44,968 bases of DNA from Candidatus Woesearchaeota archaeon (GTDB taxonomy: Archaea > Nanobdellota > Nanobdellia > Woesearchaeales > ARS49): the NCBI GenBank assembly GCA_023266895.1, contig JAHFOI010000006.1:1-44968 (forward strand). Direction: 5' to 3'. This document shows, piece after piece, positions 1 through 44,968 of the stretch. Made by a program: the position numbers and the translations under genes. A model generated the notes under the pieces. The model did no database searches and was not told the DNA's origin. It saw only the letters and a list, made by a program, of their open reading frames with translations. Within the stretch, counting starts at the first letter, position 1, and every line of letters begins with the position of its first letter.

Positions 1-9
1 AATTGCCAT

Positions 10-399
10 TCACTCAGCTTCTTCTTTCACTTCTTTGAGCTGTTTTGAACGATAAATTGTGGCAAAACTAGGCACGATAACAACATAGTCTTCATCAAAG
101 CCTCTGATCTCACCCTCAATTGCATCAGTGGTTTTCTTCATCTTATTCACTGCACGCTTGAGCTCAACAACATCTTTTTCTTTCAATGGACGAATATTCA
201 CAATTGCAATAGTGTAGCCTTCACGCAAGGCATCTAAAATAGGCTTGACATCATCAAACTCATTAAGAACATAGGTGCGCACCAAAATCTTACCCTTATC
301 CTCACCATGAGGCTCAAGCTCAAGATAATTTTCTTCATGCTCCATCTCATCATAATTTGGTCCAGAAAACTTTTGCTTCAAGGATTGAAAAAAGCCCAT
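10..399 (-). CDS. sepF: Archaeal SepF-like FtsZ membrane anchor
   Basis: The 129-aa product has the SepF layout. An amphipathic N-terminus (MGFFQSLKQKF) would bind the membrane, an acidic linker follows, and a compact alpha/beta core (about residues 35-120) carries the family pattern VRTYVLNEFDDVKPI...IAIVNIRPL...FDEDYVVIVPS. SepF tethers the FtsZ ring to the membrane in archaea that divide with FtsZ. A GGAGGA Shine-Dalgarno 6 nt before the ATG and a TATA box about 60 nt upstream support the start. An ftsZ gene lies 5.5 kb away on the same strand. Length is normal for archaeal SepF. The family assignment is from motif recognition; the role is from family knowledge. Confidence 0.88.
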   Translation of the reverse strand: MGFFQSLKQKFSGPNYDEMEHEENYLELEPHGEDKGKILVRTYVLNEFDDVKPILDALREGYTIAIVNIRPLKEKDVVELKRAVNKMKKTTDAIEGEIRGFDEDYVVIVPSFATIYRSKQLKEVKEEAE

Positions 400-455
400 A
401 CTGTTCCTCCAGTCAACGCTTGCGCGAATGCCGTTACTCGCGAATGAACAAAACC

Positions 456-468
456 TCTATTTAAAGCT
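456..468 (-). promoter_or_regulatory. TATA box of sepF
   Basis: On the minus strand the sequence reads GCTTTAAATAGAGG, a good archaeal TATA box about 60 nt before the sepF ATG. This implies a leader of roughly 30 nt that contains the GGAGGA ribosome-binding site. Confidence 0.6.
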
Positions 469-579
469 TGTGATTGCACAATTACCGTCGAGAAAATAGA
501 AGATAACGACGAGAGGCGTGCAACCCAAAAGAACATAAAGTGTTTGAAACACGAGAAACACAAAAACAAAACATCCCTA

Positions 580-847
<268 letters not shown>

Positions 848-912
848 GAAACTACGTTTTACACACTGTCCCTTACGGACACTTCTGACACGCACTGCAC
901 AACAATTTGCGC

Positions 913-939
913 AAACATTTAAATAGTAAGTGCACTTAC
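913..939 (+). promoter_or_regulatory. vapBC promoter with palindromic operator
   Basis: A TATA box (ACATTTAAATAG, 915-926) is followed directly by a perfect 14-bp palindrome GTAAGTGCACTTAC (926-939), 8 nt before the vapB ATG. The palindrome lies where transcription should start. It is a likely operator for autorepression by the VapB antitoxin, as is usual for VapBC; binding itself is inferred. Confidence 0.6.
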
Positions 940-947
940 ATACACGT

Positions 948-1181
948 ATGTCAGTCAAAACAATTACCATAACAGAAGATGCATATACACGACTTGCAAT
1001 TCTCAAGTCACCAGGCGAAAGTTTTAGCGAAGTTGTCTGCAGGATTACTGGATCAACATCACTTCTTGATCTTGCAGGTATTCTTTCTTCAGAAGAAGCT
1101 GACGCGCTTGAAGCAAGTATTAAAAAAAACCGCACACGAATGCACACCAGAATGAAACGCATCGCAAGAGCACTCTCATGA
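948..1181 (+). CDS. vapB: VapB-type antitoxin
   Basis: The 77-aa protein begins MSVKTITITEDAY, a ribbon-helix-helix/AbrB-like N-terminus typical of archaeal VapB antitoxins (COG1753-like), continues with LKSPGESFSEVV, and has a basic C-terminal tail that would wrap the toxin. The ATG at 948 is chosen over an in-frame upstream ATG at 930, because the upstream one overlaps the palindromic operator and 948 begins the family-like sequence. Its stop overlaps the vapC start (ATGA), so the two are translationally coupled. It should neutralise VapC and repress its own promoter; this is family inference. Confidence 0.85.
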   Translation: MSVKTITITEDAYTRLAILKSPGESFSEVVCRITGSTSLLDLAGILSSEEADALEASIKKNRTRMHTRMKRIARALS

Positions 1182-1570
1182 TTCTTGACACATCATTCTT
1201 AATAGATGTAATGCGAGGCAAACCATCAAGCAAAGAACTACTACAACGCCTCATTGAAAAAGGCACTCCCATAACCATCACTGCACCAAGCGTATTTGAG
1301 CTTTTTAGTGGCATCACGCAGTCTTCAAAACCTATCTTAGAAAAAGAAAAAGTTCAGACAATTCTGAAACACCAAGCACAATGGCCCTTAGAAGAGGAGA
1401 GCGCAGAACTTGGAGGCACTATTTATGGCAAGCTTGCTCAACAAGGCCAAACTATTGAAGCAATAGATGCTATGATCGCAGCAATCGCACTCACACACCA
1501 CGAACCAGTTCTTACTGCTAACGTAAAACACTTCTCACGCATTCCAGGACTCAACGTGGAAACGTATTAA
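1178..1570 (+). CDS. vapC: VapC-type PIN-domain ribonuclease toxin
   Basis: The 130-aa PIN domain has the acidic active-site residues of VapC: Asp4 (MILDTSFLID), Glu41 (SVFELFSG) and Asp97 (EAIDAMIAA). It also has the LTANVKHFSRIPGL C-terminal motif (TxNxxHF). PIN toxins are Mg2+-dependent RNases that often cut tRNA or rRNA; the target here is unknown. It overlaps vapB by 4 nt. The length is standard and all visible catalytic positions are intact, so it is probably active. Confidence 0.9.
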   Translation: MILDTSFLIDVMRGKPSSKELLQRLIEKGTPITITAPSVFELFSGITQSSKPILEKEKVQTILKHQAQWPLEEESAELGGTIYGKLAQQGQTIEAIDAMIAAIALTHHEPVLTANVKHFSRIPGLNVETY

Positions 1571-1592
1571 TCTCCTTCTTTCACAGTTCACG

Positions 1593-1608
1593 TTCAGCAC
1601 GTGCTGAA
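1593..1608. terminator. Palindrome between convergent genes
   Basis: A perfect 16-bp palindrome TTCAGCACGTGCTGAA lies between the end of vapC and the end of the binding-protein gene. A T-run follows on the plus strand (1612-1618). Position and symmetry suggest a bidirectional transcription end, although archaeal termination mainly relies on T-runs. Confidence 0.45.
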
Positions 1609-1618
1609 TTCATTTTTT

Positions 1619-2755
1619 TCAAACCACACTCACCCACTTGCCATCAGCATACTTGATCACTCTACTTTCTCGTGTTGCATAATGCTTTCCTTGATAGCTC
1701 ACGTGTGTAGCATAATTTTCATACTCTGTTTCTGAAAGCCTATCTCGTATGCAGTCGCTCGCAAGATCAGGACATTTTTTCAGGGCACCCAAAAGCATTG
1801 CTGTGTTATCTGCAACAACTGCTGCATCATGGTACGGAACATTATCTTTCTTTCCAACAAATGATTCATAATCTGCAATAAATCGCGCAAGACCTGAAGT
1901 TGGGTGCTCTGGATCAAGAATACTATCTGTACCAAATGCATTATTGAATACCTTTGCCTTATCAATATTTTGCGTTGCAAGCTTGCTTGCAGGAAGAGGT
2001 AAAGCAATAGGCAAGTAAAGTCGCGGAAGCACATTAAGCTCAATCATTTGTCTATAAATCAGATTACAATCCTGAGGCCAGCACAAAAGCACAAGACCAT
2101 CAGGATGCACATCACTGATTTTCGTAAGCATTGTTCGTGCATCAGGACTGTTTGCAGGCAACATTTCATTCGCAATTACTTCACCATCTTTGCCTAATGC
2201 TTTTTTCAAGTTTTCAAAACAAACTGGAGTAAAATCAGCATCATTACCCACAAATGCCAGTTTGAAATCCTTATTCTTAAGTGCAGTCTCACCAATAAGT
2301 GAACACTCAGTTTCAACATTGCGTAAGTCAGTAAACACATACGTTCCTTTTTTCGCAAATGAATTCACTGCAGTAAAACCAAACAACACTTTTTTTGCCT
2401 GATCCGCAACACTACTTGATCCCGCAACTACTGGAGTGGTTATTGCATACATTGCAGCAACACCATCTTGATTAATGAGCTTTGAGGCCGCAGTGCTTGC
2501 CTTAGGTGGAGTATCAGCATCCTCAAGAACAATCTCAACCTGCCGACCATTAATTCCACCGGCAGCATTTGTCTGATTAACCACCATTTGCACTGACGGC
2601 ACAAACGCTTGCCCAATCCACGCATTAGAACCAGACATTGGAGCAATAACCCCTAATTTTATAGGACGTAATGACTGAGAGACTTGCTGCGGTGTTTCAG
2701 TACACGCAACTACAAGCAAGATTGCACACAACACCAACAATATTTTCTTATTCAT
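1619..2755 (-). CDS. Branched-chain amino acid-type ABC substrate-binding lipoprotein
   Basis: The 378-aa protein starts MNKKILLVLCAILLVVAC, a lipoprotein signal peptide with lipobox VVAC, so the mature protein is probably lipid-anchored outside the cell. The rest is a type I periplasmic-binding fold of the LivJ/LivK family: LGVIAPMSGSNAWIGQ, NAAGGINGRQVEIVLEDADT and ASKLINQDGVAA. A GGTGGTGAG Shine-Dalgarno 5 nt before this ATG makes it preferable to a start six codons upstream. No permease or ATPase gene is adjacent. The ligand (amino acid, amide or other small molecule) cannot be read from sequence. Two paralogues occur in this window. Confidence 0.85.
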   Translation of the reverse strand: MNKKILLVLCAILLVVACTETPQQVSQSLRPIKLGVIAPMSGSNAWIGQAFVPSVQMVVNQTNAAGGINGRQVEIVLEDADTPPKASTAASKLINQDGVAAMYAITTPVVAGSSSVADQAKKVLFGFTAVNSFAKKGTYVFTDLRNVETECSLIGETALKNKDFKLAFVGNDADFTPVCFENLKKALGKDGEVIANEMLPANSPDARTMLTKISDVHPDGLVLLCWPQDCNLIYRQMIELNVLPRLYLPIALPLPASKLATQNIDKAKVFNNAFGTDSILDPEHPTSGLARFIADYESFVGKKDNVPYHDAAVVADNTAMLLGALKKCPDLASDCIRDRLSETEYENYATHVSYQGKHYATRESRVIKYADGKWVSVV

Positions 2756-2910
2756 TTGACTCACCACCAACACATTTCATTTACTGCTTTATAATCTTTT
2801 ATATTTTCACACTTTTGAAATTCGCTCATGACGCAACCTTCCTCCACACTCCATTCTCAAATTTTTGCAGCAAACTTGCACAACAAAAAAAATCTCTGAT
2901 TAGCAGACAC

Positions 2911-2926
2911 CAACATTTATAACTCG
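2911..2926 (+). promoter_or_regulatory. TATA box of the P-loop ATPase gene
   Basis: CAACATTTATAACTCG lies about 25-30 nt before the ATG at 2946, so the transcript is probably leaderless or nearly so. Confidence 0.5.
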
Positions 2927-2945
2927 CAACACCTTGAATTAACGC

Positions 2946-3761
2946 ATGACAAAGAAGAAGTCTCTTGCGCGAAAAGCAGTGGTTAACATTGCCAAAGCAA
3001 CATGGTGGCTCACAAAAACCAGTGCGAGACTCGCGTGGAAAGGTGCAGCAGCAGGAGTAAACGCAGGCATTCGTGCAACACAAAAAGCAAGAGAAACCCG
3101 TCAGCAACCAGCACAACCTGCACAACACATTCCACTTGTTGTTGAGCACACCGTAAAAGGTGATTTCGCAAGCTTTGAACAGCACCTGAAAATTGACAGC
3201 CTTATTATTTTGATAGCAGGCAGACGAGGAAGCGGCAAATCAGTCACAGGATTTCGGCTCTTGGAAAACATTCATGCACAAACCAAACGACCTTGCTGTG
3301 CAATCGGACCTGCACAAAACATTCTCCCAACATGGATTCATGCAGTACAAACAGTCCAAGAAGCACCAAACAACAGCGCAATCCTCATAGATGAAGGAGC
3401 AATTGCCTTTAGCAGCAGAAACAGCATGAGTGCAAACAACAAACAACTCAGTGAACTTCTCGCAATTGCACGACACAAAAACATCACCTTAATTCTCATC
3501 ACCCAAAACACCGGCATGATTGACAAAAACATACTCTCACTGTGCGACACAATTATTTTCAAAGAAGGAAGCTTATTACAAGAACGCATGGAACGTAGCG
3601 CAATCAAAGACTTATATGAAACAGCAAACAAATCGCTGAACACAATTGACACAAACTTGAGAAACACTCACTGCTACATCATTGATTCATGCTTTGAAAG
3701 ACTTTGTAGCACAACACTGCCCAGCTTTTGGTCAAACAACGTGAGCAATAACAGAGCATGA
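2946..3761 (+). CDS. P-loop ATPase of the Zot/HerA-FtsK-like kind
   Basis: The 271-aa protein has a very basic N-terminal region (residues 1-60) and then a P-loop NTPase core. Walker A is GRRGSGKS (residues 92-99) and Walker B is AILIDEG with Asp149-Glu150. A later strand reads ITLILITQN, like the Gln/Asn sensor of packaging and pilus-type ATPases. The layout recalls Zot-like or HerA/FtsK-related ATPases found on archaeal viruses and plasmids, but also in conserved chromosomal islands. The next gene starts 3 nt downstream, so they form an operon. The biological role is unknown; an integrated-element origin is possible but no integrase or att site was seen. Confidence 0.65.
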   Translation: MTKKKSLARKAVVNIAKATWWLTKTSARLAWKGAAAGVNAGIRATQKARETRQQPAQPAQHIPLVVEHTVKGDFASFEQHLKIDSLIILIAGRRGSGKSVTGFRLLENIHAQTKRPCCAIGPAQNILPTWIHAVQTVQEAPNNSAILIDEGAIAFSSRNSMSANNKQLSELLAIARHKNITLILITQNTGMIDKNILSLCDTIIFKEGSLLQERMERSAIKDLYETANKSLNTIDTNLRNTHCYIIDSCFERLCSTTLPSFWSNNVSNNRA

Positions 3762-3764
3762 ACT

Positions 3765-4643
3765 ATGAGGACAAAACGCGAAATTCAGATCAGAAACAAT
3801 CTTGCACACCCAACACCCACCCTGCCCAAAAACACCATGCCTCGCACTGGCACAGAAATTCTCGACGCACTTGTTTTAATCGCAGACCACGCACACAAAG
3901 ACTTTACTCCAGACTTGCTCACCAAACCCTGGAAACAAGAAGGTTTTTCTCCAGTTAAAGAACACTTATACAATATCATTAACATTTTAGGATTTTTCAT
4001 TCCACCATACAACAACCCTCACCAACCTTTTGCAGCATTTGATGCAACATTAAAAACGAAAAAAAAAGAAGATATTAATTCGCGCCTTGCAGGAATGCAC
4101 ATTGTCAATCAAAAAAAACTTGACGCAATCTTGCCTGCTGAAGAATTGTACGTACAGCAAGTGCTTGTGTGGTATTCACTCAACCAATCAAAAAAGCTGT
4201 ACTCAGGAAAAAATCTTCCTGCATGGTTTGAAGAATTAGGCTGTCCAAAACAGCTCATTCCACGCATGGTACAAGCATACATACACTATCAGGAATTCAA
4301 TGGAAAAAGTGATGAAGATGTTGTAAAACAAGAAATTCTTGCAGCACTCATGCCACACAAGCAAAACCCTGAAGGAACAAGTATTGAAGGAATACTGGTT
4401 GGACCAAGCGATATTTTCTCGTATCAGGGACGATACTTTGTGCTTCAACGAGAAAGTGAGTTTCGAGAGGGAGGAAGAGCCAAGGTTCTTGAAACTAATG
4501 ATGCTGGCTGGATATGCCTTCTCTTAGGAATCGTGATAAAAACAGCAAAATGCGAACCACTTGCCTATGCATTACTTAAAGCACCTGAACAACAACCCAG
4601 ACTTCTTGAAGAAGGCAGTGCTCCAGCACACTTGCTTTTGTAA
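3765..4643 (+). CDS. Hypothetical protein, partner of the P-loop ATPase
   Basis: This 292-aa protein is not recognised. It starts 3 nt after the ATPase stop and is surely co-transcribed with it. A later in-frame ATG (3837, MPRTGTEILDAL) could also be the start, since the first 24 residues are poorly structured and rich in Pro and Thr. The middle is helical with several aromatic residues (VQQVLVWYSLNQSKKLYS). The C-terminal third looks like a small beta-rich domain (YQGRYFVLQRESEF). There is no membrane segment or signal peptide. A function tied to the ATPase, such as a structural or adaptor protein, is only a guess. Confidence 0.6.
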   Translation: MRTKREIQIRNNLAHPTPTLPKNTMPRTGTEILDALVLIADHAHKDFTPDLLTKPWKQEGFSPVKEHLYNIINILGFFIPPYNNPHQPFAAFDATLKTKKKEDINSRLAGMHIVNQKKLDAILPAEELYVQQVLVWYSLNQSKKLYSGKNLPAWFEELGCPKQLIPRMVQAYIHYQEFNGKSDEDVVKQEILAALMPHKQNPEGTSIEGILVGPSDIFSYQGRYFVLQRESEFREGGRAKVLETNDAGWICLLLGIVIKTAKCEPLAYALLKAPEQQPRLLEEGSAPAHLLL

Positions 4644-4868
4644 GTCATTCTTTAATTGAGAAACAGAAAGGAAAAACAAAAACACGAATTACTTTTTACT
4701 TCTTTTCAAATTCAGGAAGAAACCCGCCCTGCTTTAACACAGCCTCTACCTTTGTCACCTGCAAGAAATCATGAATCCGCCTGCATCAATCAAAAACTCT
4801 CAGCAAGCTCTCCTCCACCACCAAATGAAGTTTGTGGGAAACATGAAATTCCGGCAGAAAAATAAACC

Positions 4869-4904
4869 GATAACTTTAAATATCTGCTGATATTTTATGT
4901 TATC
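4869..4904 (+). promoter_or_regulatory. Promoter of HEPN/MNT pair inside a 36-bp dyad
   Basis: Two nested inverted repeats share the same centre (4886/4887). The outer arms are GATAAC/GTTATC (4869-4874, 4899-4904) and the inner arms AAATATC/GATATTT (4878-4884, 4889-4895). The left half contains the TATA box CTTTAAATATC. The start codon follows 2 nt after the dyad. This is a strong candidate operator for autoregulation of the toxin-antitoxin operon; the binding protein is inferred. Confidence 0.65.
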
Positions 4905-4906
4905 AC

Positions 4907-5443
4907 ATGAGAACTAAAAGTATCAAGCGAATAATAAAAGACCATTTTTTTATTAATCCACTCTCTAAATTAAGGGTTAGGGAAATAGAAAAAACCCTTA
5001 AGCTCCCTTTGCCCTCAGTCATTAGATACTGCAAGGAATTGCAAACCGAAGGCATATTGACAACAATTAAAATCGGGACTGTTGTTTTTTATACCGGCAA
5101 CAAAGCAGACAATAATTTTATTTTAGAAAAAAAGTTATATAACATAAAATCAGTTTATGATTCAGGATTGATAGATTTTTTAAAAGTTGAGTTAAGCAAT
5201 CCTGTTGTTATCCTTTTCGGATCTTATTCAAAAGGAGAAGACATAGAACGCAGCGATATTGATTTATATCTTGAAACACCCTCAAAAAAAGAAGTTTCTG
5301 TGGAAAAATTTGAAAAAACATTAAAAAGAAAAATACAATTTTTTAGATGCAAAAACATATCGGAAATAAAAAATAATGAATTGGCAGATAACATAATTAA
5401 TGGAATAGTCTTAAATGGATTCATAGAGGTATTCTCAAAATGA
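4907..5443 (+). CDS. Winged-helix-MNT nucleotidyltransferase (HEPN/MNT antitoxin)
   Basis: The 178-aa protein has an N-terminal winged helix-turn-helix (about residues 1-65; KLRVREIEKTLKLPLPSV, YCKELQTEGIL) and a minimal nucleotidyltransferase domain. That domain carries the motif FGSYSKGEDIERSDIDLY (G-S followed by D-x-D). MNT partners of HEPN toxins act as antitoxins, in studied cases by modifying the HEPN protein with AMP. Here the fused wHTH could bind the 36-bp dyad just upstream. The ATGA overlap with the HEPN gene couples translation. The locus is more AT- and Lys-rich than its neighbours, which suggests horizontal acquisition. Confidence 0.85.
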   Translation: MRTKSIKRIIKDHFFINPLSKLRVREIEKTLKLPLPSVIRYCKELQTEGILTTIKIGTVVFYTGNKADNNFILEKKLYNIKSVYDSGLIDFLKVELSNPVVILFGSYSKGEDIERSDIDLYLETPSKKEVSVEKFEKTLKRKIQFFRCKNISEIKNNELADNIINGIVLNGFIEVFSK

Positions 5444-5913
5444 GTGAAAAAACATGGGAAGAATGCTTATTTGAAGGCGATGTTCGCCAAGTTAGCAAAG
5501 ATACAAAAAAATCAGATTCCCTAAAAAGAACAGCAGAAGGAAGAATTAAATTCTTTAACAATCAACAAATAAATGAAGAGAATGCCAATTATATTTTCGA
5601 AGGACATTATACCTCAATTGTTGAAATGTTACATTCCCTCACCATATCAAAAGGTTATAACGTGTCAAATCATATTTGCATAGGTTGTTACCTAAGAGAT
5701 GTGCTAAAAAGAGATGACTCATATAGGCTATTTGATGATCTAAGATATAAACGCAATTCTCTTGTTTATTACGGGAACAAGATGGATTTTGAAACAGCAA
5801 TCACCAAAGCTCAACTAAAAAAAATAAAAAAACAGAAAATAATCCTTTTACTTCAGCAACTCTTCAGTCCAAAAATTAACTTCTTCAGCAGAGGTTTTTT
5901 GCAGGACTTCTAA
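5440..5913 (+). CDS. HEPN-domain protein (putative RNase toxin)
   Basis: The 157-aa helical protein overlaps the MNT gene by 4 nt and is its expected partner. The HEPN signature is the segment LRYKRNSLVYYGN, the R-x(4-6)-H/Y region of the family, here with Tyr in the usual His position. NANYIFEGHYTSIVEMLHSL is the central helix pair. HEPN toxins are metal-independent RNases. The change from His to Tyr may alter activity, though it is common in MNT-linked HEPN proteins. The C-terminal 30 residues are basic and hydrophobic. The gene ends 11 nt from the convergent ftsZ end. Confidence 0.75.
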   Translation: MSEKTWEECLFEGDVRQVSKDTKKSDSLKRTAEGRIKFFNNQQINEENANYIFEGHYTSIVEMLHSLTISKGYNVSNHICIGCYLRDVLKRDDSYRLFDDLRYKRNSLVYYGNKMDFETAITKAQLKKIKKQKIILLLQQLFSPKINFFSRGFLQDF

Positions 5914-5924
5914 GAGTTGTCGTT

Positions 5925-6989
5925 TCATAAGGTTTCAATACCAAGATCATCATGGAATGCTTGGGTTTTTTGTTTTGCCTCTTTGCTTGTTGGCTTACCC
6001 AAAATCCAAGGACTATTCACGCCAGTAATAATGGTCATGACCATGATTTTGCCTTTAAGTTCTTCAGCAACACGAGCACCCCAGATAACGTTTGCATCAT
6101 CATCCATGGTCTCAGTCACGAGCTCACCGACACGATTGATTTCCTCAAGAGTCAAATCAGGACCACCAGACACGTGAATAAGCGCGCCAGTTGCACCCTT
6201 ATAGTTAATGTCAAGCAAAGGATTATTGAGAGCGCCACGCACTGCTTCATCAACACGGTTGTTTGTGTCGCTCACACCAACACCAATTGCAGCAACACCA
6301 CCATTAGTCATAATTGCTTTCACATCAGCATAGTCCAAATTCACGAGAGAAGGTATTGCAATTGTTTCAACAATACCCTTAATCATAGTTGAGATTAATT
6401 CATTCGCGACAGCAAATGCTTGTTGCACTGGAAGATTGCCTGCAATTTGCACAAGACGATTATTGTCAATCACGACAACAGTGTCAGCTACTGCACGCAA
6501 TTGTTGCAAACCAAACTCTGCTTTATCAATACGTGCTCGCTCAATATTAAAAGGCATAGTTACTGTGCCAATCACAATCGCGCCCATTTCTCGCGCAACT
6601 GATGCAACAACAGGACCTGCACCAGTACCAGTGCCACCGCCCATGCCTGCACAGACAAAAACCATGTCAGCACCACGCATGACTTCTTTTATTTGCATAA
6701 TACTTTCTTGCGCTGCTTCAGCGCCTTTTTGCGGAAATCCGCCACAACCTAGCCCTCGAGTAATGTCTTTACCTATGATGAACTTTTTGTCAGCCTCAGT
6801 AATATCAAGATGCTGTTTATCAGTATTGCATGCAAGAATTTCTGCACCACGAATACCTTTTTTGTACAGCCAATTAACCATATTGTTGCCTGCGCCACCA
6901 CAGCCAACTACTTTAATATTTGCTTGACCAAAATCAAGATCCTCTTGCTTTGGTGTGTTTGCCATTGCGTTCTTTACGATGAAATCCAT
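5925..6989 (-). CDS. ftsZ: Cell division protein FtsZ
   Basis: The 354-aa tubulin-family GTPase forms the division ring. All core motifs are visible: VVGCGGAGNN (T1), the tubulin signature GGGTGTGAGP, GTVTMPFNIE, and the T7 synergy loop NLDYADVKAIM with the Asp needed for GTP hydrolysis in the neighbouring subunit. A short N-terminal extension (MDFIVKNAMANTPKQEDLD) precedes the core, and the C-terminus ends soon after it. The start is backed by GGAGGA 5 nt upstream. The promoter lies about 200 nt upstream, leaving a long structured leader (see 6990-7162). With sepF in the same window, FtsZ-based division is clear. Whether it is the FtsZ1 or FtsZ2 type was not determined. Confidence 0.97.
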   Translation of the reverse strand: MDFIVKNAMANTPKQEDLDFGQANIKVVGCGGAGNNMVNWLYKKGIRGAEILACNTDKQHLDITEADKKFIIGKDITRGLGCGGFPQKGAEAAQESIMQIKEVMRGADMVFVCAGMGGGTGTGAGPVVASVAREMGAIVIGTVTMPFNIERARIDKAEFGLQQLRAVADTVVVIDNNRLVQIAGNLPVQQAFAVANELISTMIKGIVETIAIPSLVNLDYADVKAIMTNGGVAAIGVGVSDTNNRVDEAVRGALNNPLLDINYKGATGALIHVSGGPDLTLEEINRVGELVTETMDDDANVIWGARVAEELKGKIMVMTIITGVNSPWILGKPTSKEAKQKTQAFHDDLGIETL

Positions 6990-7162
6990 GTTTTCCTCCT
7001 CCAGACCAATACTATAACCATTTGAAAATGAAAGGCGGGCTCCCCAAAAAGTATTGTGGGTTTTGGGGTGGTTGTAGAAGAATACGGTTGGAGAGCCCTC
7101 CTAAACATGATGGTGTGAATCAACCAGTTCCTGGGGAACCAGTATCATAATTGTGTATACTG
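6990..7162 (-). promoter_or_regulatory. Structured 5' leader of ftsZ
   Basis: Counting from the ftsZ TATA box, transcription should start near 7162, giving a leader of about 170 nt. It holds three hairpins in minus-strand order. The first is CAGTAT/ATACTG (7162-7157 with 7145-7140). The second is GTTCC-CCA-GGAAC near 7135-7123. The third is compound: GGGCT/AGCCC (7098-7094 with 7041-7037) encloses CCCCAAAA/TTTTGGGG (7068-7061 with 7049-7042). The ribosome-binding site follows after a single-stranded stretch. It matches no riboswitch family I know. Confidence 0.5.
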
Positions 7163-7182
7163 ATAGGGAGATAGAGGCACTG

Positions 7183-7195
7183 GTATTTAAATGTT
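7183..7195 (-). promoter_or_regulatory. TATA box of ftsZ
   Basis: The minus strand reads ACATTTAAATACC, a strong archaeal TATA box. No closer TATA-like sequence was found before the ftsZ ATG, so the long leader is the likely arrangement. Confidence 0.6.
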
Positions 7196-7364
7196 TCTTT
7201 TTCGGATAGCAGTGGGGATTTATGACGATAAACCATCTTGATTACGACGAACAACTTCACTTGCCGAATACAAACTCTTCAAAGAACATACGCGATTTCT
7301 CACCATACTCTCGTCGCTGCATTCCAAATAAAAGATTTATTAATCTCGGCAACACGACTTGTGT

Positions 7365-7751
7365 ATGGCAAGAATTTTAGTTGCAGAAGACGATGCTGAC
7401 GTAAGAGTCTATGCACTCGATATTCTTACTAGTGCAGGTCATTCTGTTTTTACCGCAGATTCAGGCGAGGAAGCACTTGCTCAAACATTAAGAAGCAATT
7501 ACCAGTTATTTGACTTATTGCTAACAAATCTTTGTATGCCCAAAATGAACGGAATTGAGTTATTACACCAACTACACAGCACACCAAACTACCAAGGCTT
7601 ACCCGCAATACTCATGACAAAAAACCTTACTCCGCAAGATATTGCCACCGCCAAACGCGAAGGGTTTGTTACTACACTCAATAAAAACTGGGGCCCACCA
7701 TTCTTCAATGAACAAGAACTGATAGAAAAAATAAGAAAGTACGTGAAGTAA
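7365..7751 (+). CDS. Single-domain receiver (CheY-like) protein lacking the phospho-acceptor Asp
   Basis: The 128-aa protein is a stand-alone receiver domain: MARILVAEDDADVR with the Mg-binding acidic pair, the AILMT strand with the conserved Thr, and LCMPKMNGIELL. The phosphorylation-site position (residue 55 in LLLTNLCMP) is Asn (codon AAT at about 7527-7529) where the family has Asp. The usual Lys-Pro-Phe near the end reads GPPFF, with Lys a few residues earlier. Thus it is probably not a normal phosphorelay target. The ATG at 7365 is chosen because a TTG six bases upstream would add two odd residues. A TATA-like TTTATTAATC (7336-7345) lies about 25 nt upstream. No histidine kinase is nearby. 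Confidence 0.85.
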   Translation: MARILVAEDDADVRVYALDILTSAGHSVFTADSGEEALAQTLRSNYQLFDLLLTNLCMPKMNGIELLHQLHSTPNYQGLPAILMTKNLTPQDIATAKREGFVTTLNKNWGPPFFNEQELIEKIRKYVK

Positions 7752-7849
7752 TACTCTTCAGAAGTTCTCTCTTCAGCCATTCTTCCGAATCACTTTCGCG
7801 TTGTTTTTCACAGCATAGAAACATAATCCCACATCAACAGCCGAAAACA

Positions 7850-7862
7850 CAATTTTTATATA
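7850..7862 (+). promoter_or_regulatory. TATA box of the winged-helix gene
   Basis: ATTTTTATATACT is a good TATA box about 50 nt before the ATG at 7906. A GGTGA ribosome-binding site lies between. Confidence 0.5.
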
Positions 7863-7905
7863 CTAGACACGGTTTTGCCCTACAGGGGGATGGTGAAGAG
7901 ATACT

Positions 7906-8313
7906 ATGGTAATCTTATTTGACAGGTATAACTTGCCAGCAGACTTATTTGAAGTAATTTTTGCCACAAGCCAACAAAAAATAGTTGGCAGAGAACTGCT
8001 CAAATACCTGGCGGCAAACAAATCAGAAATTACAAAAACAGAAATGAGTGTGTTTGCCACAAAACTCCACGACGGAGAATGGGAAACCACACTTGACACA
8101 CCACCGTACAAAGGCAAAAAAGTCAAGATGTCCTACAACAAACGCCAATTTTATGACAGAATACTCACGCCAATGAAATCAATGGGACTTATTGACTATG
8201 ATTTGTACAAGAAAACCTATAAGATCAGCAACAAATTCTCCCAAGACATGACACACATTGGTGCACTTTGGAAAGCAGAACTCAAAAAAATGGGAGTGCA
8301 TGAAAAGATTTGA
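7906..8313 (+). CDS. Small winged-helix-like hypothetical protein
   Basis: The 135-aa protein is not from a family I can name. Residues about 55-105 (TPPYKGKKVKMSYNKRQFYD, RILTPMKSMGLIDYD, YKISNKFS) look like a winged helix with a basic recognition helix and a beta-hairpin. A helical N-terminus (VGRELLKYLAAN) precedes it. A DNA-binding role is a reasonable inference. GGTGA upstream of the ATG and its own TATA box support the start. A hairpin directly after the stop closes the unit, so it is a single-gene transcript. Confidence 0.65.
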   Translation: MVILFDRYNLPADLFEVIFATSQQKIVGRELLKYLAANKSEITKTEMSVFATKLHDGEWETTLDTPPYKGKKVKMSYNKRQFYDRILTPMKSMGLIDYDLYKKTYKISNKFSQDMTHIGALWKAELKKMGVHEKI

Positions 8314-8315
8314 TA

Positions 8316-8335
8316 TGCACCTGCTTTTAGGTGCA
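8316..8335 (+). terminator. Hairpin after the winged-helix gene
   Basis: TGCACCT (8316-8322) and AGGTGCA (8329-8335) form a perfect 7-bp stem with a T-rich 6-nt loop, 2 nt after the stop codon and between two convergent genes. It is a likely 3'-end structure. Confidence 0.5.
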
Positions 8336-8399
8336 CGCACAAAAACTATTTTTCACAAGAAAAACATACTACCTATACTAAATCTCAACGAAAACCCCT

Positions 8400-9290
8400 T
8401 TAAATCTTTGTGAGCACTTCAGTTTTTTCGCCAATCAAGAATGTTTTTTCCTCAACAGTTACCATTCCTTTGCTTACCTCAACAAGCGGAGCATACGCAT
8501 GCAACGCACCAGCAGTAACTAATTCACGAATGCCAAGCTTTGCCTTGCCCAATCCCAAACTTTTTGAAATCCAGCGCGTGGTAAATGGCAACGGACCATA
8601 TTCTTTGCCTGCAAATGCAAGCACTTCACGCGCATACTGACTACGCACAGGACGTTGCTTAATCACAGAAAAAAGATTGCAAGACTGGGCTTCAACAACC
8701 ATACCCTTACCTGTTGTAGCAAAAGGCTCAATCGCAATCACCTTGCCAGCTTCTAGCTTAAGCGTGCTGCCAGTTGCGTGATTTGGAATAGTAGGATGAT
8801 CATGAATGACAAACTGAGAAATACCATGCCCTGATAAGTTGCGCACTGGAGCAAAACCGTAACTCGTAATTACTTCCTGAATAGCCTTACCAAGCTCGCC
8901 CAAGGTCATGCCTGGCGCAAGCAGTTTATGAGCTGCAGCCAATGCCTCACGTGATGCTTTCACTAAATCATTGTATTTACCTGAAAGATCAACAGTCAAA
9001 GCATTATCACCCACAAAACCATCCACGTGCGCACCAACATCAAGACAAACAAGCTCATCAGCAAACACAGACACATCATCAGGATCTGGAGTAAAGTGCG
9101 CAGCAACATGATCATTCGCAATCTGCGTAGGCCATGCAGGCAAAGCGCCAAGCGCAACAATTTTTGCATCAACAGCATCACAAACCTCACGCATGATCCC
9201 ACCCTTTTTTATGAGCGACCTACCATAGTCTAATGCTTGCGCAGCAATTGTACCAGCCTTACGCCACTTCTCAAGATCTTCAGGAATCAT
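8400..9290 (-). CDS. map: Methionine aminopeptidase, type II
   Basis: This metalloprotease removes the initiator Met from new proteins. The five metal ligands are visible in order: Asp in CLDVGAHVDG, Asp in GFVGDNALTV, His in NLSGHGISQF, Glu in VIAIEPFA and Glu in MVTVEEKTF. HDHPTIPNH and the C-terminal insert before the last Glu are as in archaeal and eukaryotic type II enzymes. The ATG at 9290 (MIPEDLEKW) is preferred over an in-frame upstream start that would run into the preceding regulator gene. It begins 14 nt after that regulator's stop, so the two are probably co-transcribed. About 296 aa, normal for the family. Confidence 0.95.
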   Translation of the reverse strand: MIPEDLEKWRKAGTIAAQALDYGRSLIKKGGIMREVCDAVDAKIVALGALPAWPTQIANDHVAAHFTPDPDDVSVFADELVCLDVGAHVDGFVGDNALTVDLSGKYNDLVKASREALAAAHKLLAPGMTLGELGKAIQEVITSYGFAPVRNLSGHGISQFVIHDHPTIPNHATGSTLKLEAGKVIAIEPFATTGKGMVVEAQSCNLFSVIKQRPVRSQYAREVLAFAGKEYGPLPFTTRWISKSLGLGKAKLGIRELVTAGALHAYAPLVEVSKGMVTVEEKTFLIGEKTEVLTKI

Positions 9291-9304
9291 ACACACACGA
9301 GAGA

Positions 9305-10330
9305 CTAAGAGTGACTTATAAAGGTGCGCAAAGGTTTTAACTCGCTGACACACTCCTCAGGCACACTAGGACAAAAGTTATACTTGTGCACTTGATAGAT
9401 GTGCAGCACAGAATACTCACGAAGAATATCACTAAACACTGACTTGATTTCCATCATGATATCACGATATTCTTGCGCAGTCGCAACTTCCAGATCAATC
9501 TCAAAATCCCAGGGGCCAAGCACCTTACACAAGTAGACTATATGAGGTTGCGCTGCACAATACTCTGCAAAACCAAGCTCACGACGTTCATCATACTTCT
9601 TCCACGAGAGCAAAATTTTGTAATGCAAATACGGAAACACTGCCTCATTAGGCACAATGTTAAAGTGGCGAATGACTTGCGTGGCTTTCAGCCTAACAAT
9701 GCGTTTTGCCACAGCATCAGGACTTAACCCAACACGCACACCAATTTCAACGCAAGTCTTACGCGCAGCATTAGAAAGTACACTCAATATCTGCCAGTCA
9801 TGCAAATCAAGCGTCACTGTCTCAGAAGGACCACCAAATGCCCATACCTTGCGCCCAAGGTCACGCTTGCGATTCACAAGATAATCACGAGAAAAATATT
9901 CACCACGAATAATAGGTGCAATCTGACGCTCTGCAACAAACTGACTAAACTTTTGCTGAAATTCACGAAGCATACTGTTTAAGGACAACATATCCTGCGA
10001 CCACGTCGCAAAAACAAGATCAAACCTGCCATCACACTGCGCAACCCAAAGCACGTTCGGGTGTTCTACTAAGAACTTTATTATTATCTGCTCTTGGCCC
10101 TTATCACAGTTTTGCAAGCGAATAAAATTCTTGTGGGAAGTAAAACCAAGTTTACCAATATTAATTACTGTGTAAAACCAGGAAATAAATTTTCGTTCTA
10201 TAAGCCGCTGCATGCGAAACCCTACCACTTGCGAAGAAAGACCAACAGTTTTGGCAATCTGAGAAGATGACTGGCGTGCATCACGATCCAATGCACACAA
10301 GATTTTACGATCCTTCAAATCAAGCAACAT
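9305..10330 (-). CDS. Double Lrp/AsnC-like transcription regulator
   Basis: The 341-aa protein is two Lrp-like units in tandem. Each has an N-terminal helix-turn-helix (LDLKDRKILCALDRDARQSS and LDLHDWQILSVLSNAARKT) followed by an alpha/beta ligand-type (RAM) half (WVAQCDGRFDLVFATW and YLCKVLGPWDFEIDLEV). Typical Lrp proteins are one unit of about 150 aa. Fused pairs could act as a built-in dimer with two different DNA-reading heads. It faces divergently from the gene at 10460 and lies directly upstream of map. The effector is unknown. Confidence 0.85.
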   Translation of the reverse strand: MLLDLKDRKILCALDRDARQSSSQIAKTVGLSSQVVGFRMQRLIERKFISWFYTVINIGKLGFTSHKNFIRLQNCDKGQEQIIIKFLVEHPNVLWVAQCDGRFDLVFATWSQDMLSLNSMLREFQQKFSQFVAERQIAPIIRGEYFSRDYLVNRKRDLGRKVWAFGGPSETVTLDLHDWQILSVLSNAARKTCVEIGVRVGLSPDAVAKRIVRLKATQVIRHFNIVPNEAVFPYLHYKILLSWKKYDERRELGFAEYCAAQPHIVYLCKVLGPWDFEIDLEVATAQEYRDIMMEIKSVFSDILREYSVLHIYQVHKYNFCPSVPEECVSELKPLRTFISHS

Positions 10331-10459
10331 AAAAACTTAAAAGTCGCTTTTATTAATAAACTTAGCGTTTTTTGAAAAGAAAAGAGTAAAAAGCTTTATA
10401 TTCTTGATAATCACTCAAAGATAGTAAAAAAGAGCTAGAAAATAGCTACAGGAAGACCT
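10331..10459. promoter_or_regulatory. Divergent promoter region
   Basis: The AT-rich gap between two divergent genes holds a minus-strand TATA box (GTTTATTAATAAAAG, about 10346-10360) for the Lrp-like gene and a plus-strand one (AGCTTTATATTC, about 10391-10402) for the haem-oxygenase-fold gene. The Lrp-like protein could regulate both; no clear operator was identified. Confidence 0.45.
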
Positions 10460-11224
10460 ATGACCACACACTATGAAACATTTAGCACAAAAGAACAGGA
10501 TGTTTGTCAGGCATTTGAAGAAAGTCTGCGTGCTAAAATAGCAACAGTTGACTCACCCACAACCAACCCTGGGTTTTTAAGCGAACACTGCACGTCATTA
10601 CGAAATTATCTTCTTCAGAGAAGACACCTCTCACAAGCATACATACCATGGGTCAATACTGCACTTTGTGGCTTGAACCACTCACGAGACACCCGAGGCA
10701 AAGAAATTCTCAGAGAACTTATACAAGATGAAACACCTGAAGGATTACCAACACATGCAGAAGATCTTGTTGCAGACCTCACGACACTCGGCATTCCTTT
10801 AGAAACAATCCTTGGCACACTTACACACCCCGATACAGAAGAAACCGTGAGAAAACAGCACACACTCATTCAGTATTCTCCTCAAACCTCGTTCAATAAC
10901 CTTCGGATTCTTGTTGCAGTCAGAACTGCCGGAGAATTATTGCCCGGTGCAGAATACGGAATTATCACACCACTTCTTGAGAAGCTCGGTCTTAAAAAAT
11001 CAAGATTTTACAAACCACACTGGTTTCACGACAGAAAAACTGAAGGAACAAATCAGCAAGGAATGACTCACACAGAACTCTTTAGCAGCCTTCTCAAAGA
11101 ACTCATTTGCTCAGAAAAAACTCTTGACACTGCACTCACTACACTCCAAAACGCAGCAGCACAACGTACAGAATTCATAAACGTAACATTCGCAAGATAT
11201 GACATCAAACTAGAAAAAATATGA
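10460..11224 (+). CDS. Haem-oxygenase-fold (TenA/PqqC/CADD-like) protein
   Basis: The 254-aa all-helical protein resembles iron-dependent oxidases of the haem-oxygenase-like superfamily. ILRELIQDET...THAEDLVADLTTLGI has the E...H pattern of the second helix pair. AVRTAGELLPGAEYGIITP is the characteristic helix before the second ligand set. FHDRKTEGTNQQGMTHTELF supplies further Asp/His candidates. The substrate cannot be told. The binding lipoprotein gene starts 9 nt downstream, suggesting co-expression and perhaps use of an imported compound. The fold call is moderately sure; whether it is an oxygenase or a ligand-binding protein is open. Confidence 0.55.
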   Translation: MTTHYETFSTKEQDVCQAFEESLRAKIATVDSPTTNPGFLSEHCTSLRNYLLQRRHLSQAYIPWVNTALCGLNHSRDTRGKEILRELIQDETPEGLPTHAEDLVADLTTLGIPLETILGTLTHPDTEETVRKQHTLIQYSPQTSFNNLRILVAVRTAGELLPGAEYGIITPLLEKLGLKKSRFYKPHWFHDRKTEGTNQQGMTHTELFSSLLKELICSEKTLDTALTTLQNAAAQRTEFINVTFARYDIKLEKI

Positions 11225-11233
11225 GGTGAGCTG

Positions 11234-12376
11234 ATGAAAAACCAAACAATGCTAAAAAACATGACAACCAAAATCCTTGCAAGCACACTTTTCATCCTAC
11301 TCGTGGCATGCAGTCAGACTCCTGAAACAACAATTAATATTGGCTTTATTGGACCACTTACCGGCACAGCTTCAACCTATGGCATACCAGAACTTAATGC
11401 AGCACAAATTGCAATTGATGAACTCAACAGTCAAGGAGGCATCAATGGCAAACACGTAACACTCATTGTTGAAGACGGTAAATGCGATGGTGCAGCAAGC
11501 ACTACTGCTGCCAAAAAACTTATTGAAATAGACCACGTCAGCGCAATCCTTGGCGGCCATTGCAGCACAGAAAGTATGGCAGTCCTGCCAATCACAGAAC
11601 AAAACAACGTATTCCTCATGGCAGGAGCAACAGGCACAGACAAATTCAGTGGCGCAGGACAGTATGCATTCAGAACATTCCCACCAGCAAATATTTTGTA
11701 TGGAAAACTTGCAGAGTTTGCACAGGAACAAGGAACAAAAAGCATTGCAACACTTTCAGACCAAGGACCCTGGCCTCAATCAGTTGTTGGAAACTTTGCC
11801 TCACGATTTAGTCAGCTTGGTGGCAAGGTATTAGCACAAGAAACCTATGCTCCAGGCACAACAGACTTTAGAACCCAACTGCTCAAAATCAAAAACAAAA
11901 ATCCTGATGCAATCATGATCAGCGTGCAAGGACCAGATGCAGCAGCAGGAATAATCAAACAAATGCAAGAACTCAACATGAGTCAGCAAATCTATGGCGA
12001 CGCACTCGTAGTCAGCAAGCCAACATACCAAAAAACCAATGGACTTCTGCCACCAACAGCTATTGGAGGAACAATCCACGTAGACCCTGAAACAAACGAT
12101 CTCACAAAAAACGTGCTGGAAAAATACACTACACGCTTTGGAGAACTAGGACTTGATGCGTTCTACATCACTGAATCCTATGATGGAACAAAAATTGTCG
12201 CAGCACTCATAACAGATTGTGGAAATGACGCAGCATGCATGCGGACACATATTCTTGCCAAAGAATGGCAAGGCGCAAGTGGAGGGTTCACGTTCAATGA
12301 ACAAGGCAATCCCACACCACACATTGCAATCAAGAGAGTGGAAAACAACACTGATGTGTTTTTGTGGAAAGGATGA
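11234..12376 (+). CDS. Branched-chain amino acid-type ABC substrate-binding lipoprotein
   Basis: The 380-aa protein starts with Lys-rich residues and a hydrophobic stretch ending in the lipobox LVAC (ILASTLFILLVACSQ). The LivJ-like fold is clear: INIGFIGPLTGTASTYG, NSQGGINGKHVTLIVEDGKC, AGATGTDKF and the hinge-side TYAPGTTDFRTQLLKIK. Two Cys pairs are seen (KCDG/HCST, DCGNDAACM), also present in the paralogue at 21456. GGTGAG lies 5 nt before the ATG. It sits 9 nt after the haem-oxygenase-fold gene. No transporter membrane or ATPase subunit lies nearby. It is closer to the 21456 protein than to the 1619 protein by eye. Confidence 0.87.
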   Translation: MKNQTMLKNMTTKILASTLFILLVACSQTPETTINIGFIGPLTGTASTYGIPELNAAQIAIDELNSQGGINGKHVTLIVEDGKCDGAASTTAAKKLIEIDHVSAILGGHCSTESMAVLPITEQNNVFLMAGATGTDKFSGAGQYAFRTFPPANILYGKLAEFAQEQGTKSIATLSDQGPWPQSVVGNFASRFSQLGGKVLAQETYAPGTTDFRTQLLKIKNKNPDAIMISVQGPDAAAGIIKQMQELNMSQQIYGDALVVSKPTYQKTNGLLPPTAIGGTIHVDPETNDLTKNVLEKYTTRFGELGLDAFYITESYDGTKIVAALITDCGNDAACMRTHILAKEWQGASGGFTFNEQGNPTPHIAIKRVENNTDVFLWKG

Positions 12377-12493
12377 AAAAAAGGTAAACTACCAAAAAAA
12401 TACAACTACCAACCCTTGTGCCGTTAGCTTTTTAACCTATGACAAGAATTACTAGCTATAGTTTAGCTCGGATATGTCGGAAACAAAACGTGC

Positions 12494-12567
12494 GGGCTTG
12501 TAGTCTAGCTTGGATAGGATACGAGGCTTCGGACCTCGAGACCAGGGTTCAAATCCCTGCAAGCCCG
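12494..12567 (+). tRNA. tRNA-Arg (anticodon TCG)
   Basis: A complete 74-nt cloverleaf: acceptor GGGCTTG/CAAGCCC with discriminator G, D-stem GTCT/GGAT, anticodon stem CGAGG/CCTCG with loop CTTCGGA (TCG at 12529-12531), and T-arm CAGGG-TTCAAAT-CCCTG. It reads CGA and possibly other CGN codons. There is no intron and no encoded CCA. A T-run follows. Its synthetase gene (argS) lies 1.7 kb away. Confidence 0.95.
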
Positions 12568-12603
12568 TTTTGTTTCAGAGCATGAGCGGAAATGCAACAA
12601 TAC

Positions 12604-12987
12604 TTACACTATCATTCTGTAATACAAAGCCCACAAGTTGTCTGAAGGATCTTTGCGCATAAGAACCTGAAGAGAACTGTACAAATTATCTTTGACTTCA
12701 TACATTTGTGCAGCTAAAAACTGTAACACTTCATCAGCAGTTTTTGCTTTGGAACGCTTAGGCAAGCCAAGTTCCATGCGAGGTTGTTGTTCAGCAAAAC
12801 CTTCTAAAGGCAAAGGTTCATGAAGAAATACATTGATTCGTAATAGACTATCCGGCTTTACTGCAGGTTCTTTTTTTTTATGAACGAGAAGTACATCTCT
12901 ACCATTTGCTTTTTCCATTGCTGGAACAAGCCAGTCATCAATAGAATCGTGCATCAAAACACCAGTATAGTCTGGAGAAGTACTCAT
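12604..12987 (-). CDS. Hypothetical protein co-transcribed with alba
   Basis: The 127-aa protein has no family I recognise. Its ATG overlaps the alba stop codon (ATGA), so it is translated from the same mRNA, after S17e and Alba. Visible features are MHDSIDDWLVPAMEKANGR and VLLVHKKKEPAVKPDSLLRI near the N-terminus, a Pro-rich middle (FLHEPLPLEGFAEQQPRM), and a helical C-terminal third (KTADEVLQFLAAQMYEVKD). There is no membrane segment. Its operon position hints at a role in nucleic-acid or translation housekeeping, but this is only context. Confidence 0.65.
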   Translation of the reverse strand: MSTSPDYTGVLMHDSIDDWLVPAMEKANGRDVLLVHKKKEPAVKPDSLLRINVFLHEPLPLEGFAEQQPRMELGLPKRSKAKTADEVLQFLAAQMYEVKDNLYSSLQVLMRKDPSDNLWALYYRMIV

Positions 12988-13265
12988 GTACTCTTCACCA
13001 GCACAATATCAATAGTACTCACCCGAACATCTCTACCTTCTTCATTCTTGAACTGCTCACTATTAATCATGACTGACTGCACTTTTGCCTGCGTGGAAAG
13101 AAAACGCTTGGTCGCAATCTCAGCAACATCAACAGCTTTCGCAATAAACTTGCCTCGCGCCCGAATATGAACTGCTGATGCACCTTTAGTTGTGAATTGC
13201 AACACCGCACCAGTCACGTAATTCATAAACGGCTTAGCGCCAATAAAAAGAAGTCCTTCACTCAT
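12984..13265 (-). CDS. alba: DNA/RNA-binding protein Alba
   Basis: The 93-aa protein matches the Alba family throughout: MSEGLLFIGAKPFMNYV, then SAVHIRARGKFIAKAVDVAE, then IATKRFL, and a C-terminal strand VSTIDIVLVK. Alba dimers coat DNA and bind RNA in archaea, and binding is tuned by Lys modification. The usual acetylated Lys region appears as GAKPFM with one Lys. The ATG at 13265 is chosen over one two codons upstream because the family begins MSE/MSD. It follows S17e by 8 nt and overlaps the next gene by 4 nt. Confidence 0.95.
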   Translation of the reverse strand: MSEGLLFIGAKPFMNYVTGAVLQFTTKGASAVHIRARGKFIAKAVDVAEIATKRFLSTQAKVQSVMINSEQFKNEEGRDVRVSTIDIVLVKST

Positions 13266-13273
13266 ACACACAC

Positions 13274-13471
13274 CTATGCGAGCGCGTCCTTATTCCTCAT
13301 GAGACGCGTCACATAACCTGCAACTGCATTACGAACACGCTTGTTAGGCCGAGAAAGATGTTGAGCAACAACTGGCTTATTTTCATCAAACACAGTCTTT
13401 AACTCATCCCTGTACTCACGCACTATTTGAAACGTGAGACGCTTGATTTGCTGAGTCTTAATTCGTCCCAT
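13274..13471 (-). CDS. rps17e: Small ribosomal subunit protein eS17
   Basis: The 65-aa protein begins MGRIKTQQIKRLTFQIVREY, the eS17 N-terminus, and continues with HLSRPNKRVRNAVAGYVTRL. It is found only in archaeal and eukaryotic ribosomes. The ATG at 13471 is family-consistent. A TATA box (CCTTTATAAACCC, minus strand, about 13489-13501) lies about 20-30 nt upstream, overlapping the end of the preceding gene. This suggests a leaderless or very short-leader transcript for the S17e-Alba-127-aa operon. Confidence 0.93.
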   Translation of the reverse strand: MGRIKTQQIKRLTFQIVREYRDELKTVFDENKPVVAQHLSRPNKRVRNAVAGYVTRLMRNKDALA

Positions 13472-13494
13472 ACCTGAACCAACACAAGATGGGT

Positions 13495-14199
13495 TTATAA
13501 AGGTTGCGAGTCTGCAAATATACAATCAGAAACATCTGATTTAGGCACGTACACACTGGTTTTTAGCTCACGCCATTGTGCAGAAGCCACACCTTTCAGT
13601 AAACCACAAGGACTCACTGCACGAGGCACAGAATCATTCAGTATGCGTGTTTTAAAATTCTCATAAAAAGTAGGATCAAACAACAAACGCATTGACCTCG
13701 CAATACGTCCACCAAGAGTGTCTGGCACATGAATCTCAGATTGCGCAAGCGCGTACAACAAGCCATGATAGGCATTAACCACAGACCTAAATTTTGGAAC
13801 TGCAAACGTTATATCTGAAGAAAGATTTTGAGGAATTCTGAATTTCTCAGCAAGGCTAGAAAAAACCTCATTCGGTTTTCCTTTCCAAAGAACATTTTTG
13901 CTTCCAACTTCCTCAAGCACTACATTTTCAGATAAACCACTGGTTTTTGCTGCAAGAGAACTTATCACTCGCATGGGCTTTGCAACAGACTCTGGCCACT
14001 CAGCTGACGAAATAACTAATACACCAGGACGAACAATCATTTTACCAGATAAGTGGCCAATAGGAGCAAACCTCTGTTCATTACTAAGATATGCTCCAAA
14101 CGGAAACTCATACCGCAGCACAACACCCTCACCAAAACAAGGAGGCACTGGTGTTTGATCAGATTGATAAAAATTCAGCACAACAGAAGGCAATGTCAT
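13495..14199 (-). CDS. Hypothetical protein
   Basis: The 234-aa protein is not recognised. The start is set at MTLPSVVLNF because GGTGA lies 6 nt before that ATG; a GTG two codons upstream is a weaker choice. It looks globular and soluble: a beta-rich N-terminal half (VVLRYEFPFGAYLS, GVLVISSAEWPES) and a helical C-terminal half (FRSVVNAYHGLLYALAQSE, GRIARSMRLLF). No signal peptide or membrane helix is seen. It lies between argS and the S17e operon, and the S17e TATA box lies at its very end. No function is proposed. Confidence 0.65.
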   Translation of the reverse strand: MTLPSVVLNFYQSDQTPVPPCFGEGVVLRYEFPFGAYLSNEQRFAPIGHLSGKMIVRPGVLVISSAEWPESVAKPMRVISSLAAKTSGLSENVVLEEVGSKNVLWKGKPNEVFSSLAEKFRIPQNLSSDITFAVPKFRSVVNAYHGLLYALAQSEIHVPDTLGGRIARSMRLLFDPTFYENFKTRILNDSVPRAVSPCGLLKGVASAQWRELKTSVYVPKSDVSDCIFADSQPL

Positions 14200-14294
14200 G
14201 TTCACTCACCACTGTTTGTATGGCATGGTGATTAAAAAAGCTTGCGCAAAAAACCACTAAATAATCACCCAAAAAAAACAGATTACACAATCAC

Positions 14295-15977
14295 TCACAT
14301 TACTGTTGGTGCTTCAATACCAAGCAAGCCAAGACCATTTGCCAACACTTGACCAACAGCACGTAAAAGATGCAGACGAGCATCACGCAATTCATGCACT
14401 GCAGTAAGTACAGGGCACTGCGCATACCATGCATTCAAGCCAGTAGCGACTTTAAGCAGATACTGACAAAGTGTGTGAATATCATAACGCACACAAGAAT
14501 CTTGCACAACCACAGGAAACCCTGCCACATGAGAAAGCAATTCTTTCTCGGTTTGATGAATCAGCAATGACGCATCAACTTTTTTTGGAAAAGTGTCTGC
14601 TTTTTCCAAAATACTACAAATACGCGCATACGCATACTGCACATACGGACCAGTCTCTCCTTCAAATGAAATAGATTCCTTGGGGTCATACAACAAGTCC
14701 TTTACAGGATCAATGCGCAACATGAAAAACGTGAGCGCACCAAGACCAATAGCATGCGCGCGAGCAGCACAATCCTTTTCAGAAATATCAGGATGGCGTT
14801 TTTTCACTTCATCAGCTGCTAATTGTTTCATTTCTGCCATGATGTCATCTGCATCAACCACTTGACCAGTACGACTTTTCATCTTACCCTCAGGAAGATG
14901 CACCATGCCATAACTAAAATGATAAATCTTATCCGCCCACCCATACCCTAACTTTTTCAGCACTGCCTTTAGCTGTTGAAAATGAAGATTTTGCTCTGAT
15001 GCAACCACATGAACCATCTGATCAAGTTTGAACTCAGTAAAACGAAGAAGAGCCAGATACATATCCTGAGTGATGTACAAACACGTGCCGTCATTGCGCA
15101 TCAAGATTTTTTCAGGCAAAGGATCAATCACTGCCTTAACCGCACCATCTTCAGTCTTCACAAATGCACCTGATGCAAGCCCCTGCTCAACAAGTTTTTT
15201 TCCACCAGTCCAAATCTGGCTTTCGTAATAATACTTATCAAACGAAATGCCCATTTCAGCATATGTTGTGCGAAAGCCATCCATGCACCATTTTCTGAGC
15301 TTTTTCCAGAGCACAAGAGTTTTTTTATCACTTGCCTCCCATTTTCTCAACAGCTCTTGCGCCTGTTCCTCAAGTTCTGGCTTTTTTTCTGCAGCCTGAC
15401 AAAATTGCACATACAAGTCCCCAACAAAATGATCAGGCTTTTTGTGCACTGACTCAGGAGTCTTTCCTTTATTCCACAAATCATACGCCAGCATTGCTTT
15501 ACAAATATGTACCCCGCGATCATTCACAAGATTCGCCTTTATAACCTTAAAACCATTCGCGCGCCACAAATTCGCAGCAGTTCTCCCTAACACATTATTG
15601 CGCACATGACCTAAATGCAAAGGCTTGTTTGTGTTCGGGCTAGAAAATTCTATCATTACACTCTTGCCTTTGCCTGATTTGTTCGTTCCATATTTTTCTT
15701 TTTGCTTGAGCACAAGAGCCAATACATACTCTTGAGTCTTTTTTTTATTCAGCACAAAATTAACATACGCACCTTGAGGTATGATTTGAGAAACCCATAG
15801 GTTGGGCTTGAGCTTTTTTGCGAACTCTTGGGCAATAATCTGAGGTGCTTTTTTTAATTCCTTTGCATACTGAAAACAAGGCAATGCAAAATCACCAAAA
15901 CGTGGATCAGGCACTTCTAAACCATCAGCAGAAATGCCTGCCTTCTTCAATACTGCAAACACTTTTTCTTCAAACAT
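14295..15977 (-). CDS. argS: Arginyl-tRNA synthetase
   Basis: The 560-aa class I synthetase charges tRNA-Arg. Signature parts are visible: the N-terminal tRNA-binding domain (VPDPRFGDFALPCF), the HIGH-type motif HLGHVRNNVLGRT preceded by EFSSPNTNKPL, NDRGVHICKAML, and the region LPEGKMKSRTG where ArgRS often lacks a standard KMSKS. The C-terminal anticodon-binding DALR domain ends with LANGLGLLGIEAPTVM. The ATG at 15977 (MFEEKV) is chosen because the upstream in-frame codons read as Cys/Ser-rich non-family sequence. It lies 51 nt after the protease gene on the same strand. Confidence 0.96.
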   Translation of the reverse strand: MFEEKVFAVLKKAGISADGLEVPDPRFGDFALPCFQYAKELKKAPQIIAQEFAKKLKPNLWVSQIIPQGAYVNFVLNKKKTQEYVLALVLKQKEKYGTNKSGKGKSVMIEFSSPNTNKPLHLGHVRNNVLGRTAANLWRANGFKVIKANLVNDRGVHICKAMLAYDLWNKGKTPESVHKKPDHFVGDLYVQFCQAAEKKPELEEQAQELLRKWEASDKKTLVLWKKLRKWCMDGFRTTYAEMGISFDKYYYESQIWTGGKKLVEQGLASGAFVKTEDGAVKAVIDPLPEKILMRNDGTCLYITQDMYLALLRFTEFKLDQMVHVVASEQNLHFQQLKAVLKKLGYGWADKIYHFSYGMVHLPEGKMKSRTGQVVDADDIMAEMKQLAADEVKKRHPDISEKDCAARAHAIGLGALTFFMLRIDPVKDLLYDPKESISFEGETGPYVQYAYARICSILEKADTFPKKVDASLLIHQTEKELLSHVAGFPVVVQDSCVRYDIHTLCQYLLKVATGLNAWYAQCPVLTAVHELRDARLHLLRAVGQVLANGLGLLGIEAPTVM

Positions 15978-16028
15978 AGAATTGCCAGAGCAGGAATTAT
16001 TTATAAAGGTATGGCTACAAAAAAACAC

Positions 16029-17306
16029 TTATCTCTCTTGCGAACAAACTTCCAAGACACGCGCAACAACACCCTGAGGAAGCATACCTCCCAAAAAGCG
16101 CGCAGCAACATGCACTGCATGACGACGATACCGCTCCTGCTCAACAGAACAGCAAACATCTGCAAATCCTGGCTCAAGAGCCTTATGAACTTCTTCAGCA
16201 CCTATTGCAATAGGCATTTGAGGAAGCGCAACAGAAACATCATTAAACAAAAAAGAAAAAGGAGTTTCACCAATCACAAGACTATTTGTGCGCACACCAT
16301 GATTAACACCAATTAATTTTCCTTTGGCATTGTACACTGCTCCTCCAGAACAACCCTGAATGGTAAACGCAGTGTTTTGTACATATTGTATACCTTCTCT
16401 GTCAGTGGTGCTCACAGAAACTTTTCCTTGAGTAACTCTGGGCTCAGGACACGCTAGTGGATGTCCAACAGAGTACACAAGTTCATCAGGTTGCAACAGC
16501 TTACCACGTGATGCAAGGCGCGCAACAGGGTATTTAGCTCTCGCATCAAAAGAAAGAAGTGCTAAATCAACACTACTCTTTCCCAACACAACAGCACAAG
16601 AATAAACCCGATTATCAACACCACGGACAGTTACTGGTAGAGCAAATTCCAATTTTCCTGAACCCTCATTCACACGCATACTACCCTCAAGCACATGATA
16701 CGCAGTTAACACAAGATATCTATACCCTTCAGGAATTGCCTGACAAGAAATAATAGTTCCAGAACCTGCATACCCATTATTTTTAATAAAAACACACTGA
16801 TCTCTCAAGCGCTCCATTAAAGGATCAGGCGCCAAGCCCAATGCACGCTCACAGCCTAAGGCATGCTGCGCAGTTTTGCTAATGCGTTTTTCTAAACCTG
16901 CAACAGTATTTGCCTGACCAACCAACTTTTCTGAGAGGTTTTGCGCAAAATCATTACTGCGCGCGGTCGTAGCACTAAATTGTGCATCATTAAGACTTCT
17001 GTCACGCACGATCTCATTAATAATCGCCTGATGAGCTCCAGAACACACTGATTCCTGCTGACTAAGCATTTCCAACAGCTTCTTTTCCTGAGAAACAGAT
17101 TCTGTACGAACTCTCTCTAGTTCAGCTTGAGAGTCCAACATCTTTTTTTTTGTGTCAGCCAGATCAGCAACCAAACCCGCCACATCAGAACTGTGCATGG
17201 CTTCAAGAATATTTTGACGCAGATGCAAGCTCACAGAATCATATGCCACGCCTGCAAGAAGGCCAAGTCCTGCAATCCACGAAGCAACAATCTTCACGCC
17301 ACGCAT
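16029..17306 (-). CDS. Membrane-anchored trypsin-like serine protease
   Basis: The 425-aa protein has an N-terminal signal-anchor (VKIVASWIAGLGLLAGVAY), a long coiled coil (about residues 28-155, Glu/Gln/Lys-rich) and a C-terminal chymotrypsin-fold (Deg/trypsin-like) domain. The catalytic triad is clear: His204 (LTAYHVLEG), Asp247 (SSVDLALL) and Ser320 (IQGCSGGAVY). There is no PDZ domain. The topology places the protease outside the membrane on a stalk. The ATG at 17306 (MRGVKIV) is preferred over one 15 codons upstream that would put Cys/His-rich residues before the anchor. A role in surface protein processing or quality control is plausible. Confidence 0.83.
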   Translation of the reverse strand: MRGVKIVASWIAGLGLLAGVAYDSVSLHLRQNILEAMHSSDVAGLVADLADTKKKMLDSQAELERVRTESVSQEKKLLEMLSQQESVCSGAHQAIINEIVRDRSLNDAQFSATTARSNDFAQNLSEKLVGQANTVAGLEKRISKTAQHALGCERALGLAPDPLMERLRDQCVFIKNNGYAGSGTIISCQAIPEGYRYLVLTAYHVLEGSMRVNEGSGKLEFALPVTVRGVDNRVYSCAVVLGKSSVDLALLSFDARAKYPVARLASRGKLLQPDELVYSVGHPLACPEPRVTQGKVSVSTTDREGIQYVQNTAFTIQGCSGGAVYNAKGKLIGVNHGVRTNSLVIGETPFSFLFNDVSVALPQMPIAIGAEEVHKALEPGFADVCCSVEQERYRRHAVHVAARFLGGMLPQGVVARVLEVCSQER

Positions 17307-17351
17307 GAGGCAATGAAACACACAATACAGTTTATAAGAGTGCTGACACAT

Positions 17352-18086
17352 TTACGGGAAGGAATACATGTTTCTTACTGATTCTCTCAGACTTGTGTAC
17401 TTTGAGGCACGTTGGACAACAAGCTGTGATGGTGTTTTTGCATGCGTTCCTTCACAAAGCAAACGAAATGCTTCAACTGCATGACTTTTCCAATCACGCG
17501 TAAGAGATACCATCCATGAGCAGCCAAGCTTAAAATAATCTTGTTCAAAATCCGCCATGCGAGATCCTACAACGATAAAATGTCCAGAACCTCTTGCTTG
17601 TTTATAGTCAATAAGAAAAGGTCTCTTGCCAACAATCATCAGTTCATGAGGCACAACAAAAATATTAGGATACTGACACACTACACTGGGAACATCTGAA
17701 GCGTTTCGCAAGGACACAACAAAACCACCCAAATTTTCAAGAAGTGATGTGAGCTCTTGAGAAACACTTGATGGATGCTTATGGTTTCTTTCAACAAGAA
17801 CAACACGAATTGATTTAGAATCTGCCAATTGCCTTTCTAATAATGACATTTGCTGCTGTAAGCGTCGGGTAATGACAAAGTACGAGCATTCCCATTTACC
17901 ATCTTGCCTTTGATCTGTCAAGCTCCACGAATTCACTATGCCTCTATCAACACCACGTAATTCAGTGGCGCAACGAAGATATGCAGCATCTTTTGCTGCA
18001 GAAGCAGTATTTCCAATGCCAAGAAAAGGAGGTTTTATGCAGTAGTTTAACAAAAATGCAGGCGGGTATTGTGAAATAAGAGGCAT
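17352..18086 (-). CDS. Hypothetical protein
   Basis: The 244-aa protein is not recognised. The start at 18086 (MPLISQYPPAFLLNY) avoids a longer frame whose first 95 residues are only the Cys/Ser-rich shadow of the surface-protein gene. The N-terminus is weakly hydrophobic. Later parts alternate strands and helices: KWECSYFVITRRLQQQM, SIRVVLVERNHKH, GGFVVSLRN, PNIFVVPHELMIVG and SGHFIVVGSRM. This is consistent with an alpha/beta domain. It lies between a surface-protein gene and the membrane protease, all on one strand, so an envelope-related role is possible. Confidence 0.6.
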   Translation of the reverse strand: MPLISQYPPAFLLNYCIKPPFLGIGNTASAAKDAAYLRCATELRGVDRGIVNSWSLTDQRQDGKWECSYFVITRRLQQQMSLLERQLADSKSIRVVLVERNHKHPSSVSQELTSLLENLGGFVVSLRNASDVPSVVCQYPNIFVVPHELMIVGKRPFLIDYKQARGSGHFIVVGSRMADFEQDYFKLGCSWMVSLTRDWKSHAVEAFRLLCEGTHAKTPSQLVVQRASKYTSLRESVRNMYSFP

Positions 18087-18139
18087 GATAAAAAAAAGAA
18101 ATACACAAAAATTTAAAAAGCTAATGAAAAAGAAAAAAA

Positions 18140-19501
18140 TTATTCTCTGCGCACCAGTTTCACAACCAAAAAGACAAGCACCAAGAGCACAATGACTGCA
18201 GCTACTGAAAGAAGTGCAACATATGCTGGGCTGTCCATAAAGGTTGATGCCTTCACAGGTGCTTTTGCGACTGGAGTCACTGGAGCAACAACTGGTGGAG
18301 TCACAGGCTGCACAGGTGTTTGTACAGGAGTTACCACTGGTGTTATAACAGGTGTTGTCTGAACAGCACACTCTGCAACAACAACATTCAATAATTTAGT
18401 TGCACTTTTTACGGTTTGTTCCCAATAGCTATTCACAGTCAACTGGTATGAACCAGGTTTCACAGTTTTTGCAACAGGAACAGTAAATGAAGCTGCACTT
18501 GAGTCATCTTCATCAAGATCGCCAGTGTTCTTTTTCTCATTGAAATTCAAACCAGGCGCATCAAGTTCAATTACAACATCATTCTCATTGTTTCTTCCAG
18601 TATTTGTCACACGAGCATCAACACGAAGAGTTCTGTCACCTTCACAAAGAATAGTTGAAGGGCTTATTGTAGCACTATCAATGCGTATCTCATGAGATTC
18701 ACGATTGATTTCTAGTCTGAACTCAATCTTATCACCATGCAATGCACCATTATCATCTTGACCTGATGCAGTTACAGTGACTCGCGCAGTACCATCGCGA
18801 GCATCATCTTGAATCTCAAGACTTGAAAATCTGATTGATTCAGTGCTGTCTGAGCCAACATTAAGTGAGTCATCATTGTCTACATCAACATCACTGTCAT
18901 CGCTTTTCATATCAACGCGAACATCACGGAAGTCAAGATCAGAATCTCTTGAAAACTTGTTCTGCACTTCAATTTCTGCATCAAATTTATCACTTGGCTT
19001 CAAATTTTTCACTTTGTCACCATCACGAACGGTATCAGAATTTCCGCCTTTTACTGTAACACGAACACGCTTTACAATAAGCTTATTTTCTGCTTGCACA
19101 AATAAGTCACCACCAGTGCTTGTCACACTTGCGCCAGCTTCTGTACCCGTAATAACCATTTTACCAACATTGACTGAAGAAGCAACAAGTTTGTCATTGA
19201 CTGCAGGATGATCTTTTGCAATAAACAATGCAACAGTTACTGTTACTGTTTGAGATGCATTAAGGAATGAAGGAAGTCCTGAAAAGCTCACGTTGTATTT
19301 TGCATTTGCAGTTGTTGAGGGGGTCAGTCCTGTTACAGTTGCATTAGCTGTGTTTTGCACAGTAAATGTTGTGGTAACAGTCTTTCCACGCTGGTCAGAA
19401 ATACTGCCTAAAGTTGCGCTTGAAACCACAAGCGCAGCACTTCCTGCTGTTGCCAGCACAAGTGCAAAAACCATTATCATCGCAAGCATTGCTTTCTTCA
19501 T
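18140..19501 (-). CDS. Secreted surface protein with CARDB/Ig-like domains and C-terminal membrane anchor
   Basis: The 453-aa protein has a signal peptide (MKKAMLAMIMVFALVLATAG), then beta-sandwich repeats (TFTVQNTANATVTGL, FDAEIEVQNKF, RVDARVTNTGRNNENDVVIE) typical of CARDB/Ig-like adhesion modules. Very acidic Asp/Ser stretches (SDDSDVDVDNDDS) follow, probably binding cations. Then come a Pro/Thr/Val linker (PVVTPVQTPVQPVTPP) and a C-terminal membrane helix with basic end (VLLVLVFLVVKLVRRE). This is the plan of an archaeal cell-wall or pilin-associated surface protein. The start codon is MKK, with GGGGGT 9 nt upstream. It heads a same-strand group with the protease gene. Confidence 0.8.
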   Translation of the reverse strand: MKKAMLAMIMVFALVLATAGSAALVVSSATLGSISDQRGKTVTTTFTVQNTANATVTGLTPSTTANAKYNVSFSGLPSFLNASQTVTVTVALFIAKDHPAVNDKLVASSVNVGKMVITGTEAGASVTSTGGDLFVQAENKLIVKRVRVTVKGGNSDTVRDGDKVKNLKPSDKFDAEIEVQNKFSRDSDLDFRDVRVDMKSDDSDVDVDNDDSLNVGSDSTESIRFSSLEIQDDARDGTARVTVTASGQDDNGALHGDKIEFRLEINRESHEIRIDSATISPSTILCEGDRTLRVDARVTNTGRNNENDVVIELDAPGLNFNEKKNTGDLDEDDSSAASFTVPVAKTVKPGSYQLTVNSYWEQTVKSATKLLNVVVAECAVQTTPVITPVVTPVQTPVQPVTPPVVAPVTPVAKAPVKASTFMDSPAYVALLSVAAVIVLLVLVFLVVKLVRRE

Positions 19502-19644
19502 AGGAATAACCCCCAAATGTTATGTAACCTTTACGTAGTGATGACCCTTTTTTAAAGCTTGCGCAAGACGACGCCTATTACTATGAGCATAACTTCTCAG
19601 ATTTTTTGTTGAAATATTCTTTTTCACCTTTTTCAAGTAGTCAT

Positions 19645-19656
19645 AAACATTTATAT
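19645..19656 (+). promoter_or_regulatory. TATA box of the small membrane protein gene
   Basis: ACATTTATATCT lies about 25 nt upstream of the ATG at 19679, implying a leaderless transcript. Confidence 0.5.
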
Positions 19657-19678
19657 CTCTTCTGCAAATAGTAAAACC

Positions 19679-20221
19679 ATGCTTAAAAAGAAACAGCCAG
19701 GAACTATTGATCTCAATAAACTTCTCCGTGAAGTACGCAATGCACGCCAAACTTCAGAGCGTTTGGTACACACTGAGAAATATGCAGCATCACAAAAAAA
19801 ATCTTTTGAAAACCTAACCAAAAAACGCACACTCCTGCTCCCCATCACGGTCACAATTCTTGTTGTCGTTCTTGCCAGCGTACTTATCTGGAGCACCACA
19901 AATCGTGCTACAAATTGCGAAACTGACAAGACTTGCTTTATTGCAATCGCAAACCAGTGTAGTAAGGCACGCATGACAAGCACAATTGCAGGAGCAGAAT
20001 TTATACTCTCTACAAACAAATGTACTCTTACAAAAACCCTTACCGCGCTGGCAGAAAAAGAGCCAATAGCAGTGAAACAAGCGCTCCAAGGCAAGAGCAT
20101 GACCTGCACCTATGAACAAAACAGTTTTGATGACACTTACCTAACTACCATTACCGCACACCTTGACAAGTGTTCTGGTGAATTAAAAACAGCATTGGAA
20201 ATTATCAGAATCGGACAGTAA
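19679..20221 (+). CDS. Single-pass membrane protein, hypothetical
   Basis: The 180-aa protein has a basic cytoplasmic N-terminus (residues 1-52), one membrane helix (LLLPITVTILVVVLASVLIW, about 53-72) and an external domain with six Cys residues (NCETDKTCF, QCSKA, NKCTL, MTCTY, DKCSGEL), probably three disulfides. No family is recognised. It is divergent from the surface-protein gene and has its own TATA box. A cell-envelope role is likely, nothing more specific. Confidence 0.7.
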   Translation: MLKKKQPGTIDLNKLLREVRNARQTSERLVHTEKYAASQKKSFENLTKKRTLLLPITVTILVVVLASVLIWSTTNRATNCETDKTCFIAIANQCSKARMTSTIAGAEFILSTNKCTLTKTLTALAEKEPIAVKQALQGKSMTCTYEQNSFDDTYLTTITAHLDKCSGELKTALEIIRIGQ

Positions 20222-20249
20222 GAATTTTTATTAAGAGTTTCGTAGGGTC

Positions 20250-20440
20250 TAAAACCTCGCACTTTAGTGCGAAATTTTTAATCCCAAAAACTCGCTGTGT
20301 GGCGAGGAGCGTAAAACCGTAGGCTTTAGCCCGCGGATATAGTTAAGGTCAGAATTAGTTAAGCACTGTCATGACCTTCACTATGAGGAGAAGACACACT
20401 GTTTTTGATTAAATATTTGTGTCTTTGACTATAGCTCCGA
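20250..20440 (+). repeat. Solo IS200/IS605-like end: cluster of hairpins without transposase
   Basis: Four hairpins lie in this 230-nt gap. The first is TCGCAC-TTTA-GTGCGA (20257-20272). The second is CTCGC/GCGAG (20291-20306). The third is CCGTAGGC-TTTA-GCCCGCGG (20317-20336), whose GGCTTTAGCC core is typical of right ends of IS200/IS605 (TnpB-bearing) elements. The fourth is AAGGTCA/TGACCTT (20345-20351, 20372-20378). TATAGTTAAG follows the third, and a near inverted copy CTTTGACTATAG lies at 20423-20434. No TnpA or TnpB is adjacent, so this looks like a relic or a non-autonomous element. Confidence 0.5.
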
Positions 20441-20454
20441 GCAGCGAGTTTTTG

Positions 20455-21348
20455 TTATTCAGACGGTTCTGAACTTTGAATTAGTGTCTGAGGAAGAAAC
20501 GCAACATACTGTTTTTTCTCAAGTCTTTTCCATTCATCAGTTTTCCTAATTAACGGTACAAACTTCCAGGCAGCATCATACATAAAAACAACCATCCTGC
20601 CAGAATTGGTTTGCATTGAATCAGAGGCATCACAAACCGCAGTCACTGCAGACTTCAAATATGCCATCGCATTGCCACACAATGCGCGCCATGCACGCCT
20701 AAATTCAGGAGTGCTTCTTTCAGGAAAAGCTTCTTGCTCTACAAACAAAGGCAGATTCGCATCCATGGAAAGCAAGTTGTCTGTTTCACGAAATAAAGGT
20801 TCTGAAAAGGCAACGCGCACACCATACTGCTTCAGAAGTTGCCAAGAACCTGCCCAAGGAAAACACTTTCTTTGCGCAGGACATGGGGTTTGTTTTTCCA
20901 GATACTCCAAAATAAATAAACACGATTCTTCTGAACTTTTTTCCTGCAAGATAACATCTTTAACAACTGCATTTATACCAAAATCAAGAACCATTCCATT
21001 ACTATTCAAGAACTCATCACGCACTGTATCCTCTAACAACAATACTGGACGTTCTAACCTATGGGTTGCATCATGCTTGAGAATAAACACTACTTTTGGA
21101 TCAAAAGGGATTCCTGGACAAAACTCAAGAGGTACATACCCGCAATTTTTCCCTGCATCAAGTAATGCTTCTGTAGCAGGAGTCCATAAAGGAGCTGAAG
21201 GAATAATGTTCTCCATCCTAAAATATTTGGCAAGCACACAACGTGGATCAAGAGGCGAATCAGGAGCACCACTAATAGCCTGAGAACCTAACAAAAGCCG
21301 TTCACTCACATACCCACACACTGCATCATAACTTTCACGCACTGACAT
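20455..21348 (-). CDS. Hypothetical protein
   Basis: The 297-aa protein is not recognised. It is soluble-looking, with no signal peptide or membrane helix. Notable segments are FCPGIPFDPKVVFILKHD, RPVLLLEDTVRDEFL, PCPAQRKCFPWAGSWQLLK (three Cys) and a helical C-terminal part (EFRRAWRALCGNAMAYLKSA). Seven or more Cys in all is high for this genome. The ATG at 21348 is preceded by an AT-rich stretch with a TATA-like TTTAAAAAC about 25 nt upstream. It stands alone between a repeat relic and a divergent binding-lipoprotein gene. Confidence 0.65.
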   Translation of the reverse strand: MSVRESYDAVCGYVSERLLLGSQAISGAPDSPLDPRCVLAKYFRMENIIPSAPLWTPATEALLDAGKNCGYVPLEFCPGIPFDPKVVFILKHDATHRLERPVLLLEDTVRDEFLNSNGMVLDFGINAVVKDVILQEKSSEESCLFILEYLEKQTPCPAQRKCFPWAGSWQLLKQYGVRVAFSEPLFRETDNLLSMDANLPLFVEQEAFPERSTPEFRRAWRALCGNAMAYLKSAVTAVCDASDSMQTNSGRMVVFMYDAAWKFVPLIRKTDEWKRLEKKQYVAFLPQTLIQSSEPSE

Positions 21349-21455
21349 TTTGCCTTATAGAAAAAACCTGTTTTTAAACATTGTGACATTTTCGGGAGAA
21401 TATTTCTTACCAAAACATATAAAGACCGGTTCATTTGCCAATCAAGGTGATACAT

Positions 21456-22601
21456 ATGAAAATCATTTTTGGACTAAGTGTTATTATGGTCTTGATTCTT
21501 GCAGGTTGTGCAGGAATCCAAAACAACATGCAATCAAGTGAGCCTAAAGAAGTCAAGTTTGGCTGGATAGGCCCCTTGACTGGCGGGGCATCAGTTATTG
21601 GCACACCCATAAAAGACTCAGTAGCTCTTGCAGTTGATGAAGTAAATGCAATCAAACTACTCAAAGATAAAACACTACGCGTCATATATGAAGACGATGA
21701 ATGTGATCCCAAGAAAAGCGTCACTGCAGTGCAAAAACTCATAAGCATTGACAATGTTATTGCAATCCACGGAGGAGTGTGTTCAGGCACAACACTTGCT
21801 GATGCACCACTTGCTGAACAAAACAAAGTACTTCTTATGAGCCCAGGATCATCAAACCCAAAAATCAAAGACGCGGGAGACTATATTTTCAGAGTTGTAC
21901 CACCTGACCAACTTCAAGGGGCTGCAGGAGCAGACCTCATGAAAAACGCAAACATAAAAAAAGTTGCAGTACTTCAAATACTCAATGATTATGGTGAAGG
22001 ACTTGCTGGTGCATTTATTGCTCAAGCACAAAAAATAGGCATAGAAGTTGTTGCTCATGAAAAGTTTTCAGTAGACAGCACAGATTTACGCACCCAACTC
22101 ACAAAAATCACAGCACTTGCTCCCGAAGGAGTATATTTAATTGCGCACCCTGCAGAAACTGCTCTGGCGCTTAAGCAAGCAAAAGAAGCAGGGCTTACTG
22201 CACTGTTTGTGGGCGGAGATGCATCAAAAGACGGCTCAGTCATTAGCGGTGCAGGAAGCGCTGCAGAAGGATTCATCATAACTACCTTTGGCGTGCCTGA
22301 AAGCAAAGAACTTGATGCATTTGCTGCAAAATGGAAAACAAGGTATAACAAAGAATGGCAGCCCTACACTCCAGAAGCATATGATGTGCTCATGATTCTT
22401 GCAAAGGCATGTGCTGCAACAGATTGCACCTCACCATCAATGAAAGACTACCTCTATAAAATGGGACCCTACAAAGGCGCGTCAGGCATGTTTGAGTTTG
22501 ACAGCAATGGCGAAGTGCAAAAACCCTATGACTACTTCCAAGTCAAAGAAGGCAAATGGGTCAAGGCATTCATCATTGATGATGGCGGATTAAGAGGATA
22601 A
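21456..22601 (+). CDS. Branched-chain amino acid-type ABC substrate-binding lipoprotein
   Basis: The 381-aa protein has a signal peptide with lipobox LAGC (MKIIFGLSVIMVLILAGC) and a full LivJ-like fold: VKFGWIGPLTGGASVIG, LRVIYEDDECDPKKSV, VQKLISIDNVIAIHG, MSPGSSNPKI and KFSVDSTDLRTQLTKI. The Cys patterns (ECDP/VCSG and ACAATDCTS) match the paralogue at 11234. GGTGA 5 nt before the ATG and a TATA box (ACATATAAAG, 21414-21423) support this start over one seven codons upstream. It is a single-gene unit; no permease or ATPase genes lie in this window. The ligand is unknown. Confidence 0.87.
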   Translation: MKIIFGLSVIMVLILAGCAGIQNNMQSSEPKEVKFGWIGPLTGGASVIGTPIKDSVALAVDEVNAIKLLKDKTLRVIYEDDECDPKKSVTAVQKLISIDNVIAIHGGVCSGTTLADAPLAEQNKVLLMSPGSSNPKIKDAGDYIFRVVPPDQLQGAAGADLMKNANIKKVAVLQILNDYGEGLAGAFIAQAQKIGIEVVAHEKFSVDSTDLRTQLTKITALAPEGVYLIAHPAETALALKQAKEAGLTALFVGGDASKDGSVISGAGSAAEGFIITTFGVPESKELDAFAAKWKTRYNKEWQPYTPEAYDVLMILAKACAATDCTSPSMKDYLYKMGPYKGASGMFEFDSNGEVQKPYDYFQVKEGKWVKAFIIDDGGLRG

Positions 22602-22661
22602 TTATTTTTTGTTTTTTCTTCTTGTTGGCATTTCAGTTTTTTAATATCTTTTCATGATACG
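22602..22661. terminator. T-rich convergent gap
   Basis: The 60-nt gap between two convergent genes has long T-runs on the plus strand (TTATTTTTTGTTTTTTC). This is a likely archaeal transcription end for the binding-lipoprotein gene. Confidence 0.4.
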
Positions 22662-23135
22662 TCACTTGAGCAATTTTTTGGCTTTTTTATTCAGCTCAGC
22701 AACTCTTGTTTCAGTAAGCTTAGCGAGAATATCGCTTATCAGTGCAAGGAACTCTTCTGCTGAAGTAATGCTTTTCTTCACTTCATCTTGAGTAACTGCA
22801 AAATCAACATAATACTGCTTGTCTATTCTTTCTTTTTTTGCATGAAGAATAGAATCATTATTTTGTTCAAACACTTCGTGAAGCAAAAGGATTGATGCTG
22901 TGTGATTTTCGCATTTTATTCCTGCGCGAAACAGTAATCCAGTGAGTGCATGATACATAGCATAGTATGATAGTGCGGTGGCGTCTTCTAAACTTCCTAT
23001 GCTCGCAGTTGCTTTAGCAGAAGACAATGATTTTCTTGCTTTTTCAAAGTAGGCGCTGGCGAGATCTACATTTGGTTCTTGGACTTGTATGATTCCTTCT
23101 CCACAAAGTTTACGTAGAAAGTTTTGATTTTTCAT
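22662..23135 (-). CDS. HEPN-domain protein (putative toxin of HEPN/MNT pair)
   Basis: The 157-aa all-helical protein is of the UPF0332/HEPN type: VDLASAYFEKARKSLSSAKA, then the DATALSYYAMYHALTGLLF helix pair, KCENHTASILLLHEVF, and RIDKQYYVDF in place of the R-x4-6-H motif. It closes with VKKSITSAEEFLALI. HEPN proteins paired with MNT are RNase toxins or regulated relatives. The start is set at the ATG at 23135; a TTG four codons upstream is possible. The gene overlaps the MNT gene end by 26 nt, an unusually long coupling. Confidence 0.8.
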   Translation of the reverse strand: MKNQNFLRKLCGEGIIQVQEPNVDLASAYFEKARKSLSSAKATASIGSLEDATALSYYAMYHALTGLLFRAGIKCENHTASILLLHEVFEQNNDSILHAKKERIDKQYYVDFAVTQDEVKKSITSAEEFLALISDILAKLTETRVAELNKKAKKLLK

Positions 23136-23658
23136 AGAATAACTCAACCCCTTTTATGATGAGATGGTTTTTCTCAATTTCTCTCATAAGCACTGAATTT
23201 CGGTTATATTGCCCAATCTTAACACTTAGCTTTGAATCGATTTTCTCAATTGTTTCTTTGAGAGGATGGTACGTAGTACAGAGGTACACATCAATATCAC
23301 TCGTGACTGTGGCAAGATCTTTCGCATAGGACCCAAAAAGTACTGCAAGCTCAACACGCTTGTTTTTTTGAATTTGCTCAACAACTGATCTTAAAAGAGG
23401 ATTTTTTTTGATGAATTCAGAGAGCAGAATTAACTCACTAGCACAAAACGCCTGTCTTGCTTCAAGCGTTTTCTTCAGAAAAAAAACCTTATTTTTTCCT
23501 TCTTTTTTGAAATCAACAATATTCTCAGAACGCAGTTCATTGAGTTTGCGCACAAGAGTTGTTTGATTACTGTTAAGAATGCGTGCAAGTTCTCTTGCAT
23601 GGTTTTCTTTTTTAGCAAGAGTAATTACCAACTGATAATTGAACCTTTTTTGTGACAT
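23110..23658 (-). CDS. Winged-helix-MNT nucleotidyltransferase (antitoxin of HEPN/MNT pair)
   Basis: The 182-aa protein combines an N-terminal winged helix-turn-helix (about residues 5-65: LVITLAKKENHARELARIL, TLVRKLNELRSENIV) with a minimal nucleotidyltransferase domain bearing VLFGSYAKDLATVTSDIDVY. It has the same architecture as the protein at 4907 but clearly diverged sequence. The ATG at 23658 is chosen over an upstream GTG because the GTG lies inside a perfect palindrome likely to be the operator. As antitoxin it should modify or bind the HEPN protein, and the wHTH may repress the operon. Confidence 0.85.
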   Translation of the reverse strand: MSQKRFNYQLVITLAKKENHARELARILNSNQTTLVRKLNELRSENIVDFKKEGKNKVFFLKKTLEARQAFCASELILLSEFIKKNPLLRSVVEQIQKNKRVELAVLFGSYAKDLATVTSDIDVYLCTTYHPLKETIEKIDSKLSVKIGQYNRNSVLMREIEKNHLIIKGVELFYEKSKLST

Positions 23659-23660
23659 AT

Positions 23661-23692
23661 GAACCACTATTGGTTCAACTCTATTTAAACTT
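23661..23692 (-). promoter_or_regulatory. Promoter and palindromic operator of the second HEPN/MNT pair
   Basis: GAACCACTATTGGTTC (23661-23676) is a perfect inverted repeat with 6-bp arms and a 4-nt spacer, 2 nt before the ATG. The TATA box GTTTAAATAGAG (minus strand, about 23680-23691) lies immediately upstream. A repressor bound here would cover the transcription start. Confidence 0.6.
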
Positions 23693-23734
23693 TTCTTTTT
23701 TTAAGTTAAGTTAGAAAGCAACCGCTCCTGATAA

Positions 23735-23896
23735 GTTCAGCAGGTGCTTAGAGAACAAATCTGTGAGAGTTTTGCAGGACCTCTCCTTGGAATCATCTCA
23801 AATGACCGCGAGTGCATTGATTTCAAGAAAGAACACCCTTTGACAGAGAAGTTGTGGAATGCACGAATCCTTGTTGACGAAAATATTTATGAATAG
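23735..23896 (+). pseudogene. Possible 3' remnant of a protein-coding gene
   Basis: An open frame without a good start codon runs from a TAA at 23732 to TAG at 23894. It contains the protein-like stretches LREQICESFAGPLLGIISND and ECIDFKKEHPLTEKLWNARI, then LVDENIYE. The residue mix is that of a soluble protein C-terminus and vaguely recalls the end of nucleotidyltransferase domains. Length (53 codons) and lack of a start suggest a leftover of a deleted gene. Low certainty. Confidence 0.35.
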
Positions 23897-23906
23897 TTTT
23901 TCATTT

Positions 23907-25460
23907 TTATTTATTGCTTTTGTCAATTTCATAAGGCAAAAACCCTTTGATAGAAATTCTGTTCTGAGCTAATTCATCATCCAAAACATATTTTCTGGCA
24001 TTTTCTTCAGACATTCCTTGAGAAATAAGTTCCACGACTTTTTTATACCTTTTAACCTGACCTCCAAACGCCGGTTGTTGATTTATTCGCATTGACTCAA
24101 TAAAATCTATGTCTGCGTTATTTAGGGTGTAACAATCAGTTTTTGGCATTCCAGTCCATAAAATGCCAAGTGCATACATTGTTCTTGCAAAAGCTTCTTC
24201 ACCAGTGAAAAAATAATCCAAACTTTTTTGAGTTTTCTTTTTCCAGCGTTGTGAAGTTTCTTGGAGAAGATGCACTGCCTTAGCCGCAACATCTACTTCT
24301 GTTTCTCCTGAGTTCATTCTGTTTTTTTGCCTAACAAGAGAGCTCTTGAGTCGTTCTGCGTCTTCCCTCAGTTCTTTGTTTTCTGGAAGTTTTGCAATTT
24401 TCTCATTTGTGTATGCTATCATGCTTTCTGTTATTTTCTCAATAGATATATCAATAGAAAGAGAGTATGCTGCACTTGCTTCAAGAAATAACTGTATTGA
24501 CCCTATATATTTTTGAACAATTCCATCTACTTCATCTAGCACTCTTGACATTCCTGCAGGAGTTTTATCAGAAATTGATGCGACCTTATTTGCTACAACA
24601 CTTAGTGATTGAGAAGCGTTATCAAGAGCAATACTTGCTATTAGATATGACTCTTCTGCACGTTTTTGTTGAAGGTCTTCCTCAAGTCTTACTCCTAATG
24701 ATACTAGTGATTGCCTAAATTTTTTGTATTTTTCTGGTTGGTCTTTCTTTATTTCTAATATTGATTCAAGAAAATCCTGTGTTTTTTTAACTTCAGCAAA
24801 AATATAGCACACTGCCGTGTTAGCATAGGAATTCAAAACCTCTTTCCTAACTTCTGAGTATTCTGAACGTTTCATCTTATTTTCAAAATACTCAAGAATT
24901 TGTTCTTTTGAAGGACCTGCATAGCCTTCTTTGAACAGCGGACTTCTCTTATCACCAACCCATGCATGAGCTAGTTCATGAAAGAGAACATTTGCTTTTT
25001 TTTCTAGCGTGTTATTCTGTTCATTCTTAGTTTCCGAAAGTGAAATGCCTATGCCAAGATCTTCTCTGAAAAAACCTAAACATTCAAGAGGAGATGATTC
25101 AATAACACCTGATTTTTGATTTGCCAGAAATAGTCTAAGCTTGTTTTCTTTAAGATTCACTGGCGTATACTCAGTTTGCACAAATTGTGAAATCCAAGAT
25201 TCATACAATCCCAAGTTTTTTTCAATAGCACGAGTTATTCGTTCTTGAGTAATCGACTGTGTGGCAATTTGGTTATGTGCTTGATTTTTTGATAAAACTC
25301 CTTTAGACAATCCAAGAATACCTGTGCCAATTATTCCAGCAACTCCAGACCCAAGAATTATTTTCTGCCACGAGGACATTTTTTTTCTTGCTGGCAATAA
25401 AGCTTTCTCGTTCACTGAAGGAGTTTTTTTGTCGTCATTTTTAGGACTCTTTTTTGACAT
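23907..25460 (-). CDS. Membrane-anchored zincin-type metalloprotease (HExxH)
   Basis: The 517-aa protein has a Lys-rich N-terminus, one membrane helix (about residues 34-52, KIILGSGVAGIIGTGILGLS) and a zincin motif HELAHAW with His161, Glu162 and His165. A third ligand could be Glu or His in KEGYAGPS downstream. The rest is a long helical, coiled-coil-prone region (residues 200-410) and a C-terminal globular part (GEEAFARTMYALGILW). The family is not recognised. The motif supports metallopeptidase activity, but the partner domain is unlike common peptidases. A TATA box (CTTTTAAAGG, minus strand, about 25481-25490) supports the start. Confidence 0.7.
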   Translation of the reverse strand: MSKKSPKNDDKKTPSVNEKALLPARKKMSSWQKIILGSGVAGIIGTGILGLSKGVLSKNQAHNQIATQSITQERITRAIEKNLGLYESWISQFVQTEYTPVNLKENKLRLFLANQKSGVIESSPLECLGFFREDLGIGISLSETKNEQNNTLEKKANVLFHELAHAWVGDKRSPLFKEGYAGPSKEQILEYFENKMKRSEYSEVRKEVLNSYANTAVCYIFAEVKKTQDFLESILEIKKDQPEKYKKFRQSLVSLGVRLEEDLQQKRAEESYLIASIALDNASQSLSVVANKVASISDKTPAGMSRVLDEVDGIVQKYIGSIQLFLEASAAYSLSIDISIEKITESMIAYTNEKIAKLPENKELREDAERLKSSLVRQKNRMNSGETEVDVAAKAVHLLQETSQRWKKKTQKSLDYFFTGEEAFARTMYALGILWTGMPKTDCYTLNNADIDFIESMRINQQPAFGGQVKRYKKVVELISQGMSEENARKYVLDDELAQNRISIKGFLPYEIDKSNK

Positions 25461-25618
25461 GTAACAGTGATTAACAAGTCCTTTAAAAGTCTGCTATTGT
25501 AAAAAAGACAAACTCGCAAGCATCGATCAAAACAACAAGCCTAGTCCTATTCCCTACTTTCCTACGAAAGCTTTAAATACCAAAGAAACCACTTCATAGT
25601 AGTAATTGTGATGTTAGT

Positions 25619-25773
25619 ATGACTCCCGCTGAACTTGAACGGCTTGCTGAAAAACCTCTTGAGGTAATTCGCACTGCGCAAACATGTTCACCATAGCACC
25701 ATTTCTCGCAGCACCTTATGGATGGTATGCTGACAAGATACGAGAAGTTTTTGGTTCAGAGAACATAACATAA
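25619..25773 (+). pseudogene. Promoter-bearing gene remnant (two short frames)
   Basis: A TATA box at 25569-25580 is followed by an ATG at 25619 reading MTPAELERLAEKPLEVIRTA and ending at 25694. An overlapping frame from 25684 reads FLAAPYGWYADKIREVFGSE and stops at 25771. Both look like real protein ends (start and finish of a gene) joined after a large internal deletion with a frame change. The parent gene was not identified. Confidence 0.35.
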
Positions 25774-25802
25774 GCACGCGCAAGTGATTTTCAGAGCTAG
25801 AT

Positions 25803-25847
25803 GTTTGATGTACTTGTTGTTTTGAAATATTGAATACTACATCAAAC
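25803..25847. repeat. Perfect 10-bp inverted repeat
   Basis: GTTTGATGTA (25803-25812) and TACATCAAAC (25838-25847) are exact reverse complements with a 25-nt spacer. Position in a decayed region suggests a mobile-element end or an RNA hairpin; it is not tied to an intact gene. Confidence 0.45.
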
Positions 25848-25914
25848 CAGAGGAAAAAACACCCTACGTATGCTCAAGTATTGGTGTCTTTAACTATAGA
25901 ACCAGCTGAACTAT

Positions 25915-26712
25915 TCATCCTTTCAAACGGTCTGATAAACCTGCAAGGGCATCATCTGCGCTCGCTTGCTCTAGAAGTTGAGAAGGAGTGCTATTTGACA
26001 CAGTGCTATTTTGCAGAACAGGCATAGAAGTAGAGGTTTGTGCAACTGCAAGTTGCGTTGCAGGCCAATACTTCCACGCAAGTGCTACAATAATAACAAA
26101 AATGATGATTGCAATGATCCACGCCCATGAAATACCTTGTTCTTGAATCACTTCTTCTTTGAGTTTTTCTTCAACACGTGATTTTGGCGCGGTTTTTTGT
26201 TCACCCTTTTGTTTTTCTTCTTTTAGATGTTCTTCTTTTTGTTCTGGCTCTTTTTTTTCTGTTTTATGAATTTGTTTTTGTGGTTTTTTGATGATGTGCT
26301 GTACATCTTCTTCTTGTTCTGAAGAAGCTTTTTTTGGTTCAGTTTTGTTTTCAAGAGCTTCAACAACGTGTTCTTCTGGTTCTGCATCATCAAGTATGTC
26401 TTTTTGGTCTTGCGCACGATCTACAAGTTCATCTTCTGCTTCTTCGTCCATTTCCATAAATCGTTTGGCATAATTAGCTGTTGCTGATTCATCATCCACT
26501 TCATCACCTGAATCATCTGTGATTTTCGTGGCTTGTTTTGCAATACGCCCTGCTTTTTTTGCGCGCTTTTGCGCTAAGAACTCTTCTTCCTCAGAAGGTT
26601 GAACCTCATCAAGAGTTATTTGTTCTTCATTTTCTGGCGGAGGATTCATTGGCTTAACAGAATCAGACTCTATTTCTTTACCTACATCCAGACTTGTACT
26701 ATAGCGTGCCAT
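25915..26712 (-). CDS. Acidic, coiled-coil single-pass membrane protein, hypothetical
   Basis: The 265-aa protein has a long, extremely charged cytoplasmic part: acidic runs such as EEEEF and DMDE-like blocks, then Lys/Glu/Gln runs prone to coiled coil. A membrane helix follows (ISWAWIIAIIIFVIIVALAW, about residues 192-211) and then an external Thr/Ser/Gln-rich tail. No family is recognised. The ATG at 26712 (MARYSTSLDVG) is chosen because a strong TATA box (CTTTAAATACACC, minus strand, about 26737-26749) lies 25-35 nt upstream. A longer frame would ignore it and add non-family-like residues. Confidence 0.7.
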   Translation of the reverse strand: MARYSTSLDVGKEIESDSVKPMNPPPENEEQITLDEVQPSEEEEFLAQKRAKKAGRIAKQATKITDDSGDEVDDESATANYAKRFMEMDEEAEDELVDRAQDQKDILDDAEPEEHVVEALENKTEPKKASSEQEEDVQHIIKKPQKQIHKTEKKEPEQKEEHLKEEKQKGEQKTAPKSRVEEKLKEEVIQEQGISWAWIIAIIIFVIIVALAWKYWPATQLAVAQTSTSMPVLQNSTVSNSTPSQLLEQASADDALAGLSDRLKG

Positions 26713-26759
26713 CCCATTCTCGTGCACATTTAAGGTGTATTTAAAGGTGGTGGCGAAGT

Positions 26760-27122
26760 GGCTTTGTAAAAAAGTCTGCCACCACCGCCTTGAGGGGAGC
26801 GCTTCCAACAGTAACAACATACTGACTGACAAAAGTTTTATACAATACTTGTCCATACTCACTTCGGTTCGTAGGTCTGCAAGACTCTCGCAACCCACGT
26901 CATTGCTGTTTTGAGGTTGCAAGACTCTCGCAACCGTTCGTAATAGCGAATTACATCTGAATGTCTAAAAAATTATGTCGTTCGCTATAACACCAGAGCG
27001 ATGGCTTCAGAACTGTAGCGACTCATCAATTATTAACTTAACACTATTTTCCTATAGAAATAAACAAAGAAAATGAGAGAAACAAGAAAAATTCTATTTT
27101 GAATGCATTCCTAAGAATTTTC
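26760..27122. other. Intergenic region with a spaced direct repeat
   Basis: The 360-nt gap holds two copies of TGCAAGACTCTCGCAACC, one at 26878-26895 and one at 26918-26935, exactly 40 nt apart. The second forms a hairpin GGTTGC/GCAACC. GTAAT/ATTAC (about 26940-26954) forms another small hairpin. Otherwise it is AT-rich with no open frame worth calling. Confidence 0.45.
26878..26935. repeat. 18-nt direct repeat, 40-nt period
   Basis: TGCAAGACTCTCGCAACC occurs at 26878-26895 and again at 26918-26935. Two copies are too few for a CRISPR array, and no further copy was noticed nearby. The GC-richer hairpin-forming unit may be a remnant of a mobile element. Confidence 0.5.
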
Positions 27123-27722
27123 CTATCGGCTACTATCTGCTTGTCGTTCTAATTCTAATTTTTTCTGAATAGCTAAGCTTCGTGAATCCATTCTACTTGC
27201 TGCAATGAGTTCTTCTGCAAGAGCTGGCACAACGCCTTTTTTCTTGCCAAAACACTTATCATAGGCGCCTTGGATGAAAAATCGTAATGCAGTGTCTATT
27301 CGTCGTTGAGGTGCGCAATCAACAGCTTTGGGATATCGTGCGCCACCATATTCTATGGTAACTATTTCTTCGCGTGGTGCTGCATTTTCTATGGCTTTTG
27401 CCACGACTGCAATAGGGTTTTGCTTGGTTTGCTCTTCTATGAGTTTCAAGACTTTGCGCATGATTTCATACGCTGTTCCTGCTTTACCTGTGCAATGACC
27501 GCTTGTTTTTGCGTGCTTGCCACTTTTGTGCCCTGGTATCATGATTTTATTAATTAACCGCTCAATAATGAATACTTTGCTTTTGTAGAATTTTTTCCCT
27601 GCATAGCGCGCACCTGTTTTTGGAACGAGACGTGCGTCAAGGCTGAGGTATTTTTGGAGTCCAAAATCTTCTACTTTGATGTCGCTTGTTTTCCAAGTTC
27701 CAAATGCAAGGAGTTCTGCCAT
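27123..27722 (-). CDS. rps7: Small ribosomal subunit protein uS7
   Basis: The 199-aa protein carries the uS7 core: PGHKSGKHAKTSGHCTGKAG, then KQNPIAVVAKAIENAAPREE, then GGARYPKAVDCAPQRRIDTA, and SRSLAIQKKLELERQADSSR at the end. It has the archaeal N-terminal extension (MAELLAFGTWKTSDIKVEDF). It binds the 3' domain of 16S rRNA. It is the last gene of the RNA polymerase operon here, 77 nt after rps12. No EF-1alpha or S10 gene follows, unlike many archaea. Confidence 0.97.
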   Translation of the reverse strand: MAELLAFGTWKTSDIKVEDFGLQKYLSLDARLVPKTGARYAGKKFYKSKVFIIERLINKIMIPGHKSGKHAKTSGHCTGKAGTAYEIMRKVLKLIEEQTKQNPIAVVAKAIENAAPREEIVTIEYGGARYPKAVDCAPQRRIDTALRFFIQGAYDKCFGKKKGVVPALAEELIAASRMDSRSLAIQKKLELERQADSSR

Positions 27723-27799
27723 GGTTTTTGTGTGTTAGTTTTATATGATTTTACGTGTATATTGTGTTTCGGTTTATTTTTTGATTTTTTTTTCTAATT

Positions 27800-28237
27800 T
27801 TATTTGCGTGCTTTTTCTAGTTTTCCGCGTAAGAGATCACGTAGGCTTTGACCATTGACTTGCACAACCATCCATCGCACACCTGGAATGTCACCTTTTG
27901 CCCTACCTTTTTTTCCGCCAATGCACTGAATGAGTACTTCATCATGTTCGTCCACGAGCTTGAGCGCTCCTGTGCCGGGCATGAATGCAGTGACTTGCCG
28001 TCCATTTTTGATGAGCTGAACTCGCGCACACTTACGCATTGCCGAGTTAGGCTGTTTTGCTTCTCTCTGCACTTTTTCAAGCACTATACCTTTTGCTTGT
28101 GCTGCACCTTCTAAGGGGTCTGACTTGATTTTGAGATTAAGTATGCTTCGCACGTAATCTTTGTCAAGCCATTTGCCTTTGTGCCGTCTATGCTTAAGGC
28201 TTTTTGCGTTGTTGATTCCTCGTGCTTTTTTTACCAT
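27800..28237 (-). CDS. rps12: Small ribosomal subunit protein uS12
   Basis: The 145-aa protein of the decoding centre has the archaeal/eukaryotic uS12 sequence: [40 protein letters not shown] and [19 protein letters not shown]. It includes the invariant KQPNSA and the region around the decoding-site Pro loop. It starts directly after the nusA stop with no gap and ends LEKARK. Length is normal. Confidence 0.97.
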
Positions 28238-28654
28238 TTAGTTCACTTTGAGTTCTTGTATTTGAAAGTATCGTTTAATGACTGCTTCATATGCCCTAAG
28301 ATGAGAAGCGTTTCTTCCAATGAGCATGCCTCGTGTTTTTAAATCTTTTGCTGTAATCAGGACTATTCCATCACGTTCCTCATAATTTTCTAATTCAAGA
28401 GGTGAGATGACGTTGCGTACAAACTGAGAAAGTTCTGGAGCATATTCTATGATTCTGACTTTTTTGCGCAGTGCCTGTTCAAGATGCCGTATGTGAACTG
28501 CGTGTTTGCCTATTGCTTTGCCAATGTTATCAGGTTCAACAATAAAAAGAATGAGTGCTTCCTGTGGGATGTAGTCTTTGCATCGTGCATGCGTGAGCTG
28601 CTCAAAAAGTTGGATTGATTGGAGTGCATTTTTGTCCAGGGTGATTGCGTTCAT
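28238..28654 (-). CDS. nusA: Transcription factor NusA-like (two KH domains)
   Basis: The 138-aa archaeal NusA homologue consists only of two KH RNA-binding domains: IVEPDNIGKAIGKHAVHIRH (GxxG as GKHA) and KTRGMLIGRNASHLRAYEAV (GRNA). Archaeal NusA lacks the bacterial N-terminal polymerase-binding and S1 domains. The ATG at 28654 (MNAITLDKNAL) overlaps the L30e stop by 4 nt and is chosen over one 14 codons upstream. It is in the conserved slot between L30e and S12. Confidence 0.93.
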   Translation of the reverse strand: MNAITLDKNALQSIQLFEQLTHARCKDYIPQEALILFIVEPDNIGKAIGKHAVHIRHLEQALRKKVRIIEYAPELSQFVRNVISPLELENYEERDGIVLITAKDLKTRGMLIGRNASHLRAYEAVIKRYFQIQELKVN

Positions 28655-28929
28655 CGTGTAATGCCAAGGACAGAAATCGCAAAAGGTTTTTTGCACAGCA
28701 TGCCAAGTTCTGAATTGAGTCGCTCAATCTCTTCGCAAACCAGTGTTGTACCGCATGCGGTTTGCAATTGTTTTCTGACTGCAAGAGGACAATTTTTTGT
28801 CACAATCACGCGCGCCAGCTTGTTTTGTTGAGCGTGCTTGATGGTACGTTCTGTACCAATAATTACTCGTTTTGCCGTCATGAGTTTTTTTAGTTCTGCA
28901 CCAAGTGGGTCTTCAATCTTTTTTGCCAT
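28651..28929 (-). CDS. rpl30e: Large ribosomal subunit protein eL30
   Basis: The 92-aa protein has the L7Ae/L30e fold: LKKLMTAKRVIIGTERTIKH, NKLARVIVTKNCP and a hydrophobic C-terminal half. It lies in the conserved place after rpoA2. Its start codon and GGAGG ribosome-binding site lie inside the 3' end of rpoA2 (17-nt overlap), and its stop overlaps the nusA start by 4 nt. Confidence 0.93.
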   Translation of the reverse strand: MAKKIEDPLGAELKKLMTAKRVIIGTERTIKHAQQNKLARVIVTKNCPLAVRKQLQTACGTTLVCEEIERLNSELGMLCKKPFAISVLGITR

Positions 28930-30052
28930 GAGGTTCCTCCTTACTGATGAGCCCAGGCAGTCCCGTGCCTATGGGTACTGGTTGGTTGAGCATGACGTTT
29001 TCCACAACTGATGTGAGAGGATCTGTTTCTCCCACAAGTGCTGCATTGATGACATGTTTGATAGGGGTTTCAAAGCTTGCGCGTGCAAGCACTGATGCCT
29101 TTTCGCTTACAACACCATATCGGGTTATGCCTTTGACTTCGCCAGAAACACACATAGTGTCTGCAACAAGCATAAGGTGACGTATGTCCACGTCTAAGCC
29201 TTGCATTTCCATGACCTTGGTAGCTTCGTCAATGACTGCCTGTCGTGCTGCTTCAATACCAAGCACTGCAGCAATTTCATAAATGTCATTAGTGGTTGTT
29301 CGTTCTGTATCAACAAAATCCATCTCAAGGATTTTTTTGAGATTGCTTCCTGCAGTGACAATAACAAACTCTTCTTTGCGCTTGACCGGCAGTGCTTGTT
29401 TTATGCCTTTAATGCCTTGAAGATACACTTCTTTAATTGATTCTTTAAGCTTGTGCAATTCATTGAGGCTGTGCTTGTCTCTATTTTTCATGCTTATCTC
29501 AAGTGTGTCCCCAGAATTGCTGAGCTTGATTCCTTTGATTGCTTTTTCTATTGATTTACCAACTGCGCCTGAAGTGAGCCCGAGTTCTTTGACACGATCT
29601 TTTTTCAGGTGTACCTCTAGTTGTAAATCAACAATATTCGTGGTGTATTCTGCAACTACTTCACCAACCAGTGTTTCTTTGATTTGCAAAGCAAGTTCTC
29701 GAAGGTCTTTGCCTTTGTTGTAGGGATTTTTCAAAAATACTTCCATAAGTGGTGTGCTTACTTCTTTTCTTCCATCAAGAATTTCTATGAGTCTCGGCAA
29801 GCCCATAGTGACGTTGAGTTCGTGCACACCTGCAAAGTGAAATGTGTCCAGAGTCATTTGCGTGCCTGGCTCTCCAATGCTTTCTGCACTGACAAGTCCA
29901 ACTGCTTCACCTGATTCAATTCTGCTATTGCAGTATTCTTCATACAATTTTACTGCTGCGCGTTTGAGTTTTGATGCAGGGCATTTTTCCTCTAATTCTT
30001 CAAGGAGTTTTGCGGGCATTTTGTCTTCGTATTCTTTCAATTCTGGGTGCAT
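28913..30052 (-). CDS. rpoA2: RNA polymerase subunit A''
   Basis: The 379-aa C-terminal part of the largest polymerase subunit. It has VGLVSAESIGEPGTQMTLDT and FHFAGVHELNVTMGLPRLIE (trigger-loop and bridge-side region), and the jaw and C-terminal part with IAAVLGIEAARQAVIDEATK and IRHLMLVADTMC. As in most archaea the subunit is split from A'. GGAGG lies 5 nt before the ATG and the gene begins 8 nt after rpoA1. Archaea make one functional beta-prime equivalent from A' and A''. The end overlaps rpl30e by 17 nt. Confidence 0.97.
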   Translation of the reverse strand: MHPELKEYEDKMPAKLLEELEEKCPASKLKRAAVKLYEEYCNSRIESGEAVGLVSAESIGEPGTQMTLDTFHFAGVHELNVTMGLPRLIEILDGRKEVSTPLMEVFLKNPYNKGKDLRELALQIKETLVGEVVAEYTTNIVDLQLEVHLKKDRVKELGLTSGAVGKSIEKAIKGIKLSNSGDTLEISMKNRDKHSLNELHKLKESIKEVYLQGIKGIKQALPVKRKEEFVIVTAGSNLKKILEMDFVDTERTTTNDIYEIAAVLGIEAARQAVIDEATKVMEMQGLDVDIRHLMLVADTMCVSGEVKGITRYGVVSEKASVLARASFETPIKHVINAALVGETDPLTSVVENVMLNQPVPIGTGLPGLISKEEPHGKKD

Positions 30053-30060
30053 TGTTCCTC

Positions 30061-32832
30061 CTATACCTGGTCAATGACGCGTTGCACATCTATCTTACCA
30101 CTTTCTGATTTTGCAACATCCACGCCATCTTCTCCATACTCAAACTGAATTATTCTTCCTGCTGCATCACGAACTGTGTTATCATATTCTACACGAAGAT
30201 CTTGCATTGCGTTGGCGAGTCTTCGATACAAGTATCCGCTTTTTGGCGTTCTCAATGCTGTGTCCATAAGACTGTCTCTGCCTGCCATGCTGCAAAAGAA
30301 AAATTCTTTCGGATTAAGTCCTGACTTAAAGGTATTTGCCACGAATCCTCGTGCTGCTGGACTCAAATCACCTGGTTTAAAACAACTGAGTGTTCTATTT
30401 TTGTAGCCTTTATCAACACGTTTTCCACGCAGTGCTTGCTGGCCTACCATTGCACCCATTTGAACAAGTGATAATACGCTTGCCCGTGCGCCTGAACGTA
30501 CCATGAGAAGTGTTTGGTTTTCTTTAGGATTTTTTGCATAGGCATTCACTATTTCACCACACATGTTACGCGCTTTGTTAAGGCGCTCCATGAGGCATAG
30601 CTCAAGAGTTTCTGGCAGTGTTCTGCTAGGCAAAAGTTCAAGACTTCCGTCATGGAATTTTTTGATGAGCTCCTGACTGTCTTGCTCTGCTTGATCAAGT
30701 ACTGCTTTGACTTTATCTTTTGCTTCTACAACAAGGTCAACATCTGCGCTTGAGGCAGTGAAGCCATGTCGCAAGAGTGTTTCTATGCCAAGACGTGAAA
30801 TATTGTTGAGGATAGTAATGATGTTTTTTGGACCATACTGTTTGTGTAATGATCGTAGCATAAGCCCTTCACCATCACCACCAATTGCTTTTGAGTCAAT
30901 AAATCCTTCAAGAATTTTTCCTTCTTTAATGACGAGCATAGAGCCATCTTTAAGTTTTCCTGTGTAATGGAAGTCTTCAGGCAAGATGAGTGAGAACAGT
31001 TCTGTTCCTGTGATTGTTTCTTTGCGTGGTAGCCTGCTAAAGTCAGTGATGCCAACAGTTGCAAGAAGTTCTATTGCTTCTTTGCGTTGCAGGGTGAGGA
31101 ATCGTGTGAGCAAATAATTGCCTGAGATGCCGTCTTGCGTGCAACCAATCACGCTAATCCCAAACTTAGGCGATACTATCTGAGTTTGTACTTCCATGAG
31201 AAGTTCTGCTTCTGCGCGTCCTTCTTCGCTTTGTGGGATGTGCAAGTTCATTTCGTCGCCATCAAAATCTGCGTTGTAGGGTGCACACACTGCTGGATTA
31301 AGACGGAGTGTTCGTCCTGGTAGCACTTTGACGCGGTGGCACATCATGCTCATTCTATGCAAGCTTGGTTGTCTGTTGAAAATGCTTATATCTCCATCAA
31401 GCAAGTGTCGTTCAACAACATATCCTGGCTGGAGTTCTTCAAGAGCTGCTTCTTTGGTTTCTTCAGTGATTTTTTTCTTTTTGCCATCAGGGCGTATAAT
31501 GTAGTTTGCACCAGGATACTCTCCAGGTCCTTTGTTCACAAACTTTTTCAGGTAGGCCATGTTCCAGTCATTGACTATTTCTGGCACCGTAAGCTTCATT
31601 GCAATTATGCGTGGCACCCCAACTTCATTGATACGAATCATTGGATCTGGGCTAATGACTGTTCGTGCGCAAAAATTAGTGCGTTTGCCTGCAAGATTGT
31701 GACGAATGCGTCCTTCTTTGCTTTTGATACGTTCAGTGATTGTTTTTAGGGGCTGACCACTTCTGTGTCGTGCTGGAGGCAGTTGTGGCACGTTATTATC
31801 AAAGAAGGTGGTCACATGGTATTGTAACAAGTCCCATAAGTCTTCAATAATAATTTCTGGAGCTCCTGCGTTTATGTTTTCAAACAAGCGTTGGTTGATT
31901 CGTACAATGTCGCCGAGCTTGTGTGTGAGATCATCTTCTGAGCGCTCGCCTGTTTCAAGAGTAATGCTTGGTCGTACAGTGACTGGGGGAATTGCAAGAA
32001 CAGTGAGTATCATCCATTCTGGTCGTGCAACAACTGGATTAAGACCAAATAGTTCGCAGTCTTGGTCTGGCACTCGTTCAAGTCGTGCGCGTACCTCAAC
32101 AGGCATAATTCTTCGGTCGTCTTCTACAAAGCTGGTTGGTTTTTCAATCTTAACTTTTATTTGTTTTGCTTTGCAATGCGGGCATTTGTTTGTTGTTTTC
32201 AAACTTTCAATTACTTGCTTGATTGCTTTGCGTCGAGCTTCTATGCCTTCTTCACGCTCTATGCGTTCAAGGAATGTTTTGAATTTTTCATGTTTTTCTT
32301 GAGGCACAAGTATTCTGCCACAGCTACCGCATGTGGATTTAAGGATTAAGTAAATAACTGGCACAAATTTGAGGTGGACAACAGGTCGTGCAAGTTCTAC
32401 ATACCCAAAGTGACCTATGCATTCTTTGAGCTTGCTACCGCAAGTTTTGCATCTGAGTCCTGGATCAATCACCCCAAGTCTAATGTCCATCAAACCACCA
32501 TCAACTGGGTAGCCTTCTTTGTCATATAATTCTGGAGTGACTATTTTTGCTGAGGCCATTTTCTTAATCATTTTTGGGGAAAGCAAGCCAAACAGTACTG
32601 ACTTGACTTGTTTGAATACATGCCGCGTGATGCCTTCTGCAGTTTCTCTGCTCATACCTTCAGGTCGCTTGATAGTTGGTTCTACTGGAATAATTGATTC
32701 TGATGGAGTAACAATTTCTGTTTTTGCAGGTTTTGCCTGTGCTGGTTCTGCAGGAGTTTTCTCTTCTTGTGTAGTAAGGACTATGCGTTCAGAGTCTGCA
32801 CTTTTTTCTGTTTCTTGTTTCTTTTTTGGCAT
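30061..32832 (-). CDS. rpoA1: RNA polymerase subunit A' (catalytic)
   Basis: The 923-aa subunit contains the catalytic motif YNADFDGDEMNLHIPQ with three Mg-binding Asp residues. The N-terminal zinc site is CKTCGSKLKECIGHFGYVEL, and a second Cys cluster follows (CGSCGRI, CPHCKAK). The start at 32832 gives a Lys/Glu/Pro-rich extension of about 50 residues before the conserved SPKMIKKMASAKIVTPELYD, longer than the usual archaeal A' N-terminus. GAGG lies about 9 nt before this ATG. The extension may be a lineage trait or include untranslated sequence, but no better downstream ATG with a ribosome-binding site was noticed. Confidence 0.97.
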   Translation of the reverse strand: MPKKKQETEKSADSERIVLTTQEEKTPAEPAQAKPAKTEIVTPSESIIPVEPTIKRPEGMSRETAEGITRHVFKQVKSVLFGLLSPKMIKKMASAKIVTPELYDKEGYPVDGGLMDIRLGVIDPGLRCKTCGSKLKECIGHFGYVELARPVVHLKFVPVIYLILKSTCGSCGRILVPQEKHEKFKTFLERIEREEGIEARRKAIKQVIESLKTTNKCPHCKAKQIKVKIEKPTSFVEDDRRIMPVEVRARLERVPDQDCELFGLNPVVARPEWMILTVLAIPPVTVRPSITLETGERSEDDLTHKLGDIVRINQRLFENINAGAPEIIIEDLWDLLQYHVTTFFDNNVPQLPPARHRSGQPLKTITERIKSKEGRIRHNLAGKRTNFCARTVISPDPMIRINEVGVPRIIAMKLTVPEIVNDWNMAYLKKFVNKGPGEYPGANYIIRPDGKKKKITEETKEAALEELQPGYVVERHLLDGDISIFNRQPSLHRMSMMCHRVKVLPGRTLRLNPAVCAPYNADFDGDEMNLHIPQSEEGRAEAELLMEVQTQIVSPKFGISVIGCTQDGISGNYLLTRFLTLQRKEAIELLATVGITDFSRLPRKETITGTELFSLILPEDFHYTGKLKDGSMLVIKEGKILEGFIDSKAIGGDGEGLMLRSLHKQYGPKNIITILNNISRLGIETLLRHGFTASSADVDLVVEAKDKVKAVLDQAEQDSQELIKKFHDGSLELLPSRTLPETLELCLMERLNKARNMCGEIVNAYAKNPKENQTLLMVRSGARASVLSLVQMGAMVGQQALRGKRVDKGYKNRTLSCFKPGDLSPAARGFVANTFKSGLNPKEFFFCSMAGRDSLMDTALRTPKSGYLYRRLANAMQDLRVEYDNTVRDAAGRIIQFEYGEDGVDVAKSESGKIDVQRVIDQV

Positions 32833-32856
32833 TAGGTATTTTCCTCAATATTTTTA

Positions 32857-34659
32857 TCAGTATTTTGTTTTGAGTATGAGCTTTGGATATATGCCAAGGC
32901 TCTTGAACTCGTCTAGTATGAGTTTAAATGCATAGCTGATTTCTATGTCTGTGACTTCTACGTTGTCACCACAAATCGGGCAGTAGCGTTTTTCTTTGAT
33001 TTGGTCGTGAATTGCAATAATACCACACTGCTCGCATACTGGTACTATGGTTTTGTCTGAATCAAAGCGTTCTTTGAGCAGGAGGCTTGCGCCGTGAGCG
33101 ACAAACGTATCTTTTTCCATCTCACCAAGTCGTAGTCCTCCTTCTTTGGCTCTACCTTCCGTGGGCTGGCGCGTGAGGAGCTGGACTGGCCCTCGCGCTC
33201 TGCTTTGGATTCTGTTCGCAACCATGTGTTTGAGTTTGAGATAATATTGATTTCCTATGAATATGCGTGCCTGCATGCGTTCGCCTGTGATGCCATTGTA
33301 CATTGTTTCTGTGCCTGTTTCGTGAAAGCCAAGGCTTGCAAGCTCTTTGCGTAATGCTTCTTCTGGTTCTGCAGAAAAGGTCGTGGCATCAATTTGTCGT
33401 CCTGCAAGTGCGCCAACTTTTGCACCAATAAATTCAAGCATGTGACTGACTGTCATTCTGCTGGGAATTGCGTGCGGGCTAAAGATAAGGTCTGGGGTCA
33501 TACCTGATGCTGTAAAGGGCATGTCTGTTTCTGGCACAATAATGCCAACAACGCTTTTTTGTCCGTGCCTACTAATGAATTTGTCACCTATTTCTGGCAT
33601 GCGCGTGTCACGAATTCTGACTTGCACTAGTTTGTTGCCTTCTTCATTTTCTGTGAGGAGGACAAAGTCTACTGATCCTTCTTCTCCATGCTTGAGAGCG
33701 ATTGAGCTTTCTCTGCGTACATTGCTTGCTAATGAATATTCATCCATGCTGCTGAGGAAGCGTGGTGGGCTTGTTTTGCCAATCACAACTTCTTCTTCTT
33801 TGACTTTTGCTTCAGGATAAATAATTCCATCATCTTCTAAATGACGATAGTCACGTTCGCTTTTGTAGCCTTGTACATCTTTGCCTGGAATGCCAAGCTC
33901 GTCCATGAGACCCCCACTATAGCGCAGTTCTTCTGCTATTGCGGGCCTAAAGTACGTGCTTCTTCCAAAGCCTAACTGAATACTACTCTGATTAACAATA
34001 ATTGCGTCCTCCATGTTGTAGCCTTTATAGCACATGATGGCAATGACTGCGTTTTGACCATGAGGATGTTTTTCATAACCCACAAGCTCATGCGTCATTG
34101 TGGTGACCACAGGATTTTGTGGATAATGAAGAATATTGACATCCATGTCCATGCGTTGTGGATAGTTTGCAGTGTATAGTCCTATGGCTTGTTTTTGGTT
34201 TTTTCCACCAATTGCAAGACGTGCGCTTTGAATGAAGTTTGCAAAGGGCACAAGGCTTGTGGTAATGCCAAGCATTGCGAGTGGAGAAATTTCAAGATGA
34301 GTGTGTTGCGGGGTGAGCTCTTCAGGTGTGTATGCCACAAAGCAGTTTTCTTCTTCTGCTGCATCAATATATTCTATGATACCTTGCTCAACCAAATCAT
34401 TCCAGGAAACCTCATTTTTTTCTAATTGTTTTGCATGACGATCAGTAAAAAGTGGGGCGCCATTTTTTACTATAATAAGTGGTCGTCGGGCGCGTCCATT
34501 GCCCGACTCAACATACACTGCATCAAGCACTTCATCATAGTGCACATTGGTTGTGCCTGGCATGACTGCACGTCGGCGTTCTTCACGTATGCGATTTGTA
34601 AACTGACTGCCTTGTTCAACTTGCCCAAGGTATTTGCCATTTAAGTATACTTCACTCAT
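32857..34659 (-). CDS. rpoB1: RNA polymerase subunit B'
   Basis: The 600-aa C-terminal part of the second-largest subunit. Key motifs are GYNMEDAIIVNQSS, KFISRHGQKSVVGIIVPE, LIFSPHAIPSRMTVSHMLE and GGLRLGEMEKD. A C-terminal zinc ribbon CEQCG...CPICG follows. The split B''/B' form is found in methanogens and many DPANN archaea. It overlaps the rpoB2 stop by 4 nt and is followed by rpoA1 after 24 nt. Confidence 0.97.
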   Translation of the reverse strand: MSEVYLNGKYLGQVEQGSQFTNRIREERRRAVMPGTTNVHYDEVLDAVYVESGNGRARRPLIIVKNGAPLFTDRHAKQLEKNEVSWNDLVEQGIIEYIDAAEEENCFVAYTPEELTPQHTHLEISPLAMLGITTSLVPFANFIQSARLAIGGKNQKQAIGLYTANYPQRMDMDVNILHYPQNPVVTTMTHELVGYEKHPHGQNAVIAIMCYKGYNMEDAIIVNQSSIQLGFGRSTYFRPAIAEELRYSGGLMDELGIPGKDVQGYKSERDYRHLEDDGIIYPEAKVKEEEVVIGKTSPPRFLSSMDEYSLASNVRRESSIALKHGEEGSVDFVLLTENEEGNKLVQVRIRDTRMPEIGDKFISRHGQKSVVGIIVPETDMPFTASGMTPDLIFSPHAIPSRMTVSHMLEFIGAKVGALAGRQIDATTFSAEPEEALRKELASLGFHETGTETMYNGITGERMQARIFIGNQYYLKLKHMVANRIQSRARGPVQLLTRQPTEGRAKEGGLRLGEMEKDTFVAHGASLLLKERFDSDKTIVPVCEQCGIIAIHDQIKEKRYCPICGDNVEVTDIEISYAFKLILDEFKSLGIYPKLILKTKY

Positions 34660-36143
34660 GCGTTCACCAGTTTTACTCCAAGATTTTTTAGTGCTTTTAA
34701 GGTATCTTGTTCAGAAGTTGTTTTTGTAACTGAGGCAAGAAGTGCAAAATTTTTCTTAAGACCAATGTTTGTTCCTTCAGGAGTTTCACTAGGGCATAAA
34801 CGCCCCATGTGCGTGGGATGGAGTTCGCGTGCGGCAAAGTTTTCTTGAGTTGCTGAAAGCGGGCTGACCACACGCTGCAAGTGGCTGACAGTATTAAGAT
34901 AGTTAAGTCGCTGAATGCGTTGGCTAATACCTTTTCTTCCACCAACCCAACTGCCTGTTGCCATGCTTGAATAAATTCTGCTCGTGAGGAGTTTTTCGCG
35001 AATAATGACTTTAATGCTTGGAAACTTGCCTCGTTTGACTATACGCTGGAAGTTATACATCATGTCGCCAATAAGTACTTTAAGATTTACACGGAATAAG
35101 TCTGCAAGCAAGTCACCAGCAAGTTTGAGGCGTTTGTTCATGTAATGATCTTTGTTGTCAACAGGCGCTTCGCCACTACTAACAAGAATGTATTTTTTCA
35201 GCATTTTACACAAGTTGTGTGCTTTAGCTAAGCGATCTTCTTTCCGCAGCCCAATGTGAGGTAATAAATATTTATCAAGGAGTTCTATGACGCGTTCATT
35301 ACGTATTTCTTTTGATTGGGTAATGCCTAAGTGTTTAGCAATTGCATCCATAGCGTCATCAAATGTTTTAATACTAACATGCTCAAAAAGGTTGATGAGC
35401 ACATCATCAAACTGACGCTCTTTGCTGACTGCAGTCATGATGTCTTCATCTTTGAGCAATCCAAGTGCTTTCAGCACCACAACAAGCGGTACTCTACGTA
35501 CACGTGTGAAGGTAAGATAAAACAATCCATCTTTCATGCGTTCCAAACTGTGCGGTATTTTGTAACTTCCTGATTCTGAAAATAATTTACCCACAAACTG
35601 ACTTGGCCCTGTTGATGCTTCTTCTACAAGCACGTGATTGCTGGCAAGATCTTCAATATTGACAAGCACGCGTTCAGTTCCATTAATGATAAAGTAACCT
35701 CCTGAGTCATCAGGGTCTTCGCCTTTCGCAATAAGTTCTTCACGATTAAGCTTGCTTAAATGGCAAAAATTGCTTTTGAGCATGACTGGCAAGCTGCCAA
35801 TTTGTGTGGTAAAGGTTTCTCGTTGAATTTCATTGATGTGTGCGCTTACTTCAAGAAATACTGGCGCAGCATAACTTATTTTTCTTAGGCGTGCTTCAAC
35901 AGGGTAAATATCACGCTTGCTTCCATCAGCTTCAGTGAGTTCTGGTTTTGTCACCCAGATTTTGTCAAGCTTGATTTTGAAAGAATCAACATTTGGTGGA
36001 ATAATTGTTGGCTCTATGAGCTTGTTTTCTTCAATGATTGACTGAAGTTCTTGCTCAATGAACTGGTTAAAACTTTCAATGCTTGAGTTCACAAAACTGT
36101 GCTGGTCAAAATATTTTTTGATGAGAAGTCGTGCGTTGTTCAT
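34656..36143 (-). CDS. rpoB2: RNA polymerase subunit B''
   Basis: The 495-aa N-terminal part of the second-largest subunit (protrusion and lobe): YPVEARLRKISYAAPVFLEV, GGYFIINGTERVLVNIEDLA, GSWVGGRKGISQRIQRLNYL and ELHPTHMGRLCPSETPEGTN. It ends soon after, at the point where B' begins. It overlaps rpoH and rpoB1 by 4 nt each, so the three are translationally coupled. Length is normal for a split B''. Confidence 0.97.
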   Translation of the reverse strand: MNNARLLIKKYFDQHSFVNSSIESFNQFIEQELQSIIEENKLIEPTIIPPNVDSFKIKLDKIWVTKPELTEADGSKRDIYPVEARLRKISYAAPVFLEVSAHINEIQRETFTTQIGSLPVMLKSNFCHLSKLNREELIAKGEDPDDSGGYFIINGTERVLVNIEDLASNHVLVEEASTGPSQFVGKLFSESGSYKIPHSLERMKDGLFYLTFTRVRRVPLVVVLKALGLLKDEDIMTAVSKERQFDDVLINLFEHVSIKTFDDAMDAIAKHLGITQSKEIRNERVIELLDKYLLPHIGLRKEDRLAKAHNLCKMLKKYILVSSGEAPVDNKDHYMNKRLKLAGDLLADLFRVNLKVLIGDMMYNFQRIVKRGKFPSIKVIIREKLLTSRIYSSMATGSWVGGRKGISQRIQRLNYLNTVSHLQRVVSPLSATQENFAARELHPTHMGRLCPSETPEGTNIGLKKNFALLASVTKTTSEQDTLKALKNLGVKLVNA

Positions 36144-36382
36144 GCGTTCACCACACGACGGTAAAAGATGGCATGACCTGCAGTCATACTTTTGCGCGTT
36201 ATTTTAATGATTTCACCTTCTTTTGCATCAAGACCTTCAAGTGCTGGGTCTCGCGCAAGAATACGAGGCAGTTCTTTAATGCCTTGCAGTCCATACTTTT
36301 CCAAAAGCTCTTTTTTACCTTGTTCGCTAAGCTTTTGGTGTTTAGGCACAATGACGTGCTGTGTGATGTCTGGTTTTGCCAT
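36140..36382 (-). CDS. rpoH: RNA polymerase subunit H
   Basis: The 80-aa protein is the archaeal RpoH/Rpb5 C-terminal homologue: HVIVPKHQKLSEQGKKELLE, YGLQGIKELPRILARDPALE and GEIIKITRKSMTAGHAIFYR. The start at 36382 (MAKPDITQH) is required, because the in-frame sequence upstream is the tRNA-Lys gene. It opens the polymerase operon. Only 15 nt separate its ATG from the tRNA 3' end, so its mRNA 5' end may be made by tRNA 3' processing. Confidence 0.95.
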   Translation of the reverse strand: MAKPDITQHVIVPKHQKLSEQGKKELLEKYGLQGIKELPRILARDPALEGLDAKEGEIIKITRKSMTAGHAIFYRRVVNA

Positions 36383-36411
36383 GTGGTTTGCTCGTAACGG
36401 GCCGGACGGGA

Positions 36412-36460
36412 CATTCGCAGACCGGCTATGGTAGCGTTTGTGTGCCGTATAGCTGGTTGT
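36412..36460 (-). other. tRNA-Lys intron 3 (49 nt, T-loop, 59/60)
   Basis: The T-stem is the outer helix. The central helix TTCG/CGAA is a perfect 4 bp, with bulges AAA and TGT. The inner helix starts CA/TG and continues, after an internal loop, with CC-GCTAT/ATAGC-GG pairing. Removal restores TTCGAAT in the T-loop. Confidence 0.87.
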
Positions 36461-36482
36461 TTCGAACCCGCGACCACTCGCT

Positions 36483-36522
36483 TTCATTCAATTAATTTCG
36501 TGAATTCACAAAACTAAGTTGA
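36483..36522 (-). other. tRNA-Lys intron 2 (40 nt, anticodon loop, 37/38)
   Basis: At the common archaeal position one base 3' of the anticodon. The anticodon stem is the outer helix. The central helix CTTT/AATG has one U-U mismatch, the bulges are TAT and AAA, and the inner helix begins CAA/TTG. A hairpin TTTTGTG-AATT-CACGAAA caps it. Removal gives loop CTTTTAA. Confidence 0.87.
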
Positions 36523-36540
36523 TAAAAGGCGAGTGCTCTA

Positions 36541-36558
36541 GTGCCCGAACATTGTTCT
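36541..36558 (-). other. tRNA-Lys intron 1 (18 nt, D-loop, 19/20)
   Basis: Reads AGAACAATGTTCGGGCAC. The fold has outer helix GCTC/GAGC, 3' bulge ACT, a 4-bp central helix GCCT/GGGC (one G-U pair), 5' bulge GGA and inner helix GAAC-AAT-GTTC. Cutting after the second base of each 3-nt bulge leaves ...CCTGG and TAGAGC..., the canonical D-loop. Confidence 0.85.
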
Positions 36559-36597
36559 CCAGGCTGAGCTACCGGCCCGTGAATGATATATGATTGT

Positions 36598-36610
36598 GAT
36601 TTATTTTTTC
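36598..36610 (-). promoter_or_regulatory. Likely promoter of tRNA-Lys/RNA polymerase operon
   Basis: The minus strand reads AAAAAATAAATCAC, centred about 26 nt before the tRNA 5' end, which suits an archaeal TATA box for a tRNA. No separate promoter fits in the 15-nt gap before rpoH. Confidence 0.4.
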
Positions 36611-36618
36611 TTACGCAT

Positions 36619-36831
36619 GCACTTGAAATACCTAAAAGAATAACATTTGAAGAAGCACAAGAAGAAACTGAATAAATAGCTGAAAATAAAAAAGAGAGCG
36701 AGCTAGCGCTGCGTGCATTGTTGAACAGAACATTCTTGGCAGGCAAAGTCAAAAACCCTCCACGTATTACAGGAATACTCATGAAAACTAAGGCGGTATT
36801 TATAAAGATAACGGTTTTTTGTTTTTTCTGA
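36619..36831 (+). pseudogene. Possible decayed coding sequence
   Basis: One plus-strand frame reads like protein on both sides of a TAA at 36673: ALEIPKRITFEEAQEETE, stop, then IAENKKESELALRALLNRTF, LAGKVKNPPRITGILMKTK, ending at TGA 36829-36831. Replacing the stop with a Lys or Gln codon would give a continuous helical segment. No family is recognised and no start is visible. Confidence 0.3.
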
Positions 36832-36897
36832 ACTGCCAAATTACACAAAAATCCCGCATAATTCTCAGTTGAAAACACTTAAAAAGGTCTTGCAAAT

Positions 36898-37443
36898 ATG
36901 TTGTTCATGCAAAAGCTTATGCAAAAGTGTCCTTTAATTGGCGAGCCCGCAGGTATTCTCACAAGTGCGCTTTTGGGAATCGCAGGAATATGCAGTCTTG
37001 TGAAGGCGTACACACCAGCACCCATCACGAAAACCATTGGTGGACTCTATGTATTTTCTGCATACACTGATGTTCGCGGTCCAGACATGAAAGTCTATAT
37101 TGATTTGAGAAGTGATGGCACTCTTGATTTTTTTCTTGAACAGCACGAATTTAGTGTGCTGAGTCTTTCTAATCTACCTAATCTACAATGGAATAACTTA
37201 TTCAGGGCTCCATCATATTTAGGAGGAATGCAGATAGCACGAGAACGAATTGATATGTGTAATACTTGGTTCACATTATTTAACATGGGCAAGTATGATA
37301 AAGACTTAGAAAAAGCTGGCATTAAAAACCCACAAAGAGCCCACCATCTACCCCTATCTGATGTGCATGATAAGGAAGCCATGCAACGCCAGAAGCAATT
37401 TGAAGAAGTTTTGAAAACATACCTTGCTAGACAAAATAGATAA
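36898..37443 (+). CDS. Hypothetical protein with N-terminal membrane segment
   Basis: The 181-aa protein has a weak hydrophobic segment near the start (AGILTSALLGIAGICSLVKA, about residues 18-37). A soluble domain follows, with strands MKVYIDLRSDGTLDFFLEQH, a GGMQIARERIDMC helix and a basic C-terminal helix (KEAMQRQKQFEEVLKTYL). No family is recognised. A TATA-like ACTTAAAAAGG about 20 nt before the ATG suggests a leaderless transcript. Confidence 0.65.
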   Translation: MLFMQKLMQKCPLIGEPAGILTSALLGIAGICSLVKAYTPAPITKTIGGLYVFSAYTDVRGPDMKVYIDLRSDGTLDFFLEQHEFSVLSLSNLPNLQWNNLFRAPSYLGGMQIARERIDMCNTWFTLFNMGKYDKDLEKAGIKNPQRAHHLPLSDVHDKEAMQRQKQFEEVLKTYLARQNR

Positions 37444-37540
37444 TGCTTGTTTTTTCGCAAAACGCTTATTGCATAATTGCTCTAGACTGAATGCAAACAT
37501 AAAACAGATTAGAGCACTGTAGAGTAACAAAAAAGACACA

Positions 37541-37552
37541 GCTTTATATACT
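37541..37552 (+). promoter_or_regulatory. TATA box of the transglutaminase-like gene
   Basis: CTTTATATACTT lies about 25 nt before the ATG at 37573, consistent with a leaderless mRNA. Confidence 0.55.
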
Positions 37553-37572
37553 TCTCAGCGTCACATTGCTGC

Positions 37573-39351
37573 ATGGCTTCTGATGATTTTGACAATACTG
37601 ATGAATGGCAACCTGAAGAAAAAGTTCCTGGCGAGGAAGAAACAGGTGAAGCGCCTGCTGATGCAGCCCCTTTAGAAACAAATGAACCACAAGCTGGAGA
37701 GCAAGACGATTTTTCACAAGAAACCACTTTTCCTGAAGATCAAGAATCGAGAGACCCTACTGACTATCTTGACGAAGGTGCTGAGATTACTGAAAGCCCT
37801 CAAGAACCTTTTCCTACAGCAATTTTTCCTGAAGAAAAAGAAGCATTGCTTAACCAACCTCCACTTCCTGCTGAAGAGCCTCGTACTGATCGTAGAGGCT
37901 GCCTAAAAACAATGTTTGGCATCGGAGCGCTTGCTGGCGTAGCACTTGTTGACGAAACATGTAATGATGGACGCATACGCATAGGAACTCTTGCATGGCT
38001 TGTTGAACAAGCTATGGCATTGCGCGAGAGAATTTCTCCCACGCCCATACTGTACGCCAAAAATCCTAAAAATTTTCCCTATTCATTTAGTCCTTGGGAA
38101 AAGTATGCAAGTCTTGAAGAAGAATTACTCAACCGATTAAACCTGCCAGAGTCAGAATTTCCTCGACAGACCGCAAGAATTATACAAACAGCAAATGATG
38201 TGTCTGATAGAGTTGCACGACGTATTATAAAAGACTTGAAAACACCTGATGCTGTGCAAGGTGCGCAAACCGCGACAAAAGACATTCTTTTGCAACTTAT
38301 TGCAGAAGAAATGCGGAAGGAAAAATTCTTTTACAGCGGGGAAGACTTACTTGCAAATGCGTTTAATCCTGCGCTCCATATTGACAATGGATTTAAGCAT
38401 TTAGATTGTGATTTACTTTCGTATTTCATCACGCATGTATGCAGGCGTCTTGATATTTCTGCACACATCATTTATGGCCCAATGCACGTGTATCTTGAGG
38501 TGCCATGCGGTGATGAAAAATCATATATCATTGAATCAACTGAGTTCAGGAATATAGAAAACACACTCGACAGACTTGGCAAAGTTGTTATTAATCTTGC
38601 AGGCAACAGACTTGGTGATGATTTTTTCAGCACTTGGGCCAAACAAAAAACGCATGGTGACATACTAGTTTCCCCTGAATTTGAAAAAGCTGCTGGCTTT
38701 CACACACCTGCATTAGATGAACAACTCATCGAAGACGATATGTGTGGAAACATTATTTTAGGAATGATGAAATATGCACGTGATAAAAAGAAAGATATTC
38801 GCTTGGAACTAGAGATTTACAACAAGGCATGCATTCCGCTTATTCAGCATGATACCAAGTCTTACATTTTCCTTTCAAATTTCTGGCAATACAGCATTTC
38901 ATTAGCTGAAGCATACTTGAAACGCTCAGCTGAGTTTGGAAAACAAAGTGAAGAAATTGCTGAAACACTATTAACCAATGCAGTCTATGCTCGGAAAAAA
39001 GCAGGCGTATTAATTACTACTAAAGATCCTGTTGAAACAATTTATCTTGGTAGGCTCAGACTGCTACAAAACAAAATGAATGAAGCAAGAGACTTATTTT
39101 CTGAAGCACGTGATGTGTATGTGAAAATGGGTTTTCAAGGCGTTCGCGCAATCACCGAACATCATGCATGCTTACTCACCTACTCAGCAATAGCAGAATC
39201 AGGTAACAAACAAGGCAGTGATGTACGTGCAGATTTTATTGTTCCAGCTCGCAGATTTTATCAAGAATTAGACCTTCAAAATAAAGGACTTGATCCTGAC
39301 GAAAAAGTAAATGCCGACCTTCTTGAAAAAGTAGATGCAGAACTGAGATAA
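37573..39351 (+). CDS. Transglutaminase-like protein with acidic N-terminus and TPR-like C-terminus
   Basis: The 592-aa protein has four parts. Residues 1-105 are very acidic and Pro-rich. Residues 106-126 (DRRGCLKTMFGIGALAGVAL) are an Arg-Arg then hydrophobic stretch, like an internal Tat-type signal or membrane anchor. Residues about 240-330 resemble the transglutaminase-like (SirB1-type) core, with Cys279 (LDCDLLSYF), RRLDISAHIIYGPMHVYLEV (His305) and an acidic third position near YIIESTEF. Residues 400-590 are helical repeats like TPRs (AYLKRSAEFGKQSEEIAETL, RLRLLQNKMNEARDLFSEAR). It could be a protease or crosslinking enzyme at the envelope; the substrate is unknown. Confidence 0.6.
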   Translation: MASDDFDNTDEWQPEEKVPGEEETGEAPADAAPLETNEPQAGEQDDFSQETTFPEDQESRDPTDYLDEGAEITESPQEPFPTAIFPEEKEALLNQPPLPAEEPRTDRRGCLKTMFGIGALAGVALVDETCNDGRIRIGTLAWLVEQAMALRERISPTPILYAKNPKNFPYSFSPWEKYASLEEELLNRLNLPESEFPRQTARIIQTANDVSDRVARRIIKDLKTPDAVQGAQTATKDILLQLIAEEMRKEKFFYSGEDLLANAFNPALHIDNGFKHLDCDLLSYFITHVCRRLDISAHIIYGPMHVYLEVPCGDEKSYIIESTEFRNIENTLDRLGKVVINLAGNRLGDDFFSTWAKQKTHGDILVSPEFEKAAGFHTPALDEQLIEDDMCGNIILGMMKYARDKKKDIRLELEIYNKACIPLIQHDTKSYIFLSNFWQYSISLAEAYLKRSAEFGKQSEEIAETLLTNAVYARKKAGVLITTKDPVETIYLGRLRLLQNKMNEARDLFSEARDVYVKMGFQGVRAITEHHACLLTYSAIAESGNKQGSDVRADFIVPARRFYQELDLQNKGLDPDEKVNADLLEKVDAELR

Positions 39352-39434
39352 TCTCCACAAAAAATATTGCACGCTTTCAGACTTGAAAAAAATTCTTCGT
39401 AACAGTTTTAAGCAAGAAGGTAATACCTAATTAC

Positions 39435-39764
39435 GTGCCAACCCCAGAATATACTGCAAAAATTGTGCGTGCTAAACTACGAAAACTTCCTGTTGCGTTA
39501 GAACATCTTAATGTTTTTGCGCGATGTCTTGCAAAAGAACTTCCTGATGCACTCACGCCAAGCACGTATGTGTGTGCCATGCTCAGAAGTATTCATACAT
39601 ACACTTGTAGTCAAGATGAAGAATTTGAAAGAGCAAAAAAACGCCTGCGTGGAACTGGACAAATAGTTCGTAAGATCGATCTACGTGATGAAATGTTGTG
39701 TGCAGATATGAGAAATCTTGCAAGAGTGGCCTATCCTTCTGCAGAAGATAGTGTTGATGCTTGA
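39435..39764 (+). CDS. Small hypothetical protein (GTG start)
   Basis: The 109-aa protein begins at a GTG (reading MPTPEYTAKIVRAKLRKLP). It is rich in Arg, Leu and Ala and appears wholly helical (VALEHLNVFARCLAKELPDA, DEEFERAKKRLRG). It has four Cys and is basic, so nucleic-acid binding is possible. No family is recognised. A TATA-like GTTTTAAGC about 25 nt upstream supports the start. An ATG inside (MLRSIHTYT) would leave only about half of it. Confidence 0.5.
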   Translation: MPTPEYTAKIVRAKLRKLPVALEHLNVFARCLAKELPDALTPSTYVCAMLRSIHTYTCSQDEEFERAKKRLRGTGQIVRKIDLRDEMLCADMRNLARVAYPSAEDSVDA

Positions 39765-39917
39765 GACAACTATAGAAGAATATTGCAGCAGTTTTGTTTC
39801 ACTGACAAGATAAATTAAGGTTCCATACAAGTCCAGGATAACTGCTTTAACTTCGTTCAAGGGATGTTAATAAAGGACTTTGCAGAACACAAACTTGAGG
39901 CAGTTATTTCTCGCAAG

Positions 39918-39927
39918 TTTTATAAAC
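39918..39927 (+). promoter_or_regulatory. TATA box of the pop5-proteasome-exosome operon
   Basis: TTTTATAAAC lies about 60 nt before the rnp2 ATG, implying a leader of about 30-35 nt. It is the only good TATA box before this seven-gene operon. Confidence 0.5.
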
Positions 39928-39982
39928 CACCTCTGTCTGCGATTATTGTGAAGAGAGATAGGAACCGAGGTACTTGTTATTT

Positions 39983-40327
39983 ATGGGATTAAAACCATTG
40001 CGTCCTTCGCTTCGGGAAAAGAAGCGGTATGTTGCGTTTGAAGTGATAAGTCAAACCTCTGTGAGTATGGCAAGTGTTGCAACAGCTATTGAGCAATCAT
40101 TTCATGACTTATACGGCGCAATGGGTGTTGCAAGTGCGGGTTTGTTGTTTATCAAGGAAAAATATAATCCTGGACGTCAGCGAGGTATTATTCGTGTAAC
40201 ACACACGTCTGTGCAGCCTCTTATGGCATCATTTGCCTGGTTGCAAAGCTGTAATGGCACGCCTGCGATTGTGTGTTCACGAGCCTGTTCTGGCATGCTG
40301 AATAAAGCTGCAAAAGTTGTGATTTAG
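39983..40327 (+). CDS. rnp2: RNase P protein component 2 (Pop5)
   Basis: The 114-aa protein begins MGLKPLRPSLREKKRYVAFE, the Pop5/Rnp2 N-terminus, and continues ATAIEQSFHDLYGAMGVASA and QRGIIRVTHTSVQPLMASF. It works with Rpp30 on the RNase P RNA in tRNA 5' maturation. The ATG at 39983 is preferred to a TTG three codons upstream. It leads the conserved pop5-psmA-sbds-rrp4-rrp41-rrp42 operon; psmA begins 13 nt downstream. Confidence 0.92.
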   Translation: MGLKPLRPSLREKKRYVAFEVISQTSVSMASVATAIEQSFHDLYGAMGVASAGLLFIKEKYNPGRQRGIIRVTHTSVQPLMASFAWLQSCNGTPAIVCSRACSGMLNKAAKVVI

Positions 40328-40340
40328 GAGGAAAAAACCT

Positions 40341-41099
40341 ATGGCAAGAAAAGAGGATGAAGCAATGCCGTCATCACCTCATCAGATGATGGGCTATGAC
40401 CGCGCAATTACCATGTTCAGTCCTGATGGCAGGCTGTTACAAGTGGAGTATGCCAAGAAAACAGTGCGTCAAGGCAATACTGCAATTGGCATGGTGTGTA
40501 AGGATGGTATTTTATTTGTTGCGGACAAGCGCGTGATGGACAAATTATTGATTCCTGAAAGTATTGAGAAGATGTTTCAGATTGATGAACACATTGGTGC
40601 AACAGCAAGCGGTATTTTGAGTGATGCACGTGTGTTGATTGAGCGTGCCCAACTGAGAGCACAACAGCATCGTGTTACGTTTGACAGCGCAGTAGATGTT
40701 ATCACGGTTGTAAAAGACGTGTGTGCGCTGAAGCAGATCTGTACCCAAAGTGGCGGGCTTAGACCCTTTGGTGTTTCATTGCTTATTGGAGGCATTGATG
40801 CTGAAGGTCCCAAGCTATTTGAGACTGATCCGATAGGCATGTTTTTCCAGTACAAGGCAACAGCTATTGGCGAAGGAGAGCCTGAAATTGAGGCAATTCT
40901 TGAAAAAGAATACCGCGACGATCTCACAATTGAAGATGGACTTCGTCTTGCCGTAAGCGCACTAACTCAAGTATTGGACAAAAACTTTAATGTGGAACGT
41001 CTTGATGCAGCATACATTACCACAACTGACAAAAAGTTTGTGGTAGTAAAGCGTGACAAGCTTGAGCGTGTTGCCAAAGAAACGAGGAAGAAAATATGA
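40341..41099 (+). CDS. psmA: Proteasome alpha subunit
   Basis: The 252-aa subunit forms the gate rings of the 20S proteasome. The N-terminal gate and H0 helix are clear (GYDRAITMFSPDGRLLQVEY), followed by AKKTVRQGNTAIGM, GGLRPFGVSLLIGG and GEGEPEIEAILEKEY. It lacks the processed catalytic Thr of beta subunits, as expected. AGGAGG lies 9 nt before the ATG. No beta subunit is present in the window. Its stop overlaps the sbds start by 4 nt. Confidence 0.97.
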   Translation: MARKEDEAMPSSPHQMMGYDRAITMFSPDGRLLQVEYAKKTVRQGNTAIGMVCKDGILFVADKRVMDKLLIPESIEKMFQIDEHIGATASGILSDARVLIERAQLRAQQHRVTFDSAVDVITVVKDVCALKQICTQSGGLRPFGVSLLIGGIDAEGPKLFETDPIGMFFQYKATAIGEGEPEIEAILEKEYRDDLTIEDGLRLAVSALTQVLDKNFNVERLDAAYITTTDKKFVVVKRDKLERVAKETRKKI

Positions 41100-41794
41100 G
41101 TGAGCACATGAATCTTGCGCGCTGGAAGCAAGGCTCTGACCATTTTGAAATAGTGGTTGATGCTGAGAAAGCACTTACGTGGCGTAAAACAAAACAAGGT
41201 GATGTACGTGACGTGCTTGTCATGCCTAAGATTTTTAGTGATGCCAAAAAAGGAATGGTTGCGTCAGAGCACCGCTTGCAAGCATTATTTGAGTCTTCAG
41301 ACCCCTTGATTGTTGCAGCAAAAATTTTGGCAGAGGGTGATGTGCAGCTCACGCAAGAGTACAAAAATAAGCTGTTAGAACAGACCAAAGCACGACTTGT
41401 GCAGTTGATTCACAAGCAAGGTGTTGACCCGCATACACATGCACCTCACCCAGTCACTCGTATTCAGGCAGCGCTTGATGAGGCAAAGGTACACGTAAAT
41501 GAGTTCGCTCCTGCTGAACAACAAGTTGCAGAGGTGATCAAACAACTCAGGCCTATTTTGCCTATTAAGTTTGAGACTAAAGAAATTGCGCTCACACTTC
41601 CTGCAGCTCAGGCATCAAAAGCATTTTCTGTGGTAAAACAGTTATGCAGGATTTTACGTGAAGAGTGGCTGACTGATGGTAGCTGGAGTGGTACTGTGGA
41701 AATTCCTGGCGGTCTTGAGCAAGAATTGTATGATAAACTGAACAGCCTAACGCATGGCAGTGTACAAGCAAAGGTTGTTCGCGTAACTGGGTGA
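41096..41794 (+). CDS. Ribosome maturation protein SBDS (Sdo1)
   Basis: The 232-aa protein has the SBDS N-terminal domain (NLARWKQGSDHFEIVVDAEK, FSDAKKGMVASEHRLQALF), the helical middle (HAPHPVTRIQAALDEAKVHV) and the C-terminal ferredoxin-like part (GSWSGTVEIPGGLEQELYDK). SBDS promotes release of anti-association factor aIF6 from the large ribosomal subunit. It lies in the usual place between psmA and rrp4, overlapping psmA by 4 nt and ending 4 nt before rrp4. Confidence 0.95.
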   Translation: MSEHMNLARWKQGSDHFEIVVDAEKALTWRKTKQGDVRDVLVMPKIFSDAKKGMVASEHRLQALFESSDPLIVAAKILAEGDVQLTQEYKNKLLEQTKARLVQLIHKQGVDPHTHAPHPVTRIQAALDEAKVHVNEFAPAEQQVAEVIKQLRPILPIKFETKEIALTLPAAQASKAFSVVKQLCRILREEWLTDGSWSGTVEIPGGLEQELYDKLNSLTHGSVQAKVVRVTG

Positions 41795-41798
41795 TACT

Positions 41799-42539
41799 AT
41801 GAGTGAAGCATTATTAATAAAAGATAAAGAAATTGCAGTGCCCGGCGAAATAATCGCGCAAGGCATGGGCTTTGTGCCAAATAAGGGAGTGTTTCGTGAT
41901 GGCGACGTGCTTGTAGCAAGCAAGCTAGGCATGGTGTCTGTAGAAGGCAAAGTAGTAAAACTGATTCCTTTGTCAGGCAAGTACATTCCTAAAGCTGAAG
42001 ACAAAATTATTTGCCAAATGACTGATGTGTTGCTTACCGGCTGGCGTGTGGACACCAACAGTCCATATTCTGCAGTGCTTAACCTGAAAGATGCTACGAA
42101 TGAATTTGTGGCGCGTGGTGCTGACTTGACGCAGTATTTTGCGCTTGGTGACTGGATTGTGTGCAAGGTCACGAATGTTACAAGTCAAAAACTGGTTGAT
42201 ATTTCTACACGAGGTCCTGGGTTGCACAAATTGCAAGGTGGCAGAATGGTTGAGGTGAATGCGTACAAGGTGCCTCGTATTATTGGCAAGGATGCTTCCA
42301 TGATTTCATTAATTAAGAACGCAACTGGTTGCGAGATTATTGTTGGCCAAAATGGTCTTGTGTGGCTTCATGGCGCGCCTAGCCAAGAATTAATTGCTGC
42401 TGAGGCTATCAAAAAAATTGAGGCTGAAGCCCACCTTCCTGGGCTTACTGATCGTATGGTGGATTTTTTGAAGCAAAAAACTGGGAAGACACCAACTATG
42501 AATGAACAGCACCAAACAACTGAAGGAAGTGAATCATAA
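41799..42539 (+). CDS. rrp4: Exosome RNA-binding subunit Rrp4
   Basis: The 246-aa cap subunit of the archaeal exosome has an N-terminal beta domain (VPGEIIAQGMGFVPNKG), an S1 domain (VWRVDTNSPYSAVLN-like segment at GWRVDTNSPYSAVLNLKDAT), and a KH domain (VPRIIGKDASMISLIKNATG, VGQNGLVWLHG). It guides RNA into the Rrp41-Rrp42 ring. The stop overlaps the rrp41 start by one base. Length is normal. Confidence 0.95.
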   Translation: MSEALLIKDKEIAVPGEIIAQGMGFVPNKGVFRDGDVLVASKLGMVSVEGKVVKLIPLSGKYIPKAEDKIICQMTDVLLTGWRVDTNSPYSAVLNLKDATNEFVARGADLTQYFALGDWIVCKVTNVTSQKLVDISTRGPGLHKLQGGRMVEVNAYKVPRIIGKDASMISLIKNATGCEIIVGQNGLVWLHGAPSQELIAAEAIKKIEAEAHLPGLTDRMVDFLKQKTGKTPTMNEQHQTTEGSES

Positions 42540-43249
42540 TGGCATACGCAAAACGTTTTGATGGAAGAAAGTTTGATGAATTACGACCAATTACTGCAAA
42601 AGTAGGAATCATTCCTCGGGCAGATGGCAGTGCAATGTTTCAGATAGGTAAAACAACAGCCTATGCTGCAGTGTATGGCCCGCGTGATTTACACCCTAAG
42701 TTTATGCAAAATCCTCAAACTGGTATTTTGCGTTGTAATTATAACATGATGCCTTTTTCAGGTCATGGGGAGCGCGTGCGTCCTGGTGGTTCTCGTAGAA
42801 GTAAGGAAATTAATATGGTGATGGAAAAGGCATTGATTCCTGTGCTTGACTTAAAAGACTACCCCAACAGCGTTGTTGACGTGTTTGTTGAGCTTCCTCA
42901 GACTGATGCAGGCACGCGATGTGCGGGCATTACTGCAGCAGCCATGGCGCTTGCAGATGCAGGTCTTGAAATGAAAGATCTTGTTGCAGCAGTTGCCGTG
43001 GGAAAGGTAGGTGATAAGGTTGTTTCTGACTTGATTTATGATGAAGAAGCATATGAAGAAGAGGGCGGTGCAACTGATATTCCTGTTGCGGTGCTTCCGC
43101 GCACTGGTGAAATAACCTTGCTTCAGCTTGATGGTGGCATAAGCCCTTCTGACTTGAAAAAAGCATTAGAGCTTGCGCAAGTTAAGTGCCGGGAAATTTA
43201 TGAAATTCAGAAAAAAGCATTAAAGCAAAAGTTTGTGGTGAAAGCATGA
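42539..43249 (+). CDS. rrp41: Exosome catalytic subunit Rrp41
   Basis: The 236-aa RNase PH-type subunit is the active phosphorolytic 3'-5' exoribonuclease. Visible are RFDGRKFDELRPITAKVGII, the basic phosphate-site loop PGGSRRSKEINMVMEKAL, and the C-terminal catalytic acidic region VSDLIYDEEAYEEEGGATDI with PVAVLPRTGEITLLQLDGG. It overlaps both neighbours by one to four bases, so Rrp4, Rrp41 and Rrp42 are made together. Confidence 0.96.
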   Translation: MAYAKRFDGRKFDELRPITAKVGIIPRADGSAMFQIGKTTAYAAVYGPRDLHPKFMQNPQTGILRCNYNMMPFSGHGERVRPGGSRRSKEINMVMEKALIPVLDLKDYPNSVVDVFVELPQTDAGTRCAGITAAAMALADAGLEMKDLVAAVAVGKVGDKVVSDLIYDEEAYEEEGGATDIPVAVLPRTGEITLLQLDGGISPSDLKKALELAQVKCREIYEIQKKALKQKFVVKA

Positions 43250-44019
43250 ATAACGAACAAAAAAAGCATTTGATTACTTATCTCGCAAATGGCACGCGGT
43301 ATGATGGCAGAGGCTTGCTTGAGTGGAGGCCAATTCATGTTGAGACTGGGGTGAGCCAAAGTGCGGAAGGTAGTGCGCGTGTACGTGTGGGAAAAACTGA
43401 CATCATGGCTGGTGTGAAGCTTGCATTAGAAAAACCCTATGGTGACACACCTGATCAAGGCAATCTTATGGTGAATGCCGAGTTATACCCCTTGTCAAGT
43501 CCGAAGTTTGAGACTGGTCCTCCAGGAGAACAAGCAATTGAGCTTGCGCGCGTGATTGATCGAGGTATTCGTGAAGCAAAAACTATTGATGTCAAAAAGC
43601 TTTGCCTTAAGTCTGGGGAAAAAGTGTGGTCAGTGAGTGTTGATATTGTGACATTGAATGATGACGGTGACCTTATGGATGCGGGTGCTCTTGCTGCACT
43701 TGCTGCACTGCAAGCTGCACGTTTTCCCGGAGTTAAGGAAGGTATTGTAGATTATGGCGAGCGAACAAGCACGCCAATACCTATTGACATGCATCCAGTA
43801 ACTGTGACTGTGTACTTGATTGACAAATACTTTGTTGTTGATCCTTTGCCTGAGGAAGAAGAAGCTGCGGATGCCCGTCTCACAATTGCGGTTGATGAAC
43901 ATGGCATGGTGCGCGCATTACAAAAAGGCGGTGCTGAAAAACTTACCATTGACCAGATTGATAAGATGGTTGGCATTGCAGTAAAGAAGGCTCCTGAGCT
44001 CCGAAAGCTTATTAAATAG
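43246..44019 (+). CDS. rrp42: Exosome subunit Rrp42
   Basis: The 257-aa non-catalytic RNase PH-type partner of Rrp41 has YDGRGLLEWRPIHVETGVSQ, GSARVRVGKTDIMAGVKLAL, ETGPPGEQAIELARVIDRGI and DIVTLNDDGDLMDAGALAAL. It forms the alternating hexameric ring. It overlaps rrp41 by 4 nt (ATGA). After it many archaea have rpl37Ae and rpoP; here rpoK follows after 19 nt. Confidence 0.95.
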   Translation: MNNEQKKHLITYLANGTRYDGRGLLEWRPIHVETGVSQSAEGSARVRVGKTDIMAGVKLALEKPYGDTPDQGNLMVNAELYPLSSPKFETGPPGEQAIELARVIDRGIREAKTIDVKKLCLKSGEKVWSVSVDIVTLNDDGDLMDAGALAALAALQAARFPGVKEGIVDYGERTSTPIPIDMHPVTVTVYLIDKYFVVDPLPEEEEAADARLTIAVDEHGMVRALQKGGAEKLTIDQIDKMVGIAVKKAPELRKLIK

Positions 44020-44038
44020 CCAAACCCAAAGGTGATGT

Positions 44039-44269
44039 ATGGAAAAGTACACAAAATATGAAGTTGCTCGCATGATTGGTTCACGTGCATTACAAATTGC
44101 ACAAGGTGCGCCTTTTGCTCTCAAACTTTCTGAAAAAGAACTTGAAGAAATTTGTTTTAATCCCATAGAAATTGCCAAAAAAGAGTTTGATGCAGGAGTG
44201 CTTCCATTGGATGTTACGCGCCCAATGCCTAAAGACAAGCTTAAAGTTGAGGCAAAAGCTGTTAGATAA
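44039..44269 (+). CDS. rpoK: RNA polymerase subunit K (omega)
   Basis: The 76-aa protein is archaeal RpoK/Rpb6: YTKYEVARMIGSRALQIAQG, the hallmark of the omega family, then GAPFALKL, IEIAKKEFDAGVLPLDVTRP and MP. It helps assemble the largest subunit. GGTGA 6 nt before the ATG supports the start. Its stop lies 1 nt from the end of a convergent pseudogene. Placement at the end of the exosome operon is not the usual archaeal order. Confidence 0.93.
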   Translation: MEKYTKYEVARMIGSRALQIAQGAPFALKLSEKELEEICFNPIEIAKKEFDAGVLPLDVTRPMPKDKLKVEAKAVR

Positions 44270-44270
44270 A

Positions 44271-44769
44271 CTATACCTTTTTTTGTATAAGCATTGAAAG
44301 AAATTTTTCAGTGTCTTTCCAATTTCTCACCGCAAGACAAGGTACTTTGCCAAGCATAGCCTGATCATTACCCTGTGAAACCTAATGCATCGCCAACAAA
44401 TAAATCAGGAATGCAATGCTTAAGCACAAAGGATTTATCCCAGTTTTTAGGGTAAACATCAAAACTTGTCTGACCTCCAAGCGCAACATCACAACCACCT
44501 GGTTCTAGTAACTTCTGAAGCTGTTCAAGCACCCCACTCCTCCAATGAGATGCAACAGCTTGTGCAATAAATACCTCTCGCGCAGATAAATTAGCTGACC
44601 TGCCAATCGGACATAGATTAATCACTGCATTGCGCACTTGAATGTTTTCTCCTGAAGGGCGAAATTCTTTCAAAAAAGGAAGTTCTTTTAGTATTGATAA
44701 AATAGACTCCACATCAACAACTGAATCCATGTTTTCTGAACTCACAAGCCATACCTCTCCTGGTCCTAT
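44271..44769 (-). pseudogene. Decayed eukaryotic-type phosphomannomutase (HAD family)
   Basis: The frame from about 44769 reads FRPSGENIQVRNAVINLCPI, then GRS, GGQTSFDVYPKNWDKSFVLK and LFVGDALGFTG, matching the cap and C-terminal parts of PMM-type phosphomannomutases (RNGMLNVSPIGR, GGQISFDVFPDGWDK, FFGD). A stop at 44368-44370 breaks it. Dropping one G of the GGG at 44371-44373 restores GNDQAMLGKVPCLAVRNWKD and TEKFLSMLIQKKV to a TAG at 44271. The N-terminal catalytic DxDxT part is missing upstream of an in-frame TAG at 44770. It is 5'-truncated and frameshifted, so inactive. Confidence 0.75.
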
Positions 44770-44795
44770 CTATAATCACTGTTCGCAGTTCTGAG

Positions 44796-44877
44796 ATTAC
44801 AAGTCGTGAACGACTCGTAATTAACGACGGCATACAACAAAGAAATGAATAAAGCTCCCAATCGGGGCAGAGCCCCG
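44796..44877. repeat. Hairpins at the right end of an IS200-type element
   Basis: Two hairpins lie between the pseudogene and the transposase end. One is ATTAC-A-AGTCGT-GA-ACGACT-C-GTAAT (44796-44821). The other is the GC-rich CGGGGC-AGA-GCCCCG (44863-44877), 10 nt beyond the transposase stop. Subterminal hairpins of this kind are the ends recognised by IS200/IS605 Y1 transposases. Exact element borders were not determined. Confidence 0.5.
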
Positions 44878-44887
44878 GGGTATCCAA

Positions 44888-44968
44888 CTAGAATAGACTT
44901 AGCTTTAATTGATTCTCGTCTCGTCCTTGATTCTTGATGTATTGTTTCATGGCTTCCTCACCATACCC
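44888..44968 (-). CDS. tnpA: IS200/IS605-family transposase TnpA, C-terminal end (partial)
   Basis: Only the last 26 residues lie in the window; the gene continues past its end on the minus strand. They read YGEEAMKQYIKNQGRDENQ then LKLSLF, stop TAG at 44888-44890. YIKNQG followed by an ending in L-x-L-F is typical of the C-terminus of IS200-like Y1 transposases. The catalytic HUH and Tyr motifs are outside the window. A GC-rich hairpin follows the stop, as expected for an element end. Confidence 0.65.
   Translation of the reverse strand, partial: GYGEEAMKQYIKNQGRDENQLKLSLF

Follow-up and report, generated by a model that had tools for sequence, protein, structure and literature searches.

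The woesearchaeal DNA analyzed here (44,968 bp; the window) carries on its minus strand a 181 nt gene, with its 5′ end at bp 36578 and its 3′ end at bp 36398, that encodes a tRNA-Lys(UUU) interrupted by three introns. We think it very likely, with a probability of about 0.88, that this is a functional gene, apparently the only one for tRNA-Lys(UUU) in this organism, and that its three introns are removed by the endonuclease EndA and its exons joined by RtcB. A reading made from the sequence alone (the sequence-only reading) had placed the gene at 36398-36578, which is correct, and had proposed introns of 18, 40, and 49 nt in the D-, anticodon, and T-loops. Excision of these inserts (107 nt in total) leaves a 74 nt mature tRNA-Lys(UUU) including G73, GGGCCGGTAGCTCAGCCTGGTAGAGCACTCGCCTTTTAAGCGAGTGGTCGCGGGTTCGAATCCCGTCCGGCCCG, which ARAGORN accepts as tRNA-Lys(ttt); the same program makes no call on the unspliced genomic form. 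Over the whole window, both ARAGORN and the Rfam tRNA model report tRNA-Arg(TCG) alone, in agreement with the expectation that ordinary tRNA scans would miss the interrupted gene.

The gene is divided into four exons. Exon 1 (bp 36559-36578) contains the 5′ acceptor strand, the 5′ strand of the D stem, and the D loop to G19, and is followed by the 18 nt D-loop intron at position 19/20 (bp 36541-36558). Exon 2 (bp 36523-36540) contains the 3′ strand of the D stem, the 5′ strand of the anticodon stem, and the anticodon loop, with its UUU anticodon, to A37; the 40 nt intron at the canonical position 37/38 (bp 36483-36522) separates it from exon 3 (bp 36461-36482), which runs from A38 through the 3′ strand of the anticodon stem, the variable loop, and the 5′ strand of the T stem into the T loop as far as A59. 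The 49 nt T-loop intron at 59/60 (bp 36412-36460) precedes exon 4 (bp 36398-36411), which supplies U60, the 3′ strands of the T and acceptor stems, and G73; CCA is not encoded. The anticodon-loop intron is assigned from its splice element, and the other two from their splice elements together with pairing register and covariation in relatives. Only two splice placements yield the mature sequence; they are offset from each other by 1 base at the anticodon intron, which in one of them falls at the canonical 37/38. Removal of the inserts gives the complete canonical cloverleaf of archaeal tRNA genes with bulge-helix-bulge (BHB) introns, with stems of 7/4/5/5 bp that are Watson-Crick paired throughout except for one G-U in the T stem.

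The RpoB'' protein encoded beside the tRNA gene is 71-74% identical to its counterparts on Candidatus Woesearchaeota contigs, and the host, previously thought to be DPANN-like, is indeed a member of that group, a woesearchaeon. On the same minus strand the tRNA gene is followed by rpoH (bp 36140-36382), whose start lies 15 nt beyond the 3′ end of the tRNA, and then by rpoB'' (bp 34656-36143), rpoB' (bp 32857-34659), and rpoA' (bp 30061-32832), and the tRNA/rpoH synteny is conserved in relatives. The tRNA would be transcribed ahead of this rpoH-rpoB''-rpoB'-rpoA' operon. A scan for sigma-70 promoters, a model that is uninformative for archaea, found nothing.

At each of the three sites a 4 bp central (H) helix between the 5′ exon and the 3′ end of the intron, flanked by 3 nt bulges that hold the cut sites, can be drawn in the standard register, and the central helices and bulges of the sequence-only reading are reproduced. 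The D site has the H helix GCCU/GGGC (4/4 pairs), a 5′ bulge GG^A, a 3′ bulge AC^U, and an inner helix GAAC/GUUC. The anticodon site is relaxed: its H helix is CUUU/AAUG (3/4, with a U-U mismatch), its bulges are UA^U and AA^A, and it has a long inner hairpin with GTGAATTCAC. The T site has UUCG/CGAA (4/4), a 3′ bulge UG^U, and on its 5′ side AA^A with a weak inner helix. These structures are not in every case those that free folding prefers. In an unconstrained fold of the isolated D arm an unbulged 7 bp helix is favored, and the D-site BHB does not have the lowest free energy; at the anticodon site a longer, competing hairpin is favored over the BHB by about 5 kcal/mol. When the cloverleaf and the D element are fixed as constraints, the H helix and 3′ bulge of the T site arise unaided, with a 5′ loop of 5 nt and not 3 nt. 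On these structural grounds we regard the elements at the D and T sites as good BHB candidates and that at the anticodon site as relaxed. The elements stand above chance, since the exons rebuild a full orthologue of the tRNA that relatives carry at this locus, and the register signal of the H helices, discussed below, greatly exceeds that of shuffled sequences. Splicing would proceed by pairing of each 5′ exon with the intron 3′ end over 4 nt (at the anticodon site, over 3 of the 4), which should place the cut sites in small, BHB-like bulges; EndA would then cut both bulges and RtcB would ligate the exons, in three rounds, at 19/20, 37/38, and 59/60, with one EndA presumably performing all three cuts. 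The order of these rounds need not be fixed, since no exon or intron base is shared among the three elements.

When the region upstream of rpoH in relatives is aligned to a tRNA-Lys template with introns permitted, a tRNA-Lys orthologue is found there in 46 genomes, the window's included. Eight of these orthologues have no intron, 20 have one, 15 have two, and three have three, so that 38 of the 46 syntenic genes bear introns (in the T loop in 26 and the D loop in 12). After ambiguous anticodon-arm cases were re-read, the insertion sites across the 46 are 59/60 (n = 26), 37/38 (n = 19), and 19/20 (n = 11), with 20/21, 30/31, and 53/54 each used once. The triple pattern 19/20, 37/38, and 59/60 recurs in two relatives, L118 (G033) and L128 (G043), and its three bearers belong to three different families. 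Thus such a gene is not unexpected for this lineage, as it had been thought to be. The single other genome of the same genus (G001, 76% complete) gave no rpoH match, and among those of its tRNAs that contain the TAGCTCARCCTGG motif there is no Lys(UUU). At L046, L047, L048, and L051 a tRNA-Asp(GUC)-like gene lies upstream of tRNA-Lys(UUU), with T-loop introns at 59/60 in several relatives.

Across the genes compared, H-helix pairs form in 44 of 44 cases at the D site (shuffle maximum 29), 57 of 64 at the anticodon site (shuffle maximum 44), and 100 of 104 at the T site (shuffle maximum 61), in shuffle controls from which shared ancestry among the relatives is not fully removed. Pairing is maximal at the exact BHB register alone, and the signal disappears when the register is slid. 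It is also maintained by compensatory change: at the T site, counted together with the T stem (97.7% paired, 16 double-change cells), pair 57 changes from A-U to G-C and pair 55 from U-A to C-G, and at the D site (100% paired, three double-change cells) the variants GCCU/GGGC, GUCC/GGAC, and GCUU/GAGC are found. The clearest cases are T-site pair 57 and the D-site change between GCCU/GGGC and GUCC/GGAC. Exact-register pairing and compensatory changes together indicate that the inserts are EndA-type introns under selection, to judge from these alignments. Seven of the 26 T-loop introns are only 13-15 nt long, a length that leaves no room for a genuine inner helix, and relaxed bulge-helix-loop cutting is therefore likely needed in relatives; L113 and L092 have such short T-loop introns. 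The Lys(UUU) gene at L120 (G029) has the T loop TCCGAA, with C55 replacing U55, and its intron H strand is changed to match.

The assembly is fragmented and of the MAG type, and one could suspect that the inserts arose as errors of sequencing or binning, or that they are mobile elements of unrelated origin, for example self-splicing introns. The artefact reading is refuted by equivalent introns at the same positions in the independent named assemblies L045, L046, L047, and L051. At 18, 40, and 49 nt the inserts are also far below the size of group I or II introns, which argues against self-splicing, and we give this family of explanations practically no credence.

The gene might instead be a decayed or insertion-broken pseudogene, with a normal tRNA-Lys(UUU) gene elsewhere; the presence of three inserts, the relaxed anticodon site, and the draft state of the assembly could each be taken to point that way. 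The source genome (1.09 Mb in 52 contigs) is estimated to be 100% complete, and none of the 43 above-cutoff Rfam tRNA matches in it is a Lys(UUU). A BLAST search of the genome with the 74 nt mature sequence returns the four exon pieces at this locus, all other matches being weaker, partial, and to other tRNAs; an intact, intron-free copy, which the sequence-only reading had proposed to look for, is thus absent from the 52-contig draft assembly by both searches, with a small residual chance that one lies in a gap between contigs. A D-arm pattern search for additional hidden tRNAs in this genome gave known genes and two likely chance matches only, and did not locate tRNAs for Thr(UGU) or Arg(CCG). 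The lack of a second copy, the intact stems of the exons, the conservation of the syntenic gene across the order, and the confinement of almost all inserts to a handful of shared sites at which H pairing is under selection all make a pseudogene very improbable, and favor a functional gene whose introns are spliced out.

Other tRNA genes of this genome and its relatives are similarly interrupted. The tRNA-Ala(UGC) gene of the same genome (contig C34, bp 35550-35716, minus strand; L042), which lies just downstream of the 16S rRNA 3′ end, has a 22 nt intron at 37/38 and a 73 nt intron at 59/60, each with an H helix of 4/4 pairs. Anticodon-arm introns occur in about half of the tRNAs detected in the genome. 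Many relatives estimated to be >90% complete give only 9-21 Rfam tRNA matches. In G035, a single contig of 1.3 Mb (L141-L160), ARAGORN finds no tRNA in the first 400 kb, whereas an intron-tolerant scan of the same 400 kb recovers five or more tRNA genes. All of these are interrupted, three within the T loop; the scan also yields many low-scoring or tail artefacts, and only full-stem reassemblies were counted, by eye. Woesearchaeota tRNA sets can thus appear incomplete when genes are interrupted and not lost.

Two further genes in the source genome deserve mention. A class-II Ser-like tRNA with G73, a long variable arm, and a GAA anticodon (C13, bp 21011-21229, minus strand; L043) has a 134 nt T-loop insert with a poor BHB; it may represent either an atypical tRNA or one in decay. 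A tRNA at C34, bp 16590-16691, minus strand (L027) has an apparent Ile(UAU) anticodon, and no typical Ile2(CAU) tRNA was recognized in this genome. An Ile(UAU) anticodon has reportedly been seen in ARMAN-2.

Both proteins that such splicing would use are encoded in the same genome, which contains an RtcB ligase gene and one EndA gene of the alpha type (174 aa), whose catalytic Tyr, His, and Lys are present by alignment to solved structures. Exactly one above-cutoff EndA is found in 53 of 57 genomes. EndA lengths in relatives are mostly 165-211 aa; one of 257 aa has an unaligned N-terminal stretch and probably owes its length to start choice. The sequence-only reading had implied an endonuclease of (alpha-beta)2 or epsilon2 type, and neither is supported by what is found. 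Searches of the genome for a beta subunit (PF01974, PF02778, and the NCBIfam beta model NF007085, E<=10) return only the same EndA locus, although a very divergent beta would be beyond the reach of these models, and a 174 aa protein is not the three-unit fusion of ~395 aa that marks epsilon2. The CSL/ASL insertion (11-18 residues with a conserved Lys, before the alpha-unit core) is absent from all 30 aligned woesearchaeal EndAs; the S. tokodaii chain has an insertion there and the EndA of this genome does not. In the aligned woesearchaeal proteins the L10 region (VDDEGD) is acidic, as in the M. jannaschii alpha4 enzyme and unlike the S. tokodaii and N. equitans alpha subunits. A single gene of ~180 aa with the catalytic Tyr/His/Lys and an acidic L10 is the alpha4 pattern, and by these features the protein is probably an alpha4-like homotetramer.

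It may also be that the introns are as described but are cut by an (alpha-beta)2 nuclease, with a structural beta subunit so divergent or so short that it escapes recognition, as in Nanoarchaeum equitans. The woesearchaeal EndA is close to the N. equitans alpha subunit in its AxKNRVAHST motif and C-terminal Trp (the latter also resembling S. tokodaii alpha), beta subunits may be as small as 96 aa, and the N. equitans enzyme is an (alpha-beta)2 of broad specificity (PMC6379350). We nevertheless regard a hidden beta subunit as unlikely, given the lack of a second locus at E<=10, the single EndA in nearly all of the genomes, and the acidic L10. The CSL/ASL loops of (alpha-beta)2 and epsilon2 enzymes have been tied to broad specificity, and alpha4 has been called narrow (PMC6379350, PMC12397907), so relaxed sites may be cut inefficiently by an alpha-only EndA that has neither loop. 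That a single homotetrameric alpha EndA without CSL or ASL handles the D-, anticodon-, and T-loop introns of Woesearchaeota, including those of 13-15 nt with bulge-helix-loop elements, is an idea we hold tentatively, at somewhat below even odds.

Triple-intron tRNAs (Thermoproteales, red algae, nucleomorphs) and multi-intron tRNAs (Asgard archaea) are already known; the new, and unproven, part would be a heavy intron load paired with an alpha-only, loop-less EndA. The load seen here calls into question the association of complex tRNA introns with EndA CSL/ASL loops; if the pairing is true, a loop-less alpha EndA would offer one more way to achieve broad splice-site specificity and would break the proposed rule of loops with complex introns. 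The gain and loss of introns also become testable, since the same tRNA gene is available at one conserved locus in some 46 natural versions that have gained or lost introns at a small number of fixed sites. No paper on woesearchaeal or DPANN tRNA introns was found in the open-access literature.

Among known systems, the Thermoproteales have triple-intron tRNAs such as Pyrobaculum islandicum tRNA-Pro(UGG), with introns at 25/26, 37/38, and 56/57 (PMC4090602). Like that gene, the woesearchaeal one has three BHB-type introns, one canonical and two non-canonical, but it belongs to a different taxonomic order and its sites (19/20, 37/38, and 59/60) differ in position, and the Thermoproteales, which are Crenarchaeota, have an (alpha-beta)2 EndA with a CSL, whereas in the woesearchaeon neither a beta subunit nor a CSL was found. 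The Guillardia theta nucleomorph also has a triple-intron tRNA (PMC4090602). The red alga Cyanidioschyzon merolae has a tRNA-Ile(UAU) with introns at 12/13, 37/38, and 53/54 (PMC9602550), the same D/anticodon/T arrangement with different insertion points; it is a eukaryote with a Sen-type endonuclease, and there splicing was shown by RT-PCR. In ARMAN-2, another DPANN archaeon, an epsilon2 EndA processes both BHB and bulge-helix-loop introns (PMC12397907, PMC6379350); unlike it and the crenarchaeal (alpha-beta)2 enzymes, with their ASL or CSL, the woesearchaeal EndA is a single alpha unit with neither loop in the 30 proteins aligned. The view that triple-intron tRNAs are mainly a Thermoproteales trait is out of date, since in the Asgard Atabeyarchaeia and Freyarchaeia 92-95% of tRNA genes have introns, and over half of the genes have several (PMC11291895; the endonuclease is not mentioned in its main text). 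These Asgard archaea and the woesearchaeon belong to different phyla, but both are uncultured, non-crenarchaeal archaea with many non-canonical and often multiple tRNA introns.
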